Shown: positions 1-64,000 of the stretch, piece by piece
How positions within the stretch are numbered: the first letter of the stretch is position 1
Layout: each line of letters starts with the position of its first letter
NCBI GenBank assembly: GCA_025454875.1
Contig: JALONP010000020.1
Coordinates: 1-64,000, forward strand
Reading direction: 5' to 3'
Length of the DNA: 64,000 nucleotides
Origin: Bacteroidia bacterium
GTDB taxonomy: Bacteria; Bacteroidota; Bacteroidia; UKL13-3
Notes under the pieces: model-generated
What the model saw: only the letters and a program-made list of their open reading frames with translations
What the model was told of the DNA's origin: nothing
The model's database searches: none
Translations under genes and position numbers: made by a program

Positions 1-69
1 TGCAGCTTTAAGTTTTAAAACTCCAATTCAATTATTGGAAAATATGTATGTTTGAAATTATACTTTTAA

Positions 70-390
70 CTGGCCCAGAAAACGGGGAAGCTTACAATTC
101 AAGAGATAATAAAGGGGCAAAATCTTGTTGTTCTTCTTGTAATCCCATTATCATATTCGAAAACTAAAACCAATGTAAAGGTTCTGAAAACCGATTATTT
201 AAAAAAATCACTTTACATCACTCCTCCTTCTTTCTACTTATTTCCATTGAATTATGATAATTTTGTAAAAACGATTGAATCAGCCCAATTCATTCCATTG
301 TTGAGTGAGGATCTTAATTTGAAAGTATATTATAAAGAAGAAATGGAAGGTATTGAGTACGCCAGAACAATTTACATAACAAAAGTGTAA
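70..390 (+). pseudogene. 3' remnant of an unrecognised gene
   Basis: A frame of about 106 codons stays open from just after a TAA at 67-69 to the stop at 388-390, but it has no usable start: the only in-frame ATG lies close to the end. The translation reads like real protein, with alternating hydrophobic and polar stretches and segments such as YLKKSLYITPPSFYLFP and DLNLKVYYKEEMEG. This suggests the C-terminal part of a gene whose 5' end was lost or lies upstream out of frame. I do not recognise the family. It could also be a chance open frame in AT-rich DNA. Confidence 0.4.
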
Positions 391-675
391 TCATTTGAAT
401 TCAAATTAATTGATCTTCAGGAGCGCATGTAGTAAAACCGACTTAATGACTATTCCTGCAAAACGAATAGAAAATGTTTACAATATTTTTGTACTGGACT
501 ATAATAAACAAGTAAAATTGATTTTGTGTATAACAAGACTAAAACGGGTTCTAATCTTAATTATAGGTTTGAATTGCATTAAAGTGGTGTTAATATAAAC
601 TACAAATTATTAATTGGAACATAATATTTTGATTGTCAATCATCTAAGAATAAATACAACACCATTGTAATGGTA
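391..675. other. AT-rich gap without a convincing gene
   Basis: This stretch separates the gene remnant from the GC-rich repeat downstream of folB. It contains a 62-codon open frame (410-598) beginning at a non-ATG codon. Its lysine/isoleucine-rich composition simply mirrors the base composition and it has no domain-like pattern. I see no RNA gene or promoter I could defend. Confidence 0.5.
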
Positions 676-783
676 TGCAGAGGCATGCGTTAGCGCTTGC
701 AATGAAAAGCCCGCATGCCGCGCAGCGGCAGCGTACTTGTAATGGAAAGCGCGGCCGCGACCCGATTTATCGGGTTGCGGCAA
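676..783. repeat. GC-rich intergenic hairpin repeat
   Basis: An abrupt GC-rich block in AT-rich surroundings. It holds two inverted repeats: 682-689 pairs with 712-719 (GGCATGCG/CGCATGCC), and 756-766 pairs with 769-780 around a CCCGAT-ATCGGG core. Two halves also resemble each other (CTTGCAATGAAAAGC near 695 and CTTGTAATGGAAAGC near 735). The arrangement resembles intergenic repeat elements common in Bacteroidota genomes. That resemblance is from memory and was not searched. It lies just 3' of folB (minus strand) and may also end its transcript. Confidence 0.55.
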
Positions 784-803
784 CGCCCAATTGCACCCAA
801 TAT

Positions 804-1154
804 TTATACTTGGTGAATGATGGTTACACTTGCTTTACCACTTTTAAATAGACCTGCGGGATTGGGTTTGTGAATGGTAACCTCCACCCTGCTTTGGCTA
901 AAGATGGTAAGAATGCGGCTCAATAATTTTTGGGCAACCACCTCGATGAGTTCTTCGCGCTCTGCCATGGTTTGCTTGGCAAGATTGTACAAAATTTCGT
1001 AGTTGGTAGCCTCTTCTAATGCAGAAATTGGAATGTTGAGCGTACGGGTTACCAAAATATCAACTTCAAACACTGCACCTAAAACTTGCTCTTGCGGATA
1101 AACGCCATGGTATCCGAAAAACTGTAAGCCTGTTAGTGTTGTTGTATATTGCAT
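804..1154 (-). CDS. folB: Dihydroneopterin aldolase
   Basis: Cytoplasmic folate-pathway enzyme that cleaves 7,8-dihydroneopterin to 6-hydroxymethyl-dihydropterin and glycolaldehyde. The 116-residue protein has the usual FolB length (about 115-125) and covers the whole tunnelling fold. The N-terminal LQFFGYHGVYPQEQ segment holds the conserved Tyr-His-Gly and Glu, and the C-terminal KPNPAGLFKSGKASVTI segment carries the conserved active-site lysine region. The gene stands alone and is divergent from the acyl-CoA dehydrogenase gene. Its ATG (MQYTTT) lies directly before the conserved first strand, so the start is secure. The GC-rich hairpin block lies downstream. Confidence 0.9.
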   Translation of the reverse strand: MQYTTTLTGLQFFGYHGVYPQEQVLGAVFEVDILVTRTLNIPISALEEATNYEILYNLAKQTMAEREELIEVVAQKLLSRILTIFSQSRVEVTIHKPNPAGLFKSGKASVTIIHQV

Positions 1155-1269
1155 ATAGATTCGGTATTATACTTTAGGGAAGCAAGGTTATTGGTAAATG
1201 CCTCGGATATACAAGGTCTAAATCAATAATAACTTACAACCAACTTTTTCAAAAACACAACAAATAACC

Positions 1270-1277
1270 TACTTTCG
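1270..1277 (+). promoter_or_regulatory. -7 element TACTTTCG of the acyl-CoA dehydrogenase gene
   Basis: TACTTTCG 24 bases before the ATG at 1301 matches the Bacteroidota -7 consensus TAnnTTTG with T to C at the seventh position. The same octamer precedes the methyltransferase gene at 51639. A T-rich run ending at 1250 (TTTTTC) sits 19 bases upstream, where the -33 TTTG is expected, but it matches poorly. Confidence 0.5.
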
Positions 1278-1300
1278 CAACACTATTAAAACCAAAAAAT

Positions 1301-2533
1301 ATGAGCAGCGCAAAAGCCACTCCAACCAACGAACAATTTCACAAAGCCAATAAGCCCGATCAGTACAATCATCCTGATTATTACCTAGCTGATGAGTTAC
1401 TGACTGAAGAACAAAAAATGGTTCGCAGCATGGTTCGCGATTATGTAAAAAAAGAGCTGTCGCCCATTATTGAAGATGTAGCGCAAAAAGCCGTTTTCCC
1501 TTACCATATTGTGAAACAACTTGGAGATTTGGGCTGCTTTGGCCCTCAGTTACCAATTGAATACGGTTGCGGAGGGATGGATTATATTACCTATGGAATT
1601 ATGATGCAAGAATTGGAGCGTTGTGACTCTGGTGTACGCTCTACTGCATCGGTGCAAGGGAGCTTGGTAATGTACCCGATTTATAAATTTGGAAGCGAAG
1701 AGCAAAAACACAAATACTTGCCAAAGCTTGCTAAAGGCGAATGGCTGGGTTGCTTTGGATTAACTGAACCTAACCACGGATCGAACCCTGCGGGCATGAC
1801 AACCAATTTTAAAGATGCGGGCGATGGCAAACATGTGATATTAAATGGCGCCAAAATGTGGATTTCGAACTCACCTTTTGCCGATGTAGCTGTGGTGTGG
1901 GCAAAAAATGAGGAAGGCAAAATAAAAGGGATTATTGTGGAGCGCGGCATGGAGGGTTTTAGCACACCTGAAACCCATAACAAATGGAGTTTACGTGCAA
2001 GTGCAACAGGTGAGTTGGTTTTTAACGATGTAAAAGTTCCAAAAGAAAATATTTTACCAGGTGTTGAAGGGTTAAAAGGCCCTCTTACTTGTTTAAACAG
2101 CGCACGTTATGGCATTAGCTGGGGCGCTTTGGGTGCAGCTATGGATTGTTATGATACGGCTTTGCGTTATTCGATGGAGCGTGAGCAATTTGGAAGACCA
2201 ATTGGTGGCTTTCAATTGCAACAGAAAAAATTGGCCGAAATGCTAACGGAAATTACCAAAGCACAATTGCTTACATGGAGGTTAGGTGTTTTGATGAATG
2301 AAGGCAGAGCCACTCCTGCTCAAATTAGCATGGCCAAACGCAATAACGTAGATTTAGCATTAAACGTGGCACGCAATGCGCGCCAAATGCTAGGTGGCAT
2401 GGGCATTACAGGCGAGTATCCAATTATGCGCCATATGATGAACTTGGAAAGTGTGGTTACTTACGAAGGAACGCACGATATTCACTTACTTATTACAGGT
2501 ATGGATATAACAGGTATCAATGCTTTTGTATAA
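1301..2533 (+). CDS. gcdH: Acyl-CoA dehydrogenase, glutaryl-CoA dehydrogenase type
   Basis: FAD-dependent acyl-CoA dehydrogenase. The closest family by motif is glutaryl-CoA dehydrogenase (glutaryl-CoA to crotonyl-CoA plus CO2, lysine/tryptophan degradation). The 410 residues hold the full three-part fold. The helical N-terminal part is followed by the FAD/substrate strand motif GCFGLTEPNHGSNPAG, then the C-terminal helical domain with REQFGRPIGGFQ and the end motif YEGTHDIHLLITGMDITG, in which Glu389 is the expected catalytic base. The GMGITGEYPI segment and the ITGxxAF ending are typical of GcdH. The gene is monocistronic, with a promoter-like TACTTTCG just upstream and a strong terminator downstream. 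Substrate specificity is inferred from motifs; another short-chain substrate is possible. Confidence 0.85.
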   Translation: MSSAKATPTNEQFHKANKPDQYNHPDYYLADELLTEEQKMVRSMVRDYVKKELSPIIEDVAQKAVFPYHIVKQLGDLGCFGPQLPIEYGCGGMDYITYGIMMQELERCDSGVRSTASVQGSLVMYPIYKFGSEEQKHKYLPKLAKGEWLGCFGLTEPNHGSNPAGMTTNFKDAGDGKHVILNGAKMWISNSPFADVAVVWAKNEEGKIKGIIVERGMEGFSTPETHNKWSLRASATGELVFNDVKVPKENILPGVEGLKGPLTCLNSARYGISWGALGAAMDCYDTALRYSMEREQFGRPIGGFQLQQKKLAEMLTEITKAQLLTWRLGVLMNEGRATPAQISMAKRNNVDLALNVARNARQMLGGMGITGEYPIMRHMMNLESVVTYEGTHDIHLLITGMDITGINAFV

Positions 2534-2564
2534 AGTAATGTGAAACCTTTTAAGTAGATAATTT

Positions 2565-2595
2565 AAAAGACGTAAGTATTTTCTTTACGTCTTTT
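2565..2595. terminator. Rho-independent terminator
   Basis: A perfect 11-bp stem (2565-2575 with 2585-2595, AAAAGACGTAA/TTACGTCTTTT) with a 9-nt loop and a U-rich 3' arm. It ends the acyl-CoA dehydrogenase transcript and separates it from the phosphohexomutase gene that starts at 2616. Confidence 0.85.
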
Positions 2596-2615
2596 CTATT
2601 GAATAGATTAAACTT

Positions 2616-4046
2616 ATGTATCAAATAAAATTTGGAACCGATGGCTGGCGCGGCATTATTGCGGCAGAATTTACTGTAGACAACGTGAAGCGTGTAGCCC
2701 AAGGAACGGCCGAATACCTCAAACAACAACACGCTAATAATTTGCATATAGTGTTGGGTCACGATTGCCGCTTTGCAGGTGAATTGTTTGCTGAAACTGT
2801 TGCACAAGTGATGTGTGCCAATGGTATTAAGGTAAGTTTGGCCAAAGGTTTTGTGAGCACTCCAATGGTAAGTTTAGGTGCCGTAAAATATGGTGCGGCT
2901 CTTGGTGTTATTATTACTGCAAGTCACAACCCGCCTGCTTACAATGGTTACAAATTGAAAGCACATTATGGTGGCCCGAGTAGCCCAGCCGTAATTGATG
3001 CAGTTGAACAACAAATTCCAGAAGCGTTTAACATGCCACTTGAGTCCGTTGAATCATTGCATGGTAAAGGAATGATTAACTATGTTGATTTGGAAACGCT
3101 TTACGTAAACGAAGTAGAAAGCAAATTTGATTTGCAAACAATTCAAAACAGCGGGATGGAGTTTGCTTACGATGCCATGTATGGTGCTGGACAAAACGCC
3201 ATGCGCAGGTTGTTTCCGGATATCACACTATTGCATTGTGAAGAAAATCCGGGATTTGATGGACAAGCTCCAGAGCCCATACATAAGAACCTAAGTGAAT
3301 TTAGTGAATTGATTAAAGAGAGTGAGGATATCGATTGCGGATTGGTTACTGATGGAGATGCAGACCGAATTGGTCTTTACAATAAAAAAGGAGAATTTGT
3401 AGACTCGCACCATATCATTTTGTTATTGGTGCACTATTTACATAAATACAAAGGCCTTAGTGGTAAAGTGATTACCACCTTTAGTGCTACCTCAAAAATT
3501 ACCGACTTGGCCAAAGCCTATGGATTGGAAATCGAGATTACCAAAATTGGATTTAAGTATATCTGCGAAAAAATGGTTACCGAAAATGTGTTGGTAGGCG
3601 GAGAAGAGAGTGGCGGCATTGCCATCAAAGGATTTATACCTGAACGAGATGGTATTTGGATTGGACTTACCCTTTGGGAGTTTATGGCCAAAACTGGAAA
3701 ATCGTTGGATGATTTGATTCAAGAAGTATATGATGTAGTAGGTAAATTTGCTATGGGGCGCATTGATCTTCACATTACAGAAGAACTGAAACAAAAAGTA
3801 TTGGCCAATTGCAAGTCGGGCGCTTACAAAACCTTTGGAAACTATACCATTGAAAAAGTTGAAGACCTTGATGGTTTTAAATTTCACTTAACACAGAATG
3901 GCCTACCTTCAGAATCTCAAACGAAGGAATGGGTAATGATACGGGCAAGTGGAACCGAACCTGTGCTTCGAGTTTACAGCGAGTCGAATACCCAAGCTAA
4001 AGCCGAAGCTATTTTGGAAGCTTGTAAGAACACCATTATTGCATAA
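2616..4046 (+). CDS. Phosphoglucomutase/phosphomannomutase family enzyme
   Basis: Alpha-D-phosphohexomutase that interconverts hexose 1- and 6-phosphates through a phosphoserine, supplying sugar phosphates for cell-envelope polysaccharides and glycogen. The 476 residues include all four signature loops in order: the catalytic serine loop TASHNPPAYNGYK (Ser103), the metal-binding loop DGDADRIG, the sugar-binding loop GGEESGG and the C-terminal phosphate-binding loop RASGTEPVLRVY. The GGEESGG loop favours phosphogluco/mannomutase over GlmM, but the exact sugar cannot be fixed from sequence. It starts 20 bases after the upstream terminator, so it has its own promoter. Confidence 0.88.
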   Translation: MYQIKFGTDGWRGIIAAEFTVDNVKRVAQGTAEYLKQQHANNLHIVLGHDCRFAGELFAETVAQVMCANGIKVSLAKGFVSTPMVSLGAVKYGAALGVIITASHNPPAYNGYKLKAHYGGPSSPAVIDAVEQQIPEAFNMPLESVESLHGKGMINYVDLETLYVNEVESKFDLQTIQNSGMEFAYDAMYGAGQNAMRRLFPDITLLHCEENPGFDGQAPEPIHKNLSEFSELIKESEDIDCGLVTDGDADRIGLYNKKGEFVDSHHIILLLVHYLHKYKGLSGKVITTFSATSKITDLAKAYGLEIEITKIGFKYICEKMVTENVLVGGEESGGIAIKGFIPERDGIWIGLTLWEFMAKTGKSLDDLIQEVYDVVGKFAMGRIDLHITEELKQKVLANCKSGAYKTFGNYTIEKVEDLDGFKFHLTQNGLPSESQTKEWVMIRASGTEPVLRVYSESNTQAKAEAILEACKNTIIA

Positions 4047-4368
4047 TTGAATAGCTTACCACCAAGAGTTTAGCTATTTGAATCAACTTGAGTTTACCCA
4101 ATACCTTTTAGGCTAGACTTACTATACCCAAAAGAATTGGTCTTTTTTCTTTTACAAACGGATACTTTTGGTGGTTGGATTCAGTGTTTTACAACAGGGG
4201 AATAGGAATAAAGCTATCACTAAACAACGGCTTTGTGCATGGATGAAGCAAGCCCTATCGATTCGCATGAGCCCCCTTTTAAAAATTAGATATTTAATAA
4301 ATACAGTAAACCACTGTTTAGGTAAATCCAATTCGTAATCCAATGAATTGATGAGAATGGTTTAATAA
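4047..4368. other. Intergenic stretch with no supported gene
   Basis: Lies between the mutase stop and the terminator of the giant secreted protein gene. The longest open frame is 63 codons on the minus strand (4152-4343) and has no recognisable pattern. A TACTTTTG octamer near 4163 resembles a -7 element but no gene follows it. Confidence 0.5.
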
Positions 4369-4408
4369 ACAAAAAGCGGGAACAAGTTTCCTTATTCCCG
4401 CTTTTTGT
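4369..4408. terminator. Rho-independent terminator of the giant secreted protein gene
   Basis: Stem of 14 bp (ACAAAAAGCGGGAA with TTCCCGCTTTTTGT) around a 12-nt loop, 24 bases past the stop of the minus-strand gene. A/T tracts on both sides mean it could work in either direction. Confidence 0.85.
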
Positions 4409-4431
4409 CATCGATAGCTGAAACCGATGTA

Positions 4432-7400
4432 TTATTCTTTAGCGATGCGTTGAACCACCGATTCGTTACTTGTTACAATATTTACAAAATAAATTCCAGA
4501 TCGTGCCGTACCTAATTCATCAATGATTAGTTGGTTTTGCCCTTGCTGTAATTCAACTTGTTTTTCAAATACCAACCTACCCTGCGCATCAGTTACTTTC
4601 AAGATCGCTCGCTCTGCTACTGATGAAGATATGAATACATTGGTAATATCAGCAAATGGATTTGGCGAGATAGAAGCCGTTAGCTTTTGGCTACCTGCTT
4701 GTTCATCTATGTTTATCACCACCGTTCTACTTATGGTTTTAGTACCATCGAAATCCACTTGAACCAAACGATAAAAGACATTTGGTGTAGGACGTTTTAT
4801 TTTAGCAACCTTGGTATCCAAGTACTGATAATTGGTTTGGAGATTAGTTGTTCCGTTTCCTTTAACCTTAGCAATTACCTCAAATGTTCTGCCATCAACA
4901 CTGCGCTCCAATTCGAAATAATCGTTGTTAACTTCGGTAGCGGTTGCCCATGTAACGTTTACATCATTTCGCTGTTTGGTTGCTGCAAAACTTAATAAGG
5001 TAACAGGTACCCCAACTCCAGTTCCACTTCCGATGGTAAACACATTGTTTGTTGTAACGCCAGTGATTGTTTGGTAAAATATGCTTGAACCACTTGCAAC
5101 CGTTCCTGGTGAAGTTACCCAATCCGTATCATTGGTATTAAAGTAAGAAACAAATGAGTTATTGCGATTGAAGAAAGGCAACTCGTTTGCGGCAGTCCAT
5201 CCAAAAGATATTGAAGCAGAATTAGCTCCTCCATTTGATTGCTCTATTACCCATGTTCTGTTCACAGCACCATTGGTATAGGCTGTATCAATTGGGTTGT
5301 ACCCACTATAATTTGAAGTTACGCTATCAATTACCCTGAACTCATAATTGCTATTGTTATTGTTATCAATAATGCTTACTGGGTTGAAGGTACTGTTACC
5401 AACTGGAATATATACAGTATCTGATTTTCCGTAACCACCCACATTGTCAGACCTAAATTTACCGGTTCCATTTGTTGACACATAGCTTGCAGGAGAACCC
5501 TTTGATGCATAGCCTTGCCAAGCAAGCGTTAAATTATTAGACCCAAGGGAAACTATACCATTTTTTAATATGAGCGAATCTCCAACTGTTATCGAACCAT
5601 TCATATTCACACCTGCAGGGTTATTGACTTCCAATTTACGGTAAAATGCACCAGGTATGGTTTGTTGAGCTGTTCCTGCAAGAATTAACTTACCACTGAA
5701 TGCTGAAAGGTTTCCATCAACTGTAACGTTTCCAAATACGGTAAACTCAGTTGCATTGCTACCGAAACTTAACGTTGCTCCATTTTGAACTGTTAAATCC
5801 AATACCTGACGGGCATCAATAACTGATGGCATGTAACTCGCAGTGCTTGGAATGGTTACCCTTGAAACTCCTGTTGGAATGCTTGGACAACTCCAGTTTG
5901 CAGGATTGGCCCAAACCCAGTTTTGAGCACCAGTCCAAGTACCGGCTGAATCAGCTGTAACCATAATGGCTAGTGCATCAGAAGTATCAGCAGGACACAC
6001 ATTTGAAGTAACAATACGTTTGTACCAAATTGTATCAGTTAATGGAACGGGTGTGTAGGTGGCAGTATTATTAACTCCACTAGCTGGGGCAAAACCACTC
6101 ATTGCACTCACGGTTGAACTTAACCAAGTGTAACTGTATGTAGTTGTATCGCCCAAACCAGGAGTGTTTGCTAAGAAGTCGGTTGGCGTGCTTCCATTAC
6201 AAATAACTTGGTCATCACCCGTTGTATTGTTTCCAGCAGATAAATAGTTTACAACCAAAACAGTATCTAAACCTCTACAACCATCAGGATCAGTTGATTT
6301 TACAACATATCTGCCAGGGGTTTGAACAATAACCTGATTTGTTGTAGCAATTTCGGCAGCACTAAATTTGTACACAGTGGTTTCATAGTCATTATCTTCA
6401 GCATAAGCTGCTAAATAAAGCTCATCGCCATTAAAAGCAATGCTTTGGAAAGCCGACTCTCCACCGAATGAACTTCCTACTTGTTCCCACGTTGTTCCGT
6501 TGAATCTATAAACAGTTGATTGATAATTTTGGTTCTCATCAGAGAATGCCACGTATGGAACACCATTCTTAAATGTTAAATTGGTGAAGTAAGAGTAACC
6601 ACCAAATGATGGGCCTACTTTGACCCAATTGGTGCCATTAAATTGGTATACAGAATTGTAACTGTCATCTTCTGCAATGGCAACATAAGGTGTATTGTTA
6701 TCAAACACTAAACTATGATAACGAGCATCTTCTCCGCCAAATGAACTACCAACTTGTTCCCAAATGGTTCCATTGTACTTGTATACGTAAGTTTGATCAT
6801 CATCTCCATCAACAAAAGCCACATAAGGCACTCCGTTGTGTATTTCTAAACTTTGGTACTGACAAGAATATTCACCAAAAGCATCTCCCAACTGCTCCCA
6901 ATCAGCACCATTGTAATAGTATACGACTGATTTTCTATTATTACTCTGATCTTCGAATGCTACATAAGGTGTATTGCCATTAAAACTTAGGCTTTGATAT
7001 TGAGATTCATCACCAAACTTATCGCCTACTTGAACCCAATCTGTTCCATCAAATTTATATAAGGAAATTTGGTAATCTTCATAATCACTAAAGGCTACAT
7101 AAGGAATGCCCTCATTGATACGTAAACTTAAGGTTAAACCATCTATCCAACCTGTTTCGTTACCATCTCCAAAATTACTTCCAACTTGCACCCATGCACC
7201 TGAAGTGAGCGTATATACTGAAATTCTTCCATCATCATCAGCATCTCTGAATGCTACATATGGAGTGTTGCCATCAAAAACCAAACGCTGAACGGCAGAA
7301 TATTCACCACCAAATGAACTACCAACTTGTTGCCAAACAAGTGAATCAGCTTTGAACCATTTGTAAGCGTAACCAGGCACTTGAACAACTGATAACATGT

Positions 7401-10400
7401 TGGTATCTGCACCGCATTGGCTTATGACATCACCTCGTGTAATAATATTAACTGCAGCAGCTGGTGTTTCTTCTACTTTGGCTTTAGTCATCATTGAGCA
7501 ACCAATGCTATCGGTTACAACAACCGAATAAGAACCAATTGGCAAAAGACTTACATTTTGTGTGGTTGCACCTGTACTCCAACTGTAAGTATACGGTGAG
7601 GTACCATTGGATACAGCTAAATTGATACTTCCGGCACTTATATTCACACAACTAGGAGTGATTGTGCTCACAACTTGAGGAACAGGGCTGTTCTTTTGTT
7701 TTACATAAACCGTATCAGCCAATCTACATCCAGCAGGATCGTTTGTTCTTACAACATAGTTCCCTTCACGGTTTGTTGCCAATGTTGTTGAAGTACTAAC
7801 GATGGAAGGAGCAAAATTGTATACAAAAGTTTGACCATCGAAATTTTCTTCATCAGAAAATGCAACATACGCAATCTCTCCATCAAAAGTTAAACTTGCA
7901 CCATATGATTCACCAGTTTTCGGACCACTTACCTTTTTCCAATTCGTTCCATCAAATTGGTAAAGCATTAACACATAGTCATTTCCATCAATAAATGCGA
8001 GGTAAGGAATGGTATCTTTAAAGCTTAAGCTTTTCTCTCTCACTCCACTTTCTCCAAAATCAGAACCTACCTGTACCCAGTCAGTACTATCAAATTTATA
8101 TACAACATTTGCATATGAATTCCCATCAGTAAAGGCAACAAAAGGAATACCATTGTTAACTGCTAAAGACAAACGCTCAGAATATGGACTACCAAACTCA
8201 CTACCAACTTGAACCCATGCTGAACCATTGAACGTGAATACAGAAACTTGTTCATCGTTATCAGGGTCTGTAAATGAAACATAAATTGTAGTGTCGCTGA
8301 TACTTAAATTTTGATACCTTGAATTATCTCCTCCAAATGAGGTACCAACTTGAACCCAAGCTGAACCATTGTACATGTAAACAGTGGTTTGGTAATCATT
8401 GTTACCATCATTAAATGCTACATAAGGTGTATTTACTTTAAAATCTAAACTTACTGTGCTCACATCATCACCAAATGCTCCACCTAATTGAACCCAGTCA
8501 GTACCGTTAAAAGAATAGACCATTACCTCATAACTATCTCCATCTACAAAAGCAACATAAGGTACATTATTATTAAAAGATAATTTTTGCGAATAGGAAT
8601 CATCGTTACCAAACGAACTACCTAGTTTTACCCAGTTATTCCCATCGTGCATGTAAACAGATGTTTGGTAGTCACTATTCCCATCTGAAAGCGCTACATA
8701 TGGAACACCGTTGTTCACTTTCACACTCTGGTCATAAGAGTAATTGCCTCCAAGTGGATCTCCTAATTGCTGTAATTTAAGCGAATCAAGTTCTATCCAC
8801 TGGTATTGGTAACCTGGTATTGCGAATACACTCATATTGGCTGGACTTGTACCACAAGCAAATGCCGAATCGCCTTGAGCTATAAGCGTTGCTTGAGCTA
8901 TTGGTGTTTCGGTAATGTTGGTTAATGCAGTTGCCGAGCAACCTATAGAATCGATTACTGTTACCGAATATGTTCCAATGCTTAGATTTGAAATATCTTC
9001 TGATGTTGCACTGTTGCTCCATGTATAAGAATAAGGAGCTGCGCCTAAGGTAACCGTTAAATTAATTGCCCCTGTACTCGCGTTGCTGCACGAAGTACTT
9101 GTTGCAATTGCGGTTGCAACAGGTGGCTGTATGCTTTGTTGAATTACTGTAACAGTATCCGATTTTAAACAACCACTCGCTTCCGTTTGTATTGCTACAT
9201 AGGTTCCTGTTGTGTTTGCACTAAATGTTTCTAAATCGCTCATGTAAGCATCACCTAATCTGTATACATAAACCTGACTACCACTACCTATATAGGATAC
9301 ATACGGAGTTGCTCCGCTAAAAGCTATTGTTTGGTAATAACTGCCCTCACTGCCAAAATAATCACCTACTTTAACCCAGGCAGTTCCATCGTATTTGTGC
9401 ACTACTGATAGGTTGTCGTTCCCTCCTTCACTTGATGCTACGTAAGGTAAGCCTCCATTAAATCTCAAACTTACATATGAATTCCCTGTACCACCAAATA
9501 CTCCTCCACCAAATGGTACCCAACTAGAACCATTAAAACTGTAAACAACCAATCGTGAATTATTTGAATTATCGGCAAATGCAACATAAGGTACCCCTGC
9601 ATTAAAGGCTAAACTTTGTGAAAAAGAATAATCCGCCCCAAAAGCCGCCCCTACAATTGACCAATTTGCACCATCAAATGCGTATACGGTAGTTTTGTAA
9701 TTAAAACTCGGATCCGACATCACAACATATGGAATACCTCCGTTAAACCCTAAATTGTGACTAGATGACCAACTCCCTCCAAATGATGAACCTACTTGAC
9801 TCCAGGTTGTTCCATCAAATTTGAATACAGAAACTTTGTTGCTATTACTTTGGTCTATAAATGCTACATACGGAGTGTTTCCATCAAAACTTAAACGTGC
9901 TACCCCTCCACTATTTCCAAAGAAACCACCTAATTGAGTCCAGTTTGTACCATCAAATTTATAGACGGCCATCCCTGAATTAGCAAAGCTATTGCATGCA
10001 ACATAAGGTGTACCATTATTAAACACAAGTGACTGACCATAATCGCTGTTGCTACCAAAAGCATTACCCAATTGTTGCCAATTTAAACCATTATAAAAAT
10101 AAACCGAATTCCTATAGTTTTCGTTGCCATTACTAAATGCTACAAAAGGCGTACTATCGTTCACGAATAATGAAGGGGTTTGTGTGGGAAAGCCTCCAAT
10201 TGAATTTCCTATTTGTTGCCAATTTGTAGAATCAACTTTGTACCATTGATAAGTGGACCCTGAAACAGGATTCACACTTAGCACCGCAGGGTTGGTCATA
10301 CAAATCAACGCTGTATCATCTTGTGCAATAAAATTGTCGGCAGTTGGTTTTCTTGCTTTAAGTACTTTTTGAGCACTTGCAGTACAATCAAAACTATCCG

Positions 10401-11904
10401 TAATTTCAACAGTGTAATAACCGACACCAACACTAATTAAATTTTGAGTGGTTTGGCCACTACTCCACAAGTAGCTGTAAGGAGCGGCACCGCCATTTAC
10501 TGTTAAATTCAAATTGCCATCTAAACAACCCACCGCTGTTGCTGTGATATTGGCGGTAATGGATGGGGCATTCAATACACTAATTGTATCATAGGAGAAA
10601 GTTCCACTTGATGTCATTTCCTCCACTACATATTTACCAGCTGTGCTTGCAGTGAATGTATTTGTATCACTTACAATTTGTGGACCGAATTTATATACAG
10701 ATAGTACGCTTGGGCTGCCTTCTTTAAATATGGCATTAGGATTACCTGATGCATCAAACACGAAACTGTGTTCGCCACCAAATTGACCTCCAAATGAACT
10801 GTCAAATTTTACCCAACTTGTTCCGTTATATGTGAATACTGAATAACTGTAACCATTAAATGGCACATTTCTAATTAATACATAACCTATTCCATTGCTA
10901 AATTTTATATCAGGTACACCAAAAGTACCAAATGAATTTCCAACCTTTACCCAGCTTGTGCCATTAAATGTATAAACCACATTCTCATTGCTCGAGCTTG
11001 CATCTGTAAATGCAATATAGGGCGTATTGCCATTGAAACTGATTGTAGGTTTGTATGTAGTACTATTATATCCTACACCCACTCCCGATCCTACTTGGAC
11101 CCAACTGGTTCCATCAAACTTAAATACTTCTGTGCTAAAATTGTTGGTATTAGTGGTTACTACGTAAGCAGTATCTAAATTAAAACTCAAGGTAGGCACT
11201 AAGGAATTGGTAGGGCCAAATGCATTACCTACAGGAACCCAAGCGCTTCCATCAAACTTGTATGTTACAATTCTGCTGCTGCTATCGCCCTCAACAAATG
11301 ATACGTAAGGAACGCCACCGTTAATAACCAAACTCCGAGAGGCAAAATTTAAATTTGAACTTACGTTGGTCCCTCCAACTGAATTTCCTACCTTAACCCA
11401 GCTTGTTCCATTATACTTATACACCGAGTTTCTTCCATTAGGATCTGTTAAATCACCAAATGCAACAAAGATTGTATCTCCTTTAATCGCAATTTTCTGA
11501 TCAACCCCAAATGGAAGAGAAGCCCCAACTTGTTCCCAATCTACTCCATTATACCTTGACACAATAATATTGGAACTAATGGTATCCTTCATGGCAACGT
11601 ACGGGACATTGCCTTTAAATGCCATCGATGGATAACTGGTATTCGAATTACCAAAAAAAGAACCAACCTGATACCAAACCGGGTTATTTACGTTATACCA
11701 TTTATACGTATAACCTGGTTGTGCGGTAACTGATAAGTTTTGGCTTGTATTTCCACTTTGACAGATATAGGCTGTGTCGCCTTCCAAAATAGAAACTTGT
11801 GCTTGGCCAGCAAATACCAAAAGCAAACATAAAAGTGATAGATAAATCCCCTTTGGCAAAACGCGTGAACTGACCAAAATAGGATGGAGTAAATTTAGCT
11901 TCAT
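4432..11904 (-). CDS. Giant T9SS-secreted protein with four beta-propeller modules
   Basis: A secreted protein of 2490 residues. An N-terminal hydrophobic segment (about 19-35, ending FAGQAQ) serves as signal peptide. Four modules follow with a period of 481-484 residues. Each opens with half an Ig-like domain (Y-x-Y-x-W motif near residues 69, 554, 1036, 1516) and then has a block of seven repeats of the type PYVAF...VYKFDGTSWVQVGSSFG (about 77-408, 561-884, 1043-1365, 1524-1848). It closes with the second half of the Ig domain (tGkYVV...GC...D). Three SprB/PKD-like repeats (about 448-515, 928-995, 1408-1475; APYSYxWS and GxYxVxVTDS motifs) join the modules. The last 600 residues hold further beta-rich domains and the T9SS type A sorting domain (ISPNPFADIT to the end). 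It has its own terminator. Function is unknown: adhesion or surface ligand binding is inferred only. Confidence 0.85.
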   Translation of the reverse strand: MKLNLLHPILVSSRVLPKGIYLSLLCLLLVFAGQAQVSILEGDTAYICQSGNTSQNLSVTAQPGYTYKWYNVNNPVWYQVGSFFGNSNTSYPSMAFKGNVPYVAMKDTISSNIIVSRYNGVDWEQVGASLPFGVDQKIAIKGDTIFVAFGDLTDPNGRNSVYKYNGTSWVKVGNSVGGTNVSSNLNFASRSLVINGGVPYVSFVEGDSSSRIVTYKFDGSAWVPVGNAFGPTNSLVPTLSFNLDTAYVVTTNTNNFSTEVFKFDGTSWVQVGSGVGVGYNSTTYKPTISFNGNTPYIAFTDASSSNENVVYTFNGTSWVKVGNSFGTFGVPDIKFSNGIGYVLIRNVPFNGYSYSVFTYNGTSWVKFDSSFGGQFGGEHSFVFDASGNPNAIFKEGSPSVLSVYKFGPQIVSDTNTFTASTAGKYVVEEMTSSGTFSYDTISVLNAPSITANITATAVGCLDGNLNLTVNGGAAPYSYLWSSGQTTQNLISVGVGYYTVEITDSFDCTASAQKVLKARKPTADNFIAQDDTALICMTNPAVLSVNPVSGSTYQWYKVDSTNWQQIGNSIGGFPTQTPSLFVNDSTPFVAFSNGNENYRNSVYFYNGLNWQQLGNAFGSNSDYGQSLVFNNGTPYVACNSFANSGMAVYKFDGTNWTQLGGFFGNSGGVARLSFDGNTPYVAFIDQSNSNKVSVFKFDGTTWSQVGSSFGGSWSSSHNLGFNGGIPYVVMSDPSFNYKTTVYAFDGANWSIVGAAFGADYSFSQSLAFNAGVPYVAFADNSNNSRLVVYSFNGSSWVPFGGGVFGGTGNSYVSLRFNGGLPYVASSEGGNDNLSVVHKYDGTAWVKVGDYFGSEGSYYQTIAFSGATPYVSYIGSGSQVYVYRLGDAYMSDLETFSANTTGTYVAIQTEASGCLKSDTVTVIQQSIQPPVATAIATSTSCSNASTGAINLTVTLGAAPYSYTWSNSATSEDISNLSIGTYSVTVIDSIGCSATALTNITETPIAQATLIAQGDSAFACGTSPANMSVFAIPGYQYQWIELDSLKLQQLGDPLGGNYSYDQSVKVNNGVPYVALSDGNSDYQTSVYMHDGNNWVKLGSSFGNDDSYSQKLSFNNNVPYVAFVDGDSYEVMVYSFNGTDWVQLGGAFGDDVSTVSLDFKVNTPYVAFNDGNNDYQTTVYMYNGSAWVQVGTSFGGDNSRYQNLSISDTTIYVSFTDPDNDEQVSVFTFNGSAWVQVGSEFGSPYSERLSLAVNNGIPFVAFTDGNSYANVVYKFDSTDWVQVGSDFGESGVREKSLSFKDTIPYLAFIDGNDYVLMLYQFDGTNWKKVSGPKTGESYGASLTFDGEIAYVAFSDEENFDGQTFVYNFAPSIVSTSTTLATNREGNYVVRTNDPAGCRLADTVYVKQKNSPVPQVVSTITPSCVNISAGSINLAVSNGTSPYTYSWSTGATTQNVSLLPIGSYSVVVTDSIGCSMMTKAKVEETPAAAVNIITRGDVISQCGADTNMLSVVQVPGYAYKWFKADSLVWQQVGSSFGGEYSAVQRLVFDGNTPYVAFRDADDDGRISVYTLTSGAWVQVGSNFGDGNETGWIDGLTLSLRINEGIPYVAFSDYEDYQISLYKFDGTDWVQVGDKFGDESQYQSLSFNGNTPYVAFEDQSNNRKSVVYYYNGADWEQLGDAFGEYSCQYQSLEIHNGVPYVAFVDGDDDQTYVYKYNGTIWEQVGSSFGGEDARYHSLVFDNNTPYVAIAEDDSYNSVYQFNGTNWVKVGPSFGGYSYFTNLTFKNGVPYVAFSDENQNYQSTVYRFNGTTWEQVGSSFGGESAFQSIAFNGDELYLAAYAEDNDYETTVYKFSAAEIATTNQVIVQTPGRYVVKSTDPDGCRGLDTVLVVNYLSAGNNTTGDDQVICNGSTPTDFLANTPGLGDTTTYSYTWLSSTVSAMSGFAPASGVNNTATYTPVPLTDTIWYKRIVTSNVCPADTSDALAIMVTADSAGTWTGAQNWVWANPANWSCPSIPTGVSRVTIPSTASYMPSVIDARQVLDLTVQNGATLSFGSNATEFTVFGNVTVDGNLSAFSGKLILAGTAQQTIPGAFYRKLEVNNPAGVNMNGSITVGDSLILKNGIVSLGSNNLTLAWQGYASKGSPASYVSTNGTGKFRSDNVGGYGKSDTVYIPVGNSTFNPVSIIDNNNNSNYEFRVIDSVTSNYSGYNPIDTAYTNGAVNRTWVIEQSNGGANSASISFGWTAANELPFFNRNNSFVSYFNTNDTDWVTSPGTVASGSSIFYQTITGVTTNNVFTIGSGTGVGVPVTLLSFAATKQRNDVNVTWATATEVNNDYFELERSVDGRTFEVIAKVKGNGTTNLQTNYQYLDTKVAKIKRPTPNVFYRLVQVDFDGTKTISRTVVINIDEQAGSQKLTASISPNPFADITNVFISSSVAERAILKVTDAQGRLVFEKQVELQQGQNQLIIDELGTARSGIYFVNIVTSNESVVQRIAKE
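6361..7335 (-). repeat. Propeller block 4 (seven repeats)
   Basis: Codes for residues about 1524-1848 of the giant protein. There are seven copies of a 45-50 residue repeat, each with a PYVAF-like strand and a W-x-QVG strand. The first W-x-QVG comes before the first complete repeat and the seventh repeat lacks one. This is the pattern of a circularly closed propeller. Confidence 0.75.
7810..8778 (-). repeat. Propeller block 3 (seven repeats)
   Basis: Codes for residues about 1043-1365. Seven repeats, rich in the acidic turn SDGN/TDPDN. The opening closing-strand motif has lost its tryptophan (LKLQQLG in place of WxQVG), unlike the other three blocks. Confidence 0.75.
9253..10224 (-). repeat. 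Propeller block 2 (seven repeats)
   Basis: Codes for residues about 561-884. Seven repeats with the same order as in the other blocks. The first strand NWQQIG precedes the first full repeat and the block ends VYVYRLG, where the Ig-like half resumes. Confidence 0.75.
10681..11676 (-). repeat. Propeller block 1 (seven repeats)
   Basis: Codes for residues about 77-408. Seven repeats, the most divergent in sequence of the four blocks. The block starts WYQVG and ends SVYKFG before the second half of its Ig-like host domain. Confidence 0.72.
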
Positions 11905-12215
11905 GATTTTTTAATAAATTTAAGTGCAAGTATACGTCCAGCATATTAAATTAACATGAGGGTTTTCCCTCTCTCACATACAAAAATCCGTCATTCACAA
12001 CTTAATGGTATGATTGATAAAACAGATTCTCAACAACCTTTTTAACAAAGAAAAAAACAAATAACCTTATAAAAATACCATAACCATATATAAGTAGCCG
12101 CATTAAAGTTTAGCAGGTATTATCCCATCAAATCAAAATGGTGATGGCTGGTTCATCATCGCTCTCATTCAAAACTCAACCAAATTGATTAGTTTGCGAT
12201 CATTCAACTTACCTT
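11905..12215. other. Divergent intergenic region
   Basis: A 311-base AT-rich region between the giant secreted protein gene (minus) and rluF (plus), so it must hold both promoters. A weak -7 candidate for the giant gene is TATACTTG (minus strand, 11927-11934), one mismatch from TAnnTTTG, with no matching -33. A 5-bp hairpin GAGGG-TTTT-CCCTC lies near 11960. I see no coding sequence. Confidence 0.45.
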
Positions 12216-13058
12216 ATGCGTCTTAATAAATTTATCAGCGAAAGTGGCCTCTGCTCAAGGCGTGAGGCAGATCGGTTTATTGAACATGGATTGGTAACCA
12301 TTAACGGACGTAAAGCTGCAATTGGTGATCAAGTAAATATTGGTGACCGTGTTCGTGTAAATGGACATCAACTTGAACCTAGGCAAGGTGACGAAACTAT
12401 TTTTATTGCCTTAAACAAACCTCCCGGAATTACATCCACAACCGAAGAAGGTGTACGCGATAATATTGTGCAGTTTGTGAACCATAGCAAACGTATATTC
12501 CCCATTGGCCGTTTAGACAAAGACTCACAAGGACTCATTTTCTTAACCAACAATGGCGATATCGTTAACAAAATTTTGCGCGCTGGTAATAACCACGAAA
12601 AAGAGTATGTCGTAACGGTAAATAAACCACTAACCAACGAGGTAGTACAAGCAATGGCTAGTGGAGTTCCAATATTGGGCGTTACAACTAAAAAATGTAA
12701 AATCACACTCGAGAGTCCTACCGTGTTTCGCATTGTATTGGTTCAAGGACTCAACAGACAAATACGCAGAATGTGCGAGTACTTTGGATACGAGGTGGTA
12801 AAGCTTGAACGAATCCGCATCATGAATATTGGTTTGAAAGGCTTACAAGTTGGTGATTGGCGAGATTTGACCCAAGCAGAGATGGATACCCTTTACCAAC
12901 TCACGGCTCAATCTTCATCAGAACAAACCAAACCAAAAACCAAACAAACACCTGCAAAAAAGCCAAACAACAACCCACAACGCGTAAACAAAGACAACCG
13001 CAACCGCAATAACGCAAGCCGCAATAAAGGAAAGAGCGGTTTTAAAAAACGCAGGTAA
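12216..13058 (+). CDS. rluF: 23S rRNA pseudouridine synthase, RluF type
   Basis: Isomerises uridine to pseudouridine in 23S rRNA (U2604 in the E. coli RluF family). An N-terminal S4 RNA-binding domain (residues 1-50, [20 protein letters not shown]) is followed by the RsuA-type catalytic domain. Asp101 in [13 protein letters not shown] is the catalytic aspartate. [12 protein letters not shown] and [20 protein letters not shown] match RluF specifically rather than RluB. A basic, low-complexity tail of about 45 residues (K/N/R/Q-rich, from about 235) goes beyond the family core and probably binds RNA. The gene appears to stand alone. Confidence 0.88.
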
Positions 13059-13146
13059 CTGACACAGGAATTAAACAGATGGCTTTTATGTAAACGACTA
13101 GATTCAAAACAATAGTTGAAGTTGTTTTTGTATTTTGCGCCATAGT

Positions 13147-14820
13147 ATGAACATCCTCCTCACCACTTTAAACGCTAAATACATTCACCTCAACCTTGCC
13201 ATACGGTTGTTGTATAGCCTTAACAAACACAAGGAGGGTTTAGAATGGACCGAATTTACCATTAAAGAAAATCCAGAAGCCATTGCACAAAAATGTGCGC
13301 AGTACAATGTTGTGGCCTTTAGCTGCTATATATGGAATATTACCCAAACACTTGCTGTTGCTAGAGCACTCAAACAAATTAATCCCGAAATCAAAATCTT
13401 ATTGGGTGGCCCTGAAGTAAGTTATGACTACGAAACATTTTTAACCTTACCTGAAGTAGATTATATTATTATTGGAGAAGGCGAAATTCCCTTTGGCCAA
13501 TTTGTAGCGCAATACCCAACCATCGAAGGGATTCCCAACTTGGCTTATAAAAAAGATGGCCAACTGGTGTGCGATGCACAACAAGTTACGTTTGACGTAA
13601 ATGAATTAGCAGGCATAAACCCATACGCATTTGATGCGCCTGATGCTCTTTACAACAAAGTATGTTATATCGAAACGTCACGCGGGTGTCCTTACAAATG
13701 CGAATTTTGTTTGGCAAGTTTGGATAACAAAGTGCGCTACTTACCCATTGATACCATCAAACAAAACTTGCTGTATTTAATGCAACACGGTCGAACCATT
13801 AAGTTCTTAGACCGAACGTTTAATGTTAAAAAGGATTTTACCATCGATATTTTTCGGTTCATCTTACAACACCGAAAACCCGGGCAAGTATTTCAATTTG
13901 AAATTACGGCTGATATTGTGCACCCCGATATTGTAGCATTTATTCAGCAAGAAGTACCCCCAGGTGTATTCCGATTTGAAATAGGCATCCAAACCGTAAA
14001 CCAACAAGCAAACTTGCAAGTAAGCCGCAAGCAAAATTTTGATAAAACAAGTGGCGTTATCAAGCAACTCAATAATGTGATTGAAATGCACCTTGATTTA
14101 ATTATTGGCTTGCCGCTAGATAGGTGGGATGATATTAAACACAGCATCGAATCTGTATTTGCACTTTACCCTCCCGAGTTGCAATTGGGTTTTTTAAAGT
14201 TTTTGCGTGGCACACCTGTGAGGCAAAAACACGAGCAGCATGGGTATGTATTTGACCCGGCTCCACCCTATCAGCTTATTAAAAGCAACTACTTAAGCGA
14301 ATCGGAACTTAGGGCATTGGGTATTCTTGAAGAAGCACTCGAACTGTATTGGAATAAAAAACGTGCACTAAATACCTTGCGGTTTGCAGCCCAACATATT
14401 GGTATATTTGAATTTTTGCATGCATTGGGGCATTTGTTTCATGTACGCTACCATTTTCACAAGCATACCTTGTACCAAGTATACGATGCATTAACCGAGT
14501 TGGTTACCACACATTATGCGCAGCACCCACACATGGTGCAATTAGCGGCCATCGACTATTACCTGCAAGCCAAAATCAAACCGCAAATGCGGTATGTGCA
14601 AGAGGCCGAGCCCCCTTTTAAGTACGAACTACTCAACCGATTAAAGTTGCCGCACCAACAACGTAGGTATGCCGTATTGCCCATAACCTTTAACTGGAGT
14701 GTATGGGAACAGCACCAGCAAATTGAACACTTTCCATCATGGTTAATTATGGAGTACGATGGTGTATCGGCAGCACGCGTTTGCGCTCAGGTACCCATTG
14801 CTACTGCACAACTGGTGTAA
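13147..14820 (+). CDS. B12-binding domain radical SAM protein, DUF4080 type
   Basis: A 557-residue radical SAM enzyme of unknown reaction. The N-terminal 140 residues form a cobalamin-binding-like Rossmann domain (MNILLTTLNAKYIH start, LLGGPEVSYDYE). The radical SAM core has the CxxxCxxC cluster motif C181-PYK-C185-EF-C188. The C-terminal third (DUF4080-like) contains ILEEALELYWNKKRA. An in-frame TTG lies 12 bases upstream, but the ATG at 13147 gives the conserved N-terminus and is preferred. There is no classical His of the B12 DxHxxG motif, as is common in this group, so cobalamin binding is inferred. No pathway neighbours help assign a substrate. Confidence 0.8.
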   Translation: MNILLTTLNAKYIHLNLAIRLLYSLNKHKEGLEWTEFTIKENPEAIAQKCAQYNVVAFSCYIWNITQTLAVARALKQINPEIKILLGGPEVSYDYETFLTLPEVDYIIIGEGEIPFGQFVAQYPTIEGIPNLAYKKDGQLVCDAQQVTFDVNELAGINPYAFDAPDALYNKVCYIETSRGCPYKCEFCLASLDNKVRYLPIDTIKQNLLYLMQHGRTIKFLDRTFNVKKDFTIDIFRFILQHRKPGQVFQFEITADIVHPDIVAFIQQEVPPGVFRFEIGIQTVNQQANLQVSRKQNFDKTSGVIKQLNNVIEMHLDLIIGLPLDRWDDIKHSIESVFALYPPELQLGFLKFLRGTPVRQKHEQHGYVFDPAPPYQLIKSNYLSESELRALGILEEALELYWNKKRALNTLRFAAQHIGIFEFLHALGHLFHVRYHFHKHTLYQVYDALTELVTTHYAQHPHMVQLAAIDYYLQAKIKPQMRYVQEAEPPFKYELLNRLKLPHQQRRYAVLPITFNWSVWEQHQQIEHFPSWLIMEYDGVSAARVCAQVPIATAQLV

Positions 14821-15024
14821 AAAAACAACAACAATTAAATACACATCTGTACAATTAGTATATAGGGCTTGATTGTGCTCAGGGTACTCGGTGTATGTAT
14901 GCAAGGGCATTTAATTTTAGTTGCTGCGCACTGTTTGTGAACTAAAATTTACCATTTATAAATTAATACATCTGCTATGGGAAACTGCGCTGCATCTTAC
15001 ACCCGTAATTGATCACAACAACCA

Positions 15025-16530
15025 ATGAAAAAACTTTTTACAACTATTGCAATCGGACTTGCACTTTTTACCCAAGCTCAAAATTATCCAACCACTGGCT
15101 TGGTTGCTTACTATCCCCTTAATGGAACAGGAGTAGATAGAAGTGGAAATGACAATCATTTAACAGCAACGAGCGTAGCGCTAAAGCCTGGTTTAAAAAG
15201 GAGCAATGACTCTTCAACCTTTTTTAATGGTACGCAAAATTCTATTATGACAGGAAATGTAAGTGCAATTAACACCCAAACCTACACCATTTCTGCGTGG
15301 GTAAAATTGGATTCGTTGCCCAATACCTATGCTAATATTTTTGAAGGCGGTTCAAATAGCATTTACCTTAGGTTTTTAAAAGGAAGCCTAGGAGAAATTT
15401 CGGCACAATATGGGTATAAAAACACCTCATCTTCTTATCTTGGCGTATCACGAATTGTGATGAAAAAGGCCGAGGATTTTTTTGGATCATGGCATATGAT
15501 AACCGCAGTTAGGGAATATACACTCGCATCAGAGTATAAAATAATACTCTACTTAGATGGAGTGGTACTCGACCAGTTTTCGATGCCTCAAACAGAACAA
15601 GTCGGTTTTGCTGGAACCAATGTAAGCGTAGGTGGCCGATCGGGCACTTCAACATTATCAACTTATGGTTGCATTCAAGATATATTCTTATACAATAGGT
15701 CATTAACCACTTTCGAAATTGAAGATTTGTATGAACTCAATAACGATTTTAATACCCAAGGCATAAGCCCCATTACAGGTAATTTGCAATCTTGTGGCAA
15801 CACTTCAAAAACGATAATTCCTTCTGGCGTATTTCACAAAATTGCTTGGTTTGTAGATTTAGATGGAGAAGGAAAAGACTTTGAAAAAAAGCCCATAAGC
15901 GCGACTGATACCAGCTTCAGCATCACAAATAGTAGCATAACAGTATCAAGGCCGTCTGATTTTCCAGATGCGATTTACACTTACACAGTTGTTGGAGATG
16001 GCTATTTCCAAGATGGTCCTGTATCGGGATTTACAGTTACACAAGGTCCTTTTATCAATGGCACATTAACTTTAACACTCGCGAGTGATAGTCAGCTCAC
16101 CATAGTTACTCAAAATATTCCCGAAGGCGTTCAGTTTCAACTCTTGTATAACGACACTCCTTTGGGGAATCCAACATTGGATTTAACTTTTACCAATAGC
16201 CCTAGGTTTGCAAGTGGTGTATACAAAGCAGTTGCTTCGCCTGGCGTTTGCAATATTATGTCCAATCAGGTTACAGTTTCTCCTTCAACTTCAATAGCCG
16301 AACAGCAGTTGCCTCAAGTGCATATTTATCCTAACCCTGTAAATACTTCACTCCATTTACAAATCAATACAACATTGCTAAGTGTAACCTTGTACACCAT
16401 AAATGGAAAACCAGTACTAACCACTAATGAAGCACTAATGAATACAGCGAACATAGCTGATGGAATTTATTTTTTAATCGTGGAAACAACTGGTGGTGTT
16501 ACTACGCAGAAAGTTGTTATTACGCACTAA
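15025..16530 (+). CDS. Secreted LamG-domain protein with T9SS sorting domain
   Basis: A 501-residue exported protein. Its signal peptide is residues 1-18 (MKKLFTTIAIGLALFTQA). A LamG/concanavalin-like domain (about 20-240) has the typical opening GLVAYYPLNGTGVDRSGND, TISAWVK and the closing IQDIFLYNRSLTTFEIEDLY. Two poorly defined beta-rich segments follow. The C-terminal T9SS type A domain runs from about 430 (VHIYPNPVNTSLHLQ) to the end. It is probably bound to the cell surface or released, with carbohydrate or protein binding by the LamG fold. No catalytic domain is visible. The 204-base upstream gap contains a 10-bp inverted repeat (AATTTTAGTT/AACTAAAATT) before the start. Confidence 0.85.
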   Translation: MKKLFTTIAIGLALFTQAQNYPTTGLVAYYPLNGTGVDRSGNDNHLTATSVALKPGLKRSNDSSTFFNGTQNSIMTGNVSAINTQTYTISAWVKLDSLPNTYANIFEGGSNSIYLRFLKGSLGEISAQYGYKNTSSSYLGVSRIVMKKAEDFFGSWHMITAVREYTLASEYKIILYLDGVVLDQFSMPQTEQVGFAGTNVSVGGRSGTSTLSTYGCIQDIFLYNRSLTTFEIEDLYELNNDFNTQGISPITGNLQSCGNTSKTIIPSGVFHKIAWFVDLDGEGKDFEKKPISATDTSFSITNSSITVSRPSDFPDAIYTYTVVGDGYFQDGPVSGFTVTQGPFINGTLTLTLASDSQLTIVTQNIPEGVQFQLLYNDTPLGNPTLDLTFTNSPRFASGVYKAVASPGVCNIMSNQVTVSPSTSIAEQQLPQVHIYPNPVNTSLHLQINTTLLSVTLYTINGKPVLTTNEALMNTANIADGIYFLIVETTGGVTTQKVVITH

Positions 16531-16782
16531 GATCATAACCGCTACTCCTCCCCGCTCCTTCACAATTCTTGATGTATGGCGTTAAAAGCGCAAAACGTAC
16601 AAAGTAAACTCCTGTAAAATCTGTGAACTTATCCATTCTGCGCATACGTATTTAATAAGCAGGATGAAAACATAGAAAAATGTGGTAAGAGAATACCATA
16701 CGAAAGGACTTGCATGGAAGCGTAGGTTGAATAAAAAAGTCTTGACTACCCGAGGCATTCTGTAATTAAAACTTCTTATAGC

Positions 16783-16896
16783 TTATTCCTGATACAGGGC
16801 AATACTCATATCTGCAAGTTTGCTGAATCCTTTGTCAGCCGTCAATAACGGAATGTCTCAAAATTGAGTTGTTGCAGCAATAATACTACCCAGAAG
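16783..16896 (-). pseudogene. C-terminal remnant of a PIN-domain (VapC-like) toxin
   Basis: The minus strand reads GSIIAATTQF, a TGA stop, then DIPLLTADKGFSKLADMSI and ALYQE before a TAA. This is the conserved end of VapC-type PIN domains: the helix with IAAT, the strand LLTADKGF with the metal-binding Asp, and a final strand. An in-frame TGA splits it and no start or antitoxin gene remains. It is a dead toxin fragment at the left edge of the accessory island. Confidence 0.65.
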
Positions 16897-16920
16897 TTAG
16901 CAAACATAAAATAGAGAACT

Positions 16921-18210
16921 ATGACTAAAATAAAATTTATAAATCACGCATCGTATATTCTTTGCCATGAAAACATAAAACTTATTTGTGATCCGTGGAT
17001 TGAAGGAACTGCGTTTCATGAAGGCTGCCGCTTGATAGAACCAACTAGGTTTAAGTATTCAGACTTTAGCGGCATAACACATATCTGGTTTTCACACGAA
17101 CACCCGGACCATTTTAGTCCACCCAATCTCAAAAGTATTCCTTTGGAAATAAGGAAAAACATTACAATTCTTTTTCAAGAAACTAAAGATAAAAAAGTAA
17201 TAAATTTTTGTAGAACATTAGGATTTAAAGACTGTATAGAATTGAGAAAGAACTGGTATGAACTGACCCCTTCTTTTAAAATCCTCAATTTACCGCATTC
17301 TGACGGAGACTCATGGATGTGTGCTAAAGTAGGGGAATACACAGTATTAAATATCAACGATTGTGTTTTGGAAGATGATAAACAGATATCGAACATAATA
17401 TTGAAGACAAACTCAGAGAAGATAGATGTTTTGTTAACTCAATTCTCCTATGCCAATTGGGCAGGAAACATAGAAGATAATGAAACCCGAAAAAAATTTG
17501 CCGCACAAAAATTAAAAGAAATAGAAAGACAGGTATTAATATTTAAACCTCGATATACAATCCCGTTCGCTAGTTTTGTTTGGTTCTGCCATCAGGAAAA
17601 CTTTTACATGAATGATGAAGTAAATAAAATTGATTTTATATATAATTTCATCCAAGAAAAACTTAATACTAAGCCTATTGTATTATTTCCAAATGATGAA
17701 TGGTATATAAATAAGGAACATGATTCAATCACATCAATAAGCAAATGGGTTAATAGTTATGATTTAAATGTTGTTATTGAAAACACGATTGAACCATCCT
17801 TAATTGAAGGAGCGCAATTGGTTAAGTTAGGAAACAACTTCATTGATAACCTAATAAAAAACAATTCTAAATGGATGAAATTCTTCTTAAAACCAAGCAG
17901 TATATTTATTGATGACCATAATTGCTCTTATAAACTCTCTTTGCAAGGTTTTGAAAGAGCTGATTTGAATCAAGAAAATTGCGATATATCAATGAGCTCT
18001 GATTCATTACAATATTGCTTCAAATTTTTATGGGGAGGTGCAACTACAAGAATTAATGGAAGGTATCAGGTTCCAAAAAACGGTCGGTTTTACAATTGGA
18101 AATTGTATTTTCAAATCTCAGAATTAAATAATCATGGGGAAAAATTTGGTTTGAAATTTATACTTGTAAGCCTTTATAGAAATTTAAGACGAAAGATATA
18201 CGTTCGCTAG
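16921..18210 (+). CDS. MBL-fold metallohydrolase, CMP-Neu5Ac-hydroxylase-like
   Basis: A 429-residue metallo-beta-lactamase-fold protein. The metal-binding motif is H59-E-H61-P-D63-H64 inside THIWFSHEHPDHF, and the N-terminus ANHASYIL/LICDPWIEGTAF type matches the UlaG/CMAH-like branch. LPHSDGDSW and LNINDCVLED carry further conserved histidine and aspartate positions. There is no Rieske iron-sulfur domain, so it is not a complete vertebrate-type hydroxylase. The substrate is unknown. Such genes often sit in surface polysaccharide or glycan loci. Codon use is clearly more AT-rich (AAA, ATA, TTT) than flanking housekeeping genes, and the gene sits between a dead toxin and a transposase. Both points suggest horizontal transfer. 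Confidence 0.7.
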   Translation: MTKIKFINHASYILCHENIKLICDPWIEGTAFHEGCRLIEPTRFKYSDFSGITHIWFSHEHPDHFSPPNLKSIPLEIRKNITILFQETKDKKVINFCRTLGFKDCIELRKNWYELTPSFKILNLPHSDGDSWMCAKVGEYTVLNINDCVLEDDKQISNIILKTNSEKIDVLLTQFSYANWAGNIEDNETRKKFAAQKLKEIERQVLIFKPRYTIPFASFVWFCHQENFYMNDEVNKIDFIYNFIQEKLNTKPIVLFPNDEWYINKEHDSITSISKWVNSYDLNVVIENTIEPSLIEGAQLVKLGNNFIDNLIKNNSKWMKFFLKPSSIFIDDHNCSYKLSLQGFERADLNQENCDISMSSDSLQYCFKFLWGGATTRINGRYQVPKNGRFYNWKLYFQISELNNHGEKFGLKFILVSLYRNLRRKIYVR

Positions 18211-18392
18211 CAGTATCTACCCAAAAGTGACGGTTCAGTAGTTAAATCAAACTTTGTGCTTATTTTATATTAAAGTGCTTTAAAATCAATTCACTGCCTC
18301 GCGAAACGAAGTTCAACTTAGCTAATACTTTAGCATTTAAAGTAATTTTGAATATGACCTGCTCAACATTTATTGCCGTTCTAAAATCACAC
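18211..18392. other. Non-coding stretch in the accessory island
   Basis: AT-rich DNA between the MBL-fold gene and the first REP-like element. I see no open frame or structure worth naming. Confidence 0.4.
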
Positions 18393-18393
18393 T

Positions 18394-18417
18394 AACAAGA
18401 TATTAGCGCGAACGGGG
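18394..18417 (+). repeat. Degenerate REP-1 element
   Basis: Matches the 3' half and tail of the element at 18429-18461 (GCGCGAACGGGG), but the hairpin arms have decayed. Confidence 0.45.
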
Positions 18418-18428
18418 TAATTAAGTTA

Positions 18429-18461
18429 GCGCACGAGCAAGATGCTCGCGCGAACAGGGGG
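18429..18461 (+). repeat. REP-1 element
   Basis: A 6-bp hairpin (CGAGCA-AGA-TGCTCG) followed by the tail CGCGAACAGGGGG. A second copy with the same loop lies at 19332-19362 on the other side of the transposase gene. Confidence 0.7.
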
Positions 18462-18496
18462 AGAATATACCTTTCTTCTGCCCCCCATTCTCCATT

Positions 18497-18612
18497 TTAA
18501 TTACACCCAAATTCTTTTGAAGTTGGAATGCGATTAGGAAAGTATTGTTTTAAATCAGGTAGTACTTGTTCTCCTGCTTTTTCATACGCAACTAGTAAAT
18601 AATAAAGCGCCA
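18497..18612 (-). pseudogene. Gene stub abutting a REP element
   Basis: The minus strand holds a coding-like 3' stub ending at a TAA (18497-18499). It reads LYYLLVAYEKAGEQVLPDL, then KQYFPNRIPTSKEFGCN. It has no start: its 5' end meets the REP element at 18613-18640. The family is not recognised. It looks like the C-terminal end of a gene cut by insertion or deletion at the REP. Confidence 0.4.
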
Positions 18613-18640
18613 CCGCTACCGCGCGAGTCCTCTCGCGTGG
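18613..18640 (-). repeat. REP-2 element, inverted
   Basis: Read on the minus strand: hairpin CGCGAG-AGGA-CTCGCG then the tail CGGTAGCGG. It begins 10 bases past the stop of the transposase gene and is inverted relative to the three copies on the other side. Confidence 0.75.
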
Positions 18641-18649
18641 TTTCCTAAA

Positions 18650-19240
18650 TTATCTGATCACTTTCCAATCATACATTATATCAAGAACATCAACTCCTCT
18701 AAGTAAACCTGTCTCTCCCGCATAATCTAAAGCACTGCTGTATAAATAGTCATTGGGATAAGAAACATATCCAGCTTCCACCGGATTGCAATGTATGTAG
18801 TTTATTTTCTCCTTAATTGCTTCCGAACTCCATAATTCTATTGGATGGTTATCATGCCTCCAAAATTGGAAAGATGTCGTATTGGACGTTTTCTGTCCTG
18901 CTTCCCTGAATTGCTGTAACATCCATTCTTTTCTACTTTCCCCCGGATGATTGGTAATTGTTTCAATGAGCTTTCTACTGCTAAATCGCTTGATATCACC
19001 CAACACTGCTTCTGGCTTGAAAGGAGGTGTAACGCTAAAAACCAAGTGAACATGATTACTCATAATACACCAAGCAAATACCTGCATTGACTTTTGTTGT
19101 ATTGCAAATCGAATTGAATCCAATACAATGTCTTTATATTCATTCCTAGTAAAAACATCTACCCAGTTCACTACTGCAAAACTTACGAAGTAAACCCCGT
19201 TCCCGCGCATTTGCAATGCGTGGGCTAAAAACCAAACCAT
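18650..19240 (-). CDS. REP-associated tyrosine transposase (RAYT)
   Basis: A single-strand HUH-family transposase (Y1_Tnp/IS200-like) of the domesticated REP-associated type, which nicks and joins REP hairpins. In 196 residues it has the metal-binding HUH motif SNHVHLVF and, near the C-terminus, INYIHCNPVEAGYV, with the conserved helix that carries the catalytic tyrosine and the trailing YSSALDY typical of RAYTs. It lacks IS200/IS605 ends and a tnpB. Instead, REP-like hairpins lie on both sides (18394-18640 and 19332-19740). A start at residue 11 (ATG at 19210) is an alternative, and a REP-like hairpin covers both starts. All key residues look intact, so activity is plausible. Confidence 0.85.
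   Translation of the reverse strand: MVWFLAHALQMRGNGVYFVSFAVVNWVDVFTRNEYKDIVLDSIRFAIQQKSMQVFAWCIMSNHVHLVFSVTPPFKPEAVLGDIKRFSSRKLIETITNHPGESRKEWMLQQFREAGQKTSNTTSFQFWRHDNHPIELWSSEAIKEKINYIHCNPVEAGYVSYPNDYLYSSALDYAGETGLLRGVDVLDIMYDWKVIR
19195..19224 (-). repeat. REP-like hairpin inside the RAYT 5' coding end
   Basis: On the minus strand a 10-bp hairpin (CCCACGCATT-TGC-type loop, one G-T pair) is followed by the tail AACGGGG. This resembles the REP-1 tail GCGAAC(A)GGGG. It codes for residues about 6-15 of the transposase and overlaps the second possible start codon. Confidence 0.55.
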
Positions 19241-19331
19241 TACATTCTCCGTTCACCCGAACGTCTCGTTAGTGTGGCACTTATCTTCAAAACTAACTTA
19301 TTTTCAATTCCAACACACCACGTTCAATACA

Positions 19332-19362
19332 TATACGAGCAAGATGCATACAAGAACGGGGG
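19332..19362 (+). repeat. REP-1 element, diverged copy
   Basis: Shares ACGAGCAAGATGC and the tail AGAACGGGGG with the copy at 18429-18461. One stem arm has drifted, so the hairpin is weaker. It lies upstream of the transposase gene. Confidence 0.6.
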
Positions 19363-19390
19363 AACATGAGAAAAACTAAACTATCGAATA

Positions 19391-19423
19391 CCACGCGAGA
19401 GGACTCGCGCGGCAGCGGGGGGG
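19391..19423 (+). repeat. REP-2 element
   Basis: Hairpin CGCGAG-AGGA-CTCGCG preceded by CCA and followed by the tail CGGCAGCGGGG. It directly abuts the coding stub that starts at 19424. Confidence 0.75.
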
Positions 19424-19621
19424 ATTAACCCTGATATTAAACAGCATACCATTGTTGATTTTGAACAATACGGTATACAATGGGCTTATTTTGAAGCTTG
19501 GCAAAAGCATCAACGATTTATAGATAGATCCAAAAAGATTTGGGACTTCACCGTTAAAACTGGTTCTGTTTTAGCGTTTATTCTCTCTGCTGTTAAAGTT
19601 ATCGAACTCTTTAGTAAATAA
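19424..19621 (+). pseudogene. 3' gene stub with a hydrophobic tail
   Basis: The frame is coding-like to a TAA at 19619-19621 (HTIVDFEQYGIQWAYFEAWQ, then a charged stretch, then a membrane-like VLAFILSAVKVIELF) and is followed by a perfect terminator. It has no start codon: upstream it runs into the REP-2 element. I do not recognise the family. The gene body was probably lost when the REP region was rearranged. Confidence 0.45.
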
Positions 19622-19624
19622 ACT

Positions 19625-19670
19625 ACAAAGCCCAACCAAGCTTTATTTTCAGTTGGGCTTTGTGTTTTTT
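19625..19670 (+). terminator. Terminator of the lost gene
   Basis: Stem ACAAAGCCCAAC with GTTGGGCTTTGT, then a run of Ts, starting 4 bases after the stub's stop codon. A well-kept terminator supports the view that the stub was a real gene. Confidence 0.8.
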
Positions 19671-19685
19671 TGCTGTTCTATTTAA

Positions 19686-19714
19686 CCACGCGAGAGGACT
19701 CGCGCGGTAGCGGG
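19686..19714 (+). repeat. REP-2 element
   Basis: Same hairpin as at 19391 with the tail CGGTAGCGGG. A partial copy follows two bases later. Confidence 0.75.
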
Positions 19715-19716
19715 AG

Positions 19717-19740
19717 GAGAGGACTCGCGCGGGAGCGGGG
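19717..19740 (+). repeat. Partial REP-2 element
   Basis: GAGAGGACTCGCGCGG plus GAGCGGGG: lacks the first bases of the left arm. Together with 19686-19714 it forms a tandem pair directly beside the stop of the small membrane protein gene. Confidence 0.65.
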
Positions 19741-19745
19741 TGAAC

Positions 19746-20015
19746 TCAAAAAAATCTTGTAATAAATAGAGTAATACAAAGTAGTCCTACACCGTATAAT
19801 AATGTAGTGAGTGTATTTATTCTTTGAACTATCTCTCTATGACTATCAGTCTTTAAATATGGAATGAACAAATGGTTTATATTTCCAAAATCGACACTTA
19901 AATACTTTCTAAAATTAGTACTTTCACCTTTTAAGGCAAACTTCAACTTGTGGAAAAGCCAACTGCGGCATACCCCAATTAATGCAGAAACTAATAAGCA
20001 TATAGGTAATATCAT
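19746..20015 (-). CDS. Small two-TM protein, possible RHS partner/immunity
   Basis: An 89-residue protein of unknown family with hydrophobic segments at about 2-17 (LPICLLVSALIGVC) and 66-88 (TLTTLLYGVGLLCITLFITRFF) and a polar, partly basic middle. Its ATG lies 2 bases past the stop of the RHS tip gene, so the pair is one transcription unit. In RHS and other polymorphic toxin loci the gene right after the toxin tip usually codes for its immunity protein. That role is inferred from position only. No domain is recognised. Confidence 0.55.
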   Translation of the reverse strand: MILPICLLVSALIGVCRSWLFHKLKFALKGESTNFRKYLSVDFGNINHLFIPYLKTDSHREIVQRINTLTTLLYGVGLLCITLFITRFF

Positions 20016-20017
20016 AA

Positions 20018-21319
20018 CTACTGTAGTTCTTTAATTATTTGTTGAGTGGCGGGTAATGAATAGCTACCTGCATTTTTAGAAACGCTAGTATTATCCGTTG
20101 GAGCAAAACCAGTAATATTTGGACTTGGCATTGCCTGTCTTGATCCCATTGAAGACAAATCAATTGATAAGCTAATATTTCCAGTTACAAAAGTACCCGC
20201 TGTTATAGAAAATAATTCAATTTCAGTAGACGAAGACGCATCTGTTGATGCTGACCCATTAACAACACTTAACGAACCGTCAACTGTTGCCGTTCCTTTA
20301 GTATCTATACTCGTACCCATTTGTGCAATTCCATATGCATAAGATCCATTAAATTTCGGTTCTCCCCCGACTTCATTTTCTCCACCTTGCTCAGAAATTG
20401 TTGAAGATATTAAAGGTTGGCTAACTCCAGCAGTACCCCCAACACCTACACCTAATACTTTTATCTGTAATCCTGCAATAAGCCCCGCCTCAACACTTGA
20501 TGACAATTTAATAACTGGCTGTTCAGTATTATTAGTAGCAGAATTGCGCCTTGCTATATCTTTAATCAATGCATCCTTCTTCATCGCTGCCTGTTGTTGA
20601 TTATTTCTGTTTGTTTGAATTTCTTTATTAATCACATTCATATTAAAAGGCCCTTCGCGTTTGGTGCCATCAATTGCTGTTTGACTTTCCAAGCCGTCAA
20701 CATCCACTGCCATAATAGGAGTATTACTTGCAAACTGATATGGAGTGTAAAATGGATATTCTTTTTCTAGTGGGTCAGTACTTAAAAACTTCCCTAACCT
20801 TGGATTGTAAATCCTAAAACCATAATCATATTCATTTCCTGTTCCATAAGTCTCATCATCGTTCTCTTTACCATTGAACCCAAACCGATACCCTGCCAAA
20901 TCACCGGTTATTTCTTCCAGTTTTATATTGTCTAAATAAAGGGTACGGGTACCGCTGCCAGTATTAATGGTTACCCTTAGGGTGGTGCTTGTACTGTTGG
21001 CTACAAAATCCAATTGTTGCACTCCGCTTTGCCCAATGCTGCCACTTACAATGGCTGTGCCATTATAACCCAATATGGCAAGGCCAATAGTGCCTGCATT
21101 GCCTACATCAACAGTAAAGGTTAACCTATACGTTTTACTGGTTTGTGTGGTAAAGTTACGGCTTACACTGGCAGTGCTGTTGGTGGTACTGTATTGCAAA
21201 CTGTTGTTGGCAAACGTTCGGGTACCATTGGTTGCTGTCCAATCATTTAACTCAGCAGAGGTATTAAACTGGTTTTGTGCAACCAGCACCTTGTTAAGTG
21301 TTTCTTTGTAGTTAAACAT
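20018..21319 (-). CDS. Truncated RHS protein: RHS core plus variable tip
   Basis: A 433-residue fragment of a much longer type of protein. Residues 20-138 form a jelly-roll, carbohydrate-binding-like domain (ending TLYLDNIKLEE). Residues about 144-210 are the RHS-associated core (YRFGFNGKENDDETYGTGN, YDYGFRIYNPRLGKFLSTDPL, ending MAVDVDGL). The remaining 220 residues are a variable, Gly/Ser/Thr-rich beta-type tip that I cannot assign. The YD-repeat shell, usually over a thousand residues, is missing. The frame is closed by a TGA inside the end of ilvE, and the ATG at 21319 is the first good start. No signal peptide is present. Probably a displaced tip cassette, expressed only if read through from ilvE. 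Confidence 0.7.
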   Translation of the reverse strand: MFNYKETLNKVLVAQNQFNTSAELNDWTATNGTRTFANNSLQYSTTNSTASVSRNFTTQTSKTYRLTFTVDVGNAGTIGLAILGYNGTAIVSGSIGQSGVQQLDFVANSTSTTLRVTINTGSGTRTLYLDNIKLEEITGDLAGYRFGFNGKENDDETYGTGNEYDYGFRIYNPRLGKFLSTDPLEKEYPFYTPYQFASNTPIMAVDVDGLESQTAIDGTKREGPFNMNVINKEIQTNRNNQQQAAMKKDALIKDIARRNSATNNTEQPVIKLSSSVEAGLIAGLQIKVLGVGVGGTAGVSQPLISSTISEQGGENEVGGEPKFNGSYAYGIAQMGTSIDTKGTATVDGSLSVVNGSASTDASSSTEIELFSITAGTFVTGNISLSIDLSSMGSRQAMPSPNITGFAPTDNTSVSKNAGSYSLPATQQIIKELQ

Positions 21320-21350
21320 GCGTTGGGGGTACAACAAAAACAATAACTTA

Positions 21351-22421
21351 TCAAACCTTCACCACCCATCCAAATGGGTCAGGTATTTTTGAAGTTCGAA
21401 TTTGCTCTAATTCTGAATACAATAAATTGGAAATTTTACGCTGTTCAACTGGCGGCAATTCCATTCGGTTTCCGTTATTTGTGATGGAAGCAATTTTGGC
21501 AATTAAAGCTGCTGTTCCAGTTCCAAAAGCATCATTCAGCAAACCCTTCTGATGCGCGTCTGCAAGTTCTTGTATGCTTATTTTGCGCTCTTGCACCTCA
21601 ATGCCTTTGCTGCGTAACAATTGAATGCATGAATCGCGGGTTACACCTTCCAATATGGTTCCATCAAGCGCAGGAGTCAACACCGTATCGCCAACCACGA
21701 AAAATAAATTGGTAGTACCCGACTCTTCTACGTACTGATGCTCCGCACCATCGGTCCATATAATTTGGTCGAACCCTTGCTGTTGTGCTTCCAATGTAGG
21801 CAACATTGATAATCCATAATTACCTGCAGCCTTAGCGGTTCCAATGCCTCCATCAAATGCACGCACATACTTTTGCTCTACTTTAACATGAATAGGCTTT
21901 GGGTAATAACTGTTAACAGGGCAACAAAAAATAATAAATGAAAAGTGCCTTGACGGACGAACTCCTACAAAATCGTCTGTAGCAAACATAAACGGACGCA
22001 CATACAATGCACTTCCTTCTTTGGTTGGAATCCAGTTTTGGTCAATGCTTACCAAGGTGCCCAGTCCTTGCATAAATAAATCGTAAGGAATGGTTGGCAT
22101 AGCCATACGCTGTGCCGATTGGTTCAATCGTTTCCAATTATCAGCAGGCCTAAACAATTGCGGTGCTCCTTGAGTATCTTTAAATGCCTTCATCCCTTCA
22201 AAAATGGATTGCCCATAATGCAAAGCCGATAAAGATGGTGATAGACTAATTTCGCCATAAGGCAAAATTTGAGGATCATGCCACTGCCCATCAGTACAAT
22301 CTACTCTAAACATGTGGTCAGCGAAAATGGTACCGAACTGTATATTATTAAAATCACATTGTTCAATCCGGCTATGGTTTGTTTTGGTGATTTTTATTGA
22401 TATTGCAGATGTATTTTGCAT
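21351..22421 (-). CDS. ilvE: Branched-chain amino acid aminotransferase
   Basis: PLP-dependent class IV aminotransferase that makes or breaks down Leu, Ile and Val by transamination with glutamate/2-oxoglutarate. The 356 residues fit the eukaryotic-like BCAT group. Catalytic Lys197 lies in GTAKAAGNYG. SALHYGQSIFEGMKAF, ALYVRPFMFATDD and EESGTTNLFFV are the conserved binding motifs. The ATG at 22421 is chosen over an upstream TTG at 22430. The first base of that TTG-containing stretch is shared with the divergent gene's start, leaving only 8 bases between the two ATGs, so the promoters must overlap the coding ends. Confidence 0.9.
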   Translation of the reverse strand: MQNTSAISIKITKTNHSRIEQCDFNNIQFGTIFADHMFRVDCTDGQWHDPQILPYGEISLSPSLSALHYGQSIFEGMKAFKDTQGAPQLFRPADNWKRLNQSAQRMAMPTIPYDLFMQGLGTLVSIDQNWIPTKEGSALYVRPFMFATDDFVGVRPSRHFSFIIFCCPVNSYYPKPIHVKVEQKYVRAFDGGIGTAKAAGNYGLSMLPTLEAQQQGFDQIIWTDGAEHQYVEESGTTNLFFVVGDTVLTPALDGTILEGVTRDSCIQLLRSKGIEVQERKISIQELADAHQKGLLNDAFGTGTAALIAKIASITNNGNRMELPPVEQRKISNLLYSELEQIRTSKIPDPFGWVVKV

Positions 22422-22429
22422 GCGTAACA

Positions 22430-22900
22430 ATGGTTAATGATATTTATTCAATAATAGACCTCTATGACGAACTTATCTTCATTGAAGAGCCTACTCAGAA
22501 AGGCGTCAAAGAAACGGAAAATAACGGTAAAATCAATTTTGAAGGATTGAATAAAAAACAGGTGGTTTTTGTATTTGAACACGCTCATTCTGAAGAAACT
22601 AAAACCCTTATCGACAACCTTATTGCCAACGCAATGAAATATGCCCAAGATGATATTGCTCAAATTTTTACCCATAACCAACAAAGCGTTACCCTCGAAA
22701 AAATTGGGCAACAATTTACTGGCTGTTTATGCGTAATATGGGGCCAAGTGGATGCGGCTAAATCAATGTCGTTATATGGAGTTACCAGTTTGCATGGATG
22801 CCAATGGATGAAAGTGCATCCTGCAAGCCACTATGTACTTAACCCAACTGATAAACACGCGCTTTGGAATAACCTCAAGCCTTTTCTACGCATCTTATGA
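22430..22900 (+). CDS. Small conserved protein resembling DNA pol III psi (HolD)
   Basis: A 156-residue cytoplasmic protein not firmly assigned. After a helical N-terminus it has a core strand KKQVVFVFE, a helix LIDNLIANAMKYAQDDIAQIF, a strand GCLCVIWG, and a C-terminal VHPASHYVLNPTDKHALWNNLK. The order and the end motif (L-x-x-NPT-x-[KR]-x-ALW) recall the psi subunit of the gammaproteobacterial clamp loader (137 residues in E. coli, ending in a similar NPTARAALW). This match is made by eye, from memory. Its stop overlaps the start of rdgB (ATGA), so the two are translated together. The ATG at 22430 is preferred over upstream TTG codons. Confidence 0.6.
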   Translation: MVNDIYSIIDLYDELIFIEEPTQKGVKETENNGKINFEGLNKKQVVFVFEHAHSEETKTLIDNLIANAMKYAQDDIAQIFTHNQQSVTLEKIGQQFTGCLCVIWGQVDAAKSMSLYGVTSLHGCQWMKVHPASHYVLNPTDKHALWNNLKPFLRIL

Positions 22901-23487
22901 GTATGCCATTGGTATTTGCTACCCACAACCAAAACAAAGCTACCGAAATCCAAGCATTGGTTGGTTCCTCATTTGTTATCAAAACACTAACCGATATAGG
23001 TTGCAATGAAGATATACCCGAAACGGGTAACAGTTTTTTTGAAAACGCACAACTCAAAAGTGAATACGTTTGGCGTAAATACGGGTTAGCTTGTTTTGCC
23101 GATGACTCTGGCTTGGTTGTTCCATCGCTTAACGGAGCTCCGGGTATTCACTCAGCAAGATATGCAGGTAATCAGCGCTCTGATAAAGCCAATATTGCAT
23201 TGTTGCTTTCCAATATGCAAAACCAAGCAAATAGAGAAGCAGCTTTTGTTACAGTTATTTCATTGCAATTGCCCAATGAGCATGTATTTTTTGAAGGTAA
23301 GCTCGAAGGTCATCTTATTCAAACAGAAAGAGGCGAAAACGGATTTGGTTACGATCCGGTATTTGTTCCAAAAGGCATGAACCAAACTTTAGCCGAACTC
23401 ACCTTAGCCGAAAAAAATGCAATTAGCCACAGAGCGAAAGCATTTACACAATTAGCGCAGTATTTAACCCAATTGGGTAATCCTTAA
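22897..23487 (+). CDS. rdgB: Non-canonical purine NTP pyrophosphatase
   Basis: Hydrolyses dITP, ITP and XTP to monophosphates, keeping deaminated purines out of DNA and RNA. The 196 residues include the N-terminal substrate loop (FATHNQNKATEIQAL), the metal/catalytic segment FADDSGLVVPSLNGAPGIHSARYAG and the C-terminal GENGFGYDPVFVP and SHRAKA motifs, all standard for RdgB/HAM1. It starts within the stop codon of the upstream gene; a second ATG at 22903 is equally possible. Its 3' end overlaps the convergent transferase gene by 4 bases, so no terminator separates them. Confidence 0.92.
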   Translation: MSMPLVFATHNQNKATEIQALVGSSFVIKTLTDIGCNEDIPETGNSFFENAQLKSEYVWRKYGLACFADDSGLVVPSLNGAPGIHSARYAGNQRSDKANIALLLSNMQNQANREAAFVTVISLQLPNEHVFFEGKLEGHLIQTERGENGFGYDPVFVPKGMNQTLAELTLAEKNAISHRAKAFTQLAQYLTQLGNP

Positions 23488-24620
23488 TTTTTAGGTTGAG
23501 GTTGATGCGGCTGTATCGACTGCATTTCTTTGCCTAAGTTAATTTCTCCATCTGCTTCCATATCGGCAATGCGGTGGCGGATAATGTAAACCGGAATCTG
23601 CGACAAGACCAACGCAAGAGAAGCAACAATCACAAGCATGGTCATAATTGAGCTGTCTTTGATTAAAAACGCCAACAACACAAACACAATATTGGTAATG
23701 TACAATACAAAGGCTACTTCCTTATGGCCTAAACCCGATTTAAGCAATAAATGGTGGATATGGTTTCTGTCGGCTTTAAAAGGTGATTGTTTTTTAAGTG
23801 CTCGCAACACAAAAACACGTAGCGTATCAAATAATGGAATAATCAAAATGGCGATGGCAATTACAGGGGCTGTTTCAATTTTATAATAGTTTTGAACCTG
23901 TGGGTTGTTGAATTCAATAAATACAATCGACATTACCGCAAGCAAAAACCCCGTGGAAAGCGAGCCCGCATCGCCCATAAATATTTTGGCTGGATTAAAA
24001 TTAAATACCAAAAAACCAAGCAAAGCACCTGCTAATCCGAACGCAATAACCGACCAACCTGCTTGGTCAATGAAGTTAAACCATAAACCAAGTGTGATGG
24101 ATACGATAAAGCCTATTCCTCCAGCAAGTCCATCAACACCATCAATTAGGTTAAATGCATTGGTTATTACAATGATGGTGAAAATAGAAACAACGTAACT
24201 TACCCAAAGGGGCAACTCATAAATATTAAAAATTCCATAAAAACTGGTAATGCGAATATGCTCACCAAATACCACCAAGCCTGCTGCAAACAATTGGCTC
24301 ATGAGTTTTTTAATTGGTGAAAGCACGATGATATCATCTTTTAACCCTGAGAAAAACAAAATGATAAGTGCTGCTTGTAAAAATTGTAGCCTTACATTCT
24401 CCATCGGTATGCCCCATAAACTCACCGCAATTGAAAAGGCCGCAACAATAGCCAAACCTCCTAACCTTGGAATACGGTTGGCGTGTAGCTTGCGGTGATC
24501 GGGTTTATCATACAACCCTTTGAGCTTGGCAACAGTAATAATGGAGGGGATACCAAAAATTACGATCAATAATGACGACAAAAAAGAGAGCGTAATATTT
24601 TGCATTGAGTTAGTAATCAT
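23484..24620 (-). CDS. Undecaprenyl-phosphate sugar-1-phosphate transferase, WecA/MraY family
   Basis: An inner-membrane enzyme of 378 residues that attaches a sugar-1-phosphate (GlcNAc in WecA/TagO) to undecaprenyl phosphate as the first step of surface polysaccharide assembly. About ten membrane segments alternate with the family's cytoplasmic motifs: LKDDI (aspartate pair), NAFNLIDGVDGLAGG, FMGDAGSLSTGF and the His-rich NHIHHLLLKSGLGHK. The motif set separates it from MraY proper. A hydrophilic tail (MEADGEINLG to the end) follows the last helix. Translation could also start at the second Met (24605). It stands alone, convergent with rdgB. Confidence 0.85.
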   Translation of the reverse strand: MITNSMQNITLSFLSSLLIVIFGIPSIITVAKLKGLYDKPDHRKLHANRIPRLGGLAIVAAFSIAVSLWGIPMENVRLQFLQAALIILFFSGLKDDIIVLSPIKKLMSQLFAAGLVVFGEHIRITSFYGIFNIYELPLWVSYVVSIFTIIVITNAFNLIDGVDGLAGGIGFIVSITLGLWFNFIDQAGWSVIAFGLAGALLGFLVFNFNPAKIFMGDAGSLSTGFLLAVMSIVFIEFNNPQVQNYYKIETAPVIAIAILIIPLFDTLRVFVLRALKKQSPFKADRNHIHHLLLKSGLGHKEVAFVLYITNIVFVLLAFLIKDSSIMTMLVIVASLALVLSQIPVYIIRHRIADMEADGEINLGKEMQSIQPHQPQPKN

Positions 24621-24744
24621 GGGCAGCGGTTTACTGAGCGAATATAGTCTAAATCTAATAGATTAAAATCGAATTAAAGATTTAATCCACCAACTGTATG
24701 TTTCAGTATACAGACGTACGTTTAACGAAAAAGGTTGAGTATTA

Positions 24745-25395
24745 TTATGGAGCCAACCGAGAAATTTTCCAAACACCTTGCTCAAGGGTATAAGCCAACC
24801 GATCGTGAAGGCGACTTTGGCGGCCTTGCCAAAACTCGATATAGTGAGGTTCCACGGCATATCCTCCCCAATGGGGTGGTTTGGTTACAGGTTTATCTTC
24901 AAACTCTTTTTCCGCTTCTGCATAACGTGCTTCGAGCTCAGCTCTACTGGCTAAAATATTACTTTGTGGAGAGGCCCAAGCTCCCAATTGGCTTTTACGT
25001 GGCCTGCTATTAAAATATGCAGCTGCATCAGCATCATTTATTTTTGAAACCACACCTTCGATACGCACCTGCCTTTGCAGTTCGAGCCAGCAAAAAACAA
25101 GGGCAATATTGGGTTTAACATGCATTTGGTTGGCCTTGGCACTTTGCTGGTTGGTATAAAAAGTAAATGCATTTCCTTCTATTCCCTTTAACAAAACGAT
25201 GCGGGCCGATGGTGTTCCATCGGGTTTAACAGTAGCGAGCGTCATTGCATTTGGTTCATTTACCTGAGCCTTGATGGCCTCTTCAAACCATGTTTTAAAC
25301 TGATCAAATGGATTTGGCAACGCATTCGACTCTTCAAAGGATGCGAGTGCATAATCTACACGCAATGCAGCAAGCTGCTCATTCGTTAAACTCAT
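24745..25395 (-). CDS. pdxH: Pyridoxamine 5'-phosphate oxidase
   Basis: FMN-dependent oxidase that makes PLP from PNP or PMP, the last step of vitamin B6 synthesis and salvage. The 216 residues match the family length. They include ARIVLLKGIEGNAFTFYTNQQSAKAN (FMN-binding), VRIEGVVSKI, YFNSRPRKSQLGAWAS and the C-terminal IEFWQGRQSRLHDR and WKISRLAP. The open frame extends 50 codons further upstream, but that part is unlike the family and overlaps the start of yqgE. The ATG at 25395 (MSLTNEQLAALR) is the natural start. Confidence 0.92.
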   Translation of the reverse strand: MSLTNEQLAALRVDYALASFEESNALPNPFDQFKTWFEEAIKAQVNEPNAMTLATVKPDGTPSARIVLLKGIEGNAFTFYTNQQSAKANQMHVKPNIALVFCWLELQRQVRIEGVVSKINDADAAAYFNSRPRKSQLGAWASPQSNILASRAELEARYAEAEKEFEDKPVTKPPHWGGYAVEPHYIEFWQGRQSRLHDRLAYTLEQGVWKISRLAP

Positions 25396-25512
25396 ACTGA
25401 ACTGTAACTTTAGATGGCAAAATAAGGCAATTGAAACACAATAATGAGCAATTGTGGAAGAATCGTGAATATCAAAACACAGCGAATCGTAAATTGCATT
25501 TAGAAAAAAACT

Positions 25513-26100
25513 ATGAGTATACCCATAACAAATATTAACGCGCATTTTGCACCACCCCGGAAGGGCAATATCCTCATAAGTGAACCCTATCTAAATGATT
25601 ACCACTTTAGGCGTTCCGTGGTATTGGTAAGTGATCACAACTCAGATGGTTCTGTAGGTTTTGTAGTGAACAGGTTGATTGATTTAACAACCAACGATGT
25701 GATTCCGGGTATGCTTAAACACAACTTTCCACTGTTTTTTGGCGGCCCTGTAGAACCTAATACGTTGCACTTTATTCATACAGTTGGTCCCGACTTAACA
25801 GGTGCACAAGAAATTGCCAACGGCATTTATTGGGGAGGTGATATTGAATTAATCGATGACTTGATTGAACAGGGAATTGCGGAACCCTATTCCTTTAAGT
25901 TTTTTTCGGGCTATTCGGGCTGGGGCGCCTCACAATTGGAAGAAGAAATTGAACAAAAAGCATGGTGGGTATACCATAAACCCTCAACTGAATTGCTATT
26001 TGATGATGATTTGGATCAAATGTGGCGAAACATTGTGAAACATATGGACCCTCGATTTTCTTATATGGCCGATGCCCCAGAAGATCGGAGTTGGAACTAA
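25513..26100 (+). CDS. yqgE: YqgE/AlgH family protein
   Basis: A 195-residue cytoplasmic protein of the UPF0301/YqgE (AlgH) family, whose biochemical role is not settled. Family motifs are GNILISEPYLNDYHFRRSVVL, GSVGFVVNRL, FGGPVE, IYWGGD and SGYSGWGASQLEEEI, in the normal order and spacing. It is divergent from pdxH, whose start is 118 bases away. A hairpin (26108-26133) and tRNA-Cys on the opposite strand follow. No operon partner is visible. Confidence 0.88.
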   Translation: MSIPITNINAHFAPPRKGNILISEPYLNDYHFRRSVVLVSDHNSDGSVGFVVNRLIDLTTNDVIPGMLKHNFPLFFGGPVEPNTLHFIHTVGPDLTGAQEIANGIYWGGDIELIDDLIEQGIAEPYSFKFFSGYSGWGASQLEEEIEQKAWWVYHKPSTELLFDDDLDQMWRNIVKHMDPRFSYMADAPEDRSWN

Positions 26101-26107
26101 ACAAAAC

Positions 26108-26133
26108 AGCCCTTAAGGAAATCCTTAAGAGCT
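26108..26133. terminator. Hairpin between yqgE and tRNA-Cys
   Basis: Perfect 8-bp stem CTTAAGGA/TCCTTAAG with a 2-nt gap, flanked by AGC/GCT that extends it. It lacks a strong T run, so a terminator role for yqgE or for the tRNA transcript is plausible but weak. Confidence 0.45.
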
Positions 26134-26145
26134 GCGCTTTAGACG

Positions 26146-26216
26146 AGGTACCGAGCAGATTCGAACTGCTGTACGAGCTTTTGCAGAGCTCTGCCTAGCC
26201 TCTCGGCCACGGTACC
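26146..26216 (-). tRNA. tRNA-Cys (GCA)
   Basis: A 71-nt cloverleaf on the minus strand. The acceptor stem GGTACCG pairs with CGGTACC, with discriminator T. The anticodon stem GAGCT/AGCTC encloses the loop CTGCAAA with anticodon GCA, and the T arm has GTTCGAATC. CCA is not encoded. The neighbours are yqgE and the DUF4920 lipoprotein gene. Confidence 0.92.
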
Positions 26217-26340
26217 ATTTTGAAGTAGCAAATATAAACAATTTCATTTCCCATCATTTTTTTTTCTAAAAAAAATACTCCCACCGAGTGGGATTTATGG
26301 TAAATAGCTAACTTGCAGGGCTTAATTAGAAAAAAATATC

Positions 26341-26835
26341 ATGAAAAAAATTGCAATGATTGCGGCTGTTCTTTACTTAGCAGCATGCGGAAACACCACC
26401 AACAACACACAAGCCGGAACTGCAGCTGATAGCAGTGCTACAGCCGGAACTGAAACTTATTTTGGAGCAAAAATTACAGCTGATAGCGCATTGCCAATTA
26501 CAGAACTTGCAACTGCAATGGGAGATCAAACATCATTAAACGTTAAATTAGAAGCTCCTGTTGAGGCTGTTTGCCAGAAAAAGGGTTGCTGGATGGATTT
26601 AAAAACTGCAGATGGAAGCATGCGTGTAACTTTTAAAGATTATGGTTTTTTTGTACCGAAAGATGCTGCTGGGAAAACGGCAATTGTTGAAGGTGTTGCT
26701 AAAGTAGAAGAAACATCAATTGCTGACTTAAAGGAATACGCAAAAGATGCCGGAAAAACTCAAGCTGAAATTGACGCCATTACCGCTGCAAAAAAAGAAT
26801 TGGTATTTGAAGCGTCTGGCGTCATCTTAAAATAA
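26341..26835 (+). CDS. DUF4920 lipoprotein
   Basis: A 164-residue lipoprotein. The lipobox YLAAC places the mature N-terminal Cys at residue 16. A short Thr/Ala/Ser-rich linker is followed by the DUF4920 domain (FGAKITADSALPITEL to the end), which has an OB-like pattern with VCQKKGCWMDLK and FKDYGFFVPKD. The two cysteines in CQKKGC could bind metal or form a disulfide; the family's function is unknown. It is periplasmic, anchored in the inner or outer membrane. The cytochrome-like lipoprotein gene follows in the same direction after 32 bases and may be co-transcribed. Confidence 0.8.
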   Translation: MKKIAMIAAVLYLAACGNTTNNTQAGTAADSSATAGTETYFGAKITADSALPITELATAMGDQTSLNVKLEAPVEAVCQKKGCWMDLKTADGSMRVTFKDYGFFVPKDAAGKTAIVEGVAKVEETSIADLKEYAKDAGKTQAEIDAITAAKKELVFEASGVILK

Positions 26836-26867
26836 TGCTAAACTCGTTTTGATTGACAGACGATCAT

Positions 26868-27362
26868 ATGAACCAATTTAAATTTATTTGGGCATTATTG
26901 GTTGTGGGTAGTTTCACCCTTATTGGATGTGAACCAAAAAACAGCAACACAACATCAACCCAACAAACGGTTGCAGACTCGGCAGATGCCAGTTGTTCGC
27001 AAGAAACGGTGATGGATCCTAACAATGCTAAGCCAATGGCATTAATGATGCGGCAAATGGCTGCAAATGCTGATAGCATGAAAGCTGCCATTTTACGTTA
27101 TGAACAATTGGACTCTACAAAATATCCGTTTATTCGGTTTTATTTGGTTGAACCTACGGACCCTTCTGTTTTAGAACCGACCTTTTATGAAAACGCGCGC
27201 TTGTTTCAAGAAGCCTATCAAGCTTTGTTTAAACATCCGAAGGAACAAGCCAAACATTTCAATCTGGTGATTCAAAAATGCGTGAATTGCCACGAAAGTT
27301 ATTGCAGTGGTCCATTAAAACGCATACGCAAATTGTATATACCACTCACACAAAATCCTTAA
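26868..27362 (+). CDS. Lipoprotein with a single c-type heme motif
   Basis: A 164-residue lipoprotein. The start is set at the ATG 26868, which gives a proper signal sequence with lipobox SFTLIGC; the in-frame TTG upstream would not. Near the C-terminus C-V-N-C-H is a CxxCH heme-attachment motif, followed by SYCSGPLKRIRKL. The middle has two helical stretches, one rich in Met. This suggests a small periplasmic cytochrome c-like or heme-binding protein with covalent heme. No methionine ligand can be named with certainty, and the rest matches no family I know. It ends at a strong bidirectional terminator. Confidence 0.65.
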   Translation: MNQFKFIWALLVVGSFTLIGCEPKNSNTTSTQQTVADSADASCSQETVMDPNNAKPMALMMRQMAANADSMKAAILRYEQLDSTKYPFIRFYLVEPTDPSVLEPTFYENARLFQEAYQALFKHPKEQAKHFNLVIQKCVNCHESYCSGPLKRIRKLYIPLTQNP

Positions 27363-27363
27363 A

Positions 27364-27393
27364 AAAAATCCCATTCTTTCGAATGGGATTTTT
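27364..27393. terminator. Bidirectional terminator
   Basis: A 13-bp stem (AAAAATCCCATTC/GAATGGGATTTTT) with loop TTTC between the convergent cytochrome-like gene and pdhB. It has A and T tracts on both sides, so it serves both genes. Confidence 0.9.
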
Positions 27394-28374
27394 TTATGCT
27401 TTGTATAAAACCGCTTTTATAGCTTTAGTTGTTCTTTCTACGTTTGGCAAGAACTCCTGCACAAATGTTGGCGCATAACCTAGTGGAGCATCAGCCGTGC
27501 AAATCCGATGAATTGGCGCATCTAAATAATCGAATGCTTTTTTCTGTACCATATAAGATATTTCAGTAGAGATTGACGCTAATGGCCAAGCCTCTTCAAC
27601 AATAACCAACCTGTTTGTTTTTTGCACTGATTGAATAATGGTATCATAGTCAATTGGCCTTACGGTCATCAAATCTATTACCTCACATGAGATTCCTTCT
27701 GCTGCTAAGGCCTCTGCAGTTGCCAAAGCTACTTTCATAATTTTACCGAATGACACAATAGTTACGTCTGTTCCCTCGCGCTTAACAGCAGCCTTTCCAA
27801 TTGGTATCAGATATTCTTCTTCTGGAACTTCTCCCTTATCACCATACATTTGCTCACTCTCCATAAAAATAACTGGATCATTATCACGGATAGCTGATTT
27901 GAGTAACCCCTTTGCATCAGCTGGATTTGAGGGCACCACCACTTTTAAGCCAGGGCAGTTGGCATACCAATTTTCGAACGCTTGTGAGTGTTGTGCACCC
28001 AACTGACCAGCAGAACCAGTTGGCCCTCTAAACACCATAGGAATATTAAACTGCCCACCGCTCATTTGGTACATTTTAGCAGCAGCATTAATCACTTGAT
28101 CAATTGCAACAAGTGAGAAATTGAACGTCATAAATTCAACAATCGGACGCAATCCATTCATTGCTGCTCCAACAGCTATGCCTGCAAAACCAAGCTCTGC
28201 AATGGGAGTATCAATAATGCGTTTAGGTCCAAATTCGTCAAGCATTCCTTGACTTACTTTATACGCACCATTGTATTCAGCAACTTCTTCGCCCATCAAA
28301 AATATTTGCTCATCGCGTTTCATTTCCTCTGTCATCGCCTCGCGAAGGGCTTCTCTAAACTGGATTACTCTCAT
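27394..28374 (-). CDS. pdhB: Pyruvate dehydrogenase E1 component, beta subunit
   Basis: Beta subunit of the thiamine-diphosphate-dependent E1 heterotetramer that decarboxylates pyruvate and loads acetyl groups onto the E2 lipoyl domain. The 326 residues match the family: MRVIQFREALREAMTEEM, FLMGEEVAEYNGAYKVSQG, RIIDTPIAELGFAGIAVGAA, GPTGSAGQLGAQHSQAFENW and the C-terminal VIDLMTVRPIDYDTI. The gene for the alpha subunit is not next to it, so the two subunits are encoded apart. It stands alone, with a good promoter upstream (-7 at 28398-28405) and a shared terminator. Confidence 0.92.
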   Translation of the reverse strand: MRVIQFREALREAMTEEMKRDEQIFLMGEEVAEYNGAYKVSQGMLDEFGPKRIIDTPIAELGFAGIAVGAAMNGLRPIVEFMTFNFSLVAIDQVINAAAKMYQMSGGQFNIPMVFRGPTGSAGQLGAQHSQAFENWYANCPGLKVVVPSNPADAKGLLKSAIRDNDPVIFMESEQMYGDKGEVPEEEYLIPIGKAAVKREGTDVTIVSFGKIMKVALATAEALAAEGISCEVIDLMTVRPIDYDTIIQSVQKTNRLVIVEEAWPLASISTEISYMVQKKAFDYLDAPIHRICTADAPLGYAPTFVQEFLPNVERTTKAIKAVLYKA

Positions 28375-28397
28375 GAATGTATATTATTTAAGAAGTG

Positions 28398-28426
28398 CAA
28401 AAATAAACCTATTCCGAAGGTTTCAA
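28398..28426 (-). promoter_or_regulatory. pdhB promoter (TTTTG-N18-TATTTTTG)
   Basis: Minus strand: the -7 element TATTTTTG (28398-28405) matches TAnnTTTG exactly, and TTG of the -33 box is at 28424-28426, with an 18-base spacer. The -7 box ends 23 bases before the pdhB ATG. This is the standard Bacteroidota housekeeping promoter layout. Confidence 0.75.
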
Positions 28427-28469
28427 AATCAAATACCAACAGCAGAGGTTGTAGCTGTGTATGTGGTGC

Positions 28470-29132
28470 TTACCATATTAATTTAAAAAAGGTGCGCTCA
28501 TCGTCATCCATTGTGATTGTGGCTTGATGGGCATTTAACACAACATAAAACAATTGAATAACTGGATTTTGGCTTGCAGAATCCAACCAACGCTTTACCT
28601 CGGGCTGCACCATCGCCTTTGTTTCTGGGTTTGTACACGAAGCAATCAATTGAGCTTTACCCTCATTGTTTAGTAAATCAAGATTGATTTGGATACCAGC
28701 AGTTGCATATTTCAAACAATGGTTAAGTAAATTGGCAATAGCCAGTGGCAATACGCTTAGATCAGACGTGGTTGTTTTAGCCATGATTTGCGTTTGCAAA
28801 TCAATTTCCTTCGTACTCATTTCAGGTTGGATTAATTTTAGCAAAGCAGCCATGAATTCCCCTGAATCAACAGTTACAGGTAGTATTTTGAGGTTATTAG
28901 AAATGCACTTTACCCATGCAATGAATGTTTGCGTATGCACGTATGAGCGAATTGCTTGTTGATTGATTATACTCAAATAATCCAACTGTTGAGCAGCTGA
29001 TAATTGGTCAAACTGTTTGATGAGCAATTCGGAGAAACCCAACAACCCATTAAATGGGCCGCGGGTATCGTGTGCAAACTGCGAAAGCAACGTATAATCA
29101 ATAGATGCTTTGGATACAGATTGGTCAGACAT
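28470..29132 (-). CDS. Degenerate histidine kinase-like protein
   Basis: A 220-residue soluble protein with a HisKA-like dimerisation segment. The H-box is FAHDTRGPFNGLLGFSELL, with the phospho-accepting His at residue 21. An N-box-like helix LPLAIANLLNHCLKYA follows. The ATP-binding G-boxes (DNGxG, GLGL) are absent: the region reads LIASCTNPETKAMVQPEV. So it probably cannot phosphorylate itself and may act as a phosphotransfer or phosphatase partner, or be phosphorylated by another kinase. Its start is one base beyond the stop of the LytTR response regulator gene, so the two are co-transcribed. It has no sensor or membrane segment. Confidence 0.7.
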   Translation of the reverse strand: MSDQSVSKASIDYTLLSQFAHDTRGPFNGLLGFSELLIKQFDQLSAAQQLDYLSIINQQAIRSYVHTQTFIAWVKCISNNLKILPVTVDSGEFMAALLKLIQPEMSTKEIDLQTQIMAKTTTSDLSVLPLAIANLLNHCLKYATAGIQINLDLLNNEGKAQLIASCTNPETKAMVQPEVKRWLDSASQNPVIQLFYVVLNAHQATITMDDDERTFFKLIW

Positions 29133-29133
29133 G

Positions 29134-29913
29134 CTACAATGTAGACGTAAGTTTAAATTTATTTTTGATAATGGAGAAGTAATTGCGGCTTACTTCAAAT
29201 GGATTACTTTCTCCTTTTAAATACAGTATACCGGTATCATAGGTCCCCTTCTCTATTTTGAGTACATTGTGCAAATTCACAATTGTTGATCTGTGAATAC
29301 GGAAGAAATCTTCTAGGGGAAGTTTATCTTCCCATACTTTAATGAGTCCGTATGTTACAAACTTGGTACCGTCTTGCAAGGCTACGTTGGTATAATTTCC
29401 TTTTGCTTCAATAAAATTGATATCACTGATTTTAATGAATTTCATTTCATTGTTAATGTTCATCAAAATCATATTGCTGAATGCAAGGCGATTTACATCT
29501 TTCACTACTTCTTGTTTAGCTCCTGAAGCAGTTGATTCATCTACTGACCCAATACGGCTCAATGCTTTGCTTAAACGCTCAAAACTAATAGGCTTTACAA
29601 TATAATCGATTGTATTGTATTCAAATGCTTTAACCGCAAACTCAGTAAATGAAGTCACGAATAAAATATCGGTTTTAGGCTTTTCACGAAGTAATTTGAT
29701 TAAATCGAGTGAATTGGCTCCCTCTAAATCAATATCTAGAATGAGTAAGTCGATTTCAGTTGAAAGGGTTCCTATCAAATCAGCTGCCTCTTTATACCTT
29801 GATGCTTTACCAATAATGTTAATCAAAGGGAAACTCTTCAGAAACTCTGTTAACAACGCAACTGACGCTGCATCGTCTTCAACAATAATGGTATTAATTA
29901 CTGGTTTACTCAT
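29134..29913 (-). CDS. LytTR-family response regulator (copy 1)
   Basis: A two-component regulator of 259 residues. The receiver domain (about 6-125) has acidic pair ED at 12-13, phospho-acceptor Asp60 (LLILDIDLEG), the conserved Thr/Ser switch (FVTSF) and Lys in DYIVKPISF. A linker leads to the LytTR DNA-binding domain (about 155-255, IEAKGNYTNVAL, FFRIHRSTIVNL, EVSRNYFSIIK). It heads a two-gene unit with the degenerate kinase. A second LytTR regulator lies 1 kb away in the same orientation (30929-31672) and shares the same domain plan. Target genes cannot be seen. Confidence 0.9.
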   Translation of the reverse strand: MSKPVINTIIVEDDAASVALLTEFLKSFPLINIIGKASRYKEAADLIGTLSTEIDLLILDIDLEGANSLDLIKLLREKPKTDILFVTSFTEFAVKAFEYNTIDYIVKPISFERLSKALSRIGSVDESTASGAKQEVVKDVNRLAFSNMILMNINNEMKFIKISDINFIEAKGNYTNVALQDGTKFVTYGLIKVWEDKLPLEDFFRIHRSTIVNLHNVLKIEKGTYDTGILYLKGESNPFEVSRNYFSIIKNKFKLTSTL

Positions 29914-29985
29914 GTTTTTAGATTTACAAGCGGTGAAATTACAGTTTGAATAGCAATATTACAAACATAAATTATACATATCGCT

Positions 29986-29993
29986 TACATTTG
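29986..29993 (+). promoter_or_regulatory. -7 element TACATTTG of the RlmI-like gene
   Basis: Exact match to TAnnTTTG, ending 11 bases before the ATG at 30005. No good -33 TTTG is visible at 17-23 bases upstream. Confidence 0.55.
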
Positions 29994-30004
29994 CATCTTC
30001 TATT

Positions 30005-30925
30005 ATGAAAAAAGAAATTGAACCAAAATTAGCCCAATTGCCTTTGTTCACACCCCTTCATTGGAAAAGCTACAGGCTAATAGACGCGGGTAATGGCGAA
30101 AAACTGGAGCAGTTTGGATCCATTGTTACGCGCAGGCCAGAGCCACAGGCGCTTTGGGACAAAGAGTTGAGCGAAAAAGAATGGCAACAAACCGCTGATG
30201 TTACCTTTATTCAAAAAGGAAGTCACAGTGGTGAGTGGCGAAAACATAAACCCGTTGGCGATAAATGGCAGATGGAATATGCATACCGAAAATATAAGCT
30301 ACAGTTTAACCTTTCGCTCACCTCATTTAAACATATTGGAATTTTTCCGGAGCAAGCGCTAAACTGGGATTTCATCATCGATGAATGTGAAGCAATGTCT
30401 AACAAACACACTCCTAAAGTGCTGAACTTATTTGCTTATACAGGTGGTGCTTCATTAGCTGCGAAAGCTGCTGGTGCTGATGTAACACATGTTGATTCTA
30501 TTAAACAAGTCATCAGTTGGTCACGCGAAAACATGGAATCGAGCGGATTAACAGATATACGATGGGTTGTTGAAGATGCGCTTAAATTTGTAAAGCGGGA
30601 AGTAAAACGCGGAAAATTGTACAATGGAATCATCCTTGATCCCCCAGCTTATGGTATTGGAGCAAATGGAGAAAGATGGAAGCTTGAAGAACATTTAAAT
30701 GAACTGCTAGCTGAAGTAGCTTTGTTGCTTGATCCTCAAAACCACTTTTTGGTTCTCAACATGTACTCATTAGGCATGAGTGCCCTAATAACAGAAAATT
30801 TAGTGAAATCGCACTTTAAGCATGTTAACGAAACATCGGAAGTTGCAGAGGTGTATTTACCTACAATCAAACAATCAAAACTCCCTTTGGGAATTGTGGC
30901 GCGTTACAAACACCACCAACCCTAA
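30005..30925 (+). CDS. RlmI-like SAM-dependent methyltransferase
   Basis: A class I SAM methyltransferase of 306 residues. It belongs to the RlmI/RlmK-type group (PF10672-like), which mostly makes 5-methylcytosine or related marks in rRNA. Motif I is VLNLFAYTGGASLAAKAAGA, followed by the acidic loop THVDSIKQVISWSRENM and the catalytic-type motif ILDPPAYG. The N-terminal 130 residues are a family-specific extension with no PUA domain, unlike E. coli RlmI. The target nucleotide is not determined. It stands between two LytTR regulators on the opposite strand, ending 3 bases from one of them. I see no functional link. Confidence 0.8.
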   Translation: MKKEIEPKLAQLPLFTPLHWKSYRLIDAGNGEKLEQFGSIVTRRPEPQALWDKELSEKEWQQTADVTFIQKGSHSGEWRKHKPVGDKWQMEYAYRKYKLQFNLSLTSFKHIGIFPEQALNWDFIIDECEAMSNKHTPKVLNLFAYTGGASLAAKAAGADVTHVDSIKQVISWSRENMESSGLTDIRWVVEDALKFVKREVKRGKLYNGIILDPPAYGIGANGERWKLEEHLNELLAEVALLLDPQNHFLVLNMYSLGMSALITENLVKSHFKHVNETSEVAEVYLPTIKQSKLPLGIVARYKHHQP

Positions 30926-30928
30926 TGA

Positions 30929-31672
30929 TTACATCTTGTACTTTTTCTTGATTTGAAAAAAGTAACTTCTGCTTATTTCAAATGGTTTGTTCACATTGTT
31001 CAAGTACAAACGACCTGTATCGTTTGCCCATTTCTCAATTCGCGAAACATTGCTCAAATTAATAATAGTTGACCGGTGAATTTGAATAAAGAGCTCATCA
31101 GGTAAACGTGTGTCCCAATTTTTGATTGAGTTATATGTCACACTTAATCGGCCATCTTTTAAATATACTTTAGTGTAATTGCCGTAGGCTTCAATGTAAT
31201 TAATTTCGGACACGTTTACGAACGATAATTTACTATCAAAATTTAATAGGATAATATGTTCGGGAGTGAATTTAACGTTTACGTCTTCCTCATCCCATGT
31301 TTCGTTGTTTTCCCATTTATTGGTAACCTTTTCTATTGCCCGGGTTAACCTATCGAGGCTGATGGGTTTCAATAAATAATCGATAGCGTTTAGCTCAAAT
31401 GCTTTGATGGCAAAATCGCTATGAGAGGTTATAAAAATAACCATTGGTTTATAGTTGATTTTACCTAACAAATCAATCGAAGTGATTCCATTTAAATCAA
31501 CATCCAAGAACAACAAATCGGGTCGTTCATCATCAATTAATTGTAAGGCTTGTTCAAAATCTGACGCTTCACCAATTACATTGATTTTATCAAACGTTGA
31601 AAGCAATTTTTTGAGAACCATCCTCATGGTCTCTACATCATCTACCAATACTGTTTTAATGGTATCCTTCAT
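30929..31672 (-). CDS. LytTR-family response regulator (copy 2)
   Basis: A 247-residue paralogue of the regulator at 29134-29913. Its receiver has DD at 11-12, Asp57 (LLFLDVDLNG), FITSH and YLLKPISL. The LytTR domain (about 145-245) has IEAYGNYTKVYL, FIQIHRSTIINL and EISRSYFFQIK. No histidine kinase gene adjoins it, so it is an orphan regulator unless it shares the degenerate kinase next to copy 1. A 207-base gap free of genes separates it from lysS. Confidence 0.88.
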   Translation of the reverse strand: MKDTIKTVLVDDVETMRMVLKKLLSTFDKINVIGEASDFEQALQLIDDERPDLLFLDVDLNGITSIDLLGKINYKPMVIFITSHSDFAIKAFELNAIDYLLKPISLDRLTRAIEKVTNKWENNETWDEEDVNVKFTPEHIILLNFDSKLSFVNVSEINYIEAYGNYTKVYLKDGRLSVTYNSIKNWDTRLPDELFIQIHRSTIINLSNVSRIEKWANDTGRLYLNNVNKPFEISRSYFFQIKKKYKM

Positions 31673-31879
31673 ACATAGGTTCGTGTTGCTGCTACTGGTT
31701 TAATTGTGGTTTCTTCAATAATACAATTGTTTCATTAAAAAGCAATAGGTATTTAAAATGGCCTTGTTAATATAAAGTTACTACTACGATTGTACTGCTT
31801 TCGAAGAAGTTAACCTGTTCTCATATTCACCTAAGACAATTCAAAAACAATTTCGGGATGCCTTACCAAACCTTGTAAA

Positions 31880-33406
31880 CTACAAATGAGGCTCTTGCCC
31901 CTCAGTCCTTTCAGGCCTCATTTGAGGGAAGAAAAGCACATCTTGTATCGAAGGATTATTCGTCATAATCATTACCAAACGATCTATTCCAATACCAATG
32001 CCTGCTGTTGGTGGCATGCCGTATTCCAACGCACGCAAAAAGTCATGATCAATAAACATGGCCTCGTCATCGCCCCTTTCCATTAATTGAACTTGCTCCT
32101 CAAAACGAGCCCGTTGGTCAATAGGATCATTTAATTCTGAGTACGCATTTGCCAACTCTTTTCCATTTACCATTAGCTCAAAACGCTCAACCAACCCTTC
32201 ATGATTCCTATGCTTTTTGGTTAAAGGACTCATCTCTATAGGGTAATCGGTTATAAATGTTGGCTGAACAAAATGAGGTTCACATTTAGCTCCAAAGATT
32301 TCGTCAATCAGTTTCCCCTTGCCACTCGAGTCGGCAACTTCAATATGCAACTGCTTGCATACTGCTCTAAGGCCAGCCTCATCCATATTGCTTACATCAA
32401 TTCCAGTATATTGGGCAATGGCGTCATACATCGATATGCGCTTAAACGGACGTTTGAAGTCGATGATTTTATCTCCGACTTGCACTTCGGTTGTGCCATG
32501 CAATTCGATGGCAATTTTTTCCATCAATTCTTCGGTTAAATCCATCATCCAATTGTAATCTTTGTAAGCCACATAGAGTTCCATTACAGTAAACTCAGGA
32601 TTATGGGTACGGTCCATACCTTCGTTTCTAAAATTGCGAGAAAACTCATACACTCCATCAAATCCACCTACAATCAAACGCTTTAAATACAACTCATTTG
32701 CTATTCGCAAATACATCGGAATATCAAGTGTATTGTGGTGCGTAACAAATGGCCTAGCTGCCGCTCCGCCCGGAATAGCTTGTAGAACGGGCGTGTCAAC
32801 TTCCAAATAACCTTTTTCGTTGTAAAAATTACGAATCGTATTCATTAACCGTGTACGTTTAACAAACGTATCTTTTACTGCAGGATTAATGATTAAATCA
32901 ACATACCGTTGCCTGTACCTAAACTCTGGATTGGTTACTGCATCAAAGGTTTCGCCATCTTTTTCTTTTACAATTGGCAATGGTTTGAGTGCCTTTGATA
33001 ACAACTGAAGCGACTCAACGTGAATGGATGTTTCACCTGTTTTGGTTGTAAACACAAACCCTTTCACCCCAATAATATCACCAATATCAAGTAGTTTTTT
33101 GAAAAGGATATCATACAAGGTTTTGTCCTCCCCTTTGCAAATATCATCACGTCTGATATATAATTGAATTTTGCCCGAACTGTCTTGAATTACACAAAAA
33201 GCAGCCTTTCCCATATCACGCACACTCATAATTCGGCCAGCAATCGAAATGTTCTTGAATTCGATTTTCTCCGCATGGTAGTGGGTTAATATATCCATTG
33301 CCGAAGTGTTCACTTCGAAGAGTTGTGCCGGATACGGATTGATACCCAATTGTTCAATTTCGTGTAGTTTTTGCCTTCTCAATAATTCCTGATCGTTCAA
33401 TTCCAT
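31880..33406 (-). CDS. lysS: Lysyl-tRNA synthetase, class II
   Basis: Charges tRNA-Lys with lysine in the cytoplasm. The 508 residues hold the N-terminal OB-fold anticodon-binding domain (IAGRIMSVRDMGKAAFCVIQD) and the class II catalytic domain with motif 1 (FVKRTRLMNTIRNFYNEKGYLEVDTPVLQ), motif 2 (FRNEGMDRTHNPEFTVMELY) and motif 3 (GIGIGIDRLVMIMTN). The C-terminal VLFFPQMRPE is typical of LysS. It is divergent from rlmN; on its upstream side a CAAAAATA block (33433-33440) is a candidate -7 (TATTTTTG on the minus strand). Confidence 0.95.
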   Translation of the reverse strand: MELNDQELLRRQKLHEIEQLGINPYPAQLFEVNTSAMDILTHYHAEKIEFKNISIAGRIMSVRDMGKAAFCVIQDSSGKIQLYIRRDDICKGEDKTLYDILFKKLLDIGDIIGVKGFVFTTKTGETSIHVESLQLLSKALKPLPIVKEKDGETFDAVTNPEFRYRQRYVDLIINPAVKDTFVKRTRLMNTIRNFYNEKGYLEVDTPVLQAIPGGAAARPFVTHHNTLDIPMYLRIANELYLKRLIVGGFDGVYEFSRNFRNEGMDRTHNPEFTVMELYVAYKDYNWMMDLTEELMEKIAIELHGTTEVQVGDKIIDFKRPFKRISMYDAIAQYTGIDVSNMDEAGLRAVCKQLHIEVADSSGKGKLIDEIFGAKCEPHFVQPTFITDYPIEMSPLTKKHRNHEGLVERFELMVNGKELANAYSELNDPIDQRARFEEQVQLMERGDDEAMFIDHDFLRALEYGMPPTAGIGIGIDRLVMIMTNNPSIQDVLFFPQMRPERTEGQEPHL

Positions 33407-33468
33407 TTGGTATGTTGCTTTTAAAAGAGGTGCAAAAATATAAAAAGCTAGTCCATTTAATACAGATT

Positions 33469-33499
33469 TTTGCCACTGCCATGCATTCGGTTATCTTTG
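33469..33499 (+). promoter_or_regulatory. rlmN promoter (TTTG-N19-TATCTTTG)
   Basis: The -33 box TTTG (33469-33472) and the -7 box TATCTTTG (33492-33499) are both exact, with a 19-base spacer. The -7 box ends 8 bases before the ATG at 33508. This makes the longer frame starting at 33412 unlikely to be translated. Confidence 0.8.
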
Positions 33500-33507
33500 C
33501 CTTTATC

Positions 33508-34569
33508 ATGCCTAACCTAATCGATATACGTTCCCTATCACTCGAAGAATTAAAAACGCAGTTTGTTTCTTTGGGAGAACAAGCATTTAGAGGGAAACAG
33601 GTTTACGAATGGCTTTGGAAAAAAAGCGCCCGGAGTTTTGCGGAAATGAGCAACTTGAGCAAGGAGTTGCGTCAAAAACTTGAGTCTAATTACATCATTA
33701 AAGCTGTAACGGTTGATGAAAAACAAATTAGCAATGATGGCACAATTAAAAATAGCCTTAAACTGTTTGATGGACCTATTGTTGAAGGAGTGCTTATTCC
33801 AACTGAAAAAAGGATGACAGCTTGCGTATCATCGCAGGTTGGATGCAGCTTAAGCTGTAGGTTTTGCGCTACTGGTAAATTAGACTTAGAGCGTAATTTA
33901 AATGCAGATGAAATTTACGATGAGGTTGTTATTATTAAAAACCAAGCTGAGCATTATTACAAACGCCCTCTTACCAATATTGTATTTATGGGAATGGGCG
34001 AACCACTCCTTAACTATAAAAATGTGCTTGGGGCTATAGCCAAAATTACTGGTGAGGATGGCTTAAATATGGCAAGTGATCGAATAACAGTAAGTACAGC
34101 AGGCATTGCTAAGATGATACGCAAACTTGGCGATGATCAAGTAAAGTTCAACCTGGCTTTATCATTGCATGCTGCCAATGATGTAAAACGCAGTAAGATT
34201 ATGCCAATTAATGAAAGCAACACATTGGAAGTATTGGGTGAAGCGTTGGCTTATTACTACTCGAAAACAAACAATATCGTAACATTTGAGTATATTGTTT
34301 TTAAAGACTTTAACGATACCATACAAGATGCCGAAGAACTGCTTGCTTTTTCAGCATATGTTCCATCAAAAGTCAATTTAATTGAATACAACAGTATTGA
34401 CGGAGGGGAGTTCCAAAATACTTCAGGAAACAAACTGTATAAATTTCAGCGTTACTTGGAGGATCACGGGTTAACAGCCACACTCAGACGCAGCAGGGGG
34501 AAAGATATAGACGCAGCTTGCGGCCAATTAGCAAACAAACGACATGAAGAGGCCATTATGAAAGCCTAA
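33508..34569 (+). CDS. rlmN: Dual-specificity 23S rRNA/tRNA A2503/A37 methyltransferase
   Basis: A radical SAM enzyme that makes 2-methyladenosine at 23S rRNA A2503 and tRNA A37. The 354 residues equal the family length. The 4Fe-4S motif is C113-SLS-C117-RF-C120, the SAM site has VFMGMGEPLLNYKNV, and the C-terminal LRRSRGKDIDAACGQLANK holds the methyl-accepting Cys region. The start is placed at MPNLIDIRSLSL because the promoter -7 box lies just before it. The open frame continues 32 codons further upstream with no family similarity. Key residues are all present. Confidence 0.93.
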   Translation: MPNLIDIRSLSLEELKTQFVSLGEQAFRGKQVYEWLWKKSARSFAEMSNLSKELRQKLESNYIIKAVTVDEKQISNDGTIKNSLKLFDGPIVEGVLIPTEKRMTACVSSQVGCSLSCRFCATGKLDLERNLNADEIYDEVVIIKNQAEHYYKRPLTNIVFMGMGEPLLNYKNVLGAIAKITGEDGLNMASDRITVSTAGIAKMIRKLGDDQVKFNLALSLHAANDVKRSKIMPINESNTLEVLGEALAYYYSKTNNIVTFEYIVFKDFNDTIQDAEELLAFSAYVPSKVNLIEYNSIDGGEFQNTSGNKLYKFQRYLEDHGLTATLRRSRGKDIDAACGQLANKRHEEAIMKA

Positions 34570-34685
34570 GTCCAAACGAGCCAGTGAGTTTAATCATTGT
34601 ATTTTAGCGGCAACCTTCGATATTTGATTAAGCGTTCACAATTTCTTTAAACGCTATTTATAGTTTTACCAAAATTTAAATACCC

Positions 34686-35510
34686 ATGATAAGCCATATT
34701 TTAGTTCCAACAGATTTTTCGACTGTAGCTGATAACGCGTTAAAGTACGCTGTTTCGTTTGCCATGCAAACCAAGGCCAAAATTCACTTGTTGCATGTTA
34801 AAAGTTTCCCCGTATTGGATACTTCATTTCCGGCTGATGCGTATGCAACCTTGATTGAAGAAATGGATAAAATTGCCGTTACTGGTTTCGACCAACGTGT
34901 TAAGCAATTACTAGAACCGGCTAAGGTATCCTACGAAACGCATCATGTTTCTGGTTTTGTAAATGATGAAATTATCAATTACAGCAAAAGCAATCCTATC
35001 GACTTGATTATTATGGGTACAATTGGTGCTAGTGGTATTCAAGAATTACTTATTGGAAGCAATGCGGCAACCACAGTAAGCAGGAGTGAAATACCTGTAT
35101 TGGTTATTCCACCTACCGCAGCATTCACCGAAATTAAGCATATCCTTTACGCTAGTGATTATACGGAGCCCGAATTTCCGGCCTTATCACGTTTGTTGTT
35201 TTTTGCAGAGCTGAATGATGCATCAATTGCTGTTTTACATGTTAAAACCGATTATGACCGTTACTTTAATTCAGCTAATAACTTTTTTGTACGAAACAAA
35301 GCGCATATTAAACGTGAACAAATTCAATTGGTTCAATCAGAAAAAGCTGAAGTAGCTGATGCAATCAATGCACATATTGACCAACACCCCACGGATTTAC
35401 TGGTTTTGGCAAAACACAACCGTAGCTTTTTTGATAGGTTGTTTCACCGAAGTTTAAGCAAACAGATGGCCTACCATACTAAAATTCCATTATTGGTATT
35501 GCACAAATAA
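34686..35510 (+). CDS. Tandem universal stress protein
   Basis: A 274-residue cytoplasmic protein with two UspA domains (about 1-140 and 148-274). The first begins ISHILVPTDFSTVADNALKYAVSFA and ends DLIIMGTIGASGIQELLIGSNAATTVSRSEIPVLVIP, which includes the ATP-binding G-2x-G-9x-G(S/T) pattern. The second begins IKHILYASDYTEPEFPAL and ends with a less complete DLLVLAKHNRSFFDRLFHRS. So the first domain probably binds ATP and the second may not. Stress or redox signalling roles are general to the family. A strong terminator follows. Confidence 0.85.
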   Translation: MISHILVPTDFSTVADNALKYAVSFAMQTKAKIHLLHVKSFPVLDTSFPADAYATLIEEMDKIAVTGFDQRVKQLLEPAKVSYETHHVSGFVNDEIINYSKSNPIDLIIMGTIGASGIQELLIGSNAATTVSRSEIPVLVIPPTAAFTEIKHILYASDYTEPEFPALSRLLFFAELNDASIAVLHVKTDYDRYFNSANNFFVRNKAHIKREQIQLVQSEKAEVADAINAHIDQHPTDLLVLAKHNRSFFDRLFHRSLSKQMAYHTKIPLLVLHK

Positions 35511-35540
35511 AAAAAAGCAGCCTTTTGGCTGCTTTTTTTT
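35511..35540. terminator. Terminator between usp and bacilliredoxin genes
   Basis: Stem AAAAAAGCAGCC with GGCTGCTTTTTT, loop TTTT, directly after the Usp stop codon. Its symmetry lets it also serve the convergent gene. Confidence 0.9.
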
Positions 35541-35559
35541 ATAAACAGGTCGTCTTTGA

Positions 35560-35979
35560 TTAACAAAATTCATCAAAGGCTGCTTGCAAGTTAGCCGCAA
35601 TCATTTCAGCGCTGCGGCCTTCAATCATGTGTCGTTCAATAAAGTGCACCAACTCTCCATTTTTGTACAAAGCAATACTAGGAGATGAAGGAGGATAAGG
35701 CGCAGTGAATTCGCGTGCTTTAGCAACTGCTTCGGTTTCTTGTCCTGCAAAAACAGTTAGTAACGATTCTGGTTTCTTAGCTGCATCTTTTACTGCTTTC
35801 ATCACACCCGGACGAGCCGTTCCTGCTGCACATCCGCACACAGAATTAAACACCAATAATTTGGTTCCATTTTTATCATTAAGGGCTGTTTCCACCTCTG
35901 AAGGTGTCATTAAGGATTTGAATCCAACTTCTTCTAATTGCGCCCGCATTGGAGCTACAAGCATTTCTGGATATGGCAT
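35560..35979 (-). CDS. BrxA/BrxB-family bacilliredoxin (YphP-like)
   Basis: A thioredoxin-fold protein of 139 residues that removes bacillithiol (or acts as a disulfide isomerase) on proteins. The redox motif is C48-G-C50 in FNSVCGCAAGTARPG, the CxC signature of YphP/YqiW. PPSSPSIALYKNGELVHFIERHMIEGR matches the second half of the fold, and length is standard (about 140). Some Bacteroidota make bacillithiol, but no synthesis genes are visible here. Confidence 0.88.
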   Translation of the reverse strand: MPYPEMLVAPMRAQLEEVGFKSLMTPSEVETALNDKNGTKLLVFNSVCGCAAGTARPGVMKAVKDAAKKPESLLTVFAGQETEAVAKAREFTAPYPPSSPSIALYKNGELVHFIERHMIEGRSAEMIAANLQAAFDEFC

Positions 35980-36101
35980 ATTGATTTTGTTTATTGTTTA
36001 TAATGTTTGACTACAGAATCAATGATTAGGCCAAGGCACAACCACTGCATTATTGTCATTAAAACACAAAAGTAAGGGTAGTTGTTTATCTATAAAATAA
36101 A

Positions 36102-36133
36102 TTTCGCTAAATGCAACGTAAACAATACTTTTG
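36102..36133 (+). promoter_or_regulatory. ahcY promoter
   Basis: The -7 box TACTTTTG (36126-36133) is an exact TAnnTTTG. TTTCG (36102-36106) sits 19 bases upstream as an imperfect -33. The leader to the ATG at 36169 is about 30 bases. This position rules out the 29-codon upstream extension of the open frame. Confidence 0.65.
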
Positions 36134-36168
36134 CAATCCTTTTATACGATAATATCTATAAACAAAAT

Positions 36169-37482
36169 ATGACACAAACAACCACACGTTTACCGTACAA
36201 GGTAAAAGACATCTCACTTGCAGAGTGGGGACGCAAGGAAATTAGATTGGCAGAGGCTGAAATGCCGGGATTGATGGCTATTCGCAAAGAATATGGCCCT
36301 CAACAACCTTTAAAAGGAGCTCGTATTGCCGGATGCTTGCACATGACCATTCAAACTGCAGTGCTTATCGAAACATTAAAAGCTTTAGGAGCTGAAGTTA
36401 CTTGGAGTTCGTGTAACATTTTCTCTACCCAAGATCACGCTGCTGCTGCAATTGCTGCTGCAGGAATTCCTGTTTACGCTTGGAAAGGCCAAAATGAGGA
36501 AGAATTTGATTGGTGCATTGAGCAAACACTTTCAGCATTTGAAGGTGGAAAATCATTGAACATGATTTTGGATGACGGAGGTGATTTAACCAATATGGTT
36601 TTTGATCGTTACCCTGAATTAACCAAAGACATTAAAGGTTTATCTGAAGAAACAACCACTGGTGTTCACCGCTTATATGAGCGCATGAAAAAAGGCACTT
36701 TGGTTATGCCTGCTATCAATGTGAATGATTCGGTTACCAAATCAAAATTTGACAACAAATACGGTTGCAAAGAGTCGCTGGTAGATGCAATCCGCAGAGC
36801 AACTGATATTATGATGGCTGGTAAAGTGGCTGTAGTTGCTGGATATGGTGATGTAGGAAAAGGCTCTGCTGAATCATTGCGTGGAGCTGGTGCCCGCGTA
36901 TTGGTTACAGAAATTGACCCAATTTGTGCATTGCAAGCTGCAATGGATGGATTTGAAGTTGTAACAATGGAAGATGCTTGTTCGCGTGCTAATATTTTTG
37001 TTACGGCAACAGGTAACGTAAACATTATTACAGAAGCGCATTTTAAAGCAATGCGCGATAAGTCAATCGTATGTAATATCGGTCACTTTGACAACGAAAT
37101 TGACATGGCTTGGTTAAACAAAAACCATGGTGCTTCAAAATATACCATCAAGCCACAGGTTGATGTTTACACAGTTGAAGGAAAAGAAATCATTGTATTG
37201 GCTGAGGGTCGCTTGGTAAACTTAGGCTGTGCTATGGGTCACCCATCGTTTGTAATGAGTAACTCATTCTCAAACCAAACATTGGCGCAAATTGAATTGT
37301 GGAACCACAGTGCAAACTATGAAAACAAAGTATACGTATTGCCTAAACATTTAGATGAAAAAGTAGCTGCTTTGCATTTAGATCATATTGGTGCTAAACT
37401 CACCAAATTACGTCCTGATCAGGCAGAATATATTGGTGTGAAAACGGAAGGTCCGTTTAAAGCCGAAATGTACCGCTACTAA
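36169..37482 (+). CDS. ahcY: Adenosylhomocysteinase
   Basis: Reversibly splits S-adenosylhomocysteine into adenosine and homocysteine, which relieves product inhibition of the many SAM methyltransferases, several of them in this window. The 437 residues include the substrate domain ([40 protein letters not shown]), the NAD-binding [20 protein letters not shown] and the C-terminal [11 protein letters not shown] and the KPDQAEYIG-type end. The start follows the promoter and the family N-terminus ([21 protein letters not shown]). The gene is monocistronic, with a terminator. Confidence 0.95.
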
Positions 37483-37501
37483 GATTCGGAATAATCTGTT
37501 T

Positions 37502-37533
37502 AAAAGCCAACCTGAAAAGGTTGGCTTTTTTGT
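37502..37533 (+). terminator. ahcY terminator
   Basis: An 11-bp stem AAAAGCCAACC/GGTTGGCTTTT with loop TGAAAA followed by Ts, starting 20 bases after the stop. Confidence 0.9.
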
Positions 37534-37581
37534 TTAAAACTTTGGGATTAATTACAACAGAGAAGGAAGATATTCGCATAC

Positions 37582-38925
37582 ATGCAAGACCCCTCACAAA
37601 ACCTTAATAATCCATCGATAGATTATAACACATCCCATTTTAAGCGCAGTTTTGATGTGATGGAAAACACCAATGAGTGTTTGTTCATTACTGGTAAAGC
37701 GGGAACTGGTAAATCTACCTTATTGAGGCATTTTGTGAAAAACACCAAAAAGCAAGTTGTGGTATTGGCTCCTACCGGAATAGCTGCAATAAATGTGGGA
37801 GGCAGTACTGTTCATTCGTTTTTCAGGTTGCCGTTTAGGCCTATTGTGCAAGATGATGAAGAAATTCACCGATTTGCCAAATCAACTGAAAAGTTCAAGA
37901 TCCTGCATAAACTCGATACTCTTATTATTGATGAGGTATCGATGTTACGTGCTGATTTAATAGACGCAATCGACCAATCCTTGCGCATTAATGGAGGAGA
38001 TGTTAACAAACCTTTTGGTGGTAAGCAGGTGATCTTTTTTGGCGACTTGTTTCAATTGGAACCTGTTGTTCAAAACAATGAAGTAGAACGCTATTTATTT
38101 ACAGAATACTACAAAAGTCACTACTTTTTTGATGCCCGCGTTTTTCAGCAATTGCATTTAGCATGTATTGAACTGCGTAAAGTATTTAGACAAAGCGATC
38201 CGGCATTTATCCAGTTACTTGATACCATTAGGCTCAATAAAGCGGGTGATACTGATTTGGAAAAACTGAATAGCCGTATTGATCGGTATTATGAACCAAC
38301 TGCTACCGATTTTTATGTAACCTTATGCACACGTAACAATACGGCATCTGGCATCAATGAGTTTAATTTGAGCAAACTGAAAAGTGTTGAATATGTATAT
38401 CAAGGAATTGTTGAGAATGAATTTAGTTTAAAACAGCTCCCAACTGAACAAGTGCTCGTACTAAAAGAAGGTGCTCAAATTATTTTTATAAAAAACCATG
38501 CCACAGGCAAATGGGTAAATGGCACCATCGCAAAAATCCATTCTTTAAGTACCGATAAAATTGAAGTACAACTTGCAAATGGAGAGATTGAAGAAGTTCG
38601 AATGGAAACTTGGGAGAACAAATTGTACCGATGGGATGCGGTAAACAGGCGTGTAAAAAGTGAAGTGATTGGCACGTTTAAACAATATCCAATTAAATTG
38701 GCTTGGGCAATTACCATCCACAAAAGCCAAGGGCTCACGTTTGATAAAATGATTTTAGAAATGGGTGGAGGCGCTTTTGCCCATGGTCAGTTGTATGTTG
38801 CTTTAAGCAGGTGCAGGAGTTTGGAAGGATTGATATTACGCGAACCCATAAGGCAAAAAGATATCATCATTGATGAGCGGGTAGTGCGATTTGCCAAAGA
38901 GTTTGCCTCTTTAGAGGATGCTTAA
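37582..38925 (+). CDS. PIF1-like superfamily 1 DNA helicase
   Basis: A 447-residue ATP-dependent helicase of the PIF1/RecD-like group, probably 5'-3'. Walker A is GKAGTGKST (residues 38-46) after NECLFITG; motif Ia is VVVLAPTGIAAINVGGSTVHSFF; Walker B is DTLIIDEVSMLRADL. Motif III is GDLFQLEPV, and the C-terminal AITIHKSQGLTFDKMILEM and GQLYVALSRCRSLEGL are the last SF1 motifs. A beta-type insertion (about 290-350, GAQIIFIKN) matches the SH3-like 2B domain. It is short, with no extra domains. Likely roles are replication-fork or G-quadruplex maintenance. Confidence 0.85.
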   Translation: MQDPSQNLNNPSIDYNTSHFKRSFDVMENTNECLFITGKAGTGKSTLLRHFVKNTKKQVVVLAPTGIAAINVGGSTVHSFFRLPFRPIVQDDEEIHRFAKSTEKFKILHKLDTLIIDEVSMLRADLIDAIDQSLRINGGDVNKPFGGKQVIFFGDLFQLEPVVQNNEVERYLFTEYYKSHYFFDARVFQQLHLACIELRKVFRQSDPAFIQLLDTIRLNKAGDTDLEKLNSRIDRYYEPTATDFYVTLCTRNNTASGINEFNLSKLKSVEYVYQGIVENEFSLKQLPTEQVLVLKEGAQIIFIKNHATGKWVNGTIAKIHSLSTDKIEVQLANGEIEEVRMETWENKLYRWDAVNRRVKSEVIGTFKQYPIKLAWAITIHKSQGLTFDKMILEMGGGAFAHGQLYVALSRCRSLEGLILREPIRQKDIIIDERVVRFAKEFASLEDA

Positions 38926-39048
38926 AACAACTCGGCTATCCAAATTTCTCTAAATGGTTTCCGCTATGATATAGCTAAAACGCATTTCGCATAGTGCCCC
39001 CTCACTATCGTATCTTGAAAATGCTTTTATAAGAAATAATTGTCCGAA

Positions 39049-39080
39049 AAAAAGCGCCACCAATTTGGTGGCGCTTTTTA
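39049..39080. terminator. fabD terminator
   Basis: A 13-bp stem AAAAAGCGCCACC/GGTGGCGCTTTTT around AATTT, 4 bases past the fabD stop. It may also end the transcript of the convergent helicase gene. Confidence 0.88.
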
Positions 39081-39083
39081 AAT

Positions 39084-39965
39084 TTATGCCGAAGCTGTAT
39101 TGGCCTCTTTGTGAATTTTTTTTACCAACCCTTGCAGTACATTTCCAGGTCCACACTCAATAAAATCCGTAGCACCGTCTGCCACCATTGCTTGCACACT
39201 TTGGGTCCATTTTACAGGAGCTGTTAATTGAGCAATCAGGTTTTGTTTAATTGCATTTACATCGGTTACTGCTGATGCGGTTACATTTTGATAAACCGAG
39301 CAAATTGGTGCATTAAACTGGGTATTGTGAATGGCATTTTCAAGTTCAACCCTTGCTGGTTCCATTAATGGCGAATGAAATGCTCCTCCTACCTGCAATA
39401 CCAAAGCGCGTTTGGCTCCGGCAGCTTTAAGCAATTCACAGGCCTTATTAACCGCATCAATACTTCCAGAAATAACCAATTGGCCTGGACAATTGTAATT
39501 AGCGGCAACCACTACTCCATCGGTTATGCCCAAACAAATTTCTTCAACCTTTGCATCATCTAAACCCAAAACAGCAGCCATCGTTGAGGGCTGCAACTCA
39601 CATGCTTTTTGCATGGCCATGGCCCGCTGGTAAACAAGTTTAAGTCCATCGTCAAACGAAAGTGTTTTGTTGGCAACCAATGCCGAAAACTCCCCTAATG
39701 AATGCCCAGCAACCATATCAGGCTGAAACGCATCACCTAAGGCGAACACTTTGGCTACCGAATGCAAAAAAATGGCGGGTTGTGTAATTCGGGTTTGTTT
39801 CAATTCATCTTCTGTTCCCCCAAACATTGTATCTGTTAGGCGAAAACCAAGAATGGTATTAGCCTTTTCAAATAATTCCTGTATTGCAGTATTGGATTCA
39901 TATAAATCCTTACCCATTCCTATAAATTGTGCCCCTTGACCGGGAAAAACATATGCGCGTTTCAT
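39084..39965 (-). CDS. fabD: Malonyl-CoA:ACP transacylase
   Basis: Transfers malonyl from CoA to acyl carrier protein for fatty acid synthesis. The 293 residues have the N-terminal YVFPGQGAQFIGMG, the nucleophile elbow GHSLGEFSAL (Ser89) and the catalytic His in GGAFHSPLM. LQGLVKKI closes the fold. The open frame extends 29 codons upstream, but family N-termini begin at MKRAYVFPGQG, so the start is 39965. No other fab genes are near it, which is unusual compared with the fab clusters of many bacteria. Confidence 0.93.
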   Translation of the reverse strand: MKRAYVFPGQGAQFIGMGKDLYESNTAIQELFEKANTILGFRLTDTMFGGTEDELKQTRITQPAIFLHSVAKVFALGDAFQPDMVAGHSLGEFSALVANKTLSFDDGLKLVYQRAMAMQKACELQPSTMAAVLGLDDAKVEEICLGITDGVVVAANYNCPGQLVISGSIDAVNKACELLKAAGAKRALVLQVGGAFHSPLMEPARVELENAIHNTQFNAPICSVYQNVTASAVTDVNAIKQNLIAQLTAPVKWTQSVQAMVADGATDFIECGPGNVLQGLVKKIHKEANTASA

Positions 39966-40061
39966 ATTAAATTCATTAGTTACGCTTGCAATAATGTTGT
40001 TTTTTGGGCAAAAAAAAACCGAAAGTTTAATTTCGGTTTGTGAAAAGGTCATGAAACTCGT

Positions 40062-40487
40062 TTATTCTCCGTAATACTCGACATAATTGCGTTCAGTTTC
40101 AACCAATTTGATGCAATGCAGTTGACCGTTCTCAATATGAGGTTCCAATTGATTCCAAATCGCTACCACTATGTTTTCAATTGATGCCAACTGACCCTTC
40201 ATAAAATCAACATCCTGATTGATATTCATATGATCAAGTTTATCAACCACGTAGGTTTTAATAACTGTTTTCAGCTTCTTTAAATCCATAACCATACCTG
40301 TATTGGGATCTGCGTATCCTTTAAGGGTTACGTATAAATCAAAGTTATGCCCGTGGTAATTCTTGTTGGCGCATTTACCAAAAAACGCCTCATTTTCTGC
40401 ATCCGTCCAGCTTGGATTGTACAGCCGATGTGCGGCATTAAAATGTTCCTTTCGGGTTATGTATACAAGTTTGGGTTTATGTTCCAT
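40062..40487 (-). CDS. queD: 6-carboxytetrahydropterin synthase (QueD family)
   Basis: Zinc enzyme that converts dihydroneopterin triphosphate to 6-carboxytetrahydropterin for queuosine synthesis, or acts as a 6-pyruvoyl-tetrahydropterin synthase. The 141 residues have zinc ligands His20 (FNAAHRL) and H45/H47 (YHGHNFDL), the catalytic Cys39 in GKCANKNYHGH, the MVMDLKKLK strand and the C-terminal VETERNYVEY with its glutamate. ATG 40487 agrees with the family; the longer frame overlaps the promoter. It is divergent from hldD. The exact product cannot be told from sequence. Confidence 0.87.
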   Translation of the reverse strand: MEHKPKLVYITRKEHFNAAHRLYNPSWTDAENEAFFGKCANKNYHGHNFDLYVTLKGYADPNTGMVMDLKKLKTVIKTYVVDKLDHMNINQDVDFMKGQLASIENIVVAIWNQLEPHIENGQLHCIKLVETERNYVEYYGE

Positions 40488-40513
40488 AAAATCACGCTTC
40501 CAAAATGAAGGCG

Positions 40514-40521
40514 CAAATATA
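40514..40521 (-). promoter_or_regulatory. queD -7 element TATATTTG
   Basis: Minus strand TATATTTG matches TAnnTTTG exactly, 26 bases before the queD ATG. A TTG lies 23 bases further upstream (40545-40547). Confidence 0.6.
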
Positions 40522-40577
40522 AACGGTTTGTTGAATTTAGAAGCCAAAACCACATCCAATAAATAGAGATTATTGAT

Positions 40578-40585
40578 TACTTTTG
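40578..40585 (+). promoter_or_regulatory. hldD -7 element TACTTTTG
   Basis: Exact TAnnTTTG, ending 18 bases before the hldD ATG at 40604. It overlaps an in-frame TTG (40583), which therefore cannot be the start. Confidence 0.6.
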
Positions 40586-40603
40586 GGCAAAATATCTCAA
40601 AAA

Positions 40604-41572
40604 ATGATTGTAATTACCGGAGCCGAAGGCTTTATCGGGAGTTGTTTAGTAGCAAGGTTAAACCATGATGGTTTTAATGATTTGGTTTTGGTTGATGATT
40701 TTGATACGGTGGCAAATCGCAATAAGAACCTAGTTGGTAAAAGATACAGTTTAAAAGTAGAGCGTAAGGCTTTTTTTGATTGGCTTAAACAAAATGAAAA
40801 CAAGGTTCAGTTTATCTTCCATATTGGCGCTCGCACGGATACCACTGAAAAGGACGAAGCCATTTTCAAGGAATTAAACATCGATTTTACAAAACAGCTT
40901 TGGGACTGTTGTGTGGCGTATGGATTGCCAATTGTATATGCCTCTTCGGCAGCTACCTATGGAGACGGGCACTTTGGCTATGATGACGATGAAACAAAGT
41001 TGGGACTACTAAACCCGATGAATCCTTACGGGCGATCAAAGCACGAAATCGATTGTTGGGCCACGGCACAAACAAAAAAACCATTTTTTTGGGCAGGACT
41101 CAAATTCTTTAATGTGTATGGACCAAATGAATATCATAAAGGTAGGATGGCTTCTGTCATTATGCACGCACATCGGCAAATAGCAGAAACCAATTCTCTT
41201 AAGTTGTTTCGTTCACATCGCGAAGATTATGCAGATGGGGAACAAAAACGCGACTTTATTTATGTGCAAGACATTGTAGACGTATGCATATATTTAATGC
41301 ATAACCGCACCCACTCGGGCCTATACAACTTAGGTACAGGGCAGGCTCGCACTTGGAATGACGTAGCACATGCCATCTTTAACGCTTTGGGTAAACCAGC
41401 ATCTATTACCTATATCGACATCCCTGAAGATATTAGAGATACATACCAATATTTTACCGAAGCCAACATGCAAAAACTCCGCGAAGCGGGTTATACAAAA
41501 CCTTTTACAAGCATTGAAGATGGGATTCAAGATTACGTAAAAAACTACCTCAACAGCCAGCGTTATTTATAA
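40604..41572 (+). CDS. hldD: ADP-L-glycero-D-manno-heptose 6-epimerase
   Basis: An NADP-dependent SDR epimerase that converts ADP-D-glycero- to ADP-L-glycero-beta-D-manno-heptose for the LPS core. The 323 residues start with the Rossmann motif MIVITGAEGFIGS and contain IFHIGARTDTTE, YASSAATYGDG and the catalytic Tyr-Lys in NPYGRSKHEID. FFNVYGPNEYHKGRMASV and RDFIYVQDIVDV match HldD closely. Other heptose genes are not adjacent. The kinase gene starts 4 bases after its stop, so they share a transcript. Confidence 0.88.
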   Translation: MIVITGAEGFIGSCLVARLNHDGFNDLVLVDDFDTVANRNKNLVGKRYSLKVERKAFFDWLKQNENKVQFIFHIGARTDTTEKDEAIFKELNIDFTKQLWDCCVAYGLPIVYASSAATYGDGHFGYDDDETKLGLLNPMNPYGRSKHEIDCWATAQTKKPFFWAGLKFFNVYGPNEYHKGRMASVIMHAHRQIAETNSLKLFRSHREDYADGEQKRDFIYVQDIVDVCIYLMHNRTHSGLYNLGTGQARTWNDVAHAIFNALGKPASITYIDIPEDIRDTYQYFTEANMQKLREAGYTKPFTSIEDGIQDYVKNYLNSQRYL

Positions 41573-41576
41573 AAAA

Positions 41577-44500
41577 ATGATTCCAAGACCATTTAAGGCA
41601 GTTTACACGCTTTACCTGCTCGCAGGTATTTTAAGTATACTGATTCTGGCAGTTGGTTTTGAACAACGCTATTTGCAGAACAATGAAGTGCAAATGGCAC
41701 AAGCGTATAACCGCGTACAGCAGGTGGTGATTGATAAAGAGATTGCTGCTTTAAATTTATTACAAAACCTAAATGATACGGCACACTATCAGCGCAACTG
41801 GATTGACTTGATTGAACAAGCTCAACTCCAACATTTATCCATGCTCATTTACCAAAATGACTCATTGATACTATGGACAGACAACGATTGGAATGGAGAT
41901 GGATCGGGAATAAAATATGGCACAAGCTGTATTGAAACCGTAAATGGTTACTACCTTACGTTCAAGCAGCGTAAAGGCAGTTATACCAACTTGTTGTTGT
42001 TTAAGGTTCAACATAAATATGCTTTTAATAACCAATTTATTCGGAACGATTTTGCCAAAGAGCTCGGATTTATCAAAGATGGGATTGTAATCACGAAACC
42101 TATTGAGTCGTTTGTGAGCATTAAAAATATTTCGGGTGAATTTGTGTTTGCAATGCAGTTATTTTCATTTACAGACAAAACACCTCTTTGGCTCAGTTCG
42201 ACAATTTCATTATTGATGCTGCTGCTTATTGGCTGTATTCATTGGATTGCTCGATACTATATTAAATCATCCTTGTGGTTAACTACAATCGGATTCTGGA
42301 TAACCATTATCGGATTGCGGTTTATCATGATTTATTACCATTTACCTGCATTCTTGTATGAGTACAAATTATTTGACCCATTAATTTATGCCTCATCAAA
42401 TTGGTTTGCATCCTTAGGCGATTTATGGGTAAACACATCATGTGTGCTGTGGTACCTCGTATTGTTAGAATCAAGAACTGGTGGAACACAACCTCATGAA
42501 ACAATTGGCAAAATACAATTTAGACTAAGATTCATTGGCCATGGTATTATAGCTTTAATAGCTGCACACTTAGCTATCTTCTTTATCCAAAGTTTAACAA
42601 TCGACTCACAAATTTCATTCGATATTAACAATGTTTTTAGCATCAATGTATTCACTTATGTTGGGCTAATCATTTGCATTACCTTGATGCTTATTGTATA
42701 CTTTGTAGTGCGTAATTGGGTACGTATGATTAAACGCCAATCGCTGAATGCAAAAGAAATTGGGGTTGGCTTTACACTGTTTGTTGTGGCGTATATTGTT
42801 ATCGCATCGCAGTTCACAGAATATGCGCTTTGGGGACTATCAATCAGCACTTTATTGGTATTTTTTGTTTTTAAATCCTTGCGCCTTCAGCTCAATCGGT
42901 TTCAACAATACTTTGTAGTCATATTTATTATTTCATTGATAAGCGCAACTGCAATTCATTATTGGGCAACTGCTAAAGAAATTGAAAACAGAAAGTTGTT
43001 TGCATCAAAATTGGTTAGCCAAAATGATATCACAACGGATTACTTCTTAAAAAATGTAGAAAAGAAAATTGAACAGGATCCATACGTTAGAGATTACTTT
43101 ACCAATCCCATCATTGTTAAATCTCAATTTGAGAAACGTATTCGTCAACTTTACTTTACCGGCTATTTAAGCAAGTTCGAAGTAAGTGTGCTCGATTATG
43201 ATTCGTCAGGATATTTCTTTAAAGAAAAAAGCAGTTACTCCTTCTCTTTTGTCAATCAACTTTACAAAAATAAATCGGTAGAAACCATCAATGAAAAATT
43301 TAGGCTATTAAGCAACGAGTCAGATATCAAAGGTTATTTAGCCAAATTTACTGTATACGACTATAAACAACCCATCGGATACCTATTCATTTTATTAAGG
43401 CCTAAATTAATTCAAGACGAAAACCGTTTTGATGAATTAATGATTGATGGATATAGGCGAAACAGAAGGCTCCTTACAGATTATTCTTATGCTGTTTACA
43501 AAGATAAAAACTTGGTTTTTCAGAGTGGCAATTATCCGTATCGCATTGCAAATACTTGGGGCGAAACCCACCATGCTTTTAACCGCTTTACTGAAAATGA
43601 ATACGACCATTTATTGTATACAGATGAACAACCTTTAACCATTGTTATTAGCAAACCTAGTGACTCCATTTTGCAAGTGGTAGGACTATTCTCATTCATA
43701 TTTACATTTTGTACGATTGCGTTAATCTTAATACTATTTGTATACATTGGTGTAAATGCCCAATTTGTGCGCGATTGGAAATTACTTCAACTTCTATGGA
43801 TACCCAAGTTGCGTGTTGTTTTTAACAGGTTATTGTTGATTGACAAACCCGAAGTGCTTTACATCAGAACGCGTATTCAAACAGCTATTATTTTCATTGT
43901 ATTTATTACCCTTTTGTTCACCTCGTATTTCACCATTTCATTTATTAACCAAAAATACAATAATAGGCAAACTGAGCGGTTAATGAAAAAGCTGAGAAAC
44001 GTAGTGATTACAGTAGAAAATGAAAATATTAAAGAGTATAATTTTTCGGATGCGAATGAATTAAATGCATTTATTAACCAAATAGCAGACTTCTACGATA
44101 CAGATATCACCTTATACTCTCCGAAAGGCAAAGTAGTTGCTTCAAGTATTAGTAAAATATATGATGAAGGCATTATTGCATCACTCATGAATCCCATTGC
44201 TTATTACCACTTAACACTTTTAAAAGAATCACAATACTCGCAGTACGAAGACATAGCCACACTTAATTTTCAAGCAGCATACGCTCCAGTATTTAAAAGC
44301 AACCGCGAAGTTTTGGGCTACCTTCAATTGCCTTATTTTAGTAAACAAGCAGATTTGCTCACCGAGATATCCTCGGTTGTTGTTGGATTCATCAACCTGT
44401 ATGTTCTGCTTTTTTTAATCATTGGAGTTATTGCATATTTGGTATCGCGTAACATTTCATATCCTTTAACATTGATTCAACAAAAACTGTCGCGTACCAT

Positions 44501-45299
44501 TTTAGGAGGGCAAAATGAATCTATTGTTTGGCAAAGAGATGACGAAATTGGTGAACTTGTAAAACAGTATAATAATATGATTGAACAGCTAGAAGAAAGT
44601 GCTCAAAAACTAGCTGAAACAGAACGAGCAGGCGCTTGGAGAGAAATTGCAAGGCAAATGGCCCACGAAATCAAAAATCCATTAACGCCTATGAAACTGA
44701 GCATCCAACATTTACAACGTGCTTATAAAAATAATGACCCTCAAATAGAAGCCAAACTCAATAAAACTACAGAACTTCTAATTAACCAGATTGATATTTT
44801 AAGTGAATTGGCCAACGAGTTTTCGTCATTTGCCAAAATGCCGGCCCCAGTGAATGAATGGATAAATATTGAATCCACATTACAAGAATTGGTGGATTTG
44901 TACAGCATTAATACTACCGTAAAATTACTGCTGCATTGCAATACACAAAACGACTTGTACTTTGATCGCTCCTATTTCAGCAGGAGCATTGGTAATATTC
45001 TAAAAAATGCAATTCAATCAATACCTGAAAACGAAACCGGTTTGGTTGAAATTTGGGCAAATGAACATACCGAAAACTATGAGTTTATCGTTAAAGATAA
45101 CGGTACCGGGATGACAAATGAGCAAGCAGCACAAATTTTTAAGCCTTATTTTAGCACCAAAATAAGTGGAATGGGCCTTGGTCTTCCAATTGTTAAAAAT
45201 ATGATTGAAAGCGGTGGTGGAACAATTGAATTTACAACTACACTTTCGGCTGGCACCATCTTTACCATTTGTTTGCCAAAGCATACGGAGCATGCCTAA
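41577..45299 (+). CDS. Giant NtrY-like sensor histidine kinase
   Basis: A 1240-residue membrane histidine kinase. A first TM helix (about 9-27) and a 170-residue periplasmic domain come first. A cluster of seven or so TM helices (about 203-460, beginning LWLSSTISLLMLLLIGC) follows. Then come a second large extracytoplasmic region, two more TM pairs, a HAMP-like helix (NISYPLTLIQQKLSRTILGG), a HisKA domain (REIARQMAHEIKNPLTPMKL, His1030) and an HATPase with DNGTGMTNEQAAQIFKPYFS and GMGLGLPIVKNM. The AHEIKNPLTP box is of the NtrY/NtrB type. No response regulator is adjacent. It is co-transcribed with hldD and overlaps the downstream outer-membrane protein gene by 8 bases, which hints at envelope sensing. 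Confidence 0.82.
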   Translation: MIPRPFKAVYTLYLLAGILSILILAVGFEQRYLQNNEVQMAQAYNRVQQVVIDKEIAALNLLQNLNDTAHYQRNWIDLIEQAQLQHLSMLIYQNDSLILWTDNDWNGDGSGIKYGTSCIETVNGYYLTFKQRKGSYTNLLLFKVQHKYAFNNQFIRNDFAKELGFIKDGIVITKPIESFVSIKNISGEFVFAMQLFSFTDKTPLWLSSTISLLMLLLIGCIHWIARYYIKSSLWLTTIGFWITIIGLRFIMIYYHLPAFLYEYKLFDPLIYASSNWFASLGDLWVNTSCVLWYLVLLESRTGGTQPHETIGKIQFRLRFIGHGIIALIAAHLAIFFIQSLTIDSQISFDINNVFSINVFTYVGLIICITLMLIVYFVVRNWVRMIKRQSLNAKEIGVGFTLFVVAYIVIASQFTEYALWGLSISTLLVFFVFKSLRLQLNRFQQYFVVIFIISLISATAIHYWATAKEIENRKLFASKLVSQNDITTDYFLKNVEKKIEQDPYVRDYFTNPIIVKSQFEKRIRQLYFTGYLSKFEVSVLDYDSSGYFFKEKSSYSFSFVNQLYKNKSVETINEKFRLLSNESDIKGYLAKFTVYDYKQPIGYLFILLRPKLIQDENRFDELMIDGYRRNRRLLTDYSYAVYKDKNLVFQSGNYPYRIANTWGETHHAFNRFTENEYDHLLYTDEQPLTIVISKPSDSILQVVGLFSFIFTFCTIALILILFVYIGVNAQFVRDWKLLQLLWIPKLRVVFNRLLLIDKPEVLYIRTRIQTAIIFIVFITLLFTSYFTISFINQKYNNRQTERLMKKLRNVVITVENENIKEYNFSDANELNAFINQIADFYDTDITLYSPKGKVVASSISKIYDEGIIASLMNPIAYYHLTLLKESQYSQYEDIATLNFQAAYAPVFKSNREVLGYLQLPYFSKQADLLTEISSVVVGFINLYVLLFLIIGVIAYLVSRNISYPLTLIQQKLSRTILGGQNESIVWQRDDEIGELVKQYNNMIEQLEESAQKLAETERAGAWREIARQMAHEIKNPLTPMKLSIQHLQRAYKNNDPQIEAKLNKTTELLINQIDILSELANEFSSFAKMPAPVNEWINIESTLQELVDLYSINTTVKLLLHCNTQNDLYFDRSYFSRSIGNILKNAIQSIPENETGLVEIWANEHTENYEFIVKDNGTGMTNEQAAQIFKPYFSTKISGMGLGLPIVKNMIESGGGTIEFTTTLSAGTIFTICLPKHTEHA

Positions 45300-48200
45300 G
45301 TTATTATCGATTTTAGCATGTTGTTCTCTGATGAGCATCACCCTCCTGTTATCAGCGCAGCAAGCACCCAATACACGTACCAAAACCATAACCCTCATCA
45401 ATCCAACAGATACATTAACACTGGATTCGCTTCCAATAATCAGAGGAAGTTTAAGTATTAAAACACCTGAGGGTAAACTCATTGAAGGTAACGATTATGA
45501 AGTGAATTACCTTAGTAAAAAACTGTACTTTAAAACCATTGCTTCGGGTACCCAACTTTTTATTCAATACAATGTACTGCTGTTGGATTTAAGTAAGCCA
45601 CTGCAACACAAGTCCATTGAATTGATTCAACCTGAGTTTAAAGAAAATCGGAATCCATTTTTATACACTCAAACCAACAATAGTCAGTTGTTTTCGAATG
45701 ATGGTTTAAAAATGAATGGTAGTTTATCACGTGGATTGTCATTTGGCAATAACCAAGATATTGTGGTAAACTCTAACCTTAATTTGCAACTAGCAGGTAA
45801 ACTCAATAATGATATTGATGTACTTGCAGCCATTAGCGATGATAACAACCCAATACAACCGGAAGGAAATACACAACAACTTCAAGATTTTGATCGGGTA
45901 TATATTCAACTATCAAAAAACAATACCAAGCTTACAGTAGGTGATTTTGAAATGGCGAAGCCGCAAAACAGTTACTTCATGAATTATTTCAAAAAGTCGC
46001 GCGGACTTCAATTAAACACTGCGTATGATATACAGCAAAAAGGAACGCTTAAGTTTGACTTTGATGGAGCCCTTTCGAGAGGACGATTTGCGCGAAATAC
46101 CATAAATGGAATTGAAGGCAACCAAGGACCTTATCGTTTAAGTGGGGTAAATGGCGAGTTGTACATCATTGTTATTTCAGGAACAGAAGCTGTGTATTTA
46201 GATGGGGAAAGGCTTAAGCGAGGAGAGCAAAATGATTATGTAATTGATTACAATACAGGTGAACTTACCTTTATGCCCAAACGCATCATTACACAGTATA
46301 GCAGGATTGTTGTTGAGTTTCAATATTCAGATCGAAACTATGCACGGTCCGTTTTTCACTCGCAATTGGCTTATGAAACCCAGAAGTACAAACTGCGGTT
46401 AAATTATTTTGCAGAACAAGACAGTAAGAATCAACCCTTTTTACAAGAATTAAGCGATAGTAATAAAGCCATACTGGCAGCTGTTGGCGATCGCGTTAAT
46501 GAAGCTTTTGCACCAACTGAAAAAGCCACCAACACATTTTCTGCCTCTAAAATATTGTACCGCAAAATAGACTCATTGGGATTTGCGGGTATTTTTGTAC
46601 TTGCCACAGCAGCTAACCAAGACAGTGTATTTTATGAAGTTCAATTTAACAATGTGGGGCAAGGAAATGGTGATTATATCCAAGCACAAAGTGGAGCGAA
46701 TGGCCGCGTTTTTCAGTGGGTTGCGCCAATTAATGGCATTAGGCAAGGTAACCATGCTCCAGTCACATTGCTCATAAGCCCAAAGAGCATGCATATGCTC
46801 ACAGTAGGTGCTGATATTTTAGCCATTCGCAATACGGATATTACTGTGGAAATTGCTCAAAGTAGAAATGATAAAAACCTGTATTCGACTTTGGATAAAG
46901 GTAACGATTTGGGTTATGGATTTAGGGTTGCCATGAACAATACCATCAAGTTGGAGCAACACAGCTCCAATTATTGGCATATCGTAACCCAAACACAATA
47001 CGAATTTGTTGACAAGCAGTTTCGGTATGTAGAACGCTACCGTAATGTTGAATTTGATCGTATTTGGAACCGGCAACTTACCAATACCAATAATCAGGAT
47101 ACCGGATTCCAAGAACATATCGTATCCGTGCGTGCTAATCTTCAAAAACAAAGCATTGGGAAAACTTACTACCAATTTGGGTATTATCAAAAAGACCAAT
47201 TTTTTTCTGGATACCAACAATTGGCAGGAACCCAAACAACATTAGGTAAAAACCGATTGATTGCGGAGGCAGAATGGCTTCAAACACAAGACAACAATGC
47301 CATTGTGAAACAGCGTAACCAAGTTTCAAGGTATAAGGCCGATGCCAGTAGGGAAATATACAATATTGTTGCAGGGTTAAGGTATAACAGGGAACAAAGT
47401 AATTTTAAAAAAAATACAGACTCGCTTCAGTTAGGGAGTTTTTTGTTTCAAGAGTATAGTGCATACTTTTCACAAAAAGACAGCACCAGGTTTCGGTATG
47501 GCGGCAATTACACCCACCGTGAAGATTTTATGCCAATCAGCGAGCGTTACCAAAGTGCCACCATCGCAAAAAGTGTAAGTGGAAATATTGAGTTCGTGCA
47601 GCAAAACTTTAACCGCCTCTCTGCTAATGCTACCTTTAGAGAGTTTGAAGTGAAAGATACTGCATTTACTAAGTTAAGTCCAGAAAGAACACTTGCTTCC
47701 AGGATTGAATATGATTATAGTTTTGTAAAAAGGGTGTTTACCGCCAACACGTATTATCAAATTGGTTCGGGCCAAGAGCTAAGGCGCGATTTTCAGTACA
47801 TTGAAGTGGCAGCAGGACAAGGAGTATATGTTTGGCGCGACTTTAATGGGGATGGATTGCAACAACTAAACGAATTTTTACTTGCATCATTTGCTGATAA
47901 AAACCAGGCAAACTTTATACGTGTATTTTTACCAAGCAATACGTTGGTACGAACAAACTCAAACCAGTTTAACCAAACATTGAACATTAATCCGGCCATC
48001 GTTTGGAACAACCGAAAGGGTGTATTGAAGTTCATTGCAAGGTGGAGCAATCAAACCGCTGTTAAACTCGATCGTAAAACGAGTGGTTTAAATACACTTG
48101 ATTTCATTAATCCATTTTTACTCAATATTGCAGATACCGCGCTCATCTCACTTGCTTCTGTGGTTCGAAACACTTTGTTCTTTAACCGAACCAATCCTAC

Positions 48201-48798
48201 ATTTGGATTTGACATAAACTACTTAGACAACCGCAGCAAAAGTTTCTTAACAAATGGATTTGACAGCAGGAACCGCCAAGAGCAAGGCATCAACACGCGC
48301 TGGAACATAAACGCAGTATGGGGCATTACTTGGAACTATACATTTGGCACTCGAAATTACTCATCTGATTTTTTTACCCAAAACAATTATGCGTATCAGT
48401 TTTATGAAACCAAACCAAAACTTATTTACCAGGCTACACGTAACTTAAGGGCAACCCTGTTAGCAGGTTACTTTGAGGGCAATAACAGCGCAGAGTTTGG
48501 CAACCAACGAGGCTCTAATAGGGAAATTGGTGGTGAACTCAGATACAATGTTGGAAAACAAGGTGTATTAAACGCACGGTTGAGTTCGTATACCGTTCAG
48601 TTTAATGGTGATATTGCAAGTCCATTGGGATACGATATGCTACAAGGCTTTACCATTGGCGAAAACAGGCTCTGGAATGTCAATTACCAACAACGCCTTG
48701 GTACCAATTTACAAATTACACTTAACTATGATGGAAGACAGTCGCAAGGGCAACCCATCATCCATGTAGGGAGAATGGAAGCTAGGTATTTATTCTAG
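45292..48798 (+). CDS. Large outer-membrane beta-barrel-like protein
   Basis: A 1168-residue exported protein of unknown function. The start is set at ATG 45292 because it gives a signal peptide (MPKLLSILACCSLMSITLLLSAQ); the longer frame would start inside the kinase gene. The N-terminal 100 residues are beta-sandwich-like. SRGLSFGNNQDIVVNSNLNLQLAGKLNND and a VDGERLKRGEQNDYVIDYNTGELTF-type segment (here YLDGERLK) follow; similar segments occur in large Bacteroidota surface proteins. The C-terminal half is a run of amphipathic strands ending in Phe (RMEARYLF), the signature of an outer-membrane barrel. It overlaps the kinase gene and converges with trhO, with a 4-base 3' overlap. Confidence 0.75.
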   Translation: MPKLLSILACCSLMSITLLLSAQQAPNTRTKTITLINPTDTLTLDSLPIIRGSLSIKTPEGKLIEGNDYEVNYLSKKLYFKTIASGTQLFIQYNVLLLDLSKPLQHKSIELIQPEFKENRNPFLYTQTNNSQLFSNDGLKMNGSLSRGLSFGNNQDIVVNSNLNLQLAGKLNNDIDVLAAISDDNNPIQPEGNTQQLQDFDRVYIQLSKNNTKLTVGDFEMAKPQNSYFMNYFKKSRGLQLNTAYDIQQKGTLKFDFDGALSRGRFARNTINGIEGNQGPYRLSGVNGELYIIVISGTEAVYLDGERLKRGEQNDYVIDYNTGELTFMPKRIITQYSRIVVEFQYSDRNYARSVFHSQLAYETQKYKLRLNYFAEQDSKNQPFLQELSDSNKAILAAVGDRVNEAFAPTEKATNTFSASKILYRKIDSLGFAGIFVLATAANQDSVFYEVQFNNVGQGNGDYIQAQSGANGRVFQWVAPINGIRQGNHAPVTLLISPKSMHMLTVGADILAIRNTDITVEIAQSRNDKNLYSTLDKGNDLGYGFRVAMNNTIKLEQHSSNYWHIVTQTQYEFVDKQFRYVERYRNVEFDRIWNRQLTNTNNQDTGFQEHIVSVRANLQKQSIGKTYYQFGYYQKDQFFSGYQQLAGTQTTLGKNRLIAEAEWLQTQDNNAIVKQRNQVSRYKADASREIYNIVAGLRYNREQSNFKKNTDSLQLGSFLFQEYSAYFSQKDSTRFRYGGNYTHREDFMPISERYQSATIAKSVSGNIEFVQQNFNRLSANATFREFEVKDTAFTKLSPERTLASRIEYDYSFVKRVFTANTYYQIGSGQELRRDFQYIEVAAGQGVYVWRDFNGDGLQQLNEFLLASFADKNQANFIRVFLPSNTLVRTNSNQFNQTLNINPAIVWNNRKGVLKFIARWSNQTAVKLDRKTSGLNTLDFINPFLLNIADTALISLASVVRNTLFFNRTNPTFGFDINYLDNRSKSFLTNGFDSRNRQEQGINTRWNINAVWGITWNYTFGTRNYSSDFFTQNNYAYQFYETKPKLIYQATRNLRATLLAGYFEGNNSAEFGNQRGSNREIGGELRYNVGKQGVLNARLSSYTVQFNGDIASPLGYDMLQGFTIGENRLWNVNYQQRLGTNLQITLNYDGRQSQGQPIIHVGRMEARYLF

Positions 48799-49721
48799 TC
48801 AATTGCAGGTCGGGTATAATACCCTGTTCCATTGTACTCACGTTTACCCGGAGCCACTTTGCACGCATCACTGCAAGCGCCTTCCATTTCATCAGCACAA
48901 TTTTCGCACATATTAAACTGTTCGTTGCAATCTACATTGGCACAATTTAAACTGCGGTTGGTTGGCGTTCCACATTGTGCGCAAGCAGCTATTGCTGTTG
49001 GATTTACCTTGTTAACCGGCACTGAAACACGGCCATCAAATACGTACAGAACCCCATCAAAATCTTTACCTCCTGTATCATTTGCATACCCAATGATGCC
49101 ATTGTGCAACTGATACACATCTTTAAATCCTTCTTTTAATAAAAGTGCAGAGGCCTTTTCACACTTAATTCCGCCTGTACAACAGGTTACGATTGTTTTG
49201 TTTTTGTATTGTTCAAGCTCCGCAATCTTCTCTGGAAATTCCCTAAAATTTTCAATATCGAGTGTAACGGAATTTTTAAACTTACCCAATCGCGTTTCGT
49301 AATTGCTTCGCACGTCTAGTATCACAACATCTTCACGGTCTTTTAATGCCAAAAATTCTTCTCCGCGTAAATGTTTTCCTGTTTCGCGTGTTGGGTCAAT
49401 CACTTTCGGGTCGCGTAAGCCTGAATGCACAATTTCAGTTTTTGTTCGCACATGCATTCGATTAAATGCATGGCCATTGTGCTCGTCTATTTTAAATTCT
49501 ATTCCCGCAAATAATGGGTTGGACTTCAAGTCGTGCATATACTGCTCGCATACCGATTTCGGACCGCTAATCGTGCCATTTATCCCTTCGTGTGCAATGT
49601 AAATACGACCTCTTAACCCCAGTTGTTTACAATACTTGAGGTGCTCTGCAGTGAATACCTCTGGATACTCAATTGAGGTATAATAATAATATGCTAATAC
49701 TAAATATGTCTCATGTTCCAT
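48795..49721 (-). CDS. trhO: tRNA uridine-34 hydroxylase (rhodanese family)
   Basis: An oxygen-dependent hydroxylase of U34 in tRNAs (TrhO/YceA family). The 308 residues include an N-terminal ferredoxin-like domain (LGLRGRIYIAHEGINGTISG), a rhodanese domain with the catalytic Cys in TCCTGGIKCEKASALL, and a C-terminal Cys-rich zinc-binding segment (CAQCGTPTNRSLNCANVDCN, CENCADEMEGAC). The start is ATG 49721; a longer frame adds ten unrelated residues. TATATTTG on the minus strand (49749-49756) is a likely -7 element. Confidence 0.9.
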   Translation of the reverse strand: MEHETYLVLAYYYYTSIEYPEVFTAEHLKYCKQLGLRGRIYIAHEGINGTISGPKSVCEQYMHDLKSNPLFAGIEFKIDEHNGHAFNRMHVRTKTEIVHSGLRDPKVIDPTRETGKHLRGEEFLALKDREDVVILDVRSNYETRLGKFKNSVTLDIENFREFPEKIAELEQYKNKTIVTCCTGGIKCEKASALLLKEGFKDVYQLHNGIIGYANDTGGKDFDGVLYVFDGRVSVPVNKVNPTAIAACAQCGTPTNRSLNCANVDCNEQFNMCENCADEMEGACSDACKVAPGKREYNGTGYYTRPAID

Positions 49722-49748
49722 ATGTAAGATGGATGAATGATGAAACAG

Positions 49749-49756
49749 CAAATATA
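49749..49756 (-). promoter_or_regulatory. trhO -7 element TATATTTG
   Basis: Minus strand exact match to TAnnTTTG, about 27 bases before the trhO ATG. It supports the start at 49721. No clear -33 box is visible. Confidence 0.5.
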
Positions 49757-49798
49757 GTTAAAACATCCTGGTTTGAAATGATTCGCGTCAGTGGTGGT

Positions 49799-51076
49799 TT
49801 AGGTAAATTCATAGCCAATATCCCTACGGTAATATTTGCCTTGGTATTGGATGCGTTCGGCATTTGCAAAACTTTTGGCTACAGCCTCCTTTATGGAACC
49901 ACCCATAGAGGTAATGGCCAATACCCTGCCCCCGTTGGTTACCGTTTGCTGGTCATCAGTGGTTTTGGTTCCAGCATGAAAAACAATTGAATCGTGTACA
50001 TGCTCAAAACCAGTAATGGCATATCCTTTTGCATAATCACCCGGGTAACCTTCACTCACAAGCATCACAGTGGTTGCTGTTTGATTAGAAATTTGGAGGT
50101 CGAATTGATTCAAATTGCCCGTTCCTGCAGCCAACATTAAATCAACAAAATCACTTTCAATTCGAGGTAATACCACTTCAGTTTCAGGGTCGCCCATGCG
50201 GCAATTGTATTCAATTACCCAAGGATCGCCATTCACATTCATTAACCCTATAAAAACAAATCCCACGTAGTTAATTCCTTCTTGTACCAAACCTGAAATG
50301 GTTGGTTTTACAATCCGCTCCTCTACTTTTTTCATGAAAACATCATCAGCAAAAGGTACTGGAGAAACAGCTCCCATCCCGCCTGTATTTAAACCGGTAT
50401 CTCCTTCGCCAATACGTTTATAATCTTTGGCCGCTGGCAATATTTTGTAATGCTTACCATCTGTTAGCACAAAAACAGATAGCTCGATTCCATTTAGAAA
50501 TGCTTCCACAACCACCTTCGAACTTGCAGCTCCAAACTTTTGGTTTTTAATCATCGCTTCCAACTCAGCAACTGCTTCATCGTTGGTTTGGCAAATCAAT
50601 ACTCCTTTTCCAGCTGCCAGCCCATCAGCTTTTAATACAACTGGCAACGAATGGGTCTTAACATAATCAATCCCTTCATGAATATTTTCGAAGGTAAAAG
50701 TGCGGTATGCAGCAGTTGGAATCTGATAGCGCTGCATAAAATTCTTACTGAAATCTTTGCTACCTTCTAACTGGGCTCCCTGTTCATCAGGACCAATAAA
50801 TGGAATACGTTTAAGGTGGTCATCAGCCATAAAATAATCGCGCATACCTTTAACCAGCGGCTCTTCTGGGCCAACCACAATCAGTTGTACTTCGTTATCG
50901 AGGCAAAATTTACCCACCAAAGCAAAATCAAGTGGGTTAAGCGGAACGTTAATGGCAACTTGACTGGTGCCAGCGTTACCCGGCATGACAAAAAGTTTAT
51001 CGCACTGTTTGCTCTGGGTTAGTTTGTATGCAAATGCATGTTCGCGTCCTCCAGAGCCAATGAGTAGTATATTCAT
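49799..51076 (-). CDS. purD: Phosphoribosylamine-glycine ligase
   Basis: ATP-grasp ligase that makes glycinamide ribonucleotide in purine synthesis. The 425 residues have the N-terminal NILLIGSGGREHAFAYKL, VVGPEEPLVKG, IPFIGPDEQGAQLEGSKDFSKNFM, the ATP-binding LPVVLKADGLAAGKGVLIC and the metal-binding IEYNCRMGDPETEVVLPRI. Family length and start are standard. On the minus strand TATATTCG (51095-51102) is a possible TTCG-type -7 element. No other pur genes are near it. Confidence 0.94.
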   Translation of the reverse strand: MNILLIGSGGREHAFAYKLTQSKQCDKLFVMPGNAGTSQVAINVPLNPLDFALVGKFCLDNEVQLIVVGPEEPLVKGMRDYFMADDHLKRIPFIGPDEQGAQLEGSKDFSKNFMQRYQIPTAAYRTFTFENIHEGIDYVKTHSLPVVLKADGLAAGKGVLICQTNDEAVAELEAMIKNQKFGAASSKVVVEAFLNGIELSVFVLTDGKHYKILPAAKDYKRIGEGDTGLNTGGMGAVSPVPFADDVFMKKVEERIVKPTISGLVQEGINYVGFVFIGLMNVNGDPWVIEYNCRMGDPETEVVLPRIESDFVDLMLAAGTGNLNQFDLQISNQTATTVMLVSEGYPGDYAKGYAITGFEHVHDSIVFHAGTKTTDDQQTVTNGGRVLAITSMGGSIKEAVAKSFANAERIQYQGKYYRRDIGYEFT

Positions 51077-51165
51077 ATTCCAACAATTGAGGTGCGAATA
51101 TAAGCTTCATCAAATGGAAAATGGTATATTATGTAAACCGAAAAAGCCTGTTTACTATCAAACAG

Positions 51166-51561
51166 TTATTGCAGCCCGTCATACTTAGCCTTTGCCAGTT
51201 CATATTGTTTCTTCATCTCATCATCCATTTTCGGTAAGTTCGAAATGGTATTGGCATGTAGCGATTCATATTGCTTGGAAATGATGTTTCCAAAAAAATC
51301 GCTGAGCACAATGCTTTTGGCTTTTTTATCCGGTGTGGTGATAATAGTGTCTGTTAAAGTGATAGATGGATCATTAATATCTACAGGAACCTCTACAAAA
51401 TGTGTGTCTGGATACAATTTCCAAGTTTCATTCACCTTTGCAATCGAGTCAATAAATTGGGTGTAAGCAGTCAATGCCTTTTGGGCTTCAACATCTTTGG
51501 GTTGAGAGCAGCTACACACAATGGCGATAATGGCTAATGCATAAACTAAATGGTATTTCAT
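51166..51561 (-). CDS. Small lipoprotein of unknown function
   Basis: A 131-residue lipoprotein with signal sequence MKYHLVYALAIIAIVCSC (lipobox IVCSC; either Cys may be modified). The mature part is helical at the start (ALTAYTQFIDSIAKVNETWKLYPDTH), has a short beta-rich centre and a charged, Lys-rich C-terminus (MDDEMKKQYELAKAKYDGL). I recognise no family. It is divergent from the methyltransferase gene at 51639 and ends just past the purD promoter region. Confidence 0.65.
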   Translation of the reverse strand: MKYHLVYALAIIAIVCSCSQPKDVEAQKALTAYTQFIDSIAKVNETWKLYPDTHFVEVPVDINDPSITLTDTIITTPDKKAKSIVLSDFFGNIISKQYESLHANTISNLPKMDDEMKKQYELAKAKYDGLQ

Positions 51562-51599
51562 ATTGGTTATAATTAATAAGTGAATTTAAACGAAACAAA

Positions 51600-51629
51600 T
51601 TGAACATCAAAACAGAATAACTACTTTCG
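51600..51629 (+). promoter_or_regulatory. Promoter (TTG-N19-TACTTTCG) of the RlmL-like gene
   Basis: The -33 TTG (51600-51602) and the -7 octamer TACTTTCG (51622-51629) have a 19-base spacer. The -7 box ends 9 bases before the ATG at 51639. It shares the octamer with the promoter before 1301, a T-to-C variant of the TAnnTTTG consensus. Confidence 0.65.
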
Positions 51630-51638
51630 CTTGCTAGA

Positions 51639-52814
51639 ATGAAATCGACACCTACATTAAATATGGTTGCCAAAACCCAGCAAGGACTTGAACCTTTATT
51701 GGCAAAAGAACTTGAACAATTGGGAGCAACACAAATAGAGCAACACAAGCGTGCAGTGAGTTTTATAGGTGATAAGGCATTATTGTATAAAGCCAATTTG
51801 TGTTTACGTACTGCACTCAGAATACTTGTTCCAATTCACAAATTTGAGGCTGTAAATGAACAGGAATTGTACAATGGCATACAACAACTAAACTGGGAAG
51901 ATTATATGGATGTGAATGGAACATTAGCCATTGAAGCGAGTGCGAATTCACATTTATTTAACCACACACAGTATTTGGCGCAAAAAACCAAAGATGCCAT
52001 TGTGGATCAGTTTAGGGCAAAACATGGAGTTAGACCCAGTGTTGATTTGGTTAGGCCAGATTTAAGGTTAAATCTTCATATTTTCCAACATCAATGCACA
52101 CTATCGTTGGATAGTTCAGGAGAGTCGCTGCACCGAAGAGGATACCGTGCCGAAGGTAATATGGCTCCTTTAAATGAAGTAACTGCGGCCGCATTAATTT
52201 TGCACAGTGGTTGGAATGGTAAAGGTGTATTTATGGATCCGATGTGTGGAAGCGGTACCATCTTAATAGAGGCTGCAATGTTTGCCAAAAATATTCCACC
52301 TAACCATATGCGTGAATGGTTTGCATTTGAAGGGTGGCGCGATTTTGAACCGCAACTGTGGAAGCAGGTTAAGCAAGAAGCAATGGAGGCAATTGTGCCG
52401 TGTGAAGCAACGCTTATTGGTAATGATGCAGTGTTTAAAGTAATTGAAATTGCACGTAGCAATGCGCGAAAAGCAGGAGTTGAAAATGAGCTTCAACTTA
52501 GCAATATGCGTTTTGAAGAACAAACACCACCTGAGCCACTCAATGGCGGCACGTTAATTATGAATCCACCTTATGGTGAGCGTATTGATATTGGAGAAGC
52601 AGCCGCCTTTTATAAAATGCTAGGTGATGTACTTAAACAAAAATTCTCGGGCTATGATGCTTGGATTTTATCATCAAACAAAGAGGCGCTGAAAAAGGTT
52701 GGCTTGGCTGCAAGCAAGCGGATTGTGGTTTGGAACAGCCAACTGGAATGTAAATTTCATAAGTTTGAAATGTACAGAGGAAGTAAAAAGGAACAAGCCA
52801 CAGCCGAAGTTTGA
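51639..52814 (+). CDS. rlmL: RlmL/Trm14-type RNA guanine-N2-methyltransferase
   Basis: A THUMP-domain RNA methyltransferase of 391 residues, equal to the N-terminal half of E. coli RlmL (23S rRNA m2G2445). The THUMP domain covers about 30-165 (ASANSHLFNHTQYLAQKTKDA). The methyltransferase domain has motif I FMDPMCGSGTILIEAAMFA and the catalytic motif IMNPPYGERI. RGYRAEGNMAPLNEVTAAALI bridges the two. The second half of E. coli RlmL (the m7G enzyme RlmK) is absent, which is normal outside gammaproteobacteria. The precise target base is inferred. Confidence 0.88.
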   Translation: MKSTPTLNMVAKTQQGLEPLLAKELEQLGATQIEQHKRAVSFIGDKALLYKANLCLRTALRILVPIHKFEAVNEQELYNGIQQLNWEDYMDVNGTLAIEASANSHLFNHTQYLAQKTKDAIVDQFRAKHGVRPSVDLVRPDLRLNLHIFQHQCTLSLDSSGESLHRRGYRAEGNMAPLNEVTAAALILHSGWNGKGVFMDPMCGSGTILIEAAMFAKNIPPNHMREWFAFEGWRDFEPQLWKQVKQEAMEAIVPCEATLIGNDAVFKVIEIARSNARKAGVENELQLSNMRFEEQTPPEPLNGGTLIMNPPYGERIDIGEAAAFYKMLGDVLKQKFSGYDAWILSSNKEALKKVGLAASKRIVVWNSQLECKFHKFEMYRGSKKEQATAEV

Positions 52815-52978
52815 TGAATCCATTGTGATAAGTATACTTAAAGGGTACGAACCCCGATGTCAGGGTGCTTTCATCGAACTATAGAGCGTAAGAAATGACA
52901 ACTATCTTTTGCAATTTTACATGCCTAGTCATAAAGCTAAGTGCATATTCGAAATCACACATGTAACACTCAAACTAT
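52815..52978. other. Non-coding start of a decayed intergenic region
   Basis: Follows the methyltransferase stop. No gene, hairpin or promoter of note. It leads into the hairpin-rich element at 52979. Confidence 0.4.
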
Positions 52979-53345
52979 AGAAAACAAGCATTAGGTTTCC
53001 TGACTTTTCTTTTTGTTACCTTTTGGTTCTGCAAAAGGTAACCGAAAAGCAGACCACCAATTCCAAATCAACCCTCATTCTTTGCTATGCCCAACGCCAC
53101 TCAGGCTAATTCGGGTTGATTTCGCTCAATTGGTGGACTCCCATTCTTTTGCCTTAGATGGTTTTGTGTGACAAACAAAGCGTTTATTTTAGCGGTGGGC
53201 TTCGATAAGCAACCCACGAACGAAGTGGCTTGGGTTGCGGGGAAAATAAATGATGTAGTTTGTAACAAAAGCATCGGTAGCTTGAACTTTTTGATTACTT
53301 TTTCTTTCAAAGAGAAAAAGTAATGCGGGTTTGGGGCGGCTAGCC
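52979..53345. repeat. Hairpin-rich repetitive intergenic element
   Basis: Four separate inverted repeats occur in 370 bases: GTTACCTTTT/AAAAGGTAAC near 53020, CAACCCA/TGGGTTG near 53210-53240, TTACTTTTTCT/AGAAAAAGTAA near 53295-53325, and TTGGGGC/GCCCCAA near 53331-53349. Open frames here (for example 53101-53403, minus) look like by-products of the repeat: LGLAAPNPHYFFSLKEKV is a type of translation I recall from many Bacteroidota intergenic regions. It is probably a multi-copy element of the genome; the copy number cannot be seen here. Confidence 0.5.
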
Positions 53346-53414
53346 CCAAGAGTAAATCAAATAAGGTATGAATCCATTTTAGTGGTAAGGAGACGTAAGA
53401 CATTGAAATTAATT

Positions 53415-53693
53415 ATGTTCAAACTCCATTATATCTATATCTTAGAATGTGCAGTTAAATCCTTTTACATTGATGTAACCTATAGTTTTAAAGGAGTTTA
53501 TACAAAATCGTAACAGGCGAAATGAAGAATGTTACACTTATACAAGAAGACCAGTTGCATTAGTTTATCATGAATCCTATCGCGATTTTAAACAAACAAT
53601 ACAAAGAGAAAAGCAGCTAAAAGGTTGGGCAAGAGCAAAAAAATCGCCTTGATAAAGAATGATTTAAACGGGTTGAAACAACTGTCGAAATAA
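53415..53693 (+). pseudogene. Frameshifted GIY-YIG endonuclease domain gene
   Basis: A UPF0213-like single-domain GIY-YIG nuclease broken by two frameshifts. Frame one gives MFKLHYIYILECAVKSFYI before a stop near 53513; here the Gly of the second motif is Asp (YIDVT). The next frame gives YTYTRRPVALVYHESYRDF and REKQLKGWARAKK, the conserved Arg- and Lys-rich core with the metal-binding Glu. A second shift at an A run then restores ALIKNDLNGLKQLSK to a TAA at 53691. All the expected parts are in order, so this is a recently broken gene. Confidence 0.8.
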
Positions 53694-53842
53694 AGATATA
53701 ACCAGTAGGATTTAATTATGTCCCCATGCCTCAGCTCGATAAACTCACTGTGATATTGGGACGTAATAATTGTAACCTACTCTGTCTGGATGAGTTCATC
53801 GAACCGTGACGATATTCATAAACCTTTGTTCAAGTAATTTGT

Positions 53843-53850
53843 TAGTTTTG
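53843..53850 (+). promoter_or_regulatory. nfu -7 element TAGTTTTG
   Basis: Exact TAnnTTTG match ending 20 bases before the ATG at 53871. TTTG at 53825-53828 lies only 14 bases upstream, shorter than usual spacing for a -33 box. Confidence 0.55.
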
Positions 53851-53870
53851 TAGAATATTTCTAAATAACC

Positions 53871-54446
53871 ATGACTGAAGTAAAAGAATACCTTGATGTA
53901 TATGCGGAGGAAACTCCAAACCCTGAAACGATGAAATTCGTTTTTAACAAAATGATTTTGCCTGATGACAGTGCTGATTTTCCAACACGTGACAGCGCAG
54001 GACCATCTCCTTTAGCAAAAAATTTGTATGAATTCAATTTTGTGAATGGTGTATTTATCATGAATAATTTTGTAACCATTACTCGAACCGAAGGGGCAGA
54101 TTGGGCAGATATCATTCCGATTGTTCGCGAGTTTTTGAAATCATATGTAGATGCAAAAGAGCCTATCCTATTTAAAACAGAAAAAAGCGCAATGGGTGAT
54201 TGGGGTGCCGATAATGTAACCGTTGCAAAAATTATTGATGTGCTTGATACCTACGTAAAGCCTGCTGTTGAAGTTGATGGTGGAATGATTTCGTTTAAAT
54301 CGTTTGACAATGGTGTTGTAACAGTAGAAATGAAAGGATCATGTAGCGGTTGCCCTTCATCTACGGTTACATTAAAACGTGGAATTGAAGGCATGTTGCA
54401 ACGCATGGTGCCAGAAGTAAAAGAAGTAATTGCAGAAGCACTTTAA
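53871..54446 (+). CDS. nfu: NifU-like iron-sulfur carrier (Nfu)
   Basis: Assembles or carries a 4Fe-4S cluster and hands it to target apoproteins such as the radical SAM enzymes found in this window. The 191 residues have an Nfu_N domain (about 8-95, ETPNPETMKFVFNKMIL, GVFIMNNFVTITR, and WADIIPIVREFLKSY) and a C-terminal NifU domain (about 115-191) with the cluster-binding C158-SG-C161 (KGSCSGCPSSTVTLKRGIE). The CPAVEVDGG-type segment reads KPAVEVDGGMISF. It is monocistronic with a good terminator. Confidence 0.92.
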   Translation: MTEVKEYLDVYAEETPNPETMKFVFNKMILPDDSADFPTRDSAGPSPLAKNLYEFNFVNGVFIMNNFVTITRTEGADWADIIPIVREFLKSYVDAKEPILFKTEKSAMGDWGADNVTVAKIIDVLDTYVKPAVEVDGGMISFKSFDNGVVTVEMKGSCSGCPSSTVTLKRGIEGMLQRMVPEVKEVIAEAL

Positions 54447-54462
54447 CTAAAATATAATGATG

Positions 54463-54498
54463 CTAAAGCCTCTTTTCCTTCAGGAAAAGGGGCTTTTT
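54463..54498 (+). terminator. nfu terminator
   Basis: The stem AAAGCC-CTTTTCC pairs with GGAAAAGG-GGCTTT (one bulged base) around a TCA loop, then Ts. It starts 17 bases past the nfu stop. Confidence 0.85.
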
Positions 54499-54535
54499 GT
54501 TGAATAAAAAAGCCCCAACTTTCGTTGAGGCTTTG

Positions 54536-54615
54536 TACCCAGAGCCGGGGTCGAACCGGCACGGTTTCCCACTAGTGTTTGAGACTAGCGCGTCTACCAA
54601 TTCCGCCATCTGGGC
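54536..54615 (-). tRNA. tRNA-Leu (CAA)
   Basis: An 80-nt class II tRNA on the minus strand. The acceptor GCCCAGA pairs with TCTGGGT (first pair G-T) with discriminator A. The D arm has GGTAGACGCG. The anticodon stem CTAGT/ACTAG encloses CTCAAAC (anticodon CAA). A short variable arm (GTGGGAAACCG) and the T arm with GGTTCGACCCC follow. CCA is not encoded. Its first 18 nucleotides are duplicated 124 bases away at 54722-54739. Confidence 0.92.
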
Positions 54616-54666
54616 ATATTTTCATTGGCGTCTACTCCCGAAACAATCGAAATCTTTGATTTCGCT
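54598..54666. repeat. 69-bp direct repeat, copy 1 (tRNA-Leu 5' end)
   Basis: Identical to 54722-54790 over 69 bases. The first 18 bases are the 5' end of the tRNA-Leu gene. The rest contains nested inverted repeats (GAAATC/GATTTC and, with the flank, CGAAACA/TGTTTCG). Confidence 0.9.
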
Positions 54667-54721
54667 CTGTTTCGAGGATTCTCGATAAACTACGTTAGCG
54701 AAGCTAACTGGTTTATCGGAA
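54667..54721. other. 55-bp palindrome-rich insert between the repeats
   Basis: Holds CGAG-GATT-CTCG, then GATAAAC pairing with GTTTATC around an inner GTTAGC-GAA-GCTAAC hairpin. The whole insert can fold as stem-loops. It has no coding capacity. Confidence 0.75.
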
Positions 54722-54790
54722 CAATTCCGCCATCTGGGCATATTTTCATTGGCGTCTACTCCCGAAACAATCGAAATCTTTGATTTCGCT
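54722..54790. repeat. 69-bp direct repeat, copy 2
   Basis: Exact copy of 54598-54666. It carries 18 bases of the tRNA-Leu 5' end but no tRNA body follows. Confidence 0.9.
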
Positions 54791-54943
54791 ATTTGAGCCT
54801 TGACCTACATGAATTCCCAATTATTCCGCTGGCAAATGAGGGGCAAATATACATAAATGTAAAAGCGGTGCAAACCCTTTTTTCGGATTTTAGCTTGCTG
54901 CTTCACTACCAGAAGTTTAATTGCCTCAGGCAAAAACCACCAT
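54791..54943. other. Intergenic stretch upstream of tRNA-Leu
   Basis: Lies between the repeat and the 3' end of the oxygenase gene. No hairpin terminator or gene seen. Confidence 0.4.
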
Positions 54944-55717
54944 TTAATGATTGGCCGTTTTGCTTTTGGTAAACTTGCTTTTCAACCGTACTGCAGGTAC
55001 CCAAATTTTAGAAAGCAAGTACTTGATTGGGTTATTTTTTTCAACGTGCCAAACAGTAGTCCTGCTCGCTTCCAAAGGTTGTTCGTGTAGTGAAAATGCA
55101 TATGCGGCAATAGATGTTCTGTATTTACCTTCAGGAAATTGGATAGGATCATAACCATGCAAGGTATAACCACGACTGTGCATCACAACAAAGCGGTTAA
55201 ATGGTACTTCCACTTCCGTTTTGTCGCCTGTTTCGCTGTGCTCCAAACGAAGGTGACCTTTGTATTCAGGTTTCCAGTCTTTGTTTAAATAAAGCAATAA
55301 ATTCAGGTTGCGGAACCACGTTTCTTTTAGAGGGTGGTAGTTAAAATCAGCATGCATATCCAAAAAACTACCTTTTTTGCCCTGGTGAATTCCACCTCCA
55401 TAAAAATCGGCATCAATAAACACATCTTCGTTTGTTACAAATTGAATCCAATCCTGGAAACGCTTTGATGTTAAATCGTTAAACAGCTCTTGGAAAATAC
55501 CTCCCATTGTCCAAAATTTCGACTTCTCAAACTTGTTCTTCGCAAATACATAATCAGCGCTTTCGGTTTCTATTTCTGGAATGCTTTTATACAACTCTTC
55601 TGCTTTTTCGGTCAATAAAAAACCATCAACTGCAACAAGGCAAAACGGTTTTGCTGTTAAAAATTGTTGTCTAAAAGAGTCTTTATTCGCTTCGAGGTAT
55701 TCAAAGTTAATCACCAT
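54944..55717 (-). CDS. 2-oxoglutarate/Fe(II) oxygenase, prolyl hydroxylase-like
   Basis: A non-heme iron dioxygenase of 257 residues with the double-stranded beta-helix fold. The iron ligands fit H122-x-D124 (FLDMHADFNYHP) and H187 (YTLHGYDP), with R200 (KYRTSIAAYAFS) for 2-oxoglutarate. LRLEHSETGDKTEVEVPFNRFVVMH matches the central strands. It may hydroxylate a protein prolyl or other side chain; the substrate is unknown. A basic C-terminal tail (KLKSKFTKSK-like) follows a hydrophobic segment. It stands alone. Confidence 0.8.
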   Translation of the reverse strand: MVINFEYLEANKDSFRQQFLTAKPFCLVAVDGFLLTEKAEELYKSIPEIETESADYVFAKNKFEKSKFWTMGGIFQELFNDLTSKRFQDWIQFVTNEDVFIDADFYGGGIHQGKKGSFLDMHADFNYHPLKETWFRNLNLLLYLNKDWKPEYKGHLRLEHSETGDKTEVEVPFNRFVVMHSRGYTLHGYDPIQFPEGKYRTSIAAYAFSLHEQPLEASRTTVWHVEKNNPIKYLLSKIWVPAVRLKSKFTKSKTANH

Positions 55718-55785
55718 ACGTTTGTGTTTTAGTTATCAAAAATGCCCGTTCTGGGCATGTAAAAATAGGACAATTATCAACTTAA

Positions 55786-57285
55786 TCAATTAGAAGGAAT
55801 CAATGCCATGCCCATTCGCACACGTTGGGCCACATATCCTTTGGCATCATAGTTTTTATACGTTAATGCCTGCTCAAAATACAATTTGGCCAAATCATAA
55901 TACCTTAACTGAATATACACATTGCCCATTTGCAGGCAACTCATGGGAGCAAATTCATAGTTGGTTGATTGTGTTTGTTCAATTGCTTGCGAAAAGTACG
56001 TTAAGGCTTTGGCATATTTACCATATTCTTGCATCAAACGGCCTGCCCTGTAGGCAAATTCGCCTCGTTGGTAAATGCTTGGCAGTACCTTGGGGTTAAT
56101 TTGTTTTAGCACATCCTCTGCTGCTTTGTAATACCCTCCATCAAATAGCAAACGCATACGCAAAATACCTGCTGATGGAAAAATACCTACTGCTTGCTCT
56201 TTATCCACTGCCCTATCTTCATCATCTGCTGTGCCATATGAATTTGCCATCTTCCTGTATACTTTATAATGCAGGGTATCTCCTTCCAACCATGAAATCC
56301 AAGCTAATTTTTGGTAAGCATCTCGTTTGTGAAGTTTACCCTTGTAAAAGGTTACAAACTTTTTAAACCCAATGGCTGCATCTTCATCAAGCCTGTTTAA
56401 TTTGGCAAGTCCTAATTGGTAATCAAGTTCAAAAAAATCACCGTACTCATTTCCTTTGGGGGCTTTACTCAAAACTAAAATTGCTTCATCATTATTACCT
56501 GTTCGGGCCGCAATAAAGCCCCTTAAATAACAGTGCAGCGGATTGGTAGCATAATCGTTGGTAAAGGCTTCACACGACTCCCAACTTTTATATCGGTTAC
56601 CAAAGTAAAACTGCAATAACGTGTGGTAAAATTGTGCACTTTGCCAATCAAGTTTGGTTGCTGGCGTTACAGGGCATGATTGAAGGTAAGACTCAATTTG
56701 TGCAAACCCTTGCTGATAGTTTCCATGCATCCCAACTATTTTCAACATCCAATGAAACTGGTCAGGTAATGTTCCCAAAACAGCATTGATAAAACCCAAT
56801 GTTTTTAAGTTGGCTTTATAGTTGGGAAAAAGTTGGTGGTTCTTTTGAATAAGGTTCCAAGCGGTTCGTAAATCTTTTGCCCCGCCCAAGTATTCCTCAT
56901 GCATTAGCTTAAGAACAGCCCAATGCAAATGAATTTCGGCTTGGGTATACAAAGCAACGGGCGATGTTTGCGGAATGGAACGCATGCGCTGCAAGTGTTT
57001 TTGCTGATTGGGTAATCTACGCTTAAAATCTTCGTACGATTGGTTACCTACCAATGTGTAATAATCCACCATGTGAGCTAAATACACCGTTGCAACTTGG
57101 TCGTCATTTGCCAACAGTTGCATTGCCTTATCCAACTTATATTGGTAAATGCAATCAATCGCTTGTAACTGCTTGCTTGTCCAAGCAAAATCAGTTTGTT
57201 CCGCATGCACACAAAGCAAAAAGAGTTGAAATGCTAACGCAATTCCAACTCTTTTACTTCTTGAAAGAATGGTTATTCTTTTCAA
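55786..57285 (-). CDS. Exported TPR-like helical repeat protein
   Basis: A 499-residue protein with an N-terminal hydrophobic segment (about 12-28, VGIALAFQLFLLCVHA) that acts as signal peptide or anchor. The rest is helical and partly of tetratricopeptide type: the last 150 residues include YQRGEFAYRAGRLMQEYGKYAKALTYFSQAIEQT-like units and LQMGNVYIQLRYYDLAKLYFEQAL, a good TPR. The earlier part has weaker repeats. It probably works in the periplasm as a scaffold; no catalytic residues seen. Its gene follows the zinc-ribbon protein gene, whose stop is directly adjacent to its start. Confidence 0.7.
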   Translation of the reverse strand: MKRITILSRSKRVGIALAFQLFLLCVHAEQTDFAWTSKQLQAIDCIYQYKLDKAMQLLANDDQVATVYLAHMVDYYTLVGNQSYEDFKRRLPNQQKHLQRMRSIPQTSPVALYTQAEIHLHWAVLKLMHEEYLGGAKDLRTAWNLIQKNHQLFPNYKANLKTLGFINAVLGTLPDQFHWMLKIVGMHGNYQQGFAQIESYLQSCPVTPATKLDWQSAQFYHTLLQFYFGNRYKSWESCEAFTNDYATNPLHCYLRGFIAARTGNNDEAILVLSKAPKGNEYGDFFELDYQLGLAKLNRLDEDAAIGFKKFVTFYKGKLHKRDAYQKLAWISWLEGDTLHYKVYRKMANSYGTADDEDRAVDKEQAVGIFPSAGILRMRLLFDGGYYKAAEDVLKQINPKVLPSIYQRGEFAYRAGRLMQEYGKYAKALTYFSQAIEQTQSTNYEFAPMSCLQMGNVYIQLRYYDLAKLYFEQALTYKNYDAKGYVAQRVRMGMALIPSN

Positions 57286-58038
57286 TTAAATATTTACTTC
57301 TTCGGCCAGAACATTATCTACAAGTACACGACCGCAATGTTCGCATACCAATATTTTCTTGCGTTGTTTAATATCAGATTGACGTTGAGGTGGGATTTTT
57401 GCAAAACAACCACCGCAGCTATCACGAACAATCACCGCTACTCCAATACCATTTTTCACACTGCCTCTGATTTTATTGTAAGATACCAATAAGCGGTCTT
57501 CAATTACTGTTGAAGCCTCATCTCTGCCTTTTAACAGCAACTTCTCTTCCTTGTCGGTTTCTTCAACAATCATATCCAACTCAGATTTCTTGTTTTTCAA
57601 ATCTTGCATGCGGCCCTCTAGTTCAACATGCACCGACTCCACTTGTTGTTTTTTATTTTCGATATCAAACTGGCTGTTTTTGATACGCTTTTCAGCAGCT
57701 TGCACTTCAAGACCTTGAATTTCAATTTCTTTGTTCAAAGCATCAAACTCCCTATTGTTTTTCACGTTATCTAACTGCTTCTCATATTTTTTGATAAGCG
57801 CCTTAGCGTCAAGAATACGCGTTTTGTTGTTCGAAATTGCCTCTTCAGCGTTTTTGATATCGTTTTTGAAGTTCTCGATACGGGTATTTAATCCAGCGAT
57901 ATCGTCTTCCAAATCAGCTACTTCCATTGGAAGCTCACCACGTACCGCACGCAATTTGTCTATTTTAGAGTCAATTACTTGCAATTTGTACAAGGCTTTT
58001 AATTTTTGCTCAACGCTGATTTCAGTTGCTACTGCCAT
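57286..58038 (-). CDS. Coiled-coil protein with C4 zinc ribbon
   Basis: A 250-residue cytoplasmic protein. Residues about 20-185 form a long, charged coiled coil (EDDIAGLNTRIENFKNDI, and ELEGRMQDLKNKKSELD). The C-terminal 50 residues have a C4 zinc ribbon with CGGC at DSCGGCFAKIPPQ and CEHC at ILVCEHCGRVLV, as in the zf-RING_7/CT398 (PF02591) family. The biological role of that family is poorly known (rRNA or secretion links have been proposed). It is co-directional with nif3, whose stop is only 3 bases upstream, so they form one transcript. In other bacteria these two genes are often adjacent. Confidence 0.85.
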   Translation of the reverse strand: MAVATEISVEQKLKALYKLQVIDSKIDKLRAVRGELPMEVADLEDDIAGLNTRIENFKNDIKNAEEAISNNKTRILDAKALIKKYEKQLDNVKNNREFDALNKEIEIQGLEVQAAEKRIKNSQFDIENKKQQVESVHVELEGRMQDLKNKKSELDMIVEETDKEEKLLLKGRDEASTVIEDRLLVSYNKIRGSVKNGIGVAVIVRDSCGGCFAKIPPQRQSDIKQRKKILVCEHCGRVLVDNVLAEEVNI

Positions 58039-58041
58039 ATG

Positions 58042-59142
58042 TTATAGATAAAAATATTGAATTGGATTCGTATTGGTTTCCGATAAAAGGACGGCAAATG
58101 TAGGAAATTTTTCGAGAATAACATCCCGAATCAGGTGTTTGGTAAAAAATTCGCTTTCATAGTGGCCAATATCTGCAATCATTGTTTGTTGCTCACTATC
58201 AAAAAATTCGTGGTACTTAACATCGGCTGTAACAAATACATCGGCTTTAGCCGCTTTAGCTGCGCCCAACAAAAAACTTCCGGCTCCGCCACAAATGGCC
58301 ACCTTACGTATGCTTGCCGGACCATTTGTATAACGTATTACCTTCACATTCATTTGCTTATACAGCAATTGCAAAAAATCGGCTTGGGGCATTGGCTCTG
58401 GTAATTCGCCAATCATACCTGCTCCTACTAATTGATGATTTTGCTCAAGCTGGTAAATATCATAGGCGACTTCCTCATATGGATGACTCTGTTTAAGCGC
58501 TGTTATCACCTTTTTTTGCAACCATTTAGGGAAAACCGTTTCAATCCTCACCTCTCCTTCTTGATGATCTTCACCTGGCTTGCCTACAAATGGTGTTGTT
58601 TGTGAACCGCCTCTAAAAGTACCGGTTCCGTTTACCAAAAAACTGCAATGATCATAGTTACCTACATGCCCGCAACCCGCATCAAACAAAGCTTGTTGTA
58701 CATTTTGTAAATGAGATTGCGGAACATACGTAACCAATTTATTTAATTGACCAGCGCTTGGCGCCAAAATTTGTACCTGCTTCAACCCAATACGTTCGGC
58801 AATTTGGTGATTTACCCCAAACCTTACTGAGTCTAAATTGGTATGGATGGCATAGATGGCAATATCGTTCTTAATGGCCTTAATAATGGTACGCTCTACA
58901 TAATTGTTTCCATTAAGCCTGCGCAAGCCTTTAAACACAATTGGATGATGCGCAATTACAAGGTTGCATTGCTTTTGAATTGCTTCATTTATGACTTCTT
59001 CGGTGCAATCAAGACTTACCAAAATACCAGTCACACCTTGTTCGGGGGTACCAGTAATAAGCCCGGCATTGTCGTATGATTCTTGTAACGATGGAGGCGC
59101 CAATTGCTCAAGCAACTGGGTAAAGTGAGCGACTGAATGCAT
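58042..59142 (-). CDS. Nif3-like dinuclear metal centre protein
   Basis: A NIF3/DUF34 family protein of 366 residues, the long type with a middle insertion (about 125-230) as in YqfO. The metal-binding motifs are SLDCTEEVINEA, LVIAHHPIVFKGLRRL (His pair) and the C-terminal IADIGHYESEFF with His and Glu. GGAGSFLLGAAKAAKADVFVTADVKYHEF contains further conserved residues. It is often labelled GTP cyclohydrolase 1 type 2, but the true activity is unresolved. It forms a unit with the zinc-ribbon protein gene. Confidence 0.88.
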   Translation of the reverse strand: MHSVAHFTQLLEQLAPPSLQESYDNAGLITGTPEQGVTGILVSLDCTEEVINEAIQKQCNLVIAHHPIVFKGLRRLNGNNYVERTIIKAIKNDIAIYAIHTNLDSVRFGVNHQIAERIGLKQVQILAPSAGQLNKLVTYVPQSHLQNVQQALFDAGCGHVGNYDHCSFLVNGTGTFRGGSQTTPFVGKPGEDHQEGEVRIETVFPKWLQKKVITALKQSHPYEEVAYDIYQLEQNHQLVGAGMIGELPEPMPQADFLQLLYKQMNVKVIRYTNGPASIRKVAICGGAGSFLLGAAKAAKADVFVTADVKYHEFFDSEQQTMIADIGHYESEFFTKHLIRDVILEKFPTFAVLLSETNTNPIQYFYL

Positions 59143-59152
59143 TTGTGCTGGG

Positions 59153-59590
59153 TTATTTTACAAATTGACCCGACATTAAATAATAGGCGGTAGCTGCAGG
59201 CAGTGTGGCATGTTTTACCGTTACCACATAAAATTTCCCTTCGTTGCTAATTTCTGAAATAACTGAATCAATTTGGTAATCAGGAAAACGTTTGTTCAAA
59301 TCCTTTTTTACATTATTAGGCAATTTGGAAGCTTGAAGTGTTTCCACGCGGTTAATCCATTCACCGGTTTTGGTGTATGCAAATGTGTATGTATGCTCTG
59401 CATCTTGAATCCAGTCAACTGTATATTTATCAGGATACTCTTTCCAAACATCAGATTCTTTGCTCAAGGTATTTTGAACATTGTACGTTTTAATAACAGC
59501 TGCCGGAACCTCCGATTCTTTTACAACCTTTTGCCCATAAGCATAAGAGATTGCAAATAATGAGAATACAATGGTTGTAATTTTTTTCAT
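59153..59590 (-). CDS. Exported PepSY-like domain protein
   Basis: A 145-residue secreted protein. Its signal peptide is MKKITTIVFSLFAISYAYG. The mature part resembles the PepSY-like (beta-lactamase-inhibitor-like) family found widely in Bacteroidota: VPAAVIKTYNVQ, then W-x-Y-P-D-K-Y-T-V-D, a GEWINRVETL strand, and the PNNVKKDLNKRFPDYQID helix. It probably acts in the periplasm, perhaps as an inhibitor or scaffold. It lies 10 bases past the nif3 start region, in the same direction, so it may be read into that transcript. Confidence 0.75.
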   Translation of the reverse strand: MKKITTIVFSLFAISYAYGQKVVKESEVPAAVIKTYNVQNTLSKESDVWKEYPDKYTVDWIQDAEHTYTFAYTKTGEWINRVETLQASKLPNNVKKDLNKRFPDYQIDSVISEISNEGKFYVVTVKHATLPAATAYYLMSGQFVK

Positions 59591-59716
59591 GTGTATTATT
59601 TTTATGCAAAATAGGGCAATAGGCTAAAAAATCAATACCGAATAGTTTGATGTGCGTTAATTTTTGTTCTTCTTTGAACAATTGAAGCACCGCTCAAAAA
59701 TAATACATCACCAACC

Positions 59717-62700
59717 ATGGCTAATCGGTATTTAAAACCTGCTTATTTTTTAATCATTACCACCATTATACTAGCTACAGGGCTCAACAAAGTTTTGGCT
59801 CAAAACAAACCCTATCGTGACGCCTCTAATCCGCATTACTGGAAAAACAGGAAACCCTTTGAGGGATATTGGCAACAAGATGTGGCTTACCGCATTAAAG
59901 CAAACATTGACGACCAAACGGATATTGTTGATGCAGAGATGGAGCTTACGTATTACAATAACTCACCTGATACGCTAATGTTCCTTTACTTTCACCTTTA
60001 CCAAAATGCATTTATTAAAGGCGGTTATTTAGAACAACTGAACCTTGCCAATAACTTTAAGCAACAGTTTGGTCCCTATGAAGCAAATGGCAAAGGCACT
60101 GAAATTGAATCGGTAGAAATTATTCAAGCCGGTGGTTCAATGCCACGTTACACAGACGAATTTGGGAACATGGCAGTAGTAGATCCAATTGCTACTCGTT
60201 ACAAAGCAACTCCTTGGATAGATTACAGCATTATGCGGGTTGACCTGCAAAAGCCTTTGTTACCGCAATCATCACTTGTGATTAAAATTAAATTTAAAAC
60301 CTATTTCGATGCTGGAGGCAACCAACGCAGGCGCATGAAAACCTTTACCGATAATTGGGGCAATAAACAATATGATGGGGTGCATTGGTATCCGCGCATT
60401 TGCGTTTATGATCGAAAATTTGGTTGGGAAACCGACCAGCATTTAGGCAAAGAATTTTATGGCGAATACGGGAGTTATGATGTGGAGTTAACCTTTCCCA
60501 ATCATTTTGTGGTTGATGCCACAGGCGAATTACAAAACAGAGAATCAGTATTGCCAGCCGATTTACGAGCCAAATTGGATATTAAAAATTTTAAAGACAA
60601 ACCTTGGGATGAAAAGCCCTCTGTTGTAATTACTCCTGATGGTTCAAAAAAAACATGGCATTTTAAATCCATCAATACGCATGATTTTGCTTGGGTAGCC
60701 GACCCTACTTTTAGGATTGGTGAACAAACTCTCACATTGGCAAATGGCGAAACAGTTTCGTGTATAGCACTTGCTCAAGAACCCCATGCACGTGGTTGGC
60801 AAGATGCCGCTGCATTTACCGCCAAGGTAATCGATGTTTACTCAACTGATATTGGTGCATATGCATACCCCAAAATGATTGTTGCCGACGCACGCGATGG
60901 AATGGAATACCCTATGTTAACATTGGATGGCGGATCGAGCCCAAGTTATTATGGTTTGCTTGCACACGAAGTTGGCCATAATTGGTTTTTTGGAATGGTA
61001 GGTACTAACGAGACTTACAGAGCAAGTCTTGATGAAGGTTTCACCCAATTTTTAACCAACTGGAGCATGACCCGCATTTTTGGAGAAGTAAAACCTACTG
61101 CTCAAAATCCAAACCCAATGAGCCGCATGGACCAAACGGTGTACTGGGGGTATTTAAGAGATGCGATTAAAAACCAAGATGCGTTTTTAAATACACATAG
61201 TGATGATTTTGATGGGGCACTAAACCACGGAGGCGGCTACGGACATGTGTATTACAAAACCGCAACCATGTTGTACAACCTGCAATATGTGCTTGGCGAT
61301 AGTTTGTTTTTAGGGGCGATGCAACATTATTTCAACCAATGGAAAATGTGCCATCCATACACCGAAGATTTTCGAAACTCCATTACACAATACACTAAAG
61401 CTGATTTGAATTGGTTTTTTGACCAATGGTTGGAAACGACCAAACGTATTGATTACGGCATTACCGAAGTAGAACTTGAAAAGAAAATTTACAAAGAAGG
61501 AACCAAAGAAGAAACTGCGCGTGAATATGAAATTGAATTTATGCGGTATGGTGAAATGCAAATGCCGATTGACTTTACGGTTGTATTAAAAGACTCATCT
61601 ATTTATAAATATACCATACCGAATACCTATTTTGCTAAAAAAGAAAAAGACAGAACTGTACTACCTGTTTGGAGAGGTTGGGGTAAACTGAATCCGGAAT
61701 ATGAAGCGGTGATTACATTGCCTGCAAAATCAGAAATCAAAAATGTAATCATTGACCCTACTTATCGCCTAGCAGATATAGACCAACGGGATAATAGCAG
61801 CAAAGCTCCTGTGTATTTTAGTTTTGATGACTTTAAAAAGGATGCACCCGATCGCAAGCATTATACCTTAACTTGGCGTCCGGATATTTGGTACAATAGC
61901 ATTGATGGAATCAAAGCTGGATTGAACCTAAGTGGAAATTACCTGAACACAAAGGATGTATTTAGGGCAACCGTTTGGGCTAATACCACCTTGTTAAATG
62001 ATTACACAGGTAAGGCGAGCAATCCACTGAATGCAACATTTTATTACCGTGATTTTGTTCGAAAGCACACGTACCTTAGGTATGATTTAAGGTACTTAGA
62101 TGGTTTAATTTATGCGGTATTTGGCGTAGATAATGAGCGCAAGATTGGTGCAAACACAAACCTTTTAACTGAAATTTATTTTAAAGGATTGAGGCGGAAC
62201 GGAGCTGCCAATTTGGATTATTTACTCTACCCTACTCAATGGAATGCCAATGAAAGCAACAACACGTTAAATATTGACATGACGGTGAGTTATTCGTATT
62301 CAAAAGGGTTTGGTGAATACAAACAAGGACTTCGCGCATCCTTTTTATCGGATTATGCATACTCAAGTATTTACTTGCAATGGATTAACCAACACCAACT
62401 TTCTAAATTTGAATTGCGCTCACGCTTTTTTGTGCAAGCAATTACAGGCGATGATATTGCTCCCGAATCACAGTTGTTTTTAGCAGGTGCCAACCCAGAA
62501 GAAATGATGGAAAATAAATTTATCCGATCGCGCGCATTTGTGCCCACTTCTTGGTTAGCTTATGGAAATAATACCAACCATTTTCATGCAGGTGGAGGAT
62601 TAAACATCAGGGGTTATGCCGGTTATCTTGTTCCCGACAATGTATTAAACACACAAGTGTATTTGTATGCAGGTAACTTGGGTGGATCGATGAATATTGA

Positions 62701-63031
62701 ACTTGATTTTGATAAGTTCATCAACTTTAAACCCAAAAAATTGCAGAAGTATTTTCATATCGACTCTTATTTATTTGCCGATGCAGGTATGATTGGTAAC
62801 ACATTTAAGCAGGGCGAATTTGGCTTAACGCAAAAAAGAGATGTAAACTCGAACATAATGGTAAGTGCTGGTGCGGGGATGGTATTTACCATTAAGCGAT
62901 GGTTAAATTATGATGCCTTTAAGCCATTTGCGTTGCGATTTGATGTACCTTTGTTTTTAAACAATACACCTTTTGTGGATGGAGAATACATACGCTACAG
63001 GTGGATACTTGGCATTAACCGTTCATTTTAA
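59717..63031 (+). CDS. M1-family metallopeptidase with C-terminal Omp85-like barrel
   Basis: A 1104-residue exported protein with an N-terminal hydrophobic signal (about 8-28). Residues about 45-620 form an M1 aminopeptidase-type zinc peptidase: H417-E418-V-G-H421 and the third ligand E440 (LDEGFTQFL) at the standard 18-residue spacing. The GAMEN loop region reads RDGMEYPMLTLDGG. From about 700 the sequence becomes alternating strands. A G-G-G-L-N-I-R965-G-Y motif sits 140 residues before the end, and the protein finishes with RFDVPLF...RYRWILGINRSF. That is the layout of Omp85/BamA-type barrels. I read it as a peptidase held on an outer-membrane barrel. Confidence 0.75.
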   Translation: MANRYLKPAYFLIITTIILATGLNKVLAQNKPYRDASNPHYWKNRKPFEGYWQQDVAYRIKANIDDQTDIVDAEMELTYYNNSPDTLMFLYFHLYQNAFIKGGYLEQLNLANNFKQQFGPYEANGKGTEIESVEIIQAGGSMPRYTDEFGNMAVVDPIATRYKATPWIDYSIMRVDLQKPLLPQSSLVIKIKFKTYFDAGGNQRRRMKTFTDNWGNKQYDGVHWYPRICVYDRKFGWETDQHLGKEFYGEYGSYDVELTFPNHFVVDATGELQNRESVLPADLRAKLDIKNFKDKPWDEKPSVVITPDGSKKTWHFKSINTHDFAWVADPTFRIGEQTLTLANGETVSCIALAQEPHARGWQDAAAFTAKVIDVYSTDIGAYAYPKMIVADARDGMEYPMLTLDGGSSPSYYGLLAHEVGHNWFFGMVGTNETYRASLDEGFTQFLTNWSMTRIFGEVKPTAQNPNPMSRMDQTVYWGYLRDAIKNQDAFLNTHSDDFDGALNHGGGYGHVYYKTATMLYNLQYVLGDSLFLGAMQHYFNQWKMCHPYTEDFRNSITQYTKADLNWFFDQWLETTKRIDYGITEVELEKKIYKEGTKEETAREYEIEFMRYGEMQMPIDFTVVLKDSSIYKYTIPNTYFAKKEKDRTVLPVWRGWGKLNPEYEAVITLPAKSEIKNVIIDPTYRLADIDQRDNSSKAPVYFSFDDFKKDAPDRKHYTLTWRPDIWYNSIDGIKAGLNLSGNYLNTKDVFRATVWANTTLLNDYTGKASNPLNATFYYRDFVRKHTYLRYDLRYLDGLIYAVFGVDNERKIGANTNLLTEIYFKGLRRNGAANLDYLLYPTQWNANESNNTLNIDMTVSYSYSKGFGEYKQGLRASFLSDYAYSSIYLQWINQHQLSKFELRSRFFVQAITGDDIAPESQLFLAGANPEEMMENKFIRSRAFVPTSWLAYGNNTNHFHAGGGLNIRGYAGYLVPDNVLNTQVYLYAGNLGGSMNIELDFDKFINFKPKKLQKYFHIDSYLFADAGMIGNTFKQGEFGLTQKRDVNSNIMVSAGAGMVFTIKRWLNYDAFKPFALRFDVPLFLNNTPFVDGEYIRYRWILGINRSF

Positions 63032-63035
63032 CAAC

Positions 63036-63551
63036 ATGACTCAACATATTGACAAACCGAAACCTGGAACATACGCTCCTTATTTCGATACCTATATTTC
63101 ACGCGTAAAAGGTGAATCGATTTTTGAAGAACTTTCAACTGCCTACATCGAGACCATGGAGCTGGTAACTTCACTTGATGCCGAAACGTTACACGGACGC
63201 TATGCTGAAGGAAAATGGACCATACTGCAAATACTTCAACATATTATTGATACCGAACGTATTTTTAACTACAGGGCTTTGTGCGCAGCACGTGGTGATC
63301 AGAATCCATTACCTGGGTTTGATGAGCAAGCTTATGCAGCCAATGCCCAAACACGCAACGTGAACGACTTGGTTCGTGAACTTTCGTTGGTACGTGCATC
63401 TACTATTGAACTGTTTAAAAGTTTTACACCTGAACAACTTGACCTGGTAGGTACTGCCAATAAAAACCCAATTACTGCAAGGGCTTTATTGTATATGACT
63501 TTAGGCCATGAGTTGCATCACCGCCATATTATTGAAACCCGTTATTTATAA
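63036..63551 (+). CDS. DinB-like metal-binding protein
   Basis: A 172-residue four-helix protein of the DinB superfamily, which includes thiol-dependent S-transferases and damage-induced proteins. The metal ligands fit His in ILQHIIDTER and the pair in TLGHELHHRHII. GKWTILQILQHI is the typical opening of the family's helix 2. The start is ATG 63036, 4 bases past the peptidase stop; the longer frame would run into the peptidase gene. Close spacing suggests one transcript. The substrate is unknown. Confidence 0.82.
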   Translation: MTQHIDKPKPGTYAPYFDTYISRVKGESIFEELSTAYIETMELVTSLDAETLHGRYAEGKWTILQILQHIIDTERIFNYRALCAARGDQNPLPGFDEQAYAANAQTRNVNDLVRELSLVRASTIELFKSFTPEQLDLVGTANKNPITARALLYMTLGHELHHRHIIETRYL

Positions 63552-63555
63552 ACCA

Positions 63556-63957
63556 ATGACAAACACTAAACACACCCTTGTACTGCTGTTAACTTTGTTA
63601 ACAGTTGCATTTGCCAAAGCCCAAGCTACCCACGAGTGGTTTCAACAAGAAGCTGCACTCTTAACAGCATTGCAGCGTTATGAGATGACTCCCTTTGTGA
63701 TTCCAACACAACCCGTAACCTTCGTAACCGACACATCGAGCAAAGAAGTGAACAATGCCATTGAACTTAATGCATTGATGCGCATTCATATTCCACAATC
63801 TAAAAACAGCGTATTGCGCAAAGCATCAGACGCCAATAATGGATACACCCAAACATTTGGATTGTATGTGAAGGAAGACGCGATTTATTATATTGTATGC
63901 AACCTCAATCCGCTAACTGGCAAGCTTGAGGAAATGATTGTTTCGAAAAATAACTAG
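63556..63957 (+). CDS. Small exported protein of unknown function
   Basis: A 133-residue protein with signal peptide MTNTKHTLVLLLTLLTVAFAKAQ. The mature part has a helical section (WFQQEAALLTALQRYEM), a beta-rich middle and the C-terminal DAIYYIVCNLNPLTGKLEEMIV. No domain is recognised. It starts 4 bases after the DinB-like gene's stop (the longer frame overlaps it), so the last three genes of the window likely form an operon. Confidence 0.65.
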   Translation: MTNTKHTLVLLLTLLTVAFAKAQATHEWFQQEAALLTALQRYEMTPFVIPTQPVTFVTDTSSKEVNNAIELNALMRIHIPQSKNSVLRKASDANNGYTQTFGLYVKEDAIYYIVCNLNPLTGKLEEMIVSKNN

Positions 63958-64000
63958 ACCGTATACGTTAACACACAATTATCAAAACACCGCACTGCCA

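Follow-up and report, generated by a model that had tools for sequence, protein, structure and literature searches.

Can an enzyme of the M1 zinc aminopeptidase family end in an outer-membrane barrel of the Omp85 type, and if so, on which side of the membrane would it work? This question is raised by an open reading frame located at positions 59717-63031 (+) of the 64,000-nucleotide stretch of Bacteroidia DNA analysed here (the window), which codes for 1104 residues and is uninterrupted by stops. A first-pass annotation of the locus had proposed that a peptidase is fused to a barrel on a plan like that of patatin-Omp85 proteins, and that the barrel could hold or export the enzyme at the cell surface. 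The features of the gene are collected in Table 1.

Table 1 Features of the fusion gene, with positions in the window
Feature	Residues	Position	Strand	Basis
M1-peptidase/Omp85-type barrel fusion gene	1-1104	59717..63031	+	relatives of equal length
Signal peptide, hydrophobic run then VLA-Q	1-28	59717..59800	+	sequence reading; helix 8-23 in model; putative cleavage site
M1 N-terminal beta domain, inner boundary approximate	about 52-340	59870..60736	+	VIA-align to tricorn F3, IRAP, ERAP1
Thermolysin-like catalytic domain	about 341-575	60737..61441	+	Pfam PF01433; M1 structure matches
GMEYP motif (counterpart of GxMEN)	395-399	60899..60913	+	E397 invariant 71/71
HEVGH zinc motif	417-421	60965..60979	+	H417, E418, H421 invariant 71/71
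Third zinc ligand	E440	61034..61036	+	invariant 71/71
Presumed catalytic tyrosine	Y512	61250..61252	+	invariant 71/71
M1 domain III beta-sandwich	about 580-685	61454..61771	+	model strands; F3 alignment, chain 2-517
Predicted 16-strand Omp85-type barrel	716-1104	61862..63028	+	pLDDT 92.4; Foldseek, VIA-align
Long loop L6, strands 11-12	914-987	62456..62677	+	strand table; 74-83 long in 71 relatives
IRGY motif	964-967	62606..62617	+	R965 invariant 71/71; [LI]RGY in 22/22 stand-alone barrels
FADAG (FxDxG), strand 13	1020-1024	62774..62788	+	F1020, D1022, G1024 invariant 71/71

The frame adjoins two other genes of the window. A small divergent gene with a weak PepSY-like match is found at 59153-59590 (-), and a DinB_2 family frame is found at 62973-63551 (+); the TTG listed as the start of the latter lies within the fusion gene, near its 3' end, and an internal ATG is likelier as its start.

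The peptidase region

Peptidase_M1 (PF01433) matched residues 414-571 (E 1.1e-15), above its cut-off and as the sole Pfam match in the full protein; the aminopeptidase matches in NCBIfam were all under their cut-offs. The HExxH-x18-E zinc site and the catalytic tyrosine of the M1 family are present, the latter being Y512, to judge by the established role of this residue in the family. Indeed, the three zinc ligands, which the first-pass annotation had reported as complete, are unchanged in all 71 aligned homologs, as are the catalytic E418, E397 and Y512. The exopeptidase motif GxMEN reads GMEYP, with the key glutamate (E397) kept and the final Asn replaced by Tyr.

In the full-length model (pLDDT 87.9, pTM 0.84), the M1 fold extends from residue 52 to about residue 685. 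VIA-align gave Z 28.4 with tricorn factor F3 (rmsd 2.9 over 463 residues), 27.9 with IRAP and 26.7 with LTA4H. The matches to M1 structures stop at domain III, and residues 580-679 form seven strands and zero helix in the model. The helical domain IV, which is found in many, not all, members of the family and normally covers the active site, is absent; after about residue 685 the barrel takes up the remainder of the chain. Griffithsin matches at residues 46-148 were dropped because the model puts the M1 N-terminal domain there. That the M1 part is active as an aminopeptidase, and on which substrate, is inferred (see Discussion).

The barrel region

Residues 690-1104 (415 residues) were folded by AlphaFold2 with 71 relatives. 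The resulting model contains 16 strands (pLDDT 92.4, pTM 0.88), of which strand 16 is short in the DSSP table, and the N-terminal linker (residues 1-20 of the barrel model) has a lower confidence, with pLDDT 64-69. The IRGY motif is located in the 74-residue loop connecting strands 11 and 12, about 140 residues from the end, and the terminal residue is a phenylalanine, so that the strand number, the motif and the last residue are all as first annotated. The best 50 Foldseek matches in the PDB are BamA or TamA only (best E 1.4e-9). VIA-align gave Z 20.5 with D. radiodurans BamA (rmsd 4.1 over 291 residues), 20.5 with Sam50, 19.9 with F. johnsoniae BamA, 18.9 with TamA and 18.6 with FhaC, over ranges that run from the first through the last strand with a collinear strand order. 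In the model, the C-terminal part thus has the form of a BamA/TamA-type outer-membrane barrel with 16 strands, and M1 domain III is followed by this barrel rather than by an ordinary M1 C-terminal domain, the outcome that the first-pass annotation had named as the alternative.

At the level of sequence profiles, the barrel is weakly tied to Omp85. Pfam PF01103 gave no match, even at E 10, and the last 415 residues alone matched the NCBIfam OM_YaeT/BamA profile (positions 448-707) with E 0.0025, far under its cut-off; the profile comparison proposed by the first-pass annotation thus failed with the one model and gave this faint signal with the other. Pfam and NCBIfam, run on the barrel alone and on eight stand-alone relatives, returned zero families above cut-off, as did Pfam on the barrels of the 71 relatives. 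A Nanovirus_C8 match to a barrel-group sequence was rejected as chance. A PDB sequence search by the barrel profile found nothing. With hhalign, the barrel gave 60.5% against TamA-like barrels of related genomes and no match against the BamA barrels of relatives. Stand-alone relatives of the barrel gave 87.5% against the same TamA-like set, over 104 columns starting near the RGY region, and the reversed fusion-barrel profile, used as a control, gave less than 1%.

The absence of PF01103 and BamA profile matches, together with an identity to BamA of 13-14%, could suggest another type of barrel that resembles Omp85 in strand number only, but this is hardly credible, as Foldseek's best 50 matches are Omp85 only with collinear strands, the RGY loop is precisely the one that joins strand 11 to strand 12, FxDxG lies in strand 13, and the stand-alone homologs match TamA-like barrels from the RGY region on where the reversed control does not. 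RGY in L6 and FxDxG are both linked to Omp85 structure and function.

No POTRA domain was found in the fusion; residues 580-685 are the all-beta M1 domain III, which directly precedes the barrel at the place of POTRA in BamA.

Topology and location of the peptidase

Among the 71 relatives, the lengths of loops L2 (12-25), L4 (17-36), L5 (5-10), L6 (74-83) and L7 (9-19) are variable. Turns T1, T2, T3 and T5, and also loops L1 and L3, are constant in length, T4 nearly so; on the periplasmic side, T6 (11-23) and, slightly, T7 (8-11) are variable too. The most variable connections lie opposite the N-terminus, which fits the prediction that the N-terminus is periplasmic.

The first-pass suggestion that the barrel exports the peptidase, or displays it on the cell surface as a type Vd-like passenger, agrees with the manner in which patatin-Omp85 proteins were formerly interpreted (PMC11116518), and a surface peptidase would suit a life of feeding on peptides. 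However, experiments have since placed the patatin domain of PlpD in the periplasm (PMC11116518), and in solved BamA barrels L6 enters the lumen (PMC12611786). Since the loops are asymmetric, the Omp85 topology puts the N-terminus in the periplasm and the PlpD enzyme domain is periplasmic, export of the peptidase is improbable. The strand topology, the loop lengths and the analogy with PlpD point instead to a periplasmic location.

Distribution and separability of the two parts

Same-length relatives occur across related Bacteroidota, in at least 582 confirmed stretches, and the gene was matched in 40 of 40 related genomes. In the order of the source organism, the barrel was found in 61 of 64 genomes, and in 45 out of 45 when a completeness of 90% or more was required. 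With few exceptions, these genomes carry it in a single copy. The open frame is mostly about 1040-1140 residues long, and shorter ones lie mainly on short or fragmented contigs. The fusion is thus a single-copy core gene of the order. Across 296 genomes of the phylum, the barrel profile found matches in 56; none were obtained for many of the other families in the class, and the barrel is therefore not universal in Bacteroidota.

In most relatives the fusion has no conserved neighbours. In about a dozen, it is preceded by a block that we read from the sequences as rlmH-DUF4783-nadC. The long N-terminal extensions of two frames (L122 and L123) were judged by eye to be frame read-through rather than domains.

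Many of the profile matches fall in stand-alone barrel proteins about 400-455 residues long, which come mostly from one other Bacteroidota family (f39); [LI]RGY is present in the 22 distinct ones examined (22/22). Most f39 loci examined are a cluster of greA, often a NUDIX gene, the barrel, usually acetate kinase, a predicted lipoprotein, an EamA-type transporter and phosphotransacetylase, where greA and the two enzymes of acetate metabolism are named from our reading of the sequences. The lipoprotein has a Pfam match to a caspase-like (C14) and/or an SH3 domain. In the greA clusters of L185-L191, L193 and L194, it could again be a peptidase near a stand-alone barrel. In four genomes (G061, G142, G150 and G161), the profile matched both a frame of stand-alone size and one of fusion size; those of G061 (L197 and L198) were both read.

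Two further relatives have lost the enzyme in different ways. L117 (G027, 7100-8920 (-), 606 residues) is a barrel protein whose gene neighbours are rlmH, nadC and a DUF4783-like gene, the block found before the fusion in about a dozen relatives. Its catalytic region is missing, and what is left of the peptidase is a stretch that aligns loosely with the last portion of the M1 part; by sequence and gene order, it is a syntenic ortholog in which the peptidase was lost and the barrel kept. L121 (G024, 4116-7157 (-)) is a distant full-length fusion in which HExxH and the adjoining sequence are destroyed (RELAF...) and RGY, FxDxG and the terminal Phe are kept. The barrel thus outlasts the loss of the enzyme in two separate cases.

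The source genome encodes six M1 proteins. One of them (L006:13-3018 (-), contig C6) is about 1000 residues long, with some 440 residues after its M1 part, and relatives of equal length were seen in 20 other genomes among those examined. The C-terminal profile of the 21 L006-type proteins gave 87-90% against the stand-alone barrels, 85.5% over 290 columns against the combined barrel profile, and 2.8% against the fusion-barrel profile alone. These proteins have no RGY, and many keep an aromatic-x-D motif. Such profile matches suggest that the L006 type is probably a second M1-barrel family.

M1 proteins of about 620-640 residues, akin to the M1 part of the fusion and stopping where its barrel starts, were also observed (L118, L119, L120 and L126). 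In other loci (G002:C15:50121, G015:C21:81115, G001:C1:4245 and others), frames of about 1130-1180 residues have a C-terminal Pfam Omp85 match and possibly code for other enzyme-Omp85 fusions.

Discussion

Computation establishes the architecture of the protein, its intact active site, its Omp85 fold, the loop asymmetry and its status as a core gene. We consider it likely that the fusion is an M1 aminopeptidase of the periplasm that is anchored in the outer membrane and held on its inner side. Sec would carry the protein across the inner membrane, and BAM would presumably insert the C-terminal barrel into the outer membrane. Domains I-III would then hang in the periplasm just below the barrel mouth, at the position of POTRA in BamA, and the barrel would stand in for the helical domain IV. 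On this periplasmic face of the outer membrane, the enzyme could trim peptides or unfolded polypeptides from their N-termini. Anchoring the enzyme may not be the sole role of the barrel, because it is retained in two relatives whose peptidase is missing or has lost its zinc site.

Alternatively, the main activity could reside in the barrel, which would then work as an Omp85-type machine for assembly or translocation, with the M1 part replacing POTRA as a polypeptide-binding platform and the peptidase being secondary or processing the clients. The survival of the barrel where the M1 part is gone among syntenic neighbours (L117) or the zinc site is lost (L121), its occurrence as a stand-alone protein in many genomes and the invariance of L6 RGY and FxDxG all speak for such a role. 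We nevertheless regard it as unlikely, as the active site is intact in all 71 closer relatives, no fixed partner gene adjoins the fusion and the barrel-only relatives have no POTRA or known binding domain; moreover, the needs of barrel structure may by themselves account for the conservation of RGY. A related reading, which we advance tentatively, is that an M1 peptidase at the POTRA position works directly under an Omp85 barrel and processes polypeptides that reach the barrel or are inserted by it, in a subfamily outside the published ten. In that tentative reading the barrel family would have a function of its own, seen in the stand-alone members and in the orthologs without the enzyme.

Returning to the anchored aminopeptidase that we favour, its enzyme shares the catalytic fold and the full active site with tricorn factor F3, ERAP1, IRAP and LTA4H, and domains I-III with the first three. 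It differs from these M1 aminopeptidases in having a membrane barrel in place of helical domain IV, and GMEYP in place of GxMEN. The barrel shares its fold, strand order and L6 RGF/Y motif with BamA and TamA/TamL, but has no POTRA, an identity of about 13-15% and an enzyme attached. POTRA domains are usual, not universal, in the Omp85 superfamily, since the 'noNterm' proteins have none, and the enzyme-bearing Omp85 proteins are largely uncharacterised. One group of these carries PF00149, which is a metallophosphoesterase family.

A close plan is that of PlpD of Pseudomonas aeruginosa (type Vd), the prototype of the patatin-Omp85 proteins, which also joins an N-terminal hydrolase to a C-terminal 16-strand Omp85 barrel and whose enzyme domain is periplasmic, as proposed here for the M1 part. 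The likeness to patatin-Omp85 fusions seen by the first-pass annotation therefore stands for the peptidase-barrel plan and not for the details: the patatin domain is replaced by an M1 zinc peptidase, the POTRA that PlpD has between enzyme and barrel is lacking, and the barrel is missed by the Pfam Omp85 model.

Heinz and Lithgow (2014) have described ten Omp85 subfamilies, of which patatin and 'Metallo' (PF00149) carry an enzyme and none carries M1 (PMC4104836). 'Metallo' proteins resemble the fusion in combining an enzyme domain with an Omp85 barrel, but their PF00149 domain, although termed a metalloprotease in that work, is distinct from PF01433, the true zinc peptidase family of the fusion. 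The stand-alone relatives reported here fit by description the POTRA-less stand-alone barrels of 'noNterm' (PMC4104836). The best reading is that the fusion represents an M1-Omp85 subfamily that matches none of the ten; the 2014 set may have missed it because the Pfam Omp85 model does not match the barrel. A literature search that reached few of the subscription journals found nothing relevant naming M1 together with Omp85. This core gene of the order is invisible to the Pfam Omp85 model. Furthermore, its natural variants (a barrel without the enzyme, a fusion with a dead enzyme and a stand-alone barrel) let the roles of barrel and enzyme be separated, and bear on the question of whether an Omp85 barrel can be simply an anchor or in every case retains a role in transport or assembly.
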